Positions 1 through 64,000 of a stretch of DNA of 64,000 nt are shown here, in pieces. The notes beneath the pieces were generated by a model. The model worked only from the letters and a program-made list of their open reading frames with translations. It did not search any database and was not told the DNA's origin. The stretch comes from Albula goreensis (taxonomy: Eukaryota > Chordata > Actinopteri > Albuliformes > Albulidae): assembly GCA_022829145.1 (NCBI GenBank), contig CM040750.1, positions 1,374,501-1,438,500 of the forward strand, given 5' to 3'. Made by a program: the position numbers and the translations under genes. Every line of letters starts with the position of its first letter. Within the stretch, counting starts at the first letter, position 1.

Positions 1-235
1 CAGCAGGGAATAACATGCTTGTGTGTTCCTCTTAGAGCTTGAGAAATAAGGACACCTGAAGCCTGGAGAGTGGGCCCAGGCTGTCTCACTGGTGCCCACT
101 GTAAACGGCTGAGGACCCAAACAAACTGGGAAAGAGCCACGCAAAGGTGATGATTAGCAAACAACCTTCTGTGCCTCATTCAAATGGAAGAGCACACACA
201 AAAAAATGTATCCATGTTATGGAAGACTTTTTAGT

Positions 236-1277
236 GGCACTACCCAGCTCCTCCTTTAAACCCTCTCTGCTCTGGCGTGTGTCTATGTGGGCACTGCCCA
301 GCTCCTCCTTTAAACCCTCTCTGCTCTGGGGTGTGTCTATGTGGGCACTGCCCAGGTCCTCCTTTAAACCCTCTCTGCTCTGGCGTGTGTCTATGTGGGC
401 ACTGCCCAGCTCCTCCTTTAAACCCTCTCTGCTCTGGCGTGTGTCTATGTGGGCACTGCCCAGCTCCTCCTTTAAACCCTCTCTGCTCAGGCGTGTCTAT
501 GTGGGCACTGCCCAGGTCCTCCTTTAAACCCTCTCTGCTCTGGCGTGTGTCTATGTGGGCACTGCCCAGGTCCTCCTTTAAACCCTCTCTGCTCTGGGGT
601 GTGTCTCTGTGGGCACTGCCCAGGTCCTCCTTAAACCCTCCTCTCTCTGCTCTGGCATGTGTGTGCTAAACCCTGCTCAGGGCACTGCCCAGCTCCTCCT
701 TTAAACCCTCTCTTTAAACCCTCTCTGCTCTCTGGCATGTCTATGTGGGCACTGCCCAGGTCCTCCTTTAAACCCTCTCTGCTCTGGGGTGTCTATGTGG
801 GCACTGCCCAGCTCCTCCTTTAAACCCTCTCTGTTCTGGCGTGTGTCTATGGGCACTGCCCAGGTCCTCTCTGCTCTGGCGTGTGTCTATGTGGGCACTG
901 CCCAGCTCCTCCTTTAAACCCTCTCTGCTCCCAGGGTCTATGTGGGCACTGCCCAGCTGCCCAGCTCCTCCTCCTTTAAACCCTTCTCTGCTCTGGGTGT
1001 GTCCTCCTTAGATTGTCTATGGGCACTGCCCAGCTCCTCCTTTAAACCCTCCCTCTGCTCAGGCGTGTCTATGTGGGCACTGCCCAGCTCCTCTTTTAAA
1101 CCCTCTCTGCTCAGGCGTGTCATGAAACCCTCTGCTCTGCTGGCGTGTCTTTCCCTCTCTGCTCAGATTTCCCCATCATGCTCTCAATCATCTAACCCCC
1201 AGAGGTCATGAAGCTGGCATTAAGCTCAGGCGTGTCTATGTGGGCACTGTGTCAGCATTCCTTTAAACCCTCTCTGA
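236..1277. repeat. 54-bp minisatellite array
   Basis: About 19 tandem copies of a 54-bp unit containing gcactgcccagctcctcc and tttaaaccctctctgctctg. Early copies are very regular: the gcactg core recurs at 291 and 345, exactly 54 bp apart. Later copies carry internal deletions and partial duplications. Because 54 is a multiple of three, one reading frame repeats with an 18-residue cysteine- and proline-rich period (CLCGHCPAPPLNPLCSGV) and stays open across several units. I read this as a consequence of the unit length and not as a gene, because the frame breaks wherever the array becomes irregular. Confidence 0.95.
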
Positions 1278-4200
1278 ACTAACAGTTCTTCCTCGCATTA
1301 TAATCGCTCATAGTTTCCATCGCCCACCCTTCCATGTCTTTGAGTGATTGGGCTAGGATGAGGTAATAGTTACTTTCCAGGAGGATGGATCCATCCTCCC
1401 ATTTTTACAGTCTTTAACTACAATTTTAACTACAGTCTTTAACTTACTTTTTCCTGATGCATTGGGGCTGTGTGTGAATTCTGTATGATAGTTAAAAAGA
1501 GAATACAATTTAGTCCTTCAGTATGCTTATAGCCCACACTTTCCCATACACTGCGGACTGCAGGCTGTAAACCTACATGAGGACACAGTCTGAAATGAAA
1601 TGTTTGGAAATCTCTGAAAATGGTTGTGTTGATCTCTTCAAAAGAACAGATTTAATCCATATTATAGTATGCTGAATCCTCATATAATTATTATATATTG
1701 ACGCCATGCATAGATACCTAATTATAAATGATGAAATAGAAAATTAAGCTGTATTGTCATGTGTCTGTGAATGTATAGTAAATAGAACATGACAGATGTT
1801 TTTCATATTTTTGGAGGGGTCAGTTGGCAAAGCCAGCACCCTTACTTTGCTTATCTGCACTACCCCGGTTAATGATGTAATTGTATAAAATTATTAAAAA
1901 AAATGTATTTTATTTTTTTAAATCAGCAGGCACAACTATACAAATTCAAGTTCCTGGCAGCTAAATTTTACTGATTTCTCACTACACTACACTGTTTAAC
2001 CTGACAAATACGAGTGCAGTTCTTTGCAGTTACAGTGCACTGTTTTAATGTGCTGACAATCTCAAACAAAAACTAAAACACATTTGAACTTGTATATGCA
2101 TGTAGCCAATGATGTTGAAGCCCACATTAGGTGCTGTAAGTATTAAGTATCCTGTTGTGAAAAATATCTGGAGAAATCATGAGGCCCGATACTAGGAATG
2201 GATAAAAAAAAAAAAAAAAACAGTATTTCAGTTTTGTAAGTAAGTACCATTAATAATTCAGCAGTAGTCCCAAAAGCAACATAATCATAGACAGCATTGC
2301 TGGATTCCCAGAGTCTTCTCCTGAATCTTATTTACTGCTAATTTCTCTTTTTCTAAAATAACGCTTCAGAGGAACATTAGTCACTCTTCTCAAGGGGTCT
2401 CCCTGAGTTCCACAAATGGCTGAATAAGCTTAAATATTTATCTTGATGATATGTGAAAGCAAATGCCTGGATGGCGGTGTTTTAACAGGCGTGTCCAGGG
2501 GGCGCTGTCCTGTGGACGAACAGGGCAGGCTGGAGCAATGACGGAGCTGTATGATCAATCACCCTCAGTCATTCCGTCTTCCTGTTTCAGCAAAGTCTCT
2601 TGAAACCACCAGAGCGACAATCTGAAAGACCTCTGTTAATCTTTTTGCACAGGTCAAAGGACAGAAATCCATCATGGCTGCACTTCATGCTAGGTTATTA
2701 CACTACAAGATTGTATCTCCCACTCTCAGAAGCCACACCAACCGGACAGTGTAATTGCAAACAGCTCAGGTCTAAGGAATTGATTTCTTCCATCAAGAGC
2801 AAACCTCACAAAGTCCAACTTTTTTTTTTGGTATGCATAAGGGTATGTGTGAAATGAATAGTGTAGAATGGTATTTTACATCAAAACTGTTAATCACCGA
2901 AATTGTCACCAGTAGTGTCAGAGAATCCTTCCAAACCATGTTTACAAGTTTAACTGGTATAATTTCATAATACAGCAGTTTATATTCACAGGAGAGGAAA
3001 CATGAAAGGAGATGACACATTTTCCACATTTCATTACGGGGACAAAGCGATGAATCTGTTTCACAAATCCCCAGGCCTTCCATTTGAAGTGAAAAATGGT
3101 TTTTGCTATAACTGGCGAAAGGGAAGGTGGTTCCGCAGCAATTCATTATCGGAGACAGTGGGCATCATTCGGATTCAACGCGAACGAGACTCCCAGAACA
3201 TATACGACAGTATATTACTCAGGCCTGAATATGCACGAGACGAACATGACAGCAGACAAGGCCTGCCCTGTGTTTGTAGCCAGCGTGCATTCTGTACGTT
3301 ATCTTGGCGTCGCGTTTACAGCGCACAGGAGCAGCTGGCCTTGTTCCCGTCTCGCATGCCTGGAAACATTTTTTTTTTTTTGCCAGTCAGCAAAAACGTG
3401 AAGCGGCAACACGAGCAGCCCAGAAGCATTATGGGAAACGTTTCCTAATTTTGAGAGGTCTTGTTTTTCTCACAGATCCAATCATGCGTGTTCAATGATT
3501 GCCATGTCTTTTTATACATTTTATGCAAAAAGGTATGCTAGTCAAAGGATAAGAAATTCAAATTCATGTCTGCTTTTGTAGACAGCCTAAAATCTGTCGA
3601 CCAAACGGCCGTCGCATACAAAACCTTCAGCAAGTCACCTGTATCAAAGAGCTCTACTGGGAGGCCACTGAATTTGAATAAAGCACATCATTAATGCTAG
3701 TGTTAATTGCACACATTGCAAACTGGATCAAATCCCTGATGCATTTATCAAAAGGTTGTGATAATTTTCACCAATTTCCATATCAATGTATTCAAAAAAT
3801 GAAATACATGCCTTTGAAAGGAGAGAATGACATGCACACACCAGAAGAGATTGCCCACAAATAAAGAGCTGGAGTAAAAATTTACAGATGTGTACAGCAG
3901 CCAAGATGCGGACGCGTTCGTTCTTTGTTGTGGAAAAGCAACTCTATAAGCACACAGCTGAGTAATGTCAGACCTCTGCCTTGGCAAAGTCATTATATGA
4001 AAGTGCTTTCTTCCTTTTGTAACTCCACTGTTTTATGTAGTCTCTCTTTCTTACAGCAGTGTCCAGACCACCAACCAATATTGCCATGTACTCTCATTTC
4101 CAACTGACATTCTCAGAAGGCACCACTTTCTAAGAAGCCATGAAAATGGTGAATAGGTGCATATATGTGGGCTAATTCAGAGCAGGGCTGTGCCTTGGCA

Positions 4201-4694
4201 GTCTGTCCTGGCTCAGGGCTCAGTGGTTCTGCACTATCTGCTGCCCATATGCAATTGATGCACTTGTTCCATTCCAGTCATTGGAATAAACACATTTAGT
4301 CTCTTCAAAACAGAAGTTAAAAAATAAAAACCAAAGCAAGTCTTGTTTGGATTTACCAAGTGGTTATAAATCAATATAAGAGAGTCATTTTAGCTGCTAT
4401 GTGCTTGATCTGTCCTTGCAGACATGAGAGGTTTATTTTCCAAATGCTTATTCAAGCCTCAAAGGATACTATTTTAACAATTTGCATTCATTTACAGGAA
4501 GTCAAACCCATGACACTTTCCTAAAAATAATCTAAGGTGTTTCTTTAAAAACAGATTTTTTTAAGTCTCACTTTGTGATCTCTTCTTCTCATTTTTACAA
4601 GTCAAATGAAAGCAGCCTCCTGCCCTGCCCCTCCCTCTCTCATTTGGAGAGCTGGATGCACAGGAAAAGTGCCAAAATGTTGCTGTGGGGAGGA
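1278..4694. other. Intergenic stretch, no recognised gene
   Basis: Mostly AT-rich single-copy sequence. It holds a 17-A run at 2204-2220. An open frame on the plus strand at 3002-3448 (148 residues) lies in a more CpG-rich patch, but I recognise no family in it. A good acceptor-like sequence (tcttcctgtttcag) ends at 2590 and a weaker donor-like CAG|GTCAAA lies at 2652/2653, with no sign of a parent gene. Confidence 0.5.
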
Positions 4695-4756
4695 TGGGGG
4701 GAGAGAGAGAGAGGAGAGGAGTGAGGGAGAGAGGAGTGACAGAGAGGGAGACAGCA

Positions 4757-4794
<38 letters not shown>

Positions 4795-4800
4795 TGAGAG
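4695..4800. repeat. (GA)n microsatellite
   Basis: Purine-only tract of GA, GGA and GAG units with an uninterrupted GA run near 4761-4790. Open frames in this region on either strand are simple Ser-Leu or Arg-Glu repeats and are not genes. Confidence 0.95.
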
Positions 4801-4999
4801 ATCCTCCATGATCCGTTTGACTGTCCCGTTTCACTACACTGCCGTTCATTATGAGAGAGAAAATCACACGTCATCTGCTCACTCTGCTCCCAGGCGCACT
4901 GCCACCCGCCACTCCTCCTCAGACACACTGAATTACACACCGTCATGGAGGTGCAGCTGGGTGGAAGCAAAGCACATCTTTCTGGAAGAGACGGGAGGG

Positions 5000-5125
5000 T
5001 GTGTGCATGTGTGTGTGTGTGTGTGGGGGGTGTCTGTGCTGTGCTCCTCTTAATCTTGCAGGCTCTAACCGCCCATCGCCACAGCCCACCCCCCAGCACA
5101 CACACACAACCACCCTCACACACAT

Positions 5126-5161
<36 letters not shown>

Positions 5162-5436
5162 CCCCTCCACCCCAAACACACACACACCCCCCCAAAACAC
5201 ATGTACACATACACACACACCCACAAACACACACAAACCCCCAAAAAAAAAAAAAAAAACACACACACACCCCCAAACACATACACACACACAAACCCCC
5301 AAACAAACATGCATGCACGCCACACACACCCTCTCACACAAGCCCCAAACACACACACACACACCCCCAAACATGCGCACACACGTACACACACATCCCC
5401 TCCACCCCCAAACACACACACACACACCCTGGCTGG
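5000..5436. repeat. Compound (GT)n / (CA)n microsatellite
   Basis: A short GT block (about 5000-5036) is followed, after a 60-bp spacer, by a long interrupted CA block (about 5097-5436) mixed with CCCC, an A run and CATG patches. The CA strand gives Thr-His frames and the opposite strand gives Cys-Val frames, all artefacts of the repeat. The pair can form Z-DNA-prone alternating tracts. Confidence 0.95.
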
Positions 5437-5768
5437 GTTCATGTATCAATGCCAAGTCCAGGGGGAAGCTGGTAATGTAGTGAAAAGCAGGCCCCCGGCT
5501 TTAATTGCGTCCCGTTTCCGCCCCCCGTGCTGGGACAGACTGAACTCCCTCCCACACAGCCTGGAGGGACCGTGGGAGACGGACACGCATCAGACTCTGC
5601 AGGAAAAGGACTCTTCACAGAAAGGTGTTAATGAATGTGAAGGGAAGCCTGCTAGGGGTTCATGTCATACAATAGGTATCAAAAACTGCAATATGGGTCT
5701 ACTGGTCTCATTCTTTAATGTACCATTTTCCCAGAGAACTATGACAGGGTTTCGGGTTTAATATAGTG

Positions 5769-6392
5769 CTGTATGCTGTGTGTCTGTATAAGTGTGTTCA
5801 CTGTGCTATTACTCACAGGTATATCTGCTGTGTGGCTGTATAAGTGTGTTCACTGTGCTATTACTCACAGGTATATCTGCTGTGTGGCTGTATAAGTGTG
5901 TTCACTGTGCTATCACTCACAGGTATATCTGCCTGTGTGGCTGTATAAGTGTGTTCACTGTGCTATCACTCACAGGTATATCTGCTGTGTGGCTGTATAA
6001 GCTGTATAAGTGTGTTCACTGTGCTATCACTCACAGATCACTGTGTTCAGGTATATCTGCTGTGTGGCTGTATAAGTGTGTTCACTGTATAAGTGTGTTC
6101 ACTGTGCTATCACTCTGTGTGGCTGTATAACTGTGTTCACTGTGTATATCTGCTGTGTGGCACTGTGCTATATATCTGTGTTCACTGTGCTATCACTCTG
6201 CTGTGTGGCTGTATAAGTGTGTTCACTGTGCTATCACTCACAGATATATCTGCTGTGTGGCTGTATAACTGTGTTCACTGTATACTCTGCTGTGTGGCTG
6301 TATAAGTGTGTTCACTGTGCTATCACTCACAGGTATATCTGCTGTGTGGCTGTATAAGTGTGTTCACTGTGCTGTTACTCACAGGTATATCT
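5769..6392. repeat. 52-bp minisatellite array
   Basis: About 12 copies of a 52-bp unit containing gtgtggctgtataagtgtgt and cactgtgctatcactcacag. The first copies are spaced exactly 52 bp (for example gtatatctgc at 5819 and 5871). Copies between about 6000 and 6300 carry deletions and re-duplicated pieces. Flanking DNA on both sides is unrelated. Confidence 0.95.
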
Positions 6393-7244
6393 AAACAAAA
6401 TTGCTTTAGGCCTGTGGATTGATCAGGCTGGCACTTGTTTTATACAGTCAGTCCTTGCCATGCCATTGCTGGGTGTGGCCAGTGGTTCACACTGGCACAG
6501 CAAAAATTGACCCAACCATGCCAGGGGATGATGGGGGTAAGCCGGCTAGTTCTGCTAGTCGCGGTGCTCTCTAGCGGCCAGTGCTGGTCAGGCTGAGTGC
6601 CTGCAGATGCACAAGCCGAATATGCTGGCCTCATATTCCTATGACGACATGGGTAGTATGCGATTTGTGGTGTGTCCCTGGTGCATTAGGAAGGGAAGGC
6701 TTGTGGTCACGGCCTGCTCCAACTAGCTCTGACTCTGACTTACAGATACCTATACAAGCATGTCAGCGCAATGCCTTTTCACCTTAATTATGCAGTTTTA
6801 ATCTTTGAGATGAAAGACCTCTCACATTATAGATCATCTTGTTTCAGTCACATCCTCTGGGAGTCACCCATCCAGGAACGTATTGAAGAAAATCTCAAAG
6901 CAGGCTCTTCCGAGATGGAAAAGAAAAAACCATCAAACTAAATTTAGGGCTCCTCCAGCAATGAGACTGAACTGGATTTAATGACACAATTTTACCACAG
7001 TTTTGCAAGAGCTTAGATCAACTGTCTACACCCACATAATCAAACCAACATGCTCTCCAAACATGAAATCCATTCTTATCTGAAGAAACATGAAACCATA
7101 CAGGAGGTCTGCGGGTATCTATAGGATACAGGCCATTCTGGGAATCATAACCAGGTATATTTCAGCTGTTTTCATGAGGTGTACAGTCCTTCCAGACTGC
7201 AATCTTAACAACATGCCTTTTCAACCTTTGCTCAAGTTTTGTGT
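6393..7244. other. Intergenic stretch, nothing recognised
   Basis: Single-copy sequence with a moderately GC-rich patch at about 6460-6740. I see no gene, RNA or repeat that I can name. Confidence 0.4.
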
Positions 7245-7322
7245 TACGGGTGAGTATCCCTTATCCGAAATGCCTGGGACCAGAAGTGTTTCAGATTTTG
7301 GATTTTGGAATATTTGCATATA

Positions 7323-8652
7323 CAGCCATTCCCCAACATACGTCCGAGTTCCATTCTGACTGACCGGTTGTGTCTCAAAATGGATGTAAATCAGACGTAG
7401 TCAACATCAGCTTCTCCCCCTGCCAGAGTTCTATAATGGTTTTGAAAAGGCCTGTTTTCTTCTATTGAGGTGCCACGCAGCAAGAATGATACGTCTGTTC
7501 GATTCCACATACGTATGCGAGCAAACATTCTGTCTGATGACTCTGAACAAATGCCGAAAACCAAGCTGACCAACAACCATCTCTGTGACGTTCTTCACAT
7601 CTCAACAAGACTTGCTCCTGACGTGCCGGCTATTCTTCAGCCCAATTGAGCAAATCACTGCTCCCATTGAGTGAACTGCTGTTCCCATCACTGGTGAGTG
7701 ACAAATGTATAACATACAGATAGTATTTGATGTGTTTACAACCCCAATTATTTCATAAATATAATCAAATTTAATACAGTATCGAACAAACAGTAGCCTA
7801 TTTGATCTAATAAACCCATTTACTTTATTTACACCGCAAGCTTATCCAGTAATAAAGTTTATTTACCCATCCCTTGCTTTTTAAACATTGCTTTTCTACA
7901 TTGCTTACATTATTGAACTCATGGACCACCGGCATTACCTTCATGGACCACCATGACACATACTGTTTCTTTCTGTGTGAATATTTCAACTTCCATAACT
8001 GTTTATATTCTGTCTTTTTTTTCCCCTCTCCAGCATCCTGAAAGACCTATTCACAAGAATTACCTGAAGGACCAGTATGAAGAAAGAGACGCTTATGACT
8101 GCTGGAGAGTTGTGGAGGAATGTTGGAGACTGCCTTGTCCCTTTCTTGATCTTTTATCCTGTTCTTATTTTGCACCTTGTTTTTTTACTTTGTACTGTTT
8201 CATGAATGAGAGTTTTAAAGAGTTTTATTGTATTCGAATTAAGATACAGAAATGTGAGCACATCAATGCACTACTGTAATGGCAAGTTAAACTGTTCAGT
8301 AGTGTTGTATAGTTATTTGGACAAAAAAGGAATTTTCCATGGCACAAGGGTTTTCTGGTCTAAAAACACAGTTTTTCTTGCAGTGTAACTGGTTGAAAAC
8401 TGGCACGGTTAATATTGTTTGGCCCGTGACTCCTTATATTTTTCTGTATGTGGCCCACAACCAAAAAAGTTTGGCCACCCCTGATGTAAACAATGCAGGG
8501 ATATCGTCTGACAGTCACTATCGTACGCATGCAGCCGTAAACACTGGTGGATGTATGAGAAAACGTAATTTTTATATTTACATATATTTTTTTTAGTCAT
8601 ACAGTATTTCTTCGGTTGTATGTATGGATGGTCGTAAGTTGCATAGGTCAGG
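7323..8652. mobile_element. Inner transposon nested in the Tigger-like element
   Basis: The left end (CAGCCATTCCCCAACATACG) begins right after a TA in the left arm of the Tigger-like element. The right end on the opposite strand (CCTGACCTATGCAACTTACG) lies just before that element's right arm resumes. The two ends share an AAC-TACG-CC core but match poorly overall. Short TIRs containing AACTTACGA are typical of other pogo/Tigger relatives. No open transposase frame survives. Confidence 0.4.
8416..8483. mobile_element. hAT-like right terminal fragment
   Basis: On the minus strand this reads CAGGGGTGGCCAAAC followed by a T-rich stretch and GGGCCACA, the usual look of hAT (Charlie-like) element ends. 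No matching left end is visible upstream, so this is a terminal fragment within the nested transposons at 7.2-8.7 kb. Confidence 0.4.
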
Positions 8653-8747
8653 TGTGGAATTTTCCACTTGTGGTGTCATGTCAGCACTCAAAACGTTTCG
8701 GATTTTGGAGCATCTTGGATTTTCAGATTAGGGATGCTCAACCTGTA

Positions 8748-9757
8748 CCTTGCCATTTGGAATTGAAAAGCTCATACCAGATAAATACATTTAAGAAACA
8801 TGTGAATACAGCAGCCAGAGAAGCTGTCCATTAGGTTGATTGTACAAATAATTCAACATTAGGTCAAACAAGCTGTGATATCACTGATCCACTGGCAACA
8901 TACAGGGGTAACTAAAATAATGGAAATTCCAAACATTTGTAAACATATTTTCTTTAAATTTTGAGCAATACCATAAATATCAGCTCTGCAAAACTCACTA
9001 CATGTAGTTTTTTCTTTTTTTGAGACTGGGTCACAGAGAGTGTAGTGTCAGTTGTGCGGTTATTTTTGAAGCTATTGTTTTATGGTTTTTAGGAACTAAG
9101 TGTCTGTATATCCCTGTCAGTGACCTTCAAATCTTAACCAGTGTTCCAGTGAGTTCTCACCTGTCTCAAACACTTCATTTTGCATGTTTATAAGCAAAAT
9201 AAATAAAGCTGCCACATATCTGAGCATGTTCAGAGATGATGTCATCATACACAATCAAGGAACAGGTAAATTAGACCCCTAAACATCTCCTTCAGGCAAA
9301 GTTAGCAACATTGCAGGCTTCAAGCCCAAGTGTTTCCCAAGAGCCTTTTTAGCACACATGCCACCTGCATGCTGGTTATGAAAAGCAGAGAGTGCTTGTT
9401 GACGTCAAAGCAACGTTGCCATTGACGTTGCACCAGTTTCCATCTTTGGAATCAGGATGTGAGTGTGTTCCTTCAGCCCGAGTTTATGAGCCATATCTGC
9501 TAAATATTACATTGGGATTGATTTGACTTCAGTTAAATTTCAAAAGCAGGGTCACTCTGAGGCAAAGGGAACGGAAAGTTGCTTGTGCCCAGAATGACAT
9601 TTGACATTCCTCTTTCCTGATGTAGTTTTTCCCTTCTTTGGTGTGTGTGGTTATGATTTTCAAAACCATTCACATTGACATGTTAAAAAATGTTGTGGTT
9701 TCTGTGACTGACATATCTGAAAATATCTGTAACTTTCAAAATTTGCCACATTTTTCA
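8748..9757. other. Intergenic stretch, nothing recognised
   Basis: AT-rich single-copy sequence. The only item worth naming is a perfect CRE palindrome at 9400-9407, listed separately. Confidence 0.4.
9400..9407. promoter_or_regulatory. CRE-like palindrome TGACGTCA
   Basis: A perfect 8-bp consensus site for CREB/ATF proteins, followed within 30 bp by a second, partial TTGACGTT. A single 8-mer is expected by chance about once per window, so function is only a possibility. Confidence 0.25.
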
Positions 9758-10257
9758 TGTTGGGTGATTCTCATGAAGCCCTTGTGACCATGTCTGAGTC
9801 ACACTTCACCTCCAAGTTAAAAGACAAAAACAAGATATTTTTATTTTCTATAAAGGAGGAGTATTTTCTGGACCACTAAGATTTTTTTTCCATTTTGACC
9901 TTTGAAGATATTTCAATAAATGTTATTCCTAAATTCTCATTACTCTAATGTATCTGGTTTGATGACTTGGTTTGCTTAAATTTTTCATAAAAATACTCCT
10001 TTTGATCACTGAAAAAAAATATTGGATATAAATGAAATTTTGCCAAAATTATATAGTGTTGCAATATTTCTGATATTTACTTAATTTGCTACTTACTGTG
10101 TCTTCAAATATTGCACAATCTCATTAAATAAATCTGTGATTACCCATGATGCAGCATTTGAGAAAGAAGATTCAAAATGGACACAAGGTGAGTTAATCTA
10201 TTTCAGATCAAAAGTTCTAGTAAATGCTCATGAAACCTTCTTGTGTAACACTGTTGG

Positions 10258-10268
10258 TTCTCATTACC
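10258..10268 (+). repeat. Subterminal motif TTCTCATTACC, left copy 1
   Basis: Exact 11-bp copy of the motif that recurs at 10477 and, inverted, at 13745 inside the 9762-13929 transposon. A 10-bp version (TTCTCATTAC) lies at 9934-9943. The core TTCTCA is also in the terminal inverted repeat, which suggests a transposase recognition sequence. Confidence 0.5.
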
Positions 10269-10292
10269 AATATGTGGTAATAATCTGAACTT

Positions 10293-10334
10293 TAAATTAA
10301 ATTATACATACACATATACATATAATTTAATTTA
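10293..10334. repeat. Perfect 14-bp inverted repeat with 14-nt loop
   Basis: TAAATTAAATTATA at 10293-10306 is exactly complementary to TATAATTTAATTTA at 10321-10334. The arms are pure A/T, so the hairpin would be weak. It lies between the two left subterminal motifs of the transposon. Confidence 0.6.
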
Positions 10335-10476
10335 GGATTATTTTTTAATAAAATTACTCTTATTACCAAATGGCTACTTTGGTTACATAATGGTCAAGGA
10401 AAAATTCATGTAGCATGTTAGCATTTGATCTTACAAGCTAACTTATCTATGTCACTCTCAGTACCGTTACTCATGT

Positions 10477-10487
10477 TTCTCATTACC
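10477..10487 (+). repeat. Subterminal motif TTCTCATTACC, left copy 2
   Basis: Second exact forward copy of the 11-bp motif, 219 bp inside copy 1. It is preceded by a related CTCATGTT, suggesting a cluster of degenerate sites. Confidence 0.5.
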
Positions 10488-11101
10488 ATGTACTCTAGGC
10501 CCATGGCAGTACTGAGAAGCCATGGCACGTTGATGAGAACATTATCGGTAATTTGTATTTCTTTAATCAACACATTAAATGTTTAAATCTCATGTCACTG
10601 TGTACCAGAAAACGAGAGAAATGTTTCTAATAGCCCTGATACAATCAGAAAATATATGGCAGGGCTTTTGCTCATGGTAACACAGAATGCTATTCTTAAC
10701 TATTGTGGTGTAAAACTTTTTTGATAAGACTGACAGATAAAGAGCGCAAGAAGGCAGCAGCACAAGCTTGGGTTAAAAGCACCGGAAAAAATTTATAGTG
10801 AAATTCTGCGCTTCTCGAAGAATACACGTGAAAGGAGAGAGAAGGGTAAAGTACAGATACAGCGAGGGAGTATTTGTTCATGTTAACTGTATGTGAAGTT
10901 CTTTTTTGGAATTAAAGTACATATGTACATAATTATTTGATCACATGTTGAAGCAATGCAATTAAGGTCTTATTGTTTTATTATGCCTGTGATTATACAA
11001 AAGCATAAGCCACATGAATGAGGAGACATTTTTCCCCAGAGTATTTTAAAAACATGCTCAGAAATCATGTTCAAAATACATTCAGAAACCTAATTAACGT
11101 A

Positions 11102-12832
11102 TTATCTTATTATTTTCATAGGTATCAAAGATGCAAATCTCAGAGTAAACTAAAATCTGCCAGAGACCTTAACCCAAAAGAACTGAAAAGGCAACAACAA
11201 AAAACTGGAGAGAGAATTCTGACAGGTACTACAAGACAAAAAATAAAATAAAAAAAAGGACAGGGCATTTTAAATCATACTCCACCATCCTTTACTGATG
11301 AAAGTAAATAAGATGCCGAAGAAAACAAATAAAACGAATAGAGATGAGAAGAACACCTCAAATGGGTTGGACACAAATTGTATGTACCAGAGATGTCAAG
11401 ATTGCCAGAACAAGTCCTTCACACCTGTGTCGGACCCAAACATAAAAAACAACGTTGTGTATTGGAAGGAGTGGGTTAGCAGATCTACACCTTTCACAAA
11501 AAAAAAAAGACGATTGCTCCAGTGTGGAAACAGAGATAAAAATCATAGCATTTGATAAGTGTTTTTGCCACAATTGAGAAACTTCTCAGCTTAACCCAAG
11601 AAGCTTTACCCCGATTCTGTAAACATATTTATAACATCAGACATCAATTTGAGTGGATCCAACACCTGAAGTCAGACCTGCAGGAAAATGAAGTGGTGGT
11701 CTATGTAGACTACAGTGAGAATTACAGCTGTAAATGGAACAAAGAAATCAAAGAGGTTCATTATGGAGGATCGCATAAGCAAGTGACACTGCACACTGGT
11801 GTATTGTATCTCAGTGGAGGACGACTGGAGTCTTTTGCATCCCTATCTGAGAGCCTCACACATGATGCAGCTGCAACATGGGCACATCTAGATCCAGTAC
11901 TGCAGTACAGCCATACTAAATGTCCACTTGCTAAAAGGATTCACTTCCTATCTGATGGGCCTATATCACAATATAGGAATAAAACTGCCTTCAATCTGAC
12001 ATCAACAGTGCCATTTCTAAAAGGCTTCGAATACGGAACAGAGGCCTTACATGGCGAGGGAGCAGCTCTGAAGAGTTCAGCTGATGGGATTGTGGCACAC
12101 AGTAAAGACCTCACCAATGTGAAAGCACTTATTGAAAATCTCATGCAACAGTCATCTGTGAGACTGTTTGAGGTTTCAGAAGAAAGTGTCTTGAAAAGCT
12201 CAGAGTTAGTTCTTCCATCACTAAAACCAGTGCCAGGCACAATGACAGTACATCAGGTAAGCTCCAATTTTGTTTCTCATGTTGAACCTAAGCTGTGAAG
12301 AAGTGTTGTGGTGTGTTTTGTACAAGCTTAATGTCACATTTTTCCCTCTCTTAAAAGCAGGCCTCATTCAAACAGGAGAGGTGTACTGCTTCTGTAAAAC
12401 TTCCTGAGACTGCGTCAGTCCCAGAGATTTTTCCTTTTTGGAAAGTGGGTTGTGAAACCCAAAAGGGAGTAGAGAATCTAGACACAGAAGTTGGGACGTG
12501 GGTTCTAGCACAGGAAGACGGAGGTCTTTTCCCAGGCATTGTTACAAAGGTACACAAGTCAAACCAGAAGCATAGATTCTCCAGCTATTACACAGCCAAG
12601 CAATATTGTAGCAAATGTGAACCTGCTTACATAATATGAAGTGGCTGATGAAAATGCTCTGCTTCATACACAGATTGTTGCTGAGCAGTATGAGGTAGAT
12701 ACCATGTGCAAGGCAGGGGAGAATAGGTCCTTCACCCCTACAGTTATGATCCCAGGGGACAAAGTCTGGTACTTTCTGGACGACATTAAGGAAGTAATTC
12801 CCGAGCCTCTACCAGCCACTTCGTCTGCCTGA
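11102..12832 (+). pseudogene. Degenerate transposase-like gene with VDYSENY / SDGPISQYRNK core
   Basis: Four blocks in order can be read as one broken gene. (1) A basic block after an acceptor-like ttattttcatag, containing ARDLNPKELKRQ (about 11102-11251). (2) A cysteine block CMYQRCQDC and YWKEWV (11298-11500). (3) The catalytic core in a 248-residue frame from 11552: IYNIRHQF, then D53 in YVDYSENY, D135 in LSDGPISQYRNK, and a histidine-glycine element ALHGEGA near residue 167. (4) A C-terminal part after a 104-bp intron (GTAAGC donor at 12257, AG acceptor at 12360), with GTWVLAQEDGGLFPGIV and, in another frame, DKVWYFLDDIKEVIPEP. I recognise this order from uncharacterised fish and cnidarian transposon proteins with a DFAENY, SDG-QYRN, HGKG-DG pattern. 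Here the segment between blocks 1 and 2 is too short, frames shift near the A run at about 11500 and near 12637, and the third acidic residue expected after HGKG is missing. It is not functional. Confidence 0.7.
12257..12360 (+). other. Small intron inside the transposase pseudogene
   Basis: CAG|GTAAGC at 12256/12257 and a pyrimidine-rich tract ending AG at 12360 bound a 104-bp segment. Removing it keeps the frame: residue 235 of the upstream part ends exactly at 12256, and an open frame of 92 codons resumes at 12361. This supports a spliced, once functional transposon gene. Confidence 0.55.
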
Positions 12833-13169
12833 CATTTTTCTGTTAAATCTGAAATATGGGCAAAATATTCTAAAAAATATATATATATAAACGACTGCTT
12901 ATACATATTTAGAATTGAAATCTCAGTGCAGGGATAGATTTGATATAGATTTTAGGCATGAGGGTTTGAATGGTGCTATTGGTTCAGTGTTATTGATGTG
13001 CTGTAATTGCAGGGGCCAAGGTATAATTAACTTGGTTTTGTTTTATTATTTTATTGCTCTTTTTGATTAATTAAATGTAATGAATTTTAATTAAAGGAAA
13101 AAGTTCATATTATGTAATTAAAGACCTGATATATAGTTAAAATACTGTTGATGTTGTTGGAAAAATCAT

Positions 13170-13190
13170 CCCCCCACCCCCCCCCCCCCA
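13170..13190 (-). other. C-run, potential G-quadruplex on minus strand
   Basis: Cytosine runs of 6 and about 14 separated by one A near 13171-13191. The complementary strand can supply four or more G3 tracts. It lies inside the 4.2-kb transposon, downstream of its gene. Confidence 0.4.
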
Positions 13191-13744
13191 TGTAATTTAT
13201 GTTAGTATTTTTTCTTACCAATTTGTGTAATCTCCATATTTATCAATTATAGCAATGTGTCCATTTTACAGGAAGCACCAAATTTAATGAAATTATATCA
13301 GTCTGCCAAGAGTGTTTTAAAATTTCAATGAAATAAAGATATACTTTTCGTAGTTGAGTCAAATCAAATGTTTTCACATTACCATAACATAAAATCTCAT
13401 CTTCCATAATGGGTTTCTCATCACCATAATGCAATTTAAAAAACTAAATATTTCCATATATTTACTGTTTGGATACAAGTTTGTTCATTTTGCATAATAA
13501 CTGATTATTTTATGGTCATGTATTTACTGTCTGGATTTTGTAGTTTCATTTGAAAATAGATCTGCAAAGGCCTGCTGTGCTTTGGCAATGAGAGTAATTT
13601 TATTAAAAAATAATGCTAAAATCTTTTAAAAACTACTTTATTGCACGATGTTGACCATTTCATTTAATTGTTTGTGGACATGTGAAAAAATCAGTGAGTA
13701 TGATTTTTTTAAATGCATCTTCTACCTTCTTTATAAACCATATC

Positions 13745-13755
13745 GGTAATGAGAA
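13745..13755 (-). repeat. Subterminal motif, right inverted copy
   Basis: GGTAATGAGAA is the exact reverse complement of the left subterminal motif TTCTCATTACC. Near-matches lie at 13415-13425 (TTCTCATCACC) and 13584-13597 (inverted, GGCAATGAGAGTAA). Confidence 0.5.
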
Positions 13756-13933
13756 ATATACAGGTGTAAGCCATCTTTAAACAGCCTTAAAATACATTAA
13801 AATGGGTTGTCAAGTGTAAATGTTACCACATTCAAAAATAGACAGTCTTTTTTTATTCACTGGAGTAAAAGAATCACTAAAAATAAACCATTTTTTTTCA
13901 CCTCACAAACACTGTTGTGAGAATCACCCTGTT

Positions 13934-14328
13934 GCTTTAGAAACTCAGTCTTAATTTTAAAATATTTCTTACAACACAAATATACCAGTAACTTAAGTGT
14001 GTCTGTGCATCATGGACAAGTGTGCCTCTTTCATCCCGATGTAGTACTCTTAGAAATACAATCATGTCCCCTTTTAAAAGTCACCCAACTACATCATGTA
14101 GAAATGTAGGCCTGATTAAGTTGTTCAAAAATACATAATAATACATCCATTCCAATATCTTTCATAGTATGTCCCTCATCTGGCATGTTTTTACAAAGCA
14201 CTGCATTACATCCACCAAACCTGGAAGTATATTTGCGATACAGCGCCTGCGTTATCCAAGTCTGATGCGTTTTGTGAATTACAGCCAGCCTACATTAAAA
14301 CCTGATACTTAAAAACACATTTTTTTGT
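13934..14328. other. Intergenic stretch, nothing recognised
   Basis: Single-copy AT-rich DNA between the transposon's target duplication and the start of the 58-bp array. Confidence 0.4.
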
Positions 14329-17300
14329 AGTCACTATAAGAACAGGACATAACGGTGTAGCACCACCATAAGGAGAAACCTGCCCCAGTGGAGCTGAGAA
14401 CAGGACATAACGGTGTAGCATCACTATAAGGAGAAACGTGCCCCAGGTCACATTGAGAAAAGGACATTATGGTGTAGCATCACTGAGAACAGGACATAAC
14501 AGTGTAGCATCACTATAAGGAGAAACCTTCCCCAGTGGAGCTGAGAACAGGACATAACGGTGTTGCACCACTATAAGGAGAAACCTGCCCCAGTGGAGCT
14601 GAGAACAGGACATAATGGTGTAGCATCACTATAAGGAGAAACCTTCCCCAGTGGAGCTGAGAACAGGACATAACGGTGTTGCATCACTATAAGGAGAAAC
14701 CTGCCCCAGTGGAGCTGAGAACAGGACATAACGGTGTAGCATCACTATAAGGAGAAACGTGCCCCAGGTCACACTGAGAAAAGGACATTACGGTGTAGCA
14801 TCACTGAGAACAGGACATAACGGTGTAGCATCACTATAAGGAGAAACCTGCCCCAGTGGAGCTGAGAACAGGACATAACGGTGTAGCATCACTATAAGGA
14901 GAAACCTTGCACCACGGTGTATCACTATAAGGAGAAACCTGCCCCAGTGGAGCTGAGAACAGGACATAACGGTGTAGCATCACTATAAGGAGAAACCTGC
15001 CCCAGTGGAGCTGAGAACAGGACATAACGGTGTTGCATCACTATAAGGAGAAACCTGCCCCAGTGGAGCTGAGAACAGGACATAACGGTGTAGCATCACT
15101 ATAAGGAGAAACCTGCCCCAGTGGAGCTGAGAACAGGACATAACGGTGTTGCATCACTATAAGGAGAAACCTGCCCCAGTGGAGCTGAGAACAGGACATA
15201 ACGGTGTAGCACCACTATAAGGAGAAACCTGCCCCAGTGGAGCTGAGAACAGGACATAACGGTGTTGCATCACTATAAGGAGAAACCTGCCCCAGTGGAG
15301 CTGAGAACAGGACATAACGGTGTAGCACCACTATAAGGAGAAACCTGCCCCAGTGGAGCTGAGAACAGGACATAACGGTGTAGCATCACTATAAGGAGAA
15401 ACCTGCCCCAGTGGAGCTGAGAACAGGACATAACGGTGTAGCACCACTATAAGGAGAAACCTGCCCCAGTGGAGCTGAGAACAGGACATAATGGTGTAGC
15501 ATCACTATAAGGAGAAACCTGCCCCAGTGGAGCTGAGAACAGGACATAACGGTGTAGCATCACTATAAGGAGAAACCTGCCCCAGTGGAGCTGAGAACAG
15601 GACATAATGGTGTAGCATCACTATAAGGAGAAACCTGCCCCAGTGGAGCTGAGAACAGGACATAACGGTGTAGCATCACTATAAGGAGAAACGTGCCCCA
15701 GTGGAGCTGAGAAACAGGACATAATGGTGTAGCATCACTATAAGGAGAAACCTGCCCCAGTGGAGCTGAGAACAGGACATAACGGTGTAGCATCACTATA
15801 AGGAGAAACCTGCCCCAGTGGAGCTGAGAACAGGACATAATGGTGTAGCATCACTATAAGGAGAAACCTGCTGCCCCAGTGGAGCTGAGAACAGGACATA
15901 ACGGTGTAGCATCACTATAAGGAGAAACCTGCCCCAGTGGAGCTGAGAACAGGACATAATGGTGTAGCATCACTATAAGGAGAAACCTGCCCCAGTGGAG
16001 CTGAGAACAGGACATAATGGTGTAGCATCACTATACATAGAAACCTGCCCCAGTGGAGCTGAGAACAGGACATAACGGTGTAGCATCACTATAAGGAGAA
16101 ACCTGCCCCAGTGGAGCTGAGAACAGGACATAACGGTGTAGCATCACTATAAGGAGAAACCTGCCCCAGTGGAGCTGAGAACAGGACATAATGGTGTAGC
16201 ATCACTATAAGGAGAAACCTGCCCCAGTGGAGCTGAGAACAGGACATAACGGTGTAGCATCACTATAAGGAGAAACCTGCCCCAGTGGAGCTGAGAACAG
16301 GACATAACGGTGTAGCATCACTATAAGGAGAAACCTGCCCCAGTGGAGCTGAGAACAGGACATAACGGTGTAGCATCACTATAAGGAGAAACCTGCCCCA
16401 GTGGAACTGAGAACAGGACATAACGGTGTAGCATCACTATAAGGAGAAACCTGCCCCAGTGGAGCTGAGAACAGGACATAACGGTGTAGCATCACTATAA
16501 GGAGAAACCTGCCCCAGTGGAGCTGAGAACAGGACATAACGGTGTAGCATCACTATAAGGAGAAACCTGCCCCAGTGGAGCTGAGAACAGGACATAACGG
16601 TGTAGCATCACTATAAGGAGAAACCTGCCCCAGTGGAACTGAGAACAGGACATAACGGTGTAGCATCACTATAAGGAGAAACCTGCCCCAGTGGAGCTGA
16701 GAACAGGACATAACGGTGTAGCATCACTATAAGGAGAAACCTGCCCCAGTGGAGCTGAGAACAGGACATAACGGTGTTGCATCACTATAAGGAGAAACCT
16801 GCCCCAGTGGAGCTGAGAACAGGACATAATGGTGTAGCATCACTATAAGGAGAAACCTGCCCCAGTGGAGCTGAGAACAGGACATAATGGTGTAGCATCA
16901 CTATAAGGAGAAACCTGCCCCAGTGGAGCTGAGAACAGGACATAACGGTGTAGCATCACTATAAGGAGAAACCTGCCCCAGTGGAGCTGAGAACACGACA
17001 TAACGGTGTAGCATCACTATAAGGAGAAACCTGCCCCAGTGGAACTGAGAACAGGACATAACGGTGTAGCATCCACTATAAGGAGAAACCTGCCCCAGTG
17101 GAGCTGAGAACAGGACATGAAACAGGACGGTGTAGCATCACTATAAGGAGAAACCTGCCCCAGTGGAACTGAGAACAGGACATAACGGTGTAGCATCACT
17201 AGTGGAGCTGAGAACAGGACATAAGGAGAAACCTGCCCCAGTGGAGCTGAGAACAGGACATAACGGTGTAGCATCACTATAAGGAGAAACCTGCCCCAGT

Positions 17301-17608
17301 GGAGCTGAGAACAGGACATAACGGTGTAGCATCACTATAAGGAGAAACCTGCCCCAGTGGAACTGAGAACAGGACATAACGGTGTAGCATCACTATAAGG
17401 AGAAACCTGCCCCAGTGGAGCTGAGAACAGGACATAACGGTGTAGCATCACTATAAGGAGAAACCTGCCCCAGTGGAACTGAGAACAGGACATAACGGTG
17501 TAGCACCACTATAAGGAGAAACCTGCCCCAGTGGAGCTGAGAACAGGACATAACGGCGTAGCATCACTATAAGGAGAAACCTGCCCCAGTGGAGCTGAGA
17601 ACAGGACA
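14329..17608. repeat. 58-bp minisatellite array, about 55 copies
   Basis: Highly regular 58-bp unit containing gctgagaacaggacataacg, gtgtagcatcactataagga and aacctgccccagtgga. Copies differ by a few recurrent substitutions (aacgg/aatgg, gtgtag/gtgttg, catcact/caccact, ggagctg/ggaactg). Variants alternate in places, giving a 116-bp dimer, for example gtgttg against gtgtag between about 15030 and 15320, and aatgg against aacgg between about 15490 and 15960. Disruptions occur near 14890-14930 and 17090-17220. Since 58 is not a multiple of three, frames cycle and the minus-strand repeats of MSCSQLHWGRFLLIVM are artefacts. Confidence 0.97.
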
Positions 17609-20600
17609 CACAGACTCAATTAAAAAATATGAGCTGAACAGGGCTGAGTGATAACTTTTGACTGTTGTCTTATTTTCCTCAGTTTTGTTCATCCACACAC
17701 AGCTTTGTCAAGGCCAAAGCCTAAAGTTGCCTCTGTTAAGGTTTCCTGCCCAAGTGTGCCCTGGCATTGCCCTCACCACAAACTGAAAAGGGTTTCATTC
17801 TCAGTCCTGCGCTTGACACAAGGTCGTAGCCATTCATATTGGCCCTACTGTGGAAAAACAAACATGATTAAATATTAATGCCATTCCTTCAACAGCATTT
17901 CTAAATATGCAGCTCAGTGCTATTGAGTGAAATGCATTACACAATCTGAGTCTCCTTCTGCAGCAAACATTTCATAAACATAACTGCTTCAACTGGGCTT
18001 TCATTCACTGCACAAAACTGCTATCAACTCAGTATTGAAACATAGCTGAGGGGGAGGAAGGGATGAGGAGGAGGAAAGGAAAAATAATTTTAAAAAACAG
18101 CTTGTATGGGACAGATTCATGAGACAGCTCATCTGAACAACTGCCCTTCCTAATGAATACCTTACCAACAGAACAACGGTGAACAAAGAGGAAAACATTG
18201 AGTGGATCTACTCATTCTGCTAAAGCTGCTTATTCAGCCAAAGTTTAACATGTTGTGTCACATTTAATTGTACCTTATTATATTGCAAGTTGAACAGACA
18301 CACAGAGACATTTTACACTTCTCTTTTACCCTGGCATCAGAGGAAGCCAATAGATCTGCTACAATTAGACAAACAGAAGACAAACTACAACAAGCTATGA
18401 ATTACTCTTAATTTAAATGAACGATTGGTGAATGGGACGATGATGAGGACTTTAGCTACCAATTTTGCTAGAACATTTTAAAATAACACACCCTGAAATG
18501 TATCTTTACGCATCAGCCAAATATTTTAAGGATTAAAAAGTGAATCTTATCAAGTGCAGTCACTTGTCCCCAGAATGTAGAGACTGCCAAGAGCTAACTT
18601 AACAGGGGGACAGAACTAAGGATGTTGTGCAAAATAAAACTAGAAAAACTGACAGCTGTTGACACATATTAAGTATTAAAAATAGTTTATCAAACCAATT
18701 CCCTCCACAGTGAGGCACATTTATAAGTAAAAGAAAACATAATTCAAAATGGAATGAGAAAAAAAATATTGAATACATCTACATATGAACATCAGAAAGC
18801 TTCTCACTTGGGTTTAGACAGAATTACTACTAACCTGTGTGCTAATAAAATCCACCTGACAATTTATTTCTTAAAAAAAATGCATGCTGCAAAGAAAGAG
18901 AATGGCACATGATACAAGTAAGCTTGTTTAATTGGGGGGAAGAAATGCTAACAATAACTGAGGGATGACAGCAGAAAGAAAACAGATTTTCTTCTCTCTC
19001 TCCCAGTGAGGGCAAGAACAAGGTGTTGAAATTATTCAGTGCTACAACACTTCGCATCCGTACAGAGGGCTCCTTTCATCCGCAAAAGTCTTTCAGGCTG
19101 TGAGGTGCCGACTATTTGCATGGCACGGGTGAACATCTTGAAGACGTTTTTTTCCCCACAAAAAAAAAAAAAAAAAAAAACATCCCCTGCTTCCCCCTAG
19201 CAACAGTGCAAGCCTATCAGAAGAGTCCTTCTTTTTTCCCTCCCTAGCCCAGTGTTGTTCTGCAGTCTATGAGCAGACTGAAGTAGGTCAGGCCTGCATT
19301 TCTAATGACGGTACGGTCTGGTGACCCTACGGTCCCGTCTGTCTGCCCTGCCCCATAATAACCTCAATTGCCGGGTGACACAATGACATACAACCCTGTT
19401 AGAGCGCAGTCAAATCGGCCCGCATTATTCCACTCGGAGCCTCGCTGACAGGCCGCCGGGACTGCGGCAAGGGGGCCAGCATCAATCAAGCACTCATTCA
19501 AGTCTTCCTGCGCCTTGCACACCAGACAGAGTCCTGCATTAATGACCTGCTGTTTGAAAGAAAATACAAACAAAAAAACCTTGTCTTTCACCCTGTCTGA
19601 CACACAAAAACACACTGACCACCCATTGCCAGGTTAAAGGATCAGGTACAATTTTGCTTTTTTAAATTTAATGACATCTGACTATGCAGTGCTGGCAGAG
19701 TAGAGAGAATTGGGGTAGTCACTGAAAAATGACTATTAATATGAGATGGACATGTATATGAACAGTCCCCATATGCCACAAAGGTAATGTTATGTTCTCA
19801 GGCTCAAGACCCATTCTGTCTCCAGGACCCAGCTCACTTCCTCTGATCTGATCAAAGCTTACTTGTCCACCCTTTGCTGGCTGAAAACGGTTTTCTCAAT
19901 GTCACGTCCTTTTAGGCCCTCACCTCAGTGACACCAGCGGAGCAGGCTCCACCCCCCTGCCCCCCACAGATCATCTGCACCGTCACACTACCGTTTCCTT
20001 AGAGACTGCTGTCCACAGCAAGTGGTTCTTTTTGCTTTTAATTCACGTTTATCCCCCAACACATCTCTTTCCTCATATGTGAATTTCCACAAAAAGATTT
20101 CACATAAAAATATTTTATTCTAAAAATGATTTTATTTAAGGACTCCTGAGTGGCCCAGCCCCTAATTGCCCTTTGTCTGTGCAAACATGGGCATGTCTCA
20201 GGCTATAAGACTATTGTTGCCATTGGTCCCCTGTGTTCGAGGCTACAGAGGCAGGACCCCGCTGGCTTTGTCCTGCTTAGGTTTGGTGAGCAAAGCCGGT
20301 TAGGGATCATTAGGATGCATTAGCTCCAGGAGCTTTCCAGGGGCGTACAGTGTTGTATATGAGAGGAGATTACCTCAGCGGAAAAGCCTTAACAAACCGA
20401 TAACTGATGAGCTTTCCATGTGCTTGTACACTTAAAGGAACCACAGATTATTCCTGCTACTGTCTTCTACTCCTCTGTGGTGAACACCACTTCCAATTTG
20501 ATTTCATTAAAGACTGTGAGCTAATTTGCATGAGGCCCAGCCCAAACACTGACATTGACATTCCCCCTCTTTAAGTGCCGTGACAGGATGGTGTGTGACT

Positions 20601-23352
20601 CATGACAGAATTTGGTTTGTAATGTGCTGAAATAGCTGGGCGTAATCTCGACGGAGGGCACAAAGTCATCTGTTTCAGTTATTCAGTCAGCTCTGGTCCC
20701 ATTCCAATTCGCCCGGCTGGCAATGGAACTGCCGTGATTTCAGTCACTTTACTAAGGAGAAACATGTCAAAAAGCTTTCAACAACATTACCCGACTGAAA
20801 CATGACCTTCAAACGCTTTCAGAGTGAAACGTTCTTACAGCAATAAGGGGGATGCAGAAGTCCATTAATACCCGTTCTGACCCCCTATTTTCTGAGAGAG
20901 CAGAAATGAGGATAGCCGCTTCGTTTTGATGAACATCGATGCCCTCAGGCCATCTTGGGTACCTTTTTTTTGCTAGAGAATTCATCCGTCTCAATGGGCT
21001 CATTGCTGTTTGGGATTGATGATCAGACACTGCATCCAATCCTACGATCTCAGGCTGATTCTCCCGGACCCAGCTTTGCTTTGATTGATGACGATGCCAC
21101 TCCCGCAACCAGGGGTCACGGAGGCTTATCCGGAATTGAGGAACACAGGGGTAGCTCTGGGACGGTTCATGATATCGGACTGTCATTTTCAAAAATCATT
21201 CTTTCTGACTGTAATAAATGATACCAAAAAAATACCTCCCTTACCTGCACCATTTAAAGATGGTTGTTTTATTATCCACAAAGTGCACCTCAGGATTTCC
21301 ATTTTAAAATTTATTAAGATGTAATTGTTTTATTTTCCTGATGTTTTCCTGAAGTTTAAATTTATGTCTGATATTCCAGACTAGGTGCTTCCAAATTCGC
21401 AAAAAGTCCTTATCAGAATGGTTTTGAGTAAGCCTCTTACGTGAGCCAAAACCACATTATCCATTTATACACAGTACGTTATGCATTTATTCATATGCTG
21501 AGTCCGTGCTTTCCCGTTTTAAGGTTATTTATTGTATGAATACCGTCCTCTTAGGCAATGTATTTGCTGAGTTCAGTTTTTTATTGATAGAGTATTTTAG
21601 CTTATAATATGTGGCTCGGCTTAAAAGACACAAACACGAATGCCACCCCTCCAACCTCACCGCAATCAGTTTGCTCTATGGCAGGAGACATTTTGGACCA
21701 TACACTTTCCAAATCCCTGCATTATATGTGATTTTTGGGGGTAGGCATATTTATTGGAGAAAAAAATATAAATAATCTCTCATTAAAGTACAGTTAATGT
21801 TTTCACTCAATCTTCACCGCTTTCTAACAAAAATGCAGAAAGTATAAAAACATAAAAAGTTGCTTACTGTAGGATTTATCATGAAGCACGTGAAATTGGT
21901 CATTTCAGTGAGATATGGGATAAATTAGGGATGTACACAAATATGAATATAATATTCAGAAAGGCACAGATAATGCAATGGAAACAGATATTTCTTCCAC
22001 CCAAATTTGCTCGTTATTATTTGGGAAAAAAAGCCATGACCGACATGTCTGTGTGTCAGCCAGTTATGTTTCTTCAAATCGACTCAATTCATTGTGGATG
22101 TCCACAAGATAAAAGTGCCCATGCTGTTTGCAACATAGGACTTTGATTTCACTAATTAGTCATTTAATGTAGCACACATTACTGAAAAGTGATCGCTATT
22201 TAGTAGTCGCCCCCACCTACTCTGACCATTGCTGGGTATCACTCAGGGAAACTCTCGCATCGAGGAGCGGGAGACATCATGTGCGGGAGCTTGCGAGAAA
22301 AAAGTCTGGTATGGCAGCTGGATTTTTTTCAAACCGCAACAGCCTGTACATCAAAATTAAGCTTAGAACATGTAGTTTTTAGCTGTATGTGTTAATTTCC
22401 TCCATTTAAAACTTAAAAATAATAAATAAATAAAACGGGGAAAAAAAATGCCCGTTCATGTATTACTTTTATGTTATGACTGTTGCGAAATAGTTCATGT
22501 TCTCTGATGAAACTGTTGTAAAGTAGTAATTCAATTTTCCAAAGTGAACTGCAGTAACATTAACACAAAGAAAAGCAAACGCAGCATCATTGGAATTTAA
22601 GATTTTTACGTTTTCTATATATCTTTACTGTAAATAGTTTCTATTTCCAATGCGAAACAGAATCTTTTGATTTATAAAACATTTTTTCCAGTTTCTGACT
22701 GTTGGCGGGGGAGGGGGGTGTTCAGACAGTTCATAAAACTTAGTTTAGTTAAAAATAAAAATAAAAATAAAAAAAGAGTTCTAAAGTACAGTATAATTAT
22801 TTCATAATTAATTACATGCGAATATAAAGTCAATTTTATGCTTTGAAGACAATGCCAATGAATATTAGGTTAGAAAATACATTTGTCCGATTTAACGTAA
22901 TGTCCGGTGTAAACCACGCCCACTTCTGGTCTTCCATCTGAATACAGATACAGAGACGGATCAAAACCAAAGTACCAGACTACACAATTACACTGTAAAG
23001 TTTTGTCTACTTAAAAATTCTCCCTGTTCCAAGATCAAGCCTGCCAGTACTAAATATAGTGTAAGATTTATCATATTTAATTGCATTTCATGTTTTAAAA
23101 AACATTCCAACAAATCGTTGAGATGAAATAAAGACAAACATATTTGAAACCACTTTTGATATGAAAATAATCTAATTGTATACATTGAATTTTAATGAAG
23201 TAAAACTCTGGCCTTTCTGTACTTCAGCTTTCATGTTCATGTTTCATGATACTGTGATCATTTTCAGTTTGTATGCACTACTTTCACACAACATTCTTCA
23301 CTGGAACGAAAACCTCTGCCTTCAGGGAGCAGATGTGTGCCTTTCACTGTCT
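17609..23352. other. Long intergenic stretch
   Basis: Mostly AT-rich single-copy DNA with no recognised gene. A 21-A run lies at 19160-19180. More GC-rich patches at about 19260-19560 and 20150-21200 stand out from the surroundings and could be conserved non-coding elements, but I cannot align them to anything. A POU octamer is at 20524-20531. A 127-residue minus-strand frame at 20809-21192 has no recognisable domain. A G-rich stretch lies at about 22703-22719. Confidence 0.45.
20524..20531. promoter_or_regulatory. POU octamer ATTTGCAT
   Basis: Perfect octamer on the minus strand (ATGCAAAT), within a homeodomain-like TAAT-rich patch just upstream of a GC-rich segment. It is consistent with an enhancer but too short to prove one. 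Confidence 0.2.
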
Positions 23353-24697
23353 GAATGAAACCTTTCTGAAGGCGAGTCTCAGTCTGTGGTGTGAGGAATG
23401 AAACCTTTCTGAAGGCGAGTCTCAGTCTGTGGTGGAGGAATGAAACTCAGTCTCTGTGGTGGAGGAATGAAACCTTTCTGAAGGCCATTCTCAGTCTGTG
23501 GTGTGGGGAATGAAACCTTTCTGGAGGCCGTTCTCAGTCTGTGGTGTGAGGAATGAAACCTTTCTGAAGGCCATTCTCAGTCTGTGGTGTGGGGAATGAA
23601 AACTTTCTGAAGGCTGAGTCTGTGGTGTGAGGAATGAAACCTTTCTGTTCTCATTCTCAGTCTGTGGTGTGAGGAATGAAACCTTTCTGAAGGCCGTTCT
23701 CAGTCTGTGGTGTGAGGGAATGAAACCTTTCTGAAGGCTGTTCTCAGTCTGTGGTGGGGAATGAAAGCTTTCTGAAGGCCGTTCTCAGTCTGTGGTGTGA
23801 GGAATGAAACCTTTCTGAAGGCCATTCTCAGTCTGTGGTGTGGGGAATGAAACCTTTCTGAAGGCCATTCTCAGTCTGTGGTGTTAAACCTTTCTGAAGG
23901 CCATTCTCAATGAAACCTTTCTGAAGGCCGTTCTCAGTCTGTGGTGTGAGGAATGAAACCTTTCTGAAGGCCGTTCTCAGTCTGTTGTGTGGGGAATGAA
24001 ACCTTTCTGAAGGCCGGTCTCAGTCTGTGGTGGAGGAATGAAACCTTTCTGAAGGCCATTCTCAGTCTGTTGTGTGAAAGCTGAGGAATGGAGGAACCTT
24101 TCCTGAAGGCCATTCTCAGTCTGTGGTGGAATGAAACCTTCCTGAAATTCTCAGTCTGTCTTTCTGAAGGCGGGTGTCAGTCTGTGGTGTGAGGAATGAA
24201 ACCTTTCTGAAGGCCATTCTCAGTCTGTGGTGTGGGGAATGAAACCTTTCTGAAGGCCATTCTCAGTCTGTGGTGTGGGGAATGAAACCTTTCTGAAGGC
24301 GGGTCTCAGTCTGTGGTGGGGAATGAAACCTTTCTGAAGGCCATTCTCAGTCTGTGGTGTGGGGAATGAAACCTTTCTGAAGGCAGGTCTCAGTCTGTGG
24401 TGTGGGGAATGAAACCTTTCTGAAGGCGGGTGTCAGTCTGTGGTGTGGGGAATGAAACCTTTCTGAAGGCCGTTCTCAGTCTGTGGTGTGAGGAATGAAA
24501 CCTTCCTGAAGGCGGGTCTCAGTCTGTGGTGTGGGGAATGAAACCTTTCTGAAGGCCGTTCTCAGTCTGTGGTGGAGGAATGAAACCTTTCTGAAGGCCG
24601 TTCTCAGTCTGTGGTGTGAGGAATGAAACCTTTCTGAAGGTGGGTCTCAGTCTGTGGTGTGGGGAATGAAACCTTTCTGAAGGCGGGTGTCAGTCTG
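23353..24697. repeat. 43-bp minisatellite array
   Basis: About 31 copies of a 43-bp unit containing gaatgaaacctttctgaagg and ttctcagtctgtggtgtg. Variants alternate between ccattctc, ccgttctc and cgggtctc in the middle of the unit. Deleted copies occur around 23430, 23620, 23880 and 24070-24170. The last unit ends in unrelated sequence after cagtctg. Confidence 0.95.
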
Positions 24698-25928
24698 AAT
24701 GTGCTGGCCGAACTGGAGCGGAAGGTGAAGGGCTGCTAGGTTACCTTGAGCTCTACATACATTCACTCAAAGACAAGGGGGTGATAGTGGCAAATTGAGG
24801 AGGTGATATACTGTCTGAGGAGATGGGCAAACTGGAATCTAAAAGCCCATATGTATTAATGGTAAAAAGGCTAGTAGGTAAGTTCACATTCTGCTAAGAA
24901 ACTCTAAGAAATAAAAATACCTTTACAGAGATCAGCATCCAAGACAAACCATCATGCGTTCCCCAAAGTGGACAAACAAAGCACCCATATGTAATCTTTT
25001 TTTTACGATCATGGAAGTTTAGGTGGATAAACTCTGTATACTTGTGCATACCTTCAGCTCGGGTAGTCATGGTGCATGTTAAAGTTTGAGTTGTGTCCCA
25101 GTGACGATGTGCTGGCCAGACCACAGTGATGGTTCCCAGTGATATCCGTCCTGCATGATTGATTGGGAGCCACCAGGCCGAGTCGAAGGGGAATGACGGG
25201 AGATGGAAATCAGGAGGGATATTTATTCCCTGCTAAACGAAAGAAGATCTATGTCACACCAGAGTCAAGTAGACGGGTTTCTGAGGAATCCTTGCACACC
25301 CCTGTGGGTCCGTTTAAAAAGAAAAAAACATAGCAGGTGTTCCAAGCCATCTGACAGTGTTTTATCACCATGTAATATATGACAGTGTAAAGGGGAATGG
25401 AGGGCTGTACCATGAGACTGGGAGAATCAGGTTTGGAGCTGTGCTCTGAGGTCACTGTATTAACTTTGACCATTTTATTTCACTTTTATAGAGATGGGCA
25501 ATGAGTGATCTACAGCAGTGGTGACACTCTGCCTTTCTGTGATGATCCTCCACCTTGTCCTGTTGATTCCAATTGTAAGGAATATCAGTGTGAACTGCAT
25601 GGTGGTGATAGTACTCATTTCCTCCTTCCAGTCATGGCTTATCACACCATTGCAGCTTGTACCCTGCACAGGGTTTTCACATTACAGGCCACATAGTACT
25701 ACAGAGGAACTGGCACTGGCTGGAGAAGAGCTGCATCTCTCACTGCTGATGAGGGTTAGCCTGGCACTTTGGCACATACCAGATGCATCCTCCAATCATG
25801 TGTTCATTAGTTATTTCGCAGCATTTCCATTGGATTCACTGTGGTTCAATGGAATATGTGCAGGTCCATACATGTGTAATGATTTTCCTATCCATGGCAC
25901 AGTGTTTGAATATTTGATCACATTTACA
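24698..25928. other. Intergenic stretch, nothing recognised
   Basis: Single-copy sequence. A plus-strand frame at 25518-25994 (158 residues) is hydrophobic at its start but has no recognisable domain and runs into the left end of a hAT element, so I do not call a gene. Confidence 0.4.
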
Positions 25929-25936
25929 ACATGTAT

Positions 25937-26484
25937 CAGAGCCCAACCGATGTATCGACAGGCTGATGATATCATACCGATAATAGGACTCTAACACTTT
26001 ATCAGCTGGTGAGGCCGATAAGGTGCGGGATTTTGAGTGGCGCAATTCATTAAAACTTCCAGGATTCCCCACGCATACATGCAGAAATCTCCTTGTCTAC
26101 CAAAATAGCAGAAACTGGTGACGCCTGCCATGTGTTCGACAAATGAGAGAGAAAGCTAATTAGTGAAGTTAACCTAGCTTGTTAGCTGGTAAGGTAGCTA
26201 GCTGGTTAATTTGTGTAAGCGGTGTTGTGTAGATTAGCATGCTAGATGGCACTAGCCCATTAGCAATCAAGATTGTTAGTTTACTTTTTGGAAAATTAAA
26301 GCAGACATGTAGCTAATTCGATAAAATTGACTGTATTTTAATCATAGCTAGACAATCATTGCATTGATGCACTGGTGTGACCTAAACATGGCTAGGTAGG
26401 TTCTGACGATAAATATTGATTATTGGAAATCAAAGATCCTTTTTATTAGTATCAGTATCGTTGACAAAAATCGGTCGGACCCCA
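25937..26484. mobile_element. Non-autonomous hAT element, CCGATA-rich
   Basis: The left end reads CAGAGCCCAACCGAT and the right end, on the minus strand, TGGGGTCCGACCGAT, an imperfect 15-bp inverted repeat. Eight bases flank it on each side, ACATGTAT at 25929-25936 and ACATGCAT at 26485-26492, differing at one position; 8-bp duplications are the hAT hallmark. The inner ends are rich in CCGATA and TATCGG, which I know from abundant fish hAT elements. The middle (about 26150-26230) is made of GCTAGCT/GTTAGC repeats. It is too short to encode a transposase. Confidence 0.75.
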
Positions 26485-26492
26485 ACATGCAT

Positions 26493-27189
26493 TCTCAACA
26501 TATATCATCACAACAGGTAGGATGTTGAGTATTTCATATATAAAATTTAGACAACTGCAGCATTTGTATGATCAAGCGTTTGCTACAATTGTTGATGGTG
26601 AAGGAATCAGGTGCATTTTGGACAGGCAGTTGAAGTAATGGCAACAACATAAATATCTCCTTCGCTGGTACTCATTGTAACAGCTCACTGCTCTCATGGT
26701 TTCAGCAGGTATTGTACCACAACAAACTGAGTACCTTTACGAAAATAAGTCACTTCAGGCTACTCCCATGGATGTAACAGAGTTGAGGTCTAATGTAGAT
26801 CAGCTTCAAAAGTTCTCAATTTTTAATTGCAGCTCTTTCCAGTGGCACTGCACAACAAAAGGTGCAATCATCTCACTCAGAGCTAAAGCCTACGGTTTGC
26901 ATCCAAGTTAACTAAAGACACTTCAAGTCAGTTTACACGAGGTGGCATCACATTTAGTGGGCATTTACATGAAGTCTCTGGACTCTTCTAGACTGGTAAG
27001 CCAGAGGCACGGTGGGTTTTGGTTGGACTGGATTCATTAGGTTAACACTGGATTCATTCTCCTCAATGCCAACAGCCCACAGGCTACCAGCTATTGTCAA
27101 TGAGAAATTTCAACAAAACTGATGCGAGGATAATACCTTGTGAATTGTAGGCTCGAACACCAGTGTGTGTGACTGCGATAGGACTGTCG
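26493..27189. other. Intergenic stretch, nothing recognised
   Basis: Single-copy AT-rich sequence. A 71-residue plus-strand frame at 26696-26911 has no recognisable features. Confidence 0.4.
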
Positions 27190-27300
27190 ATGTTCCATCT
27201 TCAGACATACATGTATGTATGTATGTTATGTATGTAATGTATGTTAGTTAGTTAGATTTTCTTGTCCCCCGGAAGGGAAATTCTTTTCCACTGCACTGTA
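27190..27300 (-). mobile_element. Possible LINE/SINE 3' end with ATGT tail
   Basis: On the minus strand the sequence reads aagaatttcccttccggggg and then runs into an irregular (ACAT)n/(TAAC)n tract. Many fish non-LTR retrotransposons end with aatttccc-type sequence followed by a simple repeat tail. The body upstream is not recognisable, so this is a weak call. The tetranucleotide tract itself (about 27205-27252) is certain. Confidence 0.35.
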
Positions 27301-28483
27301 CCACACCAACTGTGGATAAGGATGTCATGCATGTGGATGGATATCGTAGAGAACAAGGTTTTTAACTCATTTTAAATGTGTAAGTCTATGTACTGTGATT
27401 ACAAATCCTGTCCTTTTCTCTTCGGAAGAAAGACAAATGTAATACAAGTTAAAGAAGAAAACATCTGAAATATTTTCAATTATCACTGTTCCATAGGTGA
27501 ACCTTCACTACAAACACTGCAATTTGATCTAAAAAATACTGTCACCAGGTGTATTTATTATTTTCTGATGCATTTTTCCCAGCTATGAGCATGGGAACAT
27601 TAGCACATTCTTAAATCAATCTTCTACAGATAAATCACATTGCATTTAGATGGAGAAGATGAAGTCACCCGTATCTGAGTAGCGGGAAAGATCAACAGGT
27701 CTGTTAATATCACACATTACATGGCCCTGCGTCACACTTTCGTCTTTATTTTCCGCATCACAAAATGGTTTATATTTCCAGGCAGAGGGAGCTGAACAGT
27801 ACCTTGCCCCTATCTGAATGGGCATTGAGCATGCTCATATGGAGACAGACAGGCCCATTTGGAGTTTTTTTTCTTTCAGATTTCTTTTTAAAATTCACCT
27901 AATGACGAAAAACAAGCACAACTTTAAAATGTATCTGTAAAGTACACCCGATGTTCAAACTGCAAAAGTCTTCTAGCCACGACTTATGTCTTTTCAAAGA
28001 GGAATGAGGTGGTGGAAACACTGTCAGTCTCCATATGATTTACAGCATGCCAAAGCAAAAACTATTTTAAATGCTTATTGGGGTGCACAAAGGTCCTGCT
28101 TGCAACAAGATTTCAGCTCAAATGAATTGCTGTTCTTCAACAAGGTACTGGCACTGTCATTCTGCTCTCCCATGATTACCTCCCATCATGCCAATAGTAC
28201 AAAAAAAACAAACTATTTGACACAGACACTTTCTGCCATTTTAAAAGTGAGGCCTACAGTTGGTATAACACCCGAACTTTACAGACTGCTGAAAGACTTC
28301 TTGATCATTTGTCCACCAACACTGCAAAACTGACATCACATTAAGTTTTGAAGTGGTCTTCAGGCTTCCATAATAAGCTGTATGTTTTCAGTGGTATGTC
28401 ATTGTTATCCCTCACTTTAAGGTCACGGATGAATGCCTGGAGAGACCTGTTGCATGATTGCCGTTACTGAGCAACACTATTTC
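27301..28483. other. Intergenic stretch, nothing recognised
   Basis: AT-rich single-copy DNA. A 115-residue plus-strand frame at 27986-28333 has no recognisable domain. Confidence 0.4.
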
Positions 28484-28640
28484 AGTCGTTCATATTACTA
28501 CACTGCATACAGGCGACATTTTCCTCGTTCATATTACTACACTGCACACAGGCTACATTTTGGTTGTTCATATTACTACACTGCACACAGGCTACATTTT
28601 GGTCGTTCATATTACCACACTGCACAGGCTACAGCACAGC
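28484..28640. repeat. 39-bp tandem repeat, four copies
   Basis: Four copies of a 39-bp unit with cgttcatattactacactgc and acaggctacattttgg. The last copy is shortened (cactgcacaggctacag). Because 39 is a multiple of three, a frame across it repeats a 13-residue period (SYYYTAHRLHFGR). The frame has no other coding features. Confidence 0.9.
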
Positions 28641-31039
28641 CCACATCACCTGCGTGACCTGTTGGACTGCACTGAATTTAATGACCTGTGGGGGATGGAA
28701 ATTGCAGGTGCAATGTCTAAAAACACTGCTGTGTTCCACATGCTGACTGGATTTTCTATTGTATGCTTACAGACATACCAAAGGTTGTATAATAGAGGAT
28801 TATTTACCTTGCTATGTTGCTCCAAAATATCTCTCTCTGCATGTGGACCATAGAACATGCAAGGGAGCGTGTCTGAGATAGAACCTGTAATGTGTGTTAC
28901 TGTCTTTTTGAGTTTGTACTGTGCCCATGAGAACCGTTTAGCACATTTTAGACAGGCCTCCATGCCTAAAATAGTGAAAACGGCATCCTCTGTTTAAATG
29001 TTGGCTAAATGTTCCCTGGTTTCCAAAGTGGAGCCACCCATGCTGCCCCTGGATTATAAACCAATTTTCCACTGCAGATGGAATCCATTACAGTAAATAT
29101 TTAACGTGTGCATGTGGTATTTGATTGAGATTACAAACCCACTGCTCATTAAATGTCATGTTATGAGCACCTGAACAAGACCAACCTGCAAAAATACAAA
29201 AATCCAAGCAGCTCCACTCTCAGCACATGACAGCTCTCAACTTCAAAACACACCACACAAAACACACCCCCTGGTTTCCTGTCTCCCTTTTCTGATCCAA
29301 AATCTGTGATGGACAGCTGGGTATTTGAGGACTGGTTCCACTGTGATTCACATTTATGCCAAATTCAATCTGAGCTTTGAAACAGATGTCCTCTTTCCCA
29401 CAATGTGGATCTTGGCTTCAGGAAAAAGCACTTTGCTCCCAAATTGAGGACATCTTTCCTCCAGTATGCTATGATTAGAAATCTATTTATATTGTCTATC
29501 AAGTATTTTCCATCTTGTGCAAAATCAGCAGTACATTTTTTCCCAGGACAGGAATCCAATGACATGTGGCTCTGATCCAGTATGTCTGAGGTTATGTTTG
29601 AAGTTTCCTCCCGACGAGACTGAATGAGACAGCAGCACACAGATCTTCAGGCAAGCTGACCCCGTCACCCCTGCAGAGACTACATTACCAGTCTAAATCT
29701 GCACAGACACAATCGGAATGGAGCTAATTTGATGAATGAAGGGACTGCAGAGATCCATTGTTTTGGAGGAAGTAAAAATAGGTTAATGACCCCTGTCTAA
29801 CGTCGATGATGCAATCATCTGTAAAGCATTAATACTCATGGGACTTGCCAGAGCTCTTAGTTGCATTTGCAGTGGAGGGCTGGCTGGGACAGAGATAAAA
29901 AGCAGAGGAGCAGTACAGGATACCAGTAAATACAAACACAATCAAAACAATGACTTCAACACAGCTAGGGAGAAATGGGTAAAGAGTTCTTTTTTGCAAG
30001 CCTCTACAGGGTTTACAGTATATTTTACAAATACAATAAGGACACTGTATCAGTGTGCAGGACTGTGCTTTGATAAAGCTGTGATTAAACACAAAGGGGA
30101 AAATAACATTAGAAGAGGTTACTGGTGTGTCTTCCTGAAGTCGTATCTTCATGGCTGCTGTTAATATTACATAAAATATGAGGTCTTCAGCCATAAACAG
30201 TTTCCACTGAAAGCCTTACGGATACCCCTGCCAGGTCGTTTATGTGCATGGAATACAACGTATATGAATATAATGTATATGAGCACTGCACACATGAACA
30301 CACTGTCCGAAAGGTCCTGCACTGCGCAGCCTGCGTTACAGTGGCAGGCATAGAGTTGTCCAGCTGCTGCTGGAAAATAGTGCTCACCGGGGCACGTGGA
30401 GCAGAGGGACAAAGAGAAGAGGATGAAGCAATCAAACAAACCAGGTGTTTTGTCCCTCCCCTTGCCTTCCAAAACATAGCCGATCTCTGACAAGGGAGAA
30501 TATATCAAAAAAGTACGGTGCTTCCAATCCGTCTGTCAGAAAGTAGAAGGAAATATATCGGGAGTTGCAGTGACAGTAGTCCGATCTGTGCCAAATGATT
30601 AATCCGGGAACGGCTGAGATTGGACGAGGCTTGCTATCCTGCTCGAGCCGTGTGCCTCAAAATACCCCTACAAAATTTAAAAAAATGCATTCCGAGCACC
30701 CAGATCCCTCCGTCCCTCTATGGTCCTGCCAGAAAAAGCACGTTTAAACATCTCGTGATGCACAGACCGAAAACTCCAGCTTCCCAATCCAAGCACACAT
30801 TTCCCACAGCCACTGAGGACTACCGTCTCAGGTAAAAGAGAGAAAAATAAGAGCATCGGAGCTGGTCTTGTTTCAGCACTGGCAGGGTGCACTGCTAGCA
30901 GCACTGAGGAAGCAAACAAACAAACAAACAAACATAAACAAAGGCAAAGCCACAGGGAGAAAACAGGAGGATCACTCGGCATGCCCCACCCCCACCCTGC
31001 TCGCCTCTGCAAATTTAGGGCTTTCTTTTTGGCCATTTT
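28641..31039. other. Intergenic stretch leading into a CpG-rich block
   Basis: Single-copy sequence without a recognised gene. GC content and CpG frequency rise after about 30580. A donor-like CAG|GTAAAA lies at 30831/30832, with a possible acceptor (catttcccacag) ending 30809; these could bound a 5' exon but no product can be read. A run of AAAC repeats lies at about 30913-30940. Confidence 0.4.
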
Positions 31040-31990
31040 TTGGCTCTTGGCTCCGCCGGCTGCCGAATAGGAGATGGAGGCATGGAGCGCTGGCCATCGA
31101 TGCAGAGGGAGCTCCTCATACCATGTGACGAACCATGTGACCATAAGAGCTCAGCCCAACAAGTCGATTACTGAAATAACACGCAGTGAAACAGCTGAAG
31201 AGTTGTGTGGTCTCTCTCTCTCTCACTCCGTAAGGGAACGAGCTTTAATGTCTCTGCCTTTGCTTTCCTTCGCCGCTCCTCTCCCCGTGCTCTGGGCTGC
31301 CAGCTGACGTGCGGGAGATGCTGTTCCACACGCTCTAGGCTGACGGCAGTATTAATACTTCACACGCTGGAGCGCTCTCGCTGGAATCGCTCACCGACGG
31401 GACACTGGAGGCTCGGAGGCTGAGAGAGGCTGTGCAAGCGCCAGGCGTCCCAGGCTTTGTTTTAGACACGCGGCTCAAAGTGCCAGAAGTGGTACTTTTG
31501 AAAAGGAGGCTTTACTGTTTGCCTTGACAGCAAAGGCCTTGGAAATAATCCATATCATTCTTAAGAAAGCACCTTTCACACTCTTGTAGCAAACTCTCCG
31601 TTAAAGTTTTGTCTCTGCATTCTCATTTGGATTAACTATTATTGTTTCCTGCTTTGCCGAGGCATTAAAATCCATTTTCAATATGCAGTGCAGTGCAGTG
31701 AATAGAAATGTCATACAAATGAAGAGGCGTTTGATCTGGTTCATTTTTTCCTCTCCAGGTACGTTGTGGTTGACTTCTGTTAGCCGCTCGACAAGCGAGC
31801 GCACTGTTTCCCTGGCGCTAACGCTTTGGACTGCTGCGTGTCTGTGGTTCTCTTTTGACGGACACACGAGGTTAGAGGGGGACGGGGCTACAACTAGACG
31901 CTTCTTCCAGAGGACACCCTGCCAGACCCACACACAAGCTCTGCCATACGTCAGACACGGGTGAGCGGTCGCAGGTCAGACGGCCAGACT
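31040..31990. promoter_or_regulatory. CpG-rich block, candidate promoter or enhancer
   Basis: CpG dinucleotides are frequent at about 31040-31470 and again at 31780-31980, while the rest of the window is CpG-poor. In fish and other vertebrates such blocks usually mark promoters or developmental enhancers. Two GTCACATG sites sit at its left edge (31122-31141). A polypyrimidine-AG|GT junction lies at 31758/31759. No open frame inside has a recognised domain, so any transcript starting here could be a non-coding RNA or the first exon of a gene outside the window. No clear TATA box was found. Confidence 0.4.
31122..31141 (-). promoter_or_regulatory. Tandem E-box pair GTCACATG
   Basis: CATGTGAC occurs at 31122-31129 and again at 31134-31141, 12 bp apart, so both lie on the same face of the helix to within about one turn. 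The minus-strand reading GTCACATG is the M-box/USF/TFE type E-box. A same-orientation pair in a CpG-rich block is more convincing than one site. Confidence 0.4.
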
Positions 31991-32706
31991 GCACCCCCTC
32001 GATCATGAGAATGAAACAGCCCAAGGTCTGGATCTAACTGCCAGAGCATTTTGGTGTTTCTGCTACACATAAGGGATTACATAAGTATTACATATCTTTT
32101 CTCATACGTCACAAGAATTACATTTATATTCCTGAAATTTTTGTGAATTTTATGAATTATCATAAACAAAGCACTTTCAGCAGGACAATACGTTTTCAAA
32201 TGTGAACACATATGTTCATCTTTCTTCCACACTATTTTTGCTACTTAAAAGTCAACTCTATGTGAAGGTACTCAAATTTTTATGAAGATACAAAAAAATT
32301 CATATATTGAGCTGTTTACGTGATTTGTGTTCGAAATGCTTTCCCAATGGTTCATTTCCAATATTTATGCATTTCCTCAAAGAAATGCAATATTATTTCC
32401 AGCTTTTATCAAATGCACATGTTCCTTGATCATTTCTGCTCGATTTATTACAGTTACTCTTTAAAACTTTAAAAGTTTTTTTTTTTTTTTTTTTAAAGTG
32501 TTAAGTTTTTGAGGACTTGTGCTCTCCAAGACAAAAAAACCAACTATGACAAGATTATTCTATATTCAAAGTATTGGCAAAATGTGCACAATACATGGCC
32601 CATTGCTGAAAAGAAACTTGGTGATTTAATGGCATCTGCAAATTACGTGGCTAACCTCAGGCATCTATCAGTTTAAGTATTTTTCAATCCTCCATTCAGT
32701 TCTCAC
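31991..32706. other. Intergenic stretch, nothing recognised
   Basis: AT-rich single-copy DNA with a 19-T run at 32476-32494. Confidence 0.4.
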
Positions 32707-33109
32707 TTGGCCAGTGCCACAGCATGGTGCCTTGCCTGGAATGTTGTGGATGCACAAGAAAAGTTGGCCAGTGCCACAGCATGGTGCCTTGAGACAGCAG
32801 GGCAGGTGAAACACATGATAATCAGAGAAGGAACAAGGTGGGCGGGGAAAACTGAATGACAACAAAAGCACATGGACAGAGAGTTTCAACAAAACTGACA
32901 GAAACAAAAACAATAATCCCGTCACCCCACAGGTGTTCCCAGGCACCCCAGGATGCTGCTTGTGAAAGTCCCTGATGAGGGCAGGATCCAGGATGTCCCG
33001 GGCCGGGAAAAGGGCCGTGCCCTGTCCACCAAGAGCAGACCCCTGCCCGGCACGACCTTCAGCAAAGATGGGGGTGATGCCTGGAATGTTGTGGATGCAC
33101 AAGAAAAGT
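32707..33109 (-). mobile_element. Ty3/gypsy retrotransposon remnant (chromodomain end and 3' region)
   Basis: On the minus strand a frame contains PARDILDPALIRDFHKQHPG (coding bases about 32938-33006). This matches the end of the chromodomain at the C-terminus of fish Ty3/gypsy integrases, where a W-PARDILDP-LI-FH-HP pattern is common. Downstream on the minus strand is a T-rich, C-rich stretch like the 3' non-coding region and LTR of these elements. The rest of pol is absent. Two short segments are duplicated inside: a 30-bp piece at 32735-32764 and 33080-33109, and a 28-bp piece at 32707-32734 and 32764-32791. The copy is a fragment. Confidence 0.6.
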
Positions 33110-33253
33110 GTATGGGCTGCTGAATGGCGTGTCCTGCTAAAGTTTCTCAAAGTAGTTCCACTCTCCGTCTATAATGCTGACTGAGCTTGTGCCAGGAGTG
33201 GCCAGGGTTTCATTTTGTGGTGTTCCCTTCCCCGTAAAATGTGGAGCTCTCCC

Positions 33254-34458
33254 AAAGATGGGGTGATCTCCTAAGCCAAGGATGGAGTGATCTCCTAAGG
33301 ATGGAGTGACCTCCTTAGGATGGAGTGATCTCCTAAGCCAAGGATGGAGTGATCTCCCAAGAATGGAGTGATCTCCTAAGCCAAGGATGGAGTGACCTCC
33401 GAAGCCAAGGATGGAGTGATCTTGTAAGCCAAGGATAGAGTGACCTCCTTAGGATGGAGTGATCTCCTAAGCCAAGGACAGAGTGATCCCCTTAAGGATG
33501 GAGTGATCTCCTAAGAATGATCTCCTAAGCCAAGGATGGAGTGACCTCCTTAGGATGGAGTGATCTCCTAAGCCAAGGATGGAGTGACCTCCGAAGCCAA
33601 GGATGGAGTGATCTTGTAAGCCAAGGATAGAGTGACCTCCTTAGGATGGAGTGATCTCCTAAGCCAAGGATGGAGTGACCTCCTTAGGATGGAGTGATCT
33701 CCTAAGAATGATCTCCTAAGCCAAGGATAGAGTGATCCCCTTAAGGATGGAGTGATCTCCTAAGAATGATCTCCTAAGCCAAGGATAGAGTGATCTCCTA
33801 AGGATGGAATGACCTCCTAAGAATGATCTCCTAAGCCAAGGATAGAGTGATCTCCTAAGGATGGAGTGATCTCCTAAGCCAAGGAAAGAGTGACCTCCTT
33901 AGGATGGAGTGATCTCCTAAGAATGGAGTGATCTCCTAATCCAAGGATAGAGTGATCTCCTAAGAATGGAGTGATCTCCTAAGGCAAGGATAGAGTGATC
34001 TCCTAAGAATGGAGTGATCTCCTAAGGCAAGGATAGAGTAATCTCCTATGAATGGAGTGATCTCCTAAGCCAAGGATGGGGTGATCTCCTAAGAATGGAG
34101 TGATCTCCTAAGCCAAGGATAGAGTGATCTCCTAAGAATGGAGTGATCTCCTAACCCAAGGATAGAGTGATCTCCTAAGAATGGAGTGATCTCCGAAGCC
34201 AAGGACAGAGTGATATCCTAAGAATGGAGTGATCTCCTAAACCAAGAATGGGGTGATCTCCTAAGGATAGAGTGACCTCCTTAAGATGGAGTGATCTCCT
34301 AAGAATGGAGTGATCTCCTAAACCAAGGATAGAGTGATCTCCTAAGAATGGAGTGATCTCCTAAGCCAAGGATGGGGTGATCTCCTTAGGATGTAGTGAT
34401 CTCCTAAGCCAAGGATGGGGTGATCTCCTAAGGATGGAGTGATCTCCTAAGGATGTGA
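33254..34458. repeat. Compound minisatellite of 19- and 24-bp half-units
   Basis: Two half-units, aatggagtgatctcctaag (19 bp) and a 24-bp version with ccaaggatagagtgatctcc, alternate to give a common 43-bp period, best seen at about 33940-34250. The left part is more irregular, with cttaggatggagtgacctcc variants and shortened copies such as aatgatctcctaag. About 28 periods in total. Confidence 0.93.
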
Positions 34459-36419
34459 TTCCTTGGTTAGTCATGTGATTGTGTTGAGGTCACAGAGCAC
34501 ACAGTGAAACATTAGAAAGACAGCATCATCCATACCAGCTTCAGTAAAGCCTGGTTCACTGGCTGGTTAACTGAGTTAACAGCGTGATCTTGGGCAGCAG
34601 GTGGGCAGCTGAAATCTCTGAGCAAAGGGGCGTACATGCATCAGGACTCACAGACATCATCATTTTGACATATGCTGTCCAAGAATCAAGGATGTCTCAT
34701 TTTCTCTTTGTTGTCTGATGGTTGCAGATGGCAAACCGGTTGTCATTGTATAATTAAGAGTATGACAGCAAACTCAGTTTAGAATGGTAAAATATGTGTT
34801 CTGCCACAGCAGTTAACAGTACTTGCTGCTTAAAAAAATGCCAACTGTGCCAGTCTCAAACTAGCAAAGTGTGTGAGAGCTAACAATGGTTCACACTGGG
34901 TATAAGGCTGGGGTTAACAGTGGGCCTGAATTTAAATGGAAAAAAACTCACCTTTTTCATCGAAAAATATGTTTTTGTTAATGTCACGGGTCACAACATG
35001 CACACTGATTTATGTTTAACTTCTTCCAGTTGAATTTTGACCTCACAGCCATTGATACATTAGTTAATTTCATTACTGCTCTAGACCAACTAACTTCTTC
35101 TGAAGACAGAGGAGGTAAAAATGTCAAACATGTGAAATGTACTTCTGACCTTAACATAAAGCTGTGGGCAGACAGAAGGCCTGTCTCAATGGCTTGACTC
35201 ATGAAACGGCACGTGAGGAAGGGTGAGGCCTGTTTGTACACCTGTGTGTGGTCAGACTTTCGCCTCGCAGATCCCAGGCAGGAAGCCCGCTCTGTGAACA
35301 AGCCCAGTGAGAGGGGAGCCTATGACACGGTGCAGTCCATGTGAGGACAGGGAGGGGAGAGGGAGGGTCGAGGACCTGCCCAAGGGAGCACAGCCAGATG
35401 GACCCTGCCCCCTGCCCCTGCCACAGTGAAATCTTTCCTTCCAATATGTGCACAGAGTACACCTGGCTGGGTAAGGGTTAAAACAATACAACACAAAAAC
35501 ACTTGCATGCCCATAAACACACACACACACACACACGTACATACTTATACAAACACATACTCTAACTCACATCTATGCATGGGCACATAAATTACACATA
35601 CAAGTGCACTCAGAGAGGCACACAAGCACACAAATATATATGCACGTAAATACTTAAAAAAAAGACGCATACATTCACCAATCCACTCGTCATTGAGCCA
35701 AATACAAATCACTGCACCTATCAAAAATGTTTTTCTCTCCAGTCAAAACAACCATTGCTCCAAATCACTGATACTACTGTGGTTGCTCCTCCAATTTTTG
35801 GCTGAATGAAATCTAACATCAGCACTCATATCACCAAAGAGTCCTCAAGAATGCATCTTTCCTCAGCTTGCAGAGAACACAGACTTTTGGAAAACATGGT
35901 GTAGGCAGCTACTAATACACCTGAGTAATATATTCTGTTGCACGGTGGTGAATCAATAGGATTCATTTGGTTTTAGGTGCATTTCACAGCAGACACAACA
36001 TAAAGATGGTATTGCACCGAGAGGCAGACATGAATGTATTTGAAACTTCCATGACTGATATATCAGAATATTCTTTATTTCAGAGGCTTAATGCATGCAG
36101 TTATTGACTGGTTCTGTACTGCACAATGCAGTGTGTGGGAATCATTCACACCCAGAGGAAAAGGGAGTGGTTTTGAGCACAATTTACTTTAATCAATCAT
36201 TCTTGCCTCTTACTGTCTGAACGTAAAATATGTATGCCTTGGCACAGAGTACAACATAGAGCTCCAGAATATTCCTGTTCTCTCTGATAGGCCCCTGAAG
36301 AGCAGTCTAAATATGCACAGTAATGAGAATCATTTGATTCATTATTTATGAGGCTTTTCCCAAAACAGTCCTAAACTATTGCTGGTGTATCCTGCCCCAC
36401 TACCTCTCCAAACCCCCAA
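34459..36419. other. Intergenic stretch
   Basis: Single-copy DNA with a short CA run at 35515-35536. An exon-like segment at 35030-35114 has a strong acceptor (taacttcttccag) and a GAG|GTAAAA donor with an open frame, but no parent gene is recognised. Otherwise nothing is identified. Confidence 0.4.
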
Positions 36420-36447
36420 CACACACAGACACACACACGCACACTCA

Positions 36448-36497
<50 letters not shown>

Positions 36498-36767
36498 CAC
36501 GCACACACACACACATACGCACGCGCATACACTCGCACATGCACGCGCACACACACACACACGCACATGCACGCACACACACACACACGCACATGCACGC
36601 ACACACACACACACACGCACACACGCACGTGCACAAACACGCACGCACGCGCAGTACACGTACACACACACATTCGCGCAAACACACACACGCATACTCA
36701 CTCACACACACACACACACACATACACGTACGCGCACACACGCACGCACGCGCACATGCACGCGCAC

Positions 36768-36812
<45 letters not shown>
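36420..36812. repeat. Long interrupted (CA)n microsatellite
   Basis: CA/CG/CATG dinucleotide tract of nearly 400 bp with two short TATATA patches (36487-36495 and 36768-36775). Thr-His and Cys-Val frames on the two strands are artefacts. Confidence 0.97.
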
Positions 36813-36814
<2 letters not shown>

Positions 36815-38091
36815 AGACAAACCTATAAGCACATATATGTGTATCGCCCCTTATAAGACACCAAAGGATATTTTGTATTGACCATTAATGAAATTCTATG
36901 GCCAGCTCCTTTTAAAGAAACTGTGGTGTGTACACTTGTCCTACTGGGGTCATATCTGCCTTTGCTTGGTTGTCATAATTTATAGAAAATTGATTGCGTC
37001 CCGTTCTCTGAAGCCGCATTAATTGCATTCTCACTATAATTGAAGAAAATGATAACCTTATCTTAATTAGAAGTAAGCTGCAGAAATGCTGTTAAAAGCC
37101 TCCTAGGATTAACCACCATATTTAAGCAGGACCCTAAGGTCTTTTTTTAAGGCTATGTATAATATATGAAGCCTGACTTCTGCAGTAAGAGGGGATGTAA
37201 GGAAATGAAATGGAACAGAATCCACAAGGCCACGGTAAGTGAGATAAACACAAATACTTTGTTTTAGTCTGCATGGCATGTTTTCAGCACTGTTTCAATC
37301 TCGTTGCACACAATCATTTATTCAAGGCAGTGATGTCCTGTTTTATGTGTAATTTCAGGAGCAATAAAATGTCATTGGTGAGCAATAGAAAGTTATGATA
37401 CCTTTCTAGAGTTTATCACAGCTGCAGGTATCCCAGAAGTCAAAAGTTAAAATTGAGATTTTAAGTTTTCAAAATGTCATTTTAGAATTTACTTAATGGT
37501 TTACACAGCTTAAGGCATGCCTAAGAGTGTAATTGGTAAGTACAAATTTTTAATTTGTTATTCCAAAATAGGGTAAAACACTAGCAAAAAGAAACATGTT
37601 ATGACTACATCTTTAAACTATGAAAAGATGTTAGAGTCAAAACATGGTGTGTAGCTTAAGATGGAATGTTAATAAATAAGAACTGTAATCACTAGTTAGT
37701 TTTCCAAGAAATGACAGGGTCTCCGATTGAGAATCGATGCATCATAACGCTAATTCACTGTGCAGTGATCACAGAACTTCATAGTATTGCATGGTATGTT
37801 TCAGGACCAATCATACCCTCCAAACAGGAGTGTGGTGTTACCGACTTCTAACAGCTACAGCAATGCTCAAAGAGTTTTTCTAAAAACTTTCAAGTGAACA
37901 CTAAGAATTGTACTGAATTGTACTGCCAACTTCAACCATTGTTAAGCTTCTGATACCTCTTCAGACACAAATGTATCGTGGTTGTCCAATACAACATTTT
38001 GCTCCATGCAGTGTTAAGTAAAGTACCTGTCTTCAGTGCATTAACAACGTGGTTGTTTTTATTTTGATAATATGTTTACATATGTAATCCC
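36813..38091. other. Intergenic stretch, possibly with conserved non-coding DNA
   Basis: Single-copy sequence. The part at about 36960-37110 is dense in TAAT/ATTA homeodomain-like cores and has a non-repetitive look often seen in vertebrate developmental enhancers. This is only an impression. A donor-like CACG|GTAAGTG is at about 37234. Confidence 0.3.
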
Positions 38092-38871
38092 ATCTCGCGG
38101 AATTTTCACTCTACGGATTTTTGCAGTATTTAAACATTTTTAAATTTCCAATATTTTCATTATTTTCGTGAAAAAATAATCGTTTTCTATCCTAAAAATG
38201 GAAAAAACAGTAAAAAAAAAAAAAAAAATTAATTAAAAGACATTCTGTAACACATATATACAGGGTATTGCAAAAAAAAAAACCTGGACGTACAGGTAAA
38301 TGAGATTTGGGTTGGGAAATCTAAGATGCCCGCATGTCGTACATTCACAGTACTGAACTGGCCTTGTGTGGCGGTATAGAAATTTTTGAAATTCCATGAT
38401 TTCATTATTTTGTGATAAAATAAGCATTTTCTAACCTTAAAAAAATGAACAGTAAAAATATAGTAAAAAATAAACTAAAATGTTTTCTCATTCCTAATTT
38501 AAAATGATTTACCTTTACATGTGTATTTCCATTTACAGTAGTTTTGTGCATATACATTGAACTTTAATTTACATTTAAAATGTTTTACAATGTATTTAAT
38601 GTACAGGTATTTAATGTATTTAAAATGCAAGTGCTGTATTTCCATTTATATTTTACATAAAAGTGTTTACATATAAGAGGTGGGAAAAGGTAATACAGTC
38701 TATGGAGGGTTGGTAACAGTGTGGGGGAGGTTCGTAAAGGGTTGGGGAGGTTCATAAAGGGTTAATATATACGTAAATAATATAATAACTATCTCTGCCT
38801 CTACTTCGTGATTTTTCCCATCTCGCGGGCGGTCTTGGAAAGGAACTACCGTGGTAGGAGAGGGATCACTG
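38092..38871. mobile_element. Mariner/Tigger-type non-autonomous element, left end truncated
   Basis: The right end on the minus strand reads CAGTGATCCCTCTCCTACC and continues with a CCGCCCGCGAGATGGG stretch, followed at the border by TA (38872-38873). This CAGTGATCCCTC terminus with CGCGA-rich subterminal DNA is a well-known Tc1/mariner-type (Tigger or mariner) signature. The left part begins with a related CCCATCTCGCGGAATTTTCAC but lacks the terminal bases. A segment of about 75 bp (TTTCATTATTTTCGTG and onward) at 38140-38215 is repeated at 38385-38460, so the element carries an internal partial duplication. Confidence 0.6.
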
Positions 38872-38896
38872 TATCATATTTAACGCAATCACTTAA

Positions 38897-39268
38897 ATGG
38901 TTGGTAAGGTGATACTTTTTTGTCAAATGAAACAGGACAGTGCAGGGACCAAAAAAAAGCATGGAAAGGCTAAGGTAACCAAACACTTTCTCTCTGAAGC
39001 CTGGAAAATGGGAAGGACAGGCACAGACAGTAGGAAGATCCATGATATCCAATTGATGGAGGAGAAAAGAGTGGAGAGGAACAGGAGGGACAAAGATAAA
39101 GGGGCAAAAAAGGCCAAGATGCTAACAATGACAGGAGAAAGTGATGCTTTTGCTGAAGGGCAGGGTAAAATCAGAATGGTGCTTAGCAACAAGGCAAGTC
39201 AGCATGGGCTGAGATTCAACCAAACAAACCTTCAACATGTAGCTTTTAGGACATATGAAATTCAATGA
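38897..39268 (+). CDS. Unrecognised lysine-rich open frame, 123 residues
   Basis: Plus-strand open frame starting 25 bp after the mariner-type element ends. The product is basic and hydrophilic, with KKKHGKAKVTK and KRVERNRRDKDKGAKKAK. An AATAAA polyadenylation-type signal follows at about 39356. I recognise no domain. The lysine/arginine richness could simply reflect an A/G-rich strand. It might be an exon, a transposon-derived frame or chance; chance is quite possible. Confidence 0.15.
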   Translation: MVGKVILFCQMKQDSAGTKKKHGKAKVTKHFLSEAWKMGRTGTDSRKIHDIQLMEEKRVERNRRDKDKGAKKAKMLTMTGESDAFAEGQGKIRMVLSNKASQHGLRFNQTNLQHVAFRTYEIQ

Positions 39269-39462
39269 AAACACATTTTGGCCTTTTAATTAGCGTATGC
39301 TTTTGTAATTTAGAATGAAAAGAACATATCCTGAAGGACATGTTTGCTTCGTTCCAATAAAAGGGAAAATAATGAAAGAAACGTTGTTCTGTCAAGTCTG
39401 TTATGATCAAACTGCATAATACATTCGTGTGACTCTGTGTTTGACTGGATCCCAGAGCCCAG

Positions 39463-39680
39463 TACAGTCCAGCCCTGTTAGCTGTGCTCAGGCTGTGCTC
39501 TGGGGAGAGTACAGGACAGTACAGCCCTGTTAGCTGTGCTCAGGCTGTGCTCTGGGGAGAGTACAGTACAGTACAGCCCAGTTAGCTGTGCTCAGGCTGT
39601 GCTCTGGGGAGAGTACAGTACAGTACAGCCCTGTTAGCTGTGCTCAGGCTGTGCTCTGGGGAGAGTACAGTACAGTACAG
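39463..39680. repeat. 52-bp tandem repeat, about four copies
   Basis: Unit contains gttagctgtgctcaggctgt and gctctggggagagtacag. The gttagctg core starts at 39477, 39529, 39581 and 39633, exactly 52 bp apart, so the copies are young. Extra acagt steps occur at the right end. Confidence 0.93.
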
Positions 39681-39870
39681 TAATGGTATAAGAAACTTTG
39701 ACATGTTGGCTTCATGTCCAACACTGAGATGTAATCCTACAACAGTATGTGGAGGGGTACTGGACTGTAAACATGTACAAGTTAAATTTACATACAATAT
39801 AAATATGTATGCTTAATAATTCAGAATAGTGTGTGGTAGTGAGCATGCCAAGAAAATGTAGACATTCATT

Positions 39871-41470
39871 TACAGTGCCATGAAAAAGTATTTGCCAACT
39901 TTATATAAACAACAAAATATTACCAAAACCATTCAACTGTGTCATAGAACTGGATTACACAGATCAACATGAGATTAGAAGTGTAAAGTGTGTTTCTGTT
40001 TTAAAGACCAAAACGGTGTCTTCCAGAATGATCGAGGCAAGGTTATCCCAAAGCTTAAAAACCTTAGCTCTACCACCGGATTTCTACGACAAGATGTTTC
40101 TTATCAAATCAAGATGTTGTTTATCTTTATCACCCAGAAAGGATCCTCCAACAGGACTCAAGAGATCACTCATCTCATGCAGTGCCTTATAGGTTAGTAA
40201 AATGATATTCTAACCATCTCAATATTTAATTCGCAGCCAATAAAGAGATTCCAGTGTCAGCCAAAAGCTTTGCTGCTGCATTTGAGACTCACTGTAGAGT
40301 GATAAAACCACCTGTACTAACAAAACAGTTTGAAATTATTTAACTTCTAGACAAAATTGTTTGAGACCCATATACTAAAAGTCTAATTCTAAGAGACACC
40401 TTTTAAGTCATAATATATTTCAAATATAGTTAACATTCAAACAATATCAGTACATTAAATGACATGAAAAGCATTTAGTAGAGAAACTTACAGCAATAAG
40501 ACAGATGCATAGATGAGGGTTGAAGTGCAGGGATACCATACATGAAGAAAGCACAGTCTGAGAGACCACAAATGTTCAATACATACAATTTAGGAACCTT
40601 TTGATTACCCTGTCAAGATAATTAAATAATCAAGTTGCTAAACAACAACATTATAAAATATCATAGGACATAGTGAAGCAAGGTGTAAAATCATCTAGAA
40701 AGAGGCGAAGAGCCCCAGAGTAACATTCAGGGATCTACAGGCCTCTCTCACCTCAGCTAAGTTCTGTGTTAATGACCTGAAGAAAGGCACTGGACAGCGA
40801 TGGGCAATCAAGGCAACATAAGGTGAATAATACTGCTCACTAAGAACATGAATGCTCATCTCAAGTTTGGGATGGTCCTCAAGAGCGCTGGAGCAATACT
40901 CAATATGAGTCAAAAATGGAGTTGTCATCATGCCCCATATACCTGATGGAAATCAAATACTGCATTACACAGTAAAACCTCAGGCCAATGGTCAATTATA
41001 GTGCTGGTAGCCTCACATTGTGGAGATGCTTTCCTGCATCAGGACATGGGCTACTTGCCATTACTGAAAAACCATTAATTCTGGTCTATGTCTGAGAATT
41101 TCTGCAGAAGAATGGCAGGCCATTCATCTGTGAGCTGAAGCTGAAGCACATGCTTCCAAAGCAAAAAAAGTCCACATCAGAATGGCTGAAGAACCACTGG
41201 TTTCAAGACATTTTTAGTTTTAAAGTTTTGGTATGGTCTAGTCAAAGTCCAGACCTTCACCCCTTTGATGGAGTGTGGCAGGATTTGAAAGAAGCAGTTC
41301 ATGCACAAAAATCCATGAATGTCACGTTTGACTGTCGTGGCTGCTGCAATAGTTGGTACAACCAGTTTCTGAGTCACCAAAAGTCTGTCTTCAGGTTCCC
41401 TTTTATCTAATAACAGGTTTTTGGTTGAAGACATGATAACATCTATCATTTACCCCTAATGTATCCCTTC
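39871..41470 (+). mobile_element. Fish-type Tc1 transposon, decayed
   Basis: The left end TACAGTGCCATGAAAAAGTA is the typical terminus of a large fish Tc1 family (cagtgcc-tgaaaaagtatt). A transposase remnant lies at 40690-41410. The region 39985-40690 does not look like the Tc1 interior and may be an inserted piece. A matching right end (a ...TTTTTCA-GGCACTGTA type) is not visible near 41470, so the right boundary is approximate. Confidence 0.65.
40690..41410 (+). pseudogene. Tc1 transposase remnant
   Basis: Starting at about 40700 the DNA reads as the end of the DNA-binding region (frame with RRAP and VTFRDLQASLTSAK). It continues through a broken middle and then gives the catalytic C-terminal part. 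In the frame from 41150 the block VLVWSSQSPDLHPFD corresponds to the family's VLEWPSQSPDLNPIE pattern, so the third catalytic acid region is altered. It is followed by WQDLKEAVHAQK as in the family. The first catalytic DDE aspartate region (the TDES-like block) falls where the frame is broken and shortened, around 40905-40960. The gene is clearly inactive. Confidence 0.7.
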
Positions 41471-44033
41471 GCAATAGTAAATCTGGTCAGTCGGTTTAAA
41501 AACATACTTATGCAACATGCTTTAAAAAGCCTCAAAGACGGAAAACTCCTGATATCGCCTCACTGACAAAGACTTTTCAGCAAACTGCTTTAACCCTGAC
41601 CCAAAATCATGGGAGGGGCTCAAGGGGCCAAGCCTGCCCTACGGCCTCCGTCTAAACAGGAACATTCCACTTCAAATACTTCTCTGCCTATTACCATGCA
41701 ATTTAAAATGTCTACATGCAGTTAAAAAGTTAAAATAAGAAAGGACTAACCACGGCTACAAGGAATCACTGTCATTGAAGCAACAGTTTTTTGTACCCAT
41801 TTCAGTTGATGGTGGGGAGAGTTAGGTAGTTCTTAGGTAGAATTAGATGGGTAGATCACTAAAACAAATTTGATTGATTCAGACTGAAGAGCTAGTTGGC
41901 TACCAGCCCATTAATGCAGTAATCCAGCTGACATTTTCAACCCTGGAGCCACAGCAGTCATCTTCATGGATTCATTACTATCAGCTAATGTCAGGCTAGC
42001 AAGTAAACAATCATGTCTGTCTTGCTTATTGACTGTTAAAAATGGTGGCACTGCCACAAGTTGTGAATCCTGCAATTCTACTCAAAACCTATAAAGCTAA
42101 AATAGATTACTTATTCAGCATCTTAACCTTCTGCTAGACATAATTATAGCTCACAAAAGATGATTATGTAAATGTTAAGAATGATACCTGTAATTGTTTA
42201 TCCCTCTTGCTACTTTATACGCACAACCATGGGGCAGTCTTTCCCCTGCAGAGGAAGGTATGCAGTTGTCAGACATGTCAAAATGCAGTTATATCCCAAT
42301 GCCTAAGAAAAGTGCACTGCAATGGCACAATGCCAGTGAACACCGTTAGAAACTGTACTTGGGTTTGACCTCCCTGTGTATGTATATGGCTCCTCATTAA
42401 CTCCCCTGGCCAGCTCTACAGATGATGCACAAAGAGCGGTGAATTACACGGATGATTGATTTACAGTCTTCCAAAACCCCATTCCTGCTGTGCTGGGATT
42501 TCAAACAAGGCTGGGGATGACATCATCGGCTGGTACAGGGGTGCAGGAAGGAATCAGGGATCGGCTGATGCTGGCTTGACAGGATTGACATTGATGGGCT
42601 TGAAATGTTCGGTTTCACTTTCACATTTATACAGCACACCCAATTATCTCTTGTCATAATTCTTATCCATAAGGGGTTCATGGAATCATGAATATTTCTT
42701 GTCCATTGCAATCAAAAAGAAAGTTGATCTGGATCCATTAGGAGGTTTATGGCAATCGTTGACTGGAGTCTGATCGTGGAGTAAACCTCAGAGAAGGGGC
42801 AGTGTAGTACAGTCTGTCACAGAGGTAATGTACTACATGTGAATTAATCTTCTACAAATAAAATGATCCTGTTTTAACCATCTTAATAGGTTTGCTTCTC
42901 ATTAACCTTGTATTTGAGATGTGCCAGGGAAGAAAATGTGGCTGGATTGTTATTCTGTTATTCTTTTAAGATCAGAAGCACAAGGTCAAAGAAGAGAGGA
43001 TTTGAGAGTTAAATGTTGTCAAGTACAAAAGCACACAAAATCCTTTCATTTTCTTTGGTAAATATAAACATTTTTGTTGCCAAGGCAGCAACATGCCAGT
43101 TGATTAATTTCATTAGCTAGTGTGGACACATACCACAGCAGCTCTCACAAGGTAGTTCCCTTGTTAAAAAAAAAAAAAAAAAAAAAAAACACATAAACAA
43201 CCTTTCAAGCAAGAGGAAAATGTACTGCAAAACACCATCCTTATCCAGTCTGAACAGCTTGATAATTTAAGGAAATACAATAATATATTAAAATTTGGTA
43301 CCTACTTTTGAGGATAATAAAATAATCTTATTCTTTGCCACAGTTAAAGAATTTAGATAAGAGGAGATGATGATGCTGGCTGAAAGGATAAGGGTAGTTC
43401 CCAAACACAAGGTTTAGGTCTGTTCTCCAGGTGTCTGTGTGATTGATCTTGAGTACACTGCCTTCTGCATTCTGTGCATTCTGGGAAACCAGGAAGAATT
43501 TTGCACCTGTCATGGAGACACGTGGCACCATGAATGACAACCGATGGAGCAAAAAGCCCAGGGAGGCAAGCAGCTGCAGGTGTGCAACCTTTGGCCCAGG
43601 AAGTGCTCCACTGCGGATTACCTTCATTTCCTCCTGATTGTACAATCACGATTGTTACCATCATCATCATCATCATCACCACCACCTGGCCTCCTGAAAT
43701 TGGACTGACCAATCCTGCTGGACTTTCCCTCTACCTGATATGAAAATAGCCACTAAATTAAATGCATCTTGCATGGTGCTGGCAATCTGCCACCTAGCCC
43801 TCTCAAATCTGGTTAAAAAGACCATTCCCTTCAATAAATTCTGTCGCCAGTGTCCCCCTTGTTTATCTATGTTTTCATATTCGGTTTTTTTAAGGAGCAC
43901 ATGAAGACAGCCAGGCTGGTGAGCTGCTGAATGAATCACACCTACATGACAGAGAGCATTAAAATAAAAAATTCAGTATGTGGAATACGCCTGTCTGTGG
44001 ATAAGGCTTTGTGTCTTTCCCTCTTCTTTATAT

Positions 44034-44070
44034 GGGGGGGAATAGGGGGGAGTGAGGGGGGTCATTATTT
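44034..44070 (+). other. G-rich tract with G-quadruplex potential
   Basis: Three runs of six or seven G separated by AATA and AGTGA. Each long run can be split, so four or more G3 tracts are available on the plus strand. Confidence 0.45.
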
Positions 44071-44521
44071 GGCTTCTGGCAGCATGGATGTCATTTCACA
44101 CTCTATTCTTTGAGGGAATCATCACTTCTATGTATTGCATAGAAATGATTTGGGAACATAATAAACACAATATAGTCCAATGTCAACCCGAGCTCACTTT
44201 GTCATTTTTGTTGCTGTTTAATATATACATCAATCTATCTGCCTGGCTGCCTGCCGAATGATAAGAATGATTTCCAGTCCAAATTTCCCTCTGAATAAAG
44301 TTTCCATTTTCATCTGTCCTTACGGTGGTATATAGATAATGCATATTCTCTTTTTCGTTTCACCCTATTATCTTGAAGCGCTCAAATGGTAATTCTGCCT
44401 ATAGAAGCCCATCCTGCCTCCTCCCAACCCCTCTTCCCAAAAACACAAAAAAGAAAAATAAATAATAAAACGGGGAAATTTTAATATCCTTTTTAAAGGG
44501 ATAGCGATTGGCGTTTGCCAG

Positions 44522-44535
44522 GTTTCCATGGCAAC
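44522..44535. promoter_or_regulatory. RFX X-box GTTTCCATGGCAAC
   Basis: A near-perfect palindromic X-box: GTTTCC, AT, GGCAAC, matching the GTTNCCATGGNAAC form bound by RFX transcription factors as dimers. A 14-bp match of this quality is unlikely by chance in 64 kb. It sits at the left edge of a relatively GC-rich non-repetitive segment (44500-44900), which may be a regulatory element. Confidence 0.5.
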
Positions 44536-46316
44536 CCTTCCAGACTCAACAAGAGATGACGGGAGGAGGCGAGACCCCCAAAGGATAAGCATAATTGCCG
44601 TCAGTCTGTCACAGGGGCTCTGCGAGAGCAGCTGCTCGGCACAAAGAAGACAAAGAGGGGGAAAGAGGGAGGCTGGAACAGCGCTGGCTGGAGCAGCGCA
44701 GGTGAAAGAATGCAGTGTTTATACCTTCACTTATTTTCCCCCCATTTATGGGTGCCGCTACTCCGAGGCCCAGTTCAAGGCAGGAACATTTCTCCCAGCA
44801 CAATGTTTTGTGGCCCGTGTGTATGGCTTTACGGACACATTTGCTGCAACCCAAGTCAGCACAAGACTCCCAAAGCCCAAGTCCTCATTTAATCCATGCT
44901 GAAAAGCACTCAAAGCAAAGGAAAGGTATTTTATCCATGCATCTTACTGTAATTTAGACTGACTGCCTCAGTTAAACACTACTACACATTAACATACATG
45001 CACGGTTGCTGCTGCATACTAACCCCACATAATGAACCACAGGATTTAAAAGCCACACAGTGTACCCACTTAAGAACAGGGTCACTCCCCTATGATTATA
45101 TTGCTTTTTTACCAGCAGAATACTATTTGAAGTGGAACACATTCAAATGACAGAAAAAAAACATGTTTGTGTCAAAAAAATGGTACATTTTAAAAAGCTC
45201 TGCTCAATTTCACCACTGCTTTAACAAAATACAGAAACCATAGTAGTACACAGAGTAACCATAACAGCAGCATTACATACGTCAATTCATAGCACATAAA
45301 CCACAATATAATGCTGTATTTGAACCTTAGCAAAATGTATCTACCACATGGTGGTGCAGTTTTAACATCTTATTTCAGCCTACGTTGTGCTTTAAAAAAG
45401 AATGAAACTAAACATAAATGAACAATTTCACTCACACTGCTAAGTCTATTTTCCTTCAGCCTTTTTGAAGAACTCTTACCAGTTTATACTCATTTGTCTT
45501 CCAGCGTTATTTTTTCCTCATCTTTGAAAGGTATTCAGAGTGCAGAGAGATCTTAATACAACCTGAGTGGCTTTACTTTGGTTCACTCTGAGACTTTCGA
45601 ATGATGCAAGCAGTTTTTCATTGGTGAAAGTAACGTCTTTTAGCTGCTGTGTTGTCGATTCTGTTTACCTTAGAATTTTGATAGGTCTGCAGGCTACAGA
45701 TTTCAAACTAAAATACTATTATTATTTATTACACTAATTAATGAATTGTATAAATGCATAATGTTTGACTTGGCTAGAAAGTATTAATACTCAGAGTGGC
45801 TTATTATTACATGCAAAAGATTTCTGTGAAATCATTTTTGACATTTACACCATATAGCTGCCTGGTTGTGAAAAATGTGTCTGCGAACCTGCATAATTTA
45901 ATTTTCAACATTAAATAAATGCATATTTCCTCTTATCTAATGGCCATGAGGAGATGGGAGAGCTCCCTTTCAGCTGAGAATCATTAAGTAATGGGTCAAA
46001 AAAACAGACTGGAGGGTACAGGGTTAGGCTTCAGTGACAAATCACCTCAAGGCATTATATTTGAGTGAAAGAGTTGCAAAGACTGAATTTGTTCACATTC
46101 AGGGCACAACCCAAACATATGAAAGAGACAGGATGGTGCAATGTTTTGTCAGGTCCAATCTTCACATGTAGGATCCTCCTCCATGGTTGTATTTCATCAT
46201 GTGAATTTTAAAAATCTCTTCATGGTGCTGGGCTGTTTCCTTTAAATCATATTAAGCATCTCCCCATGGTGGACATGTATAGCAATGCAAATTACAAAAA
46301 TTATTTTAAGCCTAGA

Positions 46317-48688
46317 TACCACACCTGGTTTTCTATATATACACTGCAACACCTGGTTTTCAGTGTGTATACTACCACACCTGGTTTTCAGTGTGTATAC
46401 TGCCACACCTGGTTTTCTATATATACACTGCAACACCTGGTTTTCAGTGTGTATACTACCACACCTGGTTTTCTGTACATACACTACCACACCTGGTTTT
46501 CAGTGTGTATACTACCACACCTGGTTTTCTGTACATACACTACCACACCTGGTTTTCAGTGTGTATACTACCACACCTAGTTTTCTATATATACACTACC
46601 ACACCTGGTTTTCCTACCACACCTGGTTTTCTGTACAAGCACTACCACACCTGGTTTTCAGTGTGTATACTACCACACCTGGTTTTCTGTACAAGCACGA
46701 CCACACCTGGTTTTCAGTGTGTATACTACCACACCTAGTTTTCTATATATACACTACCACACCTGGTTTTCTGTACATACACTACCACACCTGGTTTTCA
46801 GTGTGTATACTACCACACCTGGTTTTCTGTACATACACTACCACACCTGGTTTTCAGTGTGTATACTACCACACCTGGTTTTCTGTACAAGCACACCACA
46901 CCTGGTTTTCAGTGTGTATACTACCACACCTAGTTTTCTATACTACCACTACACCTGGTTTTCAGTGTATATACCACACCTACCACACCTGGTTTTGTGT
47001 ACATACACTTGGTTTTCTGTACATACACTACCACACCTGGTTTTCAGTGTGTACTACCACACCTGGTTTTCTGTACATACTACCACACCTGGTTTTCAGT
47101 GTGTATACTACCACACCTGGTTTTCTGTACATACACTACCACACCTGGTTTTCACACCTGGTTTTCTGTACAAGCACTACCACACCTGGTTTTCAGTGTG
47201 TATACTGCCACACCTGGTTTTCTGTACATACACTACCACACCTGGTTTTCAGTGTGTATACTACCACACCTGGTTTTCTGTACATACACTACCACACCTG
47301 GTTTTCAGTGTGTATACTACCACACCTGGTTTTCTGTACATACACTACCACACCTGGTTTTCAGTGTGTATACTACCACACCTGGTTTTCTGTACAAGCA
47401 CGACCACACCTGGTTTTCAGTGTGTATACTACCACACCTGGTTTTCTGTACAAGCACGACCACACCTGGTTTTCAGTGTGTATACTACCACACCTAGTTT
47501 TCTATATATACACTACCACACCTGGTTTTCTGTACATACACTACCACACCTGGTTTTCTGTACAAGCACGACCACACCTGGTTTTCAGTGTGTATACTAC
47601 CACACCTGGTTTTCTATATATACACTGCAACACCTGGTTTTCTGTACATACACTACCACACCTGGTTTTCTGTACATACACTACCACACCTGGTTTCCAG
47701 TGTGTATACTGCCACACCTGGTTTTCAGTGTGTATACTACCACACCTGGTTTCCAGTGTGTATACTGCCACACCTGGTTTTCAGTGTGTATACTACCACA
47801 CCTGGTTTTCTGTACATACACTACCACACCTGGTTTCCAGTGTGTATACTACCACACCTGGTTTTCTGTACATACACTACTACACCTGGTTTCCAGTGTG
47901 TATACTGCCACACCTGGTTTCCAGTGTGCATACTGCCACACCTGGTTTTCAGTGTGTATACTACCATACCTGGTTTTCTGTACATACACTACCACACCTG
48001 GTTTCCAGTGTGTATACTACCACACCTGGTTTTCTGTACATACACTACCACACCTGGTTTTCAGTGTGTATACTGCCACACCTGGTTTTCTGTACAAACA
48101 CTACCACACCTGGTTTCCAGTGTGTATACTGCCACACCTGGTTTTCTGTACATACACTACCACACCTGGTTTTCAGTGTGTATACTACCACACCTGGTTT
48201 TCTGTACAAACACTACCACACCTGGTTTTCAGTGTGTATACTGCCACACCTGGTTTTCTGTACATACACTACCACACCTGGTTTCCAGTGTGTATACTGC
48301 CACACCTGGTTTTCTATACGTACACTACCACACCTGGTTTTCTGTACATACACTACCACACCTGGTTTCCAGTGTGTACACTGCCACACCTGGTTTTCTG
48401 TACATACACTACCACACCTGGTTTTCTGTGTGTATACTGCCACACCTGGTTTTCAGTGTGTATACTGCCACACCTGGTTTTCTGTACAAACACTACCACA
48501 CCTGGTTTTCTGTACAAACACTACCACACCTGGTTTTCAGTGTGTATACTGCCACACCTGGTTTTCTATACGTACCACACCTGGTTTTCTGTACATACAC
48601 TACCACACCTGGTTTTCTGTACAAACACGACCACACCTGGTTTTCAGTGTGTATACTACCACACCTGGTTTTCTATACGTACACTACA
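46317..48688. repeat. 28-bp minisatellite array with 56-bp higher-order unit, about 85 copies
   Basis: Each 28-bp monomer starts taccacacctggtttt and ends with one of a few 12-base variants: ctgtacatacac, cagtgtgtatac, ctatatatacac or ctgtacaagcac. The first two alternate over most of the array, making a 56-bp dimer. None of the common variants contains a stop in any plus-strand frame, so frames of 805, 658 and 376 codons stay open in parallel, with His-Thr-Trp-Phe-Ser and Pro-His-Leu-Val-Phe repeats. The equal openness of all three frames shows that this is a property of the repeat and not selection for a protein. Confidence 0.97.
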
Positions 48689-48756
48689 GAATTAATTTAT
48701 GAGAATATAAAGAATTGAGTGAAGCCTGTAAAACACTGGCAAGACAAGATGTCAGA

Positions 48757-49503
48757 TAGGCCTGTCACGATAACTACTTTTGTTGGACGATATATTGCAA
48801 TAAACAATATTATTGTCATTTTTTGACCATTTTATACCACTGATATAATGCTTATATAATAGCATAATAGGGCAAGTATACCCTTTCAGAAAGTAATGAA
48901 CTTTTTGGGAAGAAAAAAAAAAAAAAAAAAACACCTACTAGCCTGAAGTAACACGTTATCTTCACCTGTCGCTGTCTGCTCTGTGTGTGTGAAGGAGCAG
49001 CACTGAATCTACACTGTGAGCATTTATACCTGTGCCTGGTCAGCCTGCAAAAATAAACAAAGTTGGCGGCCGTGTAGACGGTCGTGTTTGTATATAAAAT
49101 GTAATTTGGCTTTTTTCACTTAGATTTTTAAAAAGTTACCTAGAAATAGACACTGTACAATCTGATAACCCCGTTATTGTAACTAAAGAATATATGAGGT
49201 GATTTGTGAGGTGTCTGCCAGCCAACGATAAAAGCACGTTAGCAAGCTTGCTACGCACAAAGTAGACAGCTTACTTGCAAGTTAAACAGATTCAACACAG
49301 AACCATAAGCCTCCGCCTCCAACACAGAGAGAAGATGAGAGGACAGAAGCAGCACGACTGGCTAGAATGTTGATGACATTCATTGTTATGTAAACAAACA
49401 TGCATGAAAACACAATGGGCAATATCGAGGTCAGCAAAAATGATCGAGGTCATGTCCATATATCGTACGACAAGTCTATAATGTAATCATCTTGACAGGC
49501 CTA
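48757..49503. mobile_element. Non-autonomous hAT element with perfect 8-bp target duplication
   Basis: The left end TAGGCCTGTCACGAT and the right end on the minus strand TAGGCCTGTCAAGAT match at 14 of 15 positions. ATGTCAGA flanks both sides exactly (48749-48756 and 49504-49511), the 8-bp duplication expected of hAT transposition. Subterminal DNA is rich in ATATTGCAATAAAC and ATATCG, typical of a family I know from zebrafish and other teleosts. At 747 bp it has no transposase frame and would have depended on a partner element. A 19-A run lies inside at about 48913-48931. Confidence 0.88.
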
Positions 49504-49511
49504 ATGTCAGA

Positions 49512-52500
49512 TTATTTATTCAAACTGTTGGTCAAAAGAACTCAAGTAGAACAAAAGAACTAATTAACAAGTCTTCCAGACATTGTAAGCCCATTATGCC
49601 AATCATTGAGGGATTTCTCATATGAAGAGGAAGCAATAGTGTCAAGCATGAAACAGGAAACCCAGTTTTCCTGAATTGAGCCAACATTTTTGGTCAATGT
49701 TGCATCACAGACTTTGTGAAACTGTGCTGATGACACCACCTTAGCTAGCAATGTAATAGTTATAGTCAATGGTTATTGACTATGTATCCTCTCTATATTT
49801 GTATATTAGAGGGAAAAAATGGATGTTCATAATTACAAATAGATCTTGCTTTGAGTTATAATCAGAAAATGATTCTAATGTATACTGTTATAATATTTTT
49901 AATCTTCGGTTTGACATAACTGACCCTGAATGAGTGTGGTGTAACTTCAGCAAGTCATCATTTGCACTGTTCCCGTGTTCTTACCCTGCTTAAAGTTCAT
50001 GTGCGGCAGGGAGGCTGAATGCAGACTTTAGTTAGGTGCACGTTCTCTTAGGGAGAAAGATCTGGCATATGTAAATGGAGAATATGTTCGGACAGCTGGT
50101 TGCTGCTTTTCATTTCTTCCAGACAAACCTCGTTTTGAATATACATCTGAAAAACATTGGGGTTAAAGCCAAACTAAAAAAATGTTTTAAAGCTGAGGTC
50201 CCAAACACACAGAATTCAAGCACTACTTGAAAATGAACAATTCTATTCCACGGATAGATTTCACCAGTACATCCAGGGTGTTCGTTCAGTTTTGGATATA
50301 AGGAAACCCTTTTCACCATGGCACATTTGTATTCAGACTGCACTAATCCAATACCAGATGCTCTGATCTTGTACCGACTGAATGTGCAGTTTATTCTGAG
50401 ACCTCCACATGAATCCTGGGTACAGGTAGTGGACTGTGTACCCTGGCTGCACTCCACAGAGAATATGGCTTTATGGTCAAAAATACACTTTGAAAAAAGG
50501 TTTATTTTAGCCGTTTTCACAAGCTGATGTACTCTCTTGCAAAATGTGCAAGTACACACAACAAAGTGATCAGGTAAATGAACAGCTGAAAGGTAACTTT
50601 CCAGGTCAAATAAAGATGACTTGAGATTCAGAATGGGATATGCAGGAGGTAGACAACTGTAAACGCCAAACAGCATATTCATGGAAGTACCAAACAATGT
50701 ATCAATATGTATTAAACAGAAAGCAGTTCTTCAGTCCCAAAACTATGATGTTCCTTCAAAATGATGTTCCATTATTTCATCTTCCCCAAGCACTTCCACT
50801 CTTAACGCTGTATGAATTCCCCCTCTGCTAGTTTGGACACAGGCACGTCTCCCCGAGGCAGTAAGAAAGAAATAAACACACAAAAAAATACAAGAGTCCA
50901 ATACCCCTGCCAACATGTCTAGTATCTGAAAAGACATGGAGAAATAAAATTCAAAACATATCATTCATCTTTACTTATTTTGGCCAGTAGCGCTATAGAA
51001 TTTACACCCCCAATCTGTGTCTATTCTTTTTGCCCAGTCTGTGAAAAAATAAAAAATAAAGATTTATAAAAGTAGGAGCTGTACACAGCCAAGGGTCACC
51101 CCGGTGAACTCCAAAAGAAGGCCATAAAGCGGGCAGGCAGGGCCTGTGTAATGGGCCATTCCTCATATCCACTGCAGTAAATGTCACACAAGCTTCCTCG
51201 CTGCAATAAATTCTAGTTGGAGGGATTGTCAAAAACATCTTTGCTCGGTCAAAGGACCGCAAGGAAGAAAACAGTGTTTTAATATTACAATGGTGATGCT
51301 GTCGGAGAATGGTTTACTGTATTGCCCAACACTCCTGGTTCCTGAAATACAGTACGCTGTCCGTACTGCAGGTGGATGTAGTATTTTTTCCACTTAATGA
51401 TGAATTGATTTTCATCTTGTGGTAGACGGATACTCTCCCACAGGAAAGGACACGGCACATCCAGGAATAAGCAAGTTATTATAACCTGGAGAACTTACCA
51501 TTTCTATGGACTCTGTGTCATACTGCAGAAGTGTAGGGCAGCATTGCAAAAATATTTAACCTGTATGTATAACATGTACTGAAGGTGGTGCACGGGCCTA
51601 GCTAAAGAAATCTGTGCCTGGTGTCCCACAGAACATAAATAAATAAACAAAGGAATGAATGAATAACCCAATAAAAGGCACAGAAGATGGATGCTGCATG
51701 GCTTTGAAAGACAAAGAAATTAGGATTATATCTAAAGGGAAACATGTATAATGTTAAACTATTGATTGTTAATAACCCTTTTGAGGTTGGAATGCAGTTA
51801 AGTTTGAAAGGTAATTTGTTTCTACTGAGATTTCACATTGATTAAATTTTAATGAATATGCTTTGATAAAACAAATCTTAGTAATATCCATTTAAAGAGC
51901 CTTGTTAAATATTAAAGACTGGGCCCTGCTCCTCTTTGCCTCATAAACAAATGTAAAACAAACCGATAAAATCATAAAATGCAAAATGGATCTAACAGAA
52001 TCCTTTTAACTAGTAAATTACGCATTTGATCAGTCTTGGTCGCCTAAGCATTATAAATATGCTGCGATGGAAAGCAGTATACGGCACAAACTGGGAAAAA
52101 TCTGCAGAGTTATTATTCTTCTGAATTCTATTTGATGTCATTGTTACACTGACACCATTGTCATATTTATGATCTCCTTACATAGTTGTGAGAGTTCTCA
52201 GGTTCCTTTTTTCAGGCATAAGGGAACATATTTACTGAGAATATATTGTCTTATGGAGGGATAAAACATGGACGCAATGCATTGTGGCATATATTGTAAT
52301 TATTTCCCAGGTAAAAGAGCCCTTCAGCGTTATAATAAAGTTATTTTCCTGAAAGCTCTTTCGTGGGTACCTTGGGCATTTTGCCCATGTTCATGTCAAA
52401 TGCCCAATGAAATGAGTTAAGCCTCTTCACAGGCATACACAATTCAATCAAAATGGACTTCTGACTTTTTAAAGGCACATGCATAGAACAAGTCAGTGCC

Positions 52501-52726
52501 TCCTATAATGACTGTATTTCTATGCTGAAGCTCTGGTATGTGTTTGGTTTGGCTCAAGGGGCTTGATCGGCAGATTTTTCTGCATCTCATCATGCCTGGG
52601 CGACTGCCTGAGTATTTTCAATGCCTGCAGTTCTTCTTATCAGAAAGTTTACTTCCCTAATGCAATGACTTGGGCTTAGCTGAGTGAAGACAAGAGAAGC
52701 AGTGGGTGACACACATGCACACACTG
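49512..52726. other. Long intergenic stretch, nothing recognised
   Basis: AT-rich single-copy DNA. A minus-strand frame at 50110-50697 (195 residues) is the longest non-repeat frame in the window after the transposase, but I recognise no domain in it and its composition (Cys, Phe, Ser rich) looks like non-coding DNA. Nothing else is identified. Confidence 0.4.
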
Positions 52727-52935
52727 TACATTATATTTCACATGCTCTTATCCAGAGCAACAGGGTTCACGTTTCCACGCAATATCCATTTATACAGCTG
52801 GGCATTTTACTGAAGCATTTGGGTTAAGTACCTTGCTCAAGGGTATGACAGTAGTGCCTCTCCTGGGGACTGAACCTACAGCCTGTGGCTCCCTATATGG
52901 TCACACCACTATGCCAAACTGCACTGCTGTCCTCC
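52727..52935 (+). mobile_element. Fish SINE-like/MITE-like dispersed repeat
   Basis: Contains CTCTTATCCAGAGCAAC, then ATCCATTTATACAGCTGGG, TTAAGTACCTTGCTCAAGGG, a GGGGACTGAACCTACAGCC-like block and CACCACTATGCCAAACTGC. This series of blocks is one of the commonest dispersed repeats of teleost genomes. The long version with the ATTTATACAGCTGG part is one I associate with early-branching teleosts such as eels, but I hold that loosely. No TSD is clear. Confidence 0.7.
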
Positions 52936-52939
52936 GCTT

Positions 52940-52990
52940 TCACTACGGTAAAATGTTCACTACGGTAAAATTTTCACTACGGCAGCGGGA
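52940..52990. repeat. 17-bp tandem repeat, three copies
   Basis: TCACTACGGTAAAATGT, TCACTACGGTAAAATTT and TCACTACGGCAGCGGGA follow each other directly at the end of the SINE-like repeat. The third copy has diverged. Confidence 0.8.
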
Positions 52991-53064
52991 CAGGCCTGAA
53001 CTGGAATATGAATGATCATTCCAAATCGGGGGGGAATTAGGACTCCCCCTCTCTCCTCTCTATG

Positions 53065-53095
<31 letters not shown>

Positions 53096-54377
53096 AAAGG
53101 GGGGCATTTACACATGCAGCAACTACATATTTATCATCCCAATGCATCCTGTCTGGGGTTATTAATATGTATATATATAATTTTGCTCCACAGACGTTCC
53201 CCTGACCCACAGACACAAGTTCAAGTGCACGGAAATAAAGAGGCTGAAGTGTTGACATATTATGCATGCGTTTCCCCCGTAAAGAGGAACATATTTGCAT
53301 ACCGTCTCCGACTTCCATCACGTGCGTTTTCCTGTTTAGTTACCAGCACTCTGACCTTGGATGTAGGTGAGGGAGAGTTAAACTTCACCTTCAGCACCCA
53401 TCATATGTTGTCTACCTTCTGTACTTTTTTCTTTAGCAATACCCACAATTGCCCCGTCTAGCTTCGGTCATTCACAGCTTTATGTGTTTATAAAATTCAT
53501 TGTCAAACACATAATTGTGAATGTGTTTAAACGTCCACAATGACAGCAGCCATTTTGGAAGGCAGGGGATTTCTCCAGTTTGGGCTGTACCATTCTCGCA
53601 AATTGTCCAGCTTTGGTGAACAGCGTTTTGAAGACTCTAGTCAGATGGGAGGTCTTATTCTTACTTAACAAACTGAAACATTTGTGTGTCATTTACACAC
53701 TGCGCTGATAATCTCTGATGCCTTCCAAAGCCATGATTCCAATGTAAAGTGTACAGAAACCCTTCATGCCTCAGAAAAAACTGCTTGAAAAGAGGTATTC
53801 ATATTCTACAAGATCAAGCAGATACCCTTGAAAAAAGAATGTTGTGCTTAAAAGCAATTATCACAGTTTTTAACAAAATCCTCTTGAAAGTGTTCCATGA
53901 ATTATCTGAAGAAATTAAAAACCATAGACAATCTTTCAATGATCTGTTAATTTAGTTATTCACATGCTTAACTTTTCATTTGGTCCAGCATGTCAGATGA
54001 GCCTTAGAAACACAAATCGGATGAGGATGAGTTTTGAGATGATTTGTTTTTATGCTCAGCAAATGTAGTTGGTGAATTTACACAGTCTACCCCATACAAA
54101 GGCAAGCACCTGTTCATTTATGTGTGTCTTTTATCAGGATAAGGACAGATGGGATTCATATGTAAATAAATCCCACTTTCTTTTGTTAAACTTTGTCAAT
54201 TACTAACAACTATTGCTTCACATTTTAGCCAATTTCATGTATTTATTAAGCTTGTTTGTTAGTTAGGAGTATATAGCCTTATTAAGGAGTACATTTCAGG
54301 GGTACTAAAATTTGTAAATTAATTTTTATGTGAGACCACAATTTTTCAATCATCAGAAAGGTCTACATAGTTTCTTT
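52991..54377. other. Intergenic stretch
   Basis: Single-copy DNA with a (TA)n/(T)n patch at about 53065-53096. A 149-residue plus-strand frame at 53012-53461 crosses that low-complexity patch and is not credible. A 68-residue frame at 53749-53955 is hydrophilic and predicted helical but unrecognised. Confidence 0.4.
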
Positions 54378-54700
54378 CAGGGGTGTAACGGAGCACAGTT
54401 GATCCGTGAGCCATACGGATCCCCTCCCCCCACGGTTCGGCTTGCACGCGAACCACAGATTAATTGCAAAGTTTAGCCATAATCGTGTGAAATACAGTTT
54501 TACTGCCGCTGTTACTTTTTAAAGTAATAATTCCCTAAACCTCGATGCAGAGTAGTGTTACGAACACAAACATCCGTCGTATTGTCGTTTAAAGAATTTC
54601 ACTAACGGATTCTATGCAGGAGCATCCAACTGAACATAGCTTGTTCGTCTCATAAGACACCAGAACTAATTTCTGACGTGAATAACGTCACAAAGCATAT
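54378..54700. mobile_element. hAT-like left end
   Basis: Begins CAGGGGTGTAACGGAGCACA and continues with CACGGTTCGGCTTGCACGCG. This is the usual terminus of a fish hAT group (caggggtgtaacgg, then a cacggttcgg stretch). A complementary right end (cgttacacccctg) is not found downstream, so this is a truncated or diverged copy with an approximate right limit. Confidence 0.5.
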
Positions 54701-56102
54701 CAATGCGCTCTCATACATGTCAATGTGTGCGCAAACTTAAATTGTAACTATATTCGTAAATATAACGACCATTCTCTGGTTTGCAGATGTTTCTCCAGAC
54801 TCGGAAAAGGAGGGGTGCACTCTTAGCAAGTGACCAAACTATTGTAAAGACAACATAACTAAATTTTTACAGTTAATAAATCATATGAACTATGAATGCC
54901 ACAAAATACATTCCCAGTTAGTTTAACTTGGATAGGCAATATGGCATTTTTAATGCCTATCAAGAGATAGCTGGATAGCTTTGGACGTTAGTTACCTACC
55001 AAGCTTCTTGTTCAAATAAGCCTTCACAAGGTATCAGATACACACTGCTAAGACTGAAACCTCTATGATAAATAAAAAAAAAGCAGAGAGGAAGAAACAC
55101 ACACATTTTGAATGTTTGTGCCTTTGGGTGAATGATGCTTGTGGTCACAGGTGAATGAACTCCTCCTCTCTGGCATTGTAGAGGGGTGGCTTACTCCCTC
55201 TGGCCCTGCTTTTCAGGCTCATTAACCATCCTGTTATTACTGCATGAACAGTGTCATTTCATATCATTTTCTCTCACAGCCACACATTTCTAACTTCAGA
55301 ACCCATTGACAGTATGAAGATTTTGCCATTTAATACATTTTTGTACCAATTCCTCACATTTACATTTGTTCACCCACAAAGTCACAGTCCCTTTGTTTGG
55401 CTGTGTGTACATTTTAATTGTCATATTATAAAACATAACTCTATTGCTGTGTTTGTGAAATGTGATATTCTATACAAATACTAAGTAGAACACCAAACAC
55501 TGTGAATCAACTGTGCAAATAGATGGAACATTCAGTAATACCTCTTTGCTGCTGACAGTTCCAAGACGAACAACTGACCAATTTTGAGTCTTAACAAAAA
55601 GTGAAATAATGTCAATGTTGTGTGGCACAGGGAGAGGTGGAGGGAGGGGCAAGCTCCTCAGCTCCTTCTCTTGAGCTGCTGTCAGTTCCTGTGTCTCCCT
55701 TAGTCTCAGCCTGGAGAGACTGCAGGAGCTTGAACATCAGTGGCCTCACTAACAGGCAGGCTCAACTGAGGATGAATGCTCAATCTAAACGCTTGCACTT
55801 TCCTTCAATAATGCCACATATCTAAAGCACAGACCTTCAGGCTGGAAGGAGGACTTTTGAGCTTTTGTTCATGGTTTTCTATGGCTCTGCTGGTTTGTCA
55901 TTTGTGACTTGTACCTGCTGGTGTTTTTTCTATGGTTTTGTTTTGCTTTACTTTCCCAAAAAGGGCAAAATAAAAAGGCTTCAAGGCTGACATTTTTGTG
56001 TTTTCCTTCCACTCAACACCTGGTTCTGTGGCTGCACCTGCCACTGTGCCACAGTTGATAGTCAGACCTCAGACTGTCTTCCAGCTTCGGATTCAGAGTC
56101 AT
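54701..56102. other. Intergenic stretch, nothing recognised
   Basis: AT-rich single-copy DNA; no gene, RNA or repeat recognised. Confidence 0.4.
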
Positions 56103-57069
56103 CATGAGCCAGGTCATAGAGGTGGATGAGGACAGAATGAGGTCCACTCACCATGAGCCAGGTCATAGAGGTGGATGGGGACAGAATGAGGTCCACTCAC
56201 CATGAGCCAGATCATAGAGGTGGATGGGGACAGAATGAGGTCCACTCACCATGAGCCAGGTCATAGAGGTGGATGGGGACAGAATGAGGTCCACTCACCA
56301 TGAGCCAGGTCATAGAGGTGGATGGGGACAGAATGAGGTCCACTCACCATGAGCCAGGTCATAGAGGTGGATGGGGACAGAATGAGGTCCACTCACCATG
56401 AGCCAGGTCATAGAGGTGGATGGGGACAGAACGAGGTCCACTCACCATGAGCCAGGTCATAGAGGTGGATGGGGACAGAATGAGGTCCACTCACCATGAG
56501 CCAGGTCATGAGCCAGGTGGATGGGGACAGAATGAGATCCACTCACCATGAGCCAGGTCATAGAGGTGGATGGGGACAGAACGAGGTCCATTCACCATGA
56601 GCCAGGTCATAGAGGTGGATGGGGACAGAATGAGGTCCACTCACCATGAGCCAGGTCATAGAGGTGGATGGGGACAGAATGAGGTCCACTCACCATGAGC
56701 CAGGTCATAGAGGTGGATGGGGACAGAATGAGGTCCACTCACCATGAGCCAGGTCATAGAGGTGGATGGGGACAGAACGAGGTCCATTCACCATGAGCCA
56801 GGTCATAGAGGTGGATGGGGACAGAATGAGGTCCACTCACCATGAGCCAGGTCATAGAGGTGGATGGGGACAGAATGAGGTCCACTCACCATGAGCCAGG
56901 TCATAGAGGTGGATGGGGACAGAATGAGGTCCACTCACCATGAGCCAGATCATAGAGGTGGATGGGGACAGAATGAGGTCCACTCACCATGAGCCAGATC
57001 ATAGAGGTGGATGGGGACAGAACGAGGTCCATTCACCATGAGCCAGGTCATAGAGGTGGATGGGGACAG
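56103..57069. repeat. 49-bp minisatellite array, about 20 copies
   Basis: Very homogeneous 49-bp unit containing catgagccaggtcatagagg and gatggggacagaatgaggtc. Copies differ by single bases (aacgag, gccagatc, ccattcac), and one short copy lies near 56500. On the minus strand every unit carries GGCTCATGGTGAGTGGACC, which resembles a 5' splice donor (ATG|GTGAGT). The array passes without a break into single-copy DNA that stays open on the minus strand. Confidence 0.96.
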
Positions 57070-57158
57070 CCTTGGCCAACAACTCGATGATGATGATGAG
57101 CAGGGGATGAAGGCACATCAGCGCTGTCCACTCAAGTCTTATGCATTTAAATGGACTG

Positions 57159-57485
57159 TGATTTTCCCATGTAACAGACTGTGATTTTCCCATGTAACGG
57201 ATTGTGATTTTCCCATGTAACAGATTGTGATTTTCCCATGTAACAGATTGTGATTTTATCATGTAACGGGATTGTGATTTCCCATGTAACGGATTGTGAT
57301 TTTATCATGTAACGGATTGTGATTTTCCAATGTAACGGATTGTGGTTTTATCATGTAACGGATTGTGATTTTATCATGTAGCATACTGTGATTTCCCATG
57401 TAACGGATTGCGATTTTATCATGTAACGGATTGTGATTTCCCATGTAACGGATTGTGATTTTATCATGTAAACAGATTGTGATTT
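57159..57485. repeat. 23-bp tandem repeat
   Basis: About 14 copies of a 22-24 bp unit, gattgtgattttcccatgta plus acg, with tttatcatg replacing tttcccatg in alternate units. It lies 90 bp from the 49-bp array but has an unrelated sequence. Confidence 0.93.
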
Positions 57486-58569
57486 TTGTCATCAGGTGCT
57501 GGCTGTTTATTGGTGGTGGGGAAATGAGTTTTTATCTCAAAATTCAGAAATCCCCAGTGACCATTATAAATGTTGTTCATTTTTGGACTACACCTTTATC
57601 TTACTCTTACACATTCCTTATTCTGAATTAAATTGGCAATTTTAATATGGCAACATTAATATAAGATGATATTTTTGTACAAAATCTTATACAAAGTATA
57701 TTTAAGTAGTCGTTAAATGTTGGAAAAGGCATCAAAAGGATGTGAAATTCAGAAAAATTTCCTCTGCTTCATACTGACCTTTGCCAAGCTAAGGATTTTC
57801 AGAAAATTGAGTTAATGACTATGACGGGTGAATTCAAACAATATGTTCTTACCTAATATTGCTAAAGATTCAAATCCAGTAAAAAGGTTGATGTAAAGAC
57901 AAAGTTATTTCATTGATTTCCTTCTTTTTCCAACTTCTAACATTAATAAAACTGAAAATATTATATTTGGGTGCCCAGAGCTTTGATTACACAGTCCTTT
58001 TTTTTTTTTTTTTTTTTGCATTTATTGAGGTGTTTTTTTTTTCCCCCCAGTGAAAGTGTTTGCATTGCTCCCCTCCCTGCGTGTCCCAGTTAAGACGCAT
58101 TAACTGAGATCACTGTGGAATCTGAGGCAGCTGGAGCTACTTTTGTGAATAATCCAATTATTACTCGACCATTAGCATCCTTTCTCTGAACCCCAGCCCC
58201 TACCCCCCCATTTCTCACATACTGACCATGTAGAGTCACCCCATTTCAAATCCAATACACCCGTACTGCGCTTAATGAAAACGGTTTCCAAATGTGAACC
58301 AGATCGATTATGATTGACAGTCTCCCAATGCTCATTGATTAGTAATGCTTCCTTATAATAAGTGCATTTAGTGTGTCCGGTGAACCCGATAAATTAGCGC
58401 TCCATCCTCCATACATCTGTTTGGACTCATTAAGCACCTGCCTCCAAGTGGGCAACTGCACGGACGCCTAAAACTCAAAGCTGCTTCTTTCAGGCAATAA
58501 ATTAGCCACCAAGGACAGTCTTGAGCTGAGCAGATGTCCCAATCAGCTTGGCACAGCACTGACCTGTCG

Positions 58570-58593
58570 CCCCCACCCCCACCCCCACCCCCC
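58570..58593 (-). other. Strong G-quadruplex motif on minus strand
   Basis: Four C runs of 5, 5, 5 and 6 separated by single A residues. The minus strand is therefore four G5-6 tracts with one-base loops, among the most stable quadruplex arrangements known. Confidence 0.7.
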
Positions 58594-59183
58594 TTCTCCT
58601 TCGCAAAAAAGACTTGCCCAAGTTCACAGACAAACACTAAGGGGCATCCATTTCACCCCGAGATGTCGCCACGTCAAAAATGGCACAAAGTAGCTTGTTT
58701 TTCCAATGTATCCATCAGGGAGGGACGGGATAACGATAAACATTCTCTGTCGATATGGGTGAGCACTGCGCTTAGTAGACAGGCAAAAGACCTTATGCAC
58801 AGGAATATGTATCCAGGGGAATGGAGGAAACCCTGGAAATATTGAATGGGTCTGTAGCGAACACACACATTTTCTGGCCCTTAAGGCTTATGTTGCTCTC
58901 ACTGCAACTGGTTTGTGAAATGACTCAAATTGGGCTCCTAAAGAACACATAAATTAGCAGAGCCCATGGCAGATGCAGCTCTTGGCTGCGATCACACAGC
59001 TGCAGCTATTACAGCCATCATCAACAGATGACTAACAGGAGGCAAACCATTTGTTGTCCTTACAGAAATGTTGATTACAGAAATTGAGAATTTTATAATG
59101 AATGTGCATTCAAATTTCATTGACTTTAATGTATTAGTTGCCCTGCGCAAATATATGAAGGACTTGCTGAATTGCAATTTAAC

Positions 59184-59191
59184 ATGCAAAT
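59184..59191. promoter_or_regulatory. POU octamer ATGCAAAT
   Basis: Perfect octamer, followed about 80 bp later by ATTAATGAG-type homeodomain cores in a non-repetitive patch. Weak evidence for an enhancer. Confidence 0.2.
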
Positions 59192-61580
59192 GAGGTATTG
59201 TGCGGGTCTCAGTTCGCGTGCTGCATTCCCGGCGCCCTCGCCAAACTGTGTGGCTCCATTAATGAGACATTCATAATACCAATCCAGACGAAATATTGCT
59301 TTCACAAAGGAAGCTATGCAGGAAATGCCAGGCGCACCAAAGCAGATTTACAACATTAATTTTGTTATTGAGCAATATCCAGAGGAATCATCTAAATTAT
59401 AGATGGAATAACTGCTGACAATATATATGACCTTACAGTGATATACCATATTCACCGAGAGTACAGGGGTGACACCAGTCACCAGATACTGTCACCCAGC
59501 AGCAGGACCATAAACCCCATGCAGGGCAAGGCATGGCTGGCTGTCTGAGCAATCAATAAGCAGCCCTTTGTCGGGATGCAGTAAATCTGGGCTCACACAG
59601 AAGCGGTCTGTTGATAATAACATCTATGGAACATGTTTTTTTCTCCTCTGGTATAAATAAAGATATGATTTCACAACTAGTTGGATTATAGTGCTGAAAC
59701 GAGATTTTGACAAAATGAATGTGTGTGTACGCACAGTGTCAGGAAATTTGAAATTCTGAGATGTACAGCATTCTAATGAATCTTAATCTTGTATTGATTG
59801 AAATCATTAATTACATTTTTGCAGTGCAGGTAGAAAGACTGCTCAATTCAGCAGTTGGTCAGACACTCTATTCATTATAGCTGTTTGATTCTGAAAGCAT
59901 TAATAAAAAGTTTTTTTATGACGAAGCGAGCAAGTTAAATTAGTAACGTATTCCATTCAGTTTGACTGTATTGACATAAATTCCACAACTATTTGATATG
60001 TTGATGATTTACAATCAATTAGGCACTGCAGCAAGAAAAGGCTGCGCCGCACACAAGTGCCAACCAACTCTGAATAAGATCTGAAGAGTACAACATTTAT
60101 CCAATGTTTTATCCAATATGACAAACTACCAACCTACTTTACATACCTCTGCATTGTCACGTCTTTTAGAAGACAAAATACAGCAAGGTCATATGTAGCA
60201 GAAATTTTATGAAGCAATAACAGTGAATTCAGCTTCACTTCGACCTGAAATGGGATGCCAGTGCTGTCTACAGTGGCGTGCCTTAGCCCTGTATTGGAAA
60301 ACAATCAACAGCTTGGCATCAGGGTGCATGCCACCACTAGGGGACCAGTAAAGAAAGACATCCGAACTGGGAAGTGCAACGACTGCGGAGAAGGACAGTT
60401 AGCCAGATCACTGGGAGGTGCAGCTATTCCAGTTGAGGACAGTTTGATTGAGCCAGTTTGAATGAACAGATCAGAGACCTGTTTAAGGTGTTGAGTTTGA
60501 AAATCAACTGAAGGTAATGTGTAGCTGTTCCATTGTCTGCACTGTAGGCTAGCAGTAAGCATTTAAACTTGATGTGAGCCAGAGGCCAGGTGTAGGTGGA
60601 CAAAATGATATACAAACTAAAGACTAAAGACCTACAAGCCATTAATATACAAGTTATGAATATAATCCATTACATATTCAATTACCTGTGGAGATCTCAG
60701 CTGCACATCTCTGAGATCACACTGTGACCAGTATGTAAAAAAATAAAGCAACCAAATTAACAAATTGACAAAATAAAGTGGGTAAACATTTTAGTGGAAG
60801 AACATGTTGAAAAATAAAAGGTGACAATAGTTCTGTGTAATGAATTTTGGAAAAGGATGTATAATAATGACCAAACACATCAAAGCAAAACAGTAAAGTC
60901 TGTACTGATATTCATGTTTGTGCATTACTCTTTTGGGGGGGATGCAATATTAGTGCTTTAATCATCTAGACAAACTTAAGTAAATGCAATTAACAAACGT
61001 TAATCATTGACTGATGATAAATAATACCACCAAGAACAATGGAAGCCCTGGAAAAGCTGATCTGACTGTGAGGCAGCTCTGGAGCTGTCATAGAGCACAG
61101 ATTGACTGGGCTTGCGGTCTGTTCCTTTAAGTTTTAAAAAAGTGCATCTCCTGAGAGGACAGTTTCATAAAACATTCTAATCCAAGCAACATTGAGTGTA
61201 GGTCAATTTCTTGCATACATACACATTTATGAGAAACATTTAAGACTCAATATACTGAAGTGCGAACTGTCTAAACATAGTACAGTATATCGTCTCAATT
61301 ACTTTGGAACGCACATAAAGAATTCCCATCGGGTATGCATGATATGGTGGATTACCTTTATTTCCAAGCTGCCGTTTTGTTCAAGCCCTGCAGGCCTTCC
61401 CCATGTTCCACGGTGTCAACATAATACAAAATATATCATTTTTATTTCTGCACATAAATTAAAAGTGGATTACTGAAACTGCTCAATTCTGAGTTGTAGT
61501 TGTGCTTTTCACATACATACACACACATCTAAAATATATAAAGCCAGGCAATGGACTGTAGCTTTGGGTTACACCACTCC

Positions 61581-62403
61581 TGAGACTGGATCAGGCCACA
61601 GGCAGGCTGCTGAGACTGCCCTGCAGGATGAGTGGATCAGGCCACAGGCAGGCTGCTGAGACTGCCCTGCAGGATGAGTGGATCAGGCCACAGGCAGGCT
61701 GCAGAGACTGCCCTGCAGGATGAGTGGATCAGGCCACAGGCAGGCTGCAGAGACTGCACCCCTGGATGAGTGGATCAGGATGAGACTGGATCAGGCCACA
61801 GGCAGGCTGCAGGAGACTGCCCTGCAGGATGAGGATGAGTGGATCAGGCCACAGGCAGGCAGGCTGCAGAGACTGCCCTGCAGGATGAGTGGATCAGGCC
61901 CACAGGCAGGCTGCAGAGACTGCCCTGCAGGATGAGGCCACAGGATCCCTGCAGGATGCCCACAGGCAGGCTGCCCAACAGGATGAGTGGATCAGGATGA
62001 GACTGGAGGATCAGGCCACAGGCAGGCTGCAGGCCAGACTGCAGACACTGCCCTACAGGATGGATCAGGCCACAGGCAGGCTGGACTGCCCTGCAGGATG
62101 AGCCACAGGCAGGCTGCTGAGACTGCTCACTGCAGGCCACAAGCAGGCTGCCCTGGATGAGTGGATCAGGATGAGTGGATCCCTGCAGGATGAGGCAGGC
62201 CACAGGCAGGCAGGCTGCAGGATGAGAGACTGCAGAGACTGCCCTGCAGGATGCCCTGCAGGAGGATGAGTGGATCAGGCCACAGGCAGGCTGCTGAGAC
62301 TGCCCCCTGGATGAGTGGATCAGGATGAGTGGCAGGATCAGGCCACAGGCAGGCCACAGGCAGGCTGCAGAGACTGCCCTGCAGGATGAGTGGATCAGGC
62401 CAC
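61581..62403. repeat. 46-bp minisatellite array
   Basis: About 18 units of a 46-bp repeat containing gatgagtggatcaggccaca and ggcaggctgcagagactgcc. The first copies (61581-61790) are regular. Copies from 61790 onward are heavily rearranged by short deletions and re-duplications of caggatgag and ccacaggcagg. The unit contains the near-palindrome ctgccctgcagg. Frames on both strands are artefacts. Confidence 0.94.
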
Positions 62404-64000
62404 AGGCAAGCTTCAGGTGCATGCTGTTCTGGGAGGGCTCTGTTCTGCCGACTGATGATAGTCCCAGATATGCATCAGCCTCAACCAACTCAGAGCGCCT
62501 GTTTCCACATGAATATGTGACCCGACGCGAGCAAAGCCTCCACATTTCGGCCACATCAATTTTACAGGAGAGCACAAAAACCACAGGCGGGGCAGTATTT
62601 TGTCAAAAATGAGATAATGGTGGATTTGAATTCTTATGTGTCATCTCCCTTATTGTTGAAACTGAAAATAACTTTAAATTTAATGAAATATCAAGGCTAA
62701 TTGGTCCTCCAAGAATTGACAAGGGAGAAAATGTCATCAACTCAGCATTACATTGTACTATCAAACCAAGCGATCGAGTATCATATGGGCTCGTCTTCTG
62801 ATACAGTTATGCAGCTTAAGATCTCCCGGTCACAGAGACACAGGACAGCAGAGATGAAGAAACCATTTCTGACTTGGATAAAAAGTACTGTATGTGAAAC
62901 GAAGTGGTCGCGAAGCAGATTTTGAAGAACCGACAGATGATGATGATGCAACTTTCACTGTTCTCACTTACGAACCCGAAGATACAATGCAGTTAGTTGA
63001 CGCTGACTCTGACTCTGACCAACAACTTACAGAAATTCTCAATTTCACCTGTGGTTGCAGTCGAAAGAAAATAGAAAACTCAAACCTCGGCCAGGAATCC
63101 TGTACAAATAAACTGCCTCATGAACGCATCTATTAGCTATGCTATATGGTAAATGCGTTGTTACAGGACATGTTCACTGCACATCAGCACTTTTTGTTGT
63201 ACCTTTTTGTATTTTGTTATAAGCTATACGTGTCATTAAATAGTTTCTTGTTTTATAAATATATTCAGACTATAACCACGCACCTCTATTTCATGTGCCC
63301 AGACAATCACTGTAGCCCTCCGTTAGTCCTCCACCTATAAAAATATAAATAAATCCCCACACCACTCCCAAGAACAATGGGAAGGATTCTCAGCCATCAT
63401 CAGCCATTAGTCCTCCAGCCTTTCAGATGCAATTGCATCCTGGAATAGCTTTTTGGTCAGAGCTGAGTAGGTGAGAATGGGAGCAATGCCACTTTGAACA
63501 CACATTAATGCTGTCTTTAATATGAACAATAAAGAGAGAGCAACTGTCAATGTACCGAAGTCACAGAATGATTAAGAGACATGAAAAGATAGGCTGAGAA
63601 TAAGAGTAAAAAGAAGTATCACAATTTACCAATAAATTAATGTTTAAACTTGAATTATGTTTTTTCATATTTCATATAAATTTATGAATTATTTTTTTTC
63701 AAAACTGCAAATTCAAAATGACCTTACTAATTGATTAAATCACTATCCTAATCTAACTATTATAAGCATCAATTCCTTTTCTGAAAGTGATTTTTTTGCT
63801 GAGAATGTATGCAAAAATGAAAAAGGCTGTTTTCTCAGAACTGCAGTTTGCAAAAGTATAATGTTCTATTGAACACTACGGCAAAAGTATTTCTTAAATC
63901 TTGGCAAGTGATACCTCATTTTGTAGCTCTGAATCTGTATTTTGGAATCATGTAATAAAATAAAAATGTGAATTTTGCGAATGTGCCCCTCAATTATACG
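62404..64000. other. Intergenic stretch at the window end
   Basis: Single-copy sequence after the 46-bp array. Apart from the acidic frame at 62894-63136, described separately, I see no recognised gene or repeat. AATAAA-type signals are frequent but the DNA is A/T-rich. Confidence 0.4.
62894..63136 (+). pseudogene. Acidic frame ending in a cysteine motif, possible transposon-derived remnant
   Basis: The 80-residue frame begins KRSGREADFEEPTDDDD, continues with an acidic stretch (LVDADSDSDQQL) and ends with LNFTCGCSRKK and a later cysteine before a stop. An acidic linker followed by a CxC cysteine cluster recalls small DNA-binding regions of transposon-encoded or cysteine-rich proteins. The cysteine cluster is cut short and I cannot name a family. 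An overlapping frame at 62701-62925 shows that the upstream part is shifted. It may be a decayed copy of a multi-copy element, or chance. Confidence 0.25.

Follow-up and report, generated by a model that had tools for sequence, protein, structure and literature searches.

The segment of the Albula goreensis genome considered here has short inverted ends that enclose a transposase-like gene, which raises the question of whether it is a DNA transposon, of what kind, and in what state of preservation. We conclude, with a probability of roughly 0.85, that positions 9762–13929 of the analysed stretch (64,000 nucleotides, referred to as the window) are an old copy, no longer active, of a cut-and-paste DNA transposon present in low copy number. 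It is most likely an ordinary DNA transposon that has been poorly annotated. Its outline is as follows.

9762..13929, + strand: the whole DNA transposon (ends and duplication read directly; borders backed by other copies and empty sites)
9762..9773, + strand: left terminal inverted repeat GGGTGATTCTCA (read directly; the C16 derivative begins at the identical base)
13918..13929, - strand: right terminal inverted repeat TGAGAATCACCC (read directly; the C10 copy ends at the identical base)
9758..9761, no strand: left target-site duplication TGTT (read directly; empty sites)
13930..13933, no strand: right target-site duplication TGTT (read directly; empty sites)

The transposon is 4,168 bp long and has a G+C content of 35.0%, compared to 41.7% for the window. 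The coordinates given in the preliminary description are exact to the base, and both the 12-bp perfect inverted ends and the bordering TGTT repeats that it reported are present exactly in the sequence, with GGGTGATTCTCA and TGAGAATCACCC forming a perfect inverted pair. Perfect 12-bp inverted repeats lying 0.3–6 kb apart with matching outer 4-mers occur three times in the window (the transposon ends, a poly-T pair, and an AT-rich pair within the same transposon), as against a mean of 0.23 such pairs in Markov resamples (n = 30).

The host sequence around the transposon is an older dispersed repeat. With the two flanks joined, 14 of the 38 non-self matches span the insertion junction, and in each of the seven that were fetched the empty copy of the host repeat is fitted best by a single TGTT. 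The summed scores for these seven empty sites are 404, 502 and 424 for zero, one and two copies of TGTT, respectively. Since all seven agree on one copy, the transposon must have inserted with a 4-bp duplication. The earlier proposal of a DNA transposon with such a duplication is therefore borne out, both by the empty sites and by copies that end at the same borders.

Those copies were found with probes of the two ends, for which the copy counts are lower bounds. The left-end probe identified at least one further locus, on C16, where a deletion derivative of 805 bp retains both ends, and the right-end probe at least one, a copy on C10 (74–87%). Both alignments terminate exactly at the transposon border, and the flanks differ from those in the window. 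The C16 derivative is flanked by AAAT and AAAC, a one-base mismatch, so that a perfect duplication is confined to the window insertion; the left end of the C10 copy was looked for and not found. Further copies sharing the ends do exist, and their borders coincide, but they are few and the 4-bp flanks on C16 are imperfect. The right-end variant of the C16 derivative also occurs at one place on C13 (8935361).

The exact 12-mer end occurs at 106 places in the genome, compared to 36 for a reversed control. Among the first 20 of these 106 places, extended 7.9 kb inward, three had a partner end with at most two mismatches and none had a partner end together with a matching 4-bp duplication, suggesting that the majority of the exact 12-mer places are probably due to chance. 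A longer end pattern was found at 38 places when one mismatch was allowed (26 for the control), and exactly at only two, the window and the C16 derivative. In the more distant relatives a search for 11-bp inverted pairs flanked by exact 4-bp duplications found none, which is weakly informative because these loci are short (3.1–3.7 kb). Relatives of the transposase gene are present at 27 places including the window; many are broken, and none of the copies examined is intact. The abundance of the 12-mer could be taken to mean that the ends and TGTT repeats arose by chance around a host gene or a captured gene fragment, but this reading is practically ruled out by the empty-site fits and by the borders common to other copies, and the many broken gene relatives also argue against it.

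Between the ends, the following coding parts can be recognized.

11274..11555, + strand: upstream coding remnant with a CxxxxCxxC run, CMYQRCQDC (open reading frame; shorter than in the C10 copy)
11549..12256, + strand: catalytic-core exon (open frame 11549–12298; exon end set at CAG/GTAAGC)
11708..11710, + strand: first conserved Asp codon, in VDYSENY (D in 8 of 10 covering rows)
11954..11956, + strand: second conserved Asp codon, in SDGPISQYRNK (D in 9 of the 12 rows not gapped at this position)
12036..12060, + strand: site of two in-frame deletions of 12 and 18 nt (DNA alignment with the C10 and C12 copies)
12257..12360, + strand: predicted intron, GT...CAG (sequence reading; C10 and C12 copies have corresponding DNA)
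12454..12829, + strand: C-terminal part, possibly SH3/Tudor-like (alignment; now across two frames)

The upstream Cys-containing remnant is presumably the DNA-binding part. The splice donor CAG/GTAAGC, which can be read from the sequence, is also found in the C10 and C12 copies, and the segment at 12257..12360 is probably an intron. Of the core motifs noted earlier, VDYSENY, SDGPISQYRNK and the spacing of 82 residues between their aspartates (11708 and 11954) are all present; HGEG comes after, but this HGxG stretch is damaged in the window copy. In the alignment of the relatives' cores (19 rows, fragmentary) the pattern is D-82-D-41-D, and the third Asp is found in all eight rows with a residue there, the window having a gap. 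At the corresponding position the C10 and C12 copies have 12 and 18 extra bases and read TWNFTEA(S/P)HG(K/R)G(A/T)PD, from which it follows that the third conserved Asp was lost from the window copy; the deletions also removed a portion of one predicted core strand. The copy in the window is dead: its third Asp is deleted in frame and its later coding parts lie in different frames.

In RNase H-like DDE/D transposases the acidic residues are located on strand 1, strand 4 and the next helix. The core of a relative, L035, was modelled with one stop codon read through (mean pLDDT 66.6), and its order of strands and helices is RNase H-like, at middling confidence. Its fold matches include RNase H, retroviral integrase and Argonaute PIWI domains. 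In the Foldseek search ribosome entries ranked first, and the sole match below E 0.001 was a ribosomal protein; these may be read as reflecting a common topology. The best Z in VIA, 10.1, lies only slightly above the range of 7–8 that is typical, according to the tool, of models without a clear match. No cut-and-paste transposase occurs among the best 50 VIA rows, which according to the tool's note is not contrary evidence. The transposase core is predicted to be RNase H-like with three aspartates, and the D/D/D core proposed in the preliminary description agrees with the relatives, if not with the window copy itself. The C-terminal part of L035 was modelled as five strands and a helix (mean pLDDT 63.3) with weak fold matches, and possibly resembles SH3/Tudor domains.

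Repeats were also identified inside the termini.

10331..10370, + strand: left arm of an inner subterminal inverted repeat (40 nt; 93% complementarity between the arms)
13581..13620, - strand: inner subterminal inverted repeat, right arm (pairs with the left arm)
9935..10487, + strand: five TCTCATTACC sites with at most one mismatch (9935, 10259, 10358, 10456, 10478)
13374..13754, both strands: four TCTCATTACC sites (13374 and 13416 on +; 13584 and 13745 on -)

TCTCATTACC is the commonest non-simple 10-mer of the transposon, with nine places, as compared to 4–7 places for the best word in Markov resamples (n = 60). The whole window has 12 matches, a number reached by one of 100 shuffles. Our guess from this enrichment is that the TCTCATTACC sites may have a role in end binding.

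We propose that in its working state the transposon encoded a transposase, expressed from a transcript that would be spliced, consisting of an N-terminal Cys part, a core with the predicted RNase H-like fold and three-Asp triad, and perhaps an SH3-like C-terminus. This protein would bind the ends via the 12-bp inverted repeats, and probably also via the TCTCATTACC sites, and would excise the element by a chemistry that we infer. The element would then be joined to its target by cuts 4 bp apart, giving 4-bp duplications of the kind observed here at its insertion into the older repeat. The other copies and the deletion derivative are likewise observed.

Database searches placed the transposase in no family. 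For none of the 19 aligned pieces did the E of a Pfam match fall below 0.08; all Pfam matches were under the cut-off, the lowest E being 0.01 for the upstream frame with DUF7952 (16.4 of 33.4 bits). There was no credible match among PDB sequences, one at E 1.2 being considered chance, and no relative in NCBIfam (best 0.078); the best PHROGs match (0.014), a repressor, was also considered chance. Relatives were absent from the searched phage, plasmid, viral-contig and prokaryote-genome sets, where the prokaryote and viral scans were based on short peptide patterns, and the core motif strings retrieved no relevant paper in the literature searched. The notion of an unusual, poorly annotated family is supported insofar as Pfam gave no match at this level. 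For a separate group, absence from Pfam is weak evidence, because not every Repbase superfamily necessarily has a Pfam model.

Sola is the best candidate among the known superfamilies on a comparison of described features. The passages on Sola in PMC10741241 describe a DDD transposase, 4-bp duplications, inverted repeats of 11–1124 bp and a length of mostly 2–9 kb, and those on amoeba Sola2 elements in PMC3627910 describe inverted repeats of 12–13 bp and AT-rich 4-bp duplications at AWWT targets. The transposon resembles Sola1 and Sola2, as described there, in its TGTT duplication, its perfect 12-bp repeats, its length of 4,168 bp and the predicted D-D-D core of its relatives (the third position being lost in the window), and the AAAT flank of the C16 derivative is AT-rich as in the amoeba elements. 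In contrast, TGTT does not conform to the AWWT of PMC3627910, and the shared features are not diagnostic. On balance we lean towards a Sola element, of Sola1 or Sola2 type, hence one already classified in kind. It is possible, if rather doubtful, that the transposon represents a DDE/D group outside the named superfamilies that is under-described in animals. The failed searches listed above point in this direction, as does the lack of a C/DxxH motif (see below), but the absence from Pfam and the pattern-based scans are subject to the limits given with them. Still more tentatively, it could be a separate eukaryotic superfamily that has no Pfam model and no sequence relationship to Sola, characterized by D-82-D-41-D, DxSENY...SDGPxxQYxNK...HGKGxPDG, 4-bp duplications and perhaps an SH3-like tail.

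An assignment to Ginger, Academ, Chapaev or Kolobok is improbable; what speaks for it is a 4-bp or similar duplication length alone. Chapaev ends start with CACT, and here they start with GGGT; Academ carries an XPG nuclease, for which no match was found. Retroviral integrases (intasomes 6rwo, 7pel and 3oyi; HIV-1 core 1bl3) have D,D(35)E spacing, unlike the D-82-D-41-D of the transposon's relatives, and there was no credible PDB sequence match. Ginger is described in part of PMC10741241 as having a Gypsy-like integrase and inverted repeats of 40–270 bp, whereas the repeats here are only 12 bp and no integrase family is among the Pfam matches. Kolobok typically has a TTAA duplication and a C/DxxH motif, according to the relevant part of PMC9587614; here the duplication is TGTT, and C/DxxH was found in none of the six (partial) rows that span both positions, neither between the second Asp and the last acidic residue nor anywhere past the second Asp within the aligned row. 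The same part reports duplications of 3–4 or 4–5 bp for solo units of the KolobokP lineage, so that TTAA cannot serve to exclude all Kolobok elements. As presented there, hAT, P, MuDR, Kolobok and Dada are, like the predicted core, DDD/E transposases with an RNase H fold, and differ in having the C/DxxH motif. The TTAA duplication of piggyBac (PMC9587614, in part) and the 2-bp TA duplication of Tc1/mariner (PMC10741241, in part) do not agree with the 4-bp TGTT.

For a transposase group without a Pfam match here, the transposon supplies a catalytic signature, exact ends and a proven target duplication of 4 bp. With these, annotators can spot members of the group as well as its short derivatives, which would otherwise be recorded as uncharacterised proteins. 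If the group is not Sola, it would be one superfamily more than the twenty DDD/E superfamilies from Repbase that are listed in the part of PMC9587614 concerned.

The element occupies positions 9762-13929 of the window (C10:1374501-1438500 within a 932-Mb genome); direct reading of its 4,168 bp shows that it starts with GGGTGATTCTCA and ends with TGAGAATCACCC, and that TGTT lies directly outside it on both sides. A scan of the window for perfect 12-bp inverted repeats, 0.3-6 kb apart and with identical outer 4-mers, returned three pairs (one formed by the element's own ends, one of poly-T, and one that is AT-rich and internal to the element), compared to a mean of 0.23 in 30 Markov resamples. 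The genome was also searched with an empty-site query in which the left flank runs directly into the right one, omitting the element and one copy of TGTT. At least 38 matches were found beyond the two halves of the query itself (40 of 42 candidates scored), and 14 of the 38 listed cross the junction; these belong to an older dispersed repeat and have diverged to 68-80% identity. The sequences of seven of them were retrieved and scored against the joined flanks with zero, one or two copies of TGTT. A single TGTT scored best in all seven (summed scores 404, 502 and 424, respectively), and the aligned copies have an exact TGTT at the junction in four cases, a one-base difference in two and a small gap in the remaining one (L060). 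Since all seven empty sites fit a single TGTT best, the element is an insertion with a 4-bp duplication, and the preliminary description had its coordinates, ends and duplication right.

The interrupted repeat itself covers window positions 9600-9761 and 13934-14000, and has 38 other listed matches genome-wide at 68-80% identity. Minisatellites are abundant in the window, and the 58-bp array starts roughly 400 bp beyond the right end of the transposon. The open frames in the second array listed here reflect the repeat and do not count as evidence of a gene.

14339-17608: 58-bp tandem array, about 47 copies and further blocks
46317-48674: 28/56-bp minisatellite with several open frames (818 and 704 residues, stop to stop)
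23453-24697: tandem array, 43-bp unit among reported periods
33248-34455: tandem array, 43-bp unit among reported periods
56099-57069: tandem array, 49-bp unit among reported periods
236-649: tandem array, 54-bp unit among reported periods

The preliminary description had called for other copies sharing the element's ends, and genome searches located them: a left-end probe (189 bp) and a right-end probe (330 bp) each identified one other place, on contigs C16 and C10, respectively. The C16 element (805 bp, flanked by AAAT and AAAC) has a left end identical to that of the window element and TGAGAATCATCC as right end, and is an internal-deletion derivative. Its right-end variant GGATGATTCTCACGAA has a lone occurrence at G000:C13:8935361, which might mark another derivative. 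The C10 copy is 74-87% identical and ends on the same last base in a different flank; nothing there matched the window element's initial 1.3 kb, and no left end was found. A third relative, on C12, matches window positions 11636-12523 at 79%. K2P distances in aligned blocks from the window element are 0.10-0.12 to C16 and 0.16 to C12. To the C10 copy, the distance is 0.057 over 11375-12981, which contains the main exons, versus 0.12-0.15 in the three other blocks; the lower value over the gene suggests, from few blocks, that the transposase was under selection while the lineages were active.

The commonest non-simple 10-mer of the element is TCTCATTACC, present at nine places with at most one mismatch (best 10-mer in 60 Markov resamples: 4-7 places), five of them within the leftmost 0.73 kb and four within the rightmost 0.56 kb. 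It occurs at three places in the remaining 59.8 kb of the window; the window total is thus 12, whereas 100 shuffles average 4.5 and a single shuffle reached 12. The C16 derivative has four sites. Two of the nine sites in the window element lie in a further inverted repeat:

10331-10370 / 13581-13620: 40-nt inverted repeat, 93% complementary

TTCTCA is common to the terminal repeat and to TCTCATTACC with a preceding T (present at several sites), and these may therefore be binding sites for the transposase.

Searched against the genome, the open frame at 11549-12298 has at least 26 matches, and internal stop codons interrupt 15 of those 26; a relative on C13 used as query has at least 31, and the pooled lists represent at least 27 places, including the window. 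An alignment of 19 pieces shares DxSENY, SDGPxxQYxNK and HGKGxPDG, and the preliminary description was right about the core motifs. The C13 relative has the spacing D-82-D-41-D; the first D is found in 8 of 10 covering rows, and among rows that carry a residue at the position, 9 of 12 keep the second and 8 of 8 the third. The window copy retains the first two and has lost the third. Around 12036-12060 it misses 12 and 18 bases relative to the C10 and C12 copies, 30 in total and hence in frame. It also lacks DNA found upstream of the core in the C10 copy, and its C-terminal part is divided between two frames. Judged from its sequence, this copy cannot encode a working transposase in its present state. 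At a locus on C7 (L038, G000:C7:34518499-34521756, reverse strand), a fragment of this transposase family adjoins a long open frame, which we take to resemble a hAT/ZBED-type transposase.

The core had no match better than E 0.08 in Pfam (0 of 19 rows), and no credible match in NCBIfam, PHROGs or PDB sequences; searches of phage, plasmid, viral and prokaryote collections yielded no relative. PiggyBac requires a TTAA target (PMC9587614) and Tc1/mariner a TA target (PMC10741241); the element has a 4-bp TGTT duplication. Kolobok usually targets TTAA as well, but its KolobokP lineage makes 3-5 bp duplications (PMC9587614), so that the stronger argument against Kolobok is the missing C/DxxH motif. 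This motif, described for the hAT-P-MuDR-Kolobok-Dada group (PMC9587614), is absent from all six testable rows of the alignment. Sola elements are described in PMC10741241 as having a DDD core, 4-bp duplications, inverted repeats of 11-1124 bp and mostly 2-9 kb in length; the duplication, inverted repeats and length agree with the element, and the DDD core would agree with the three aspartates of its relatives. The element is a candidate member of Sola, and the caution with which Sola was originally put forward was justified. This DNA transposon is rare and mechanically of a familiar kind, its transposase is poorly catalogued, and the copy in the window is dead.
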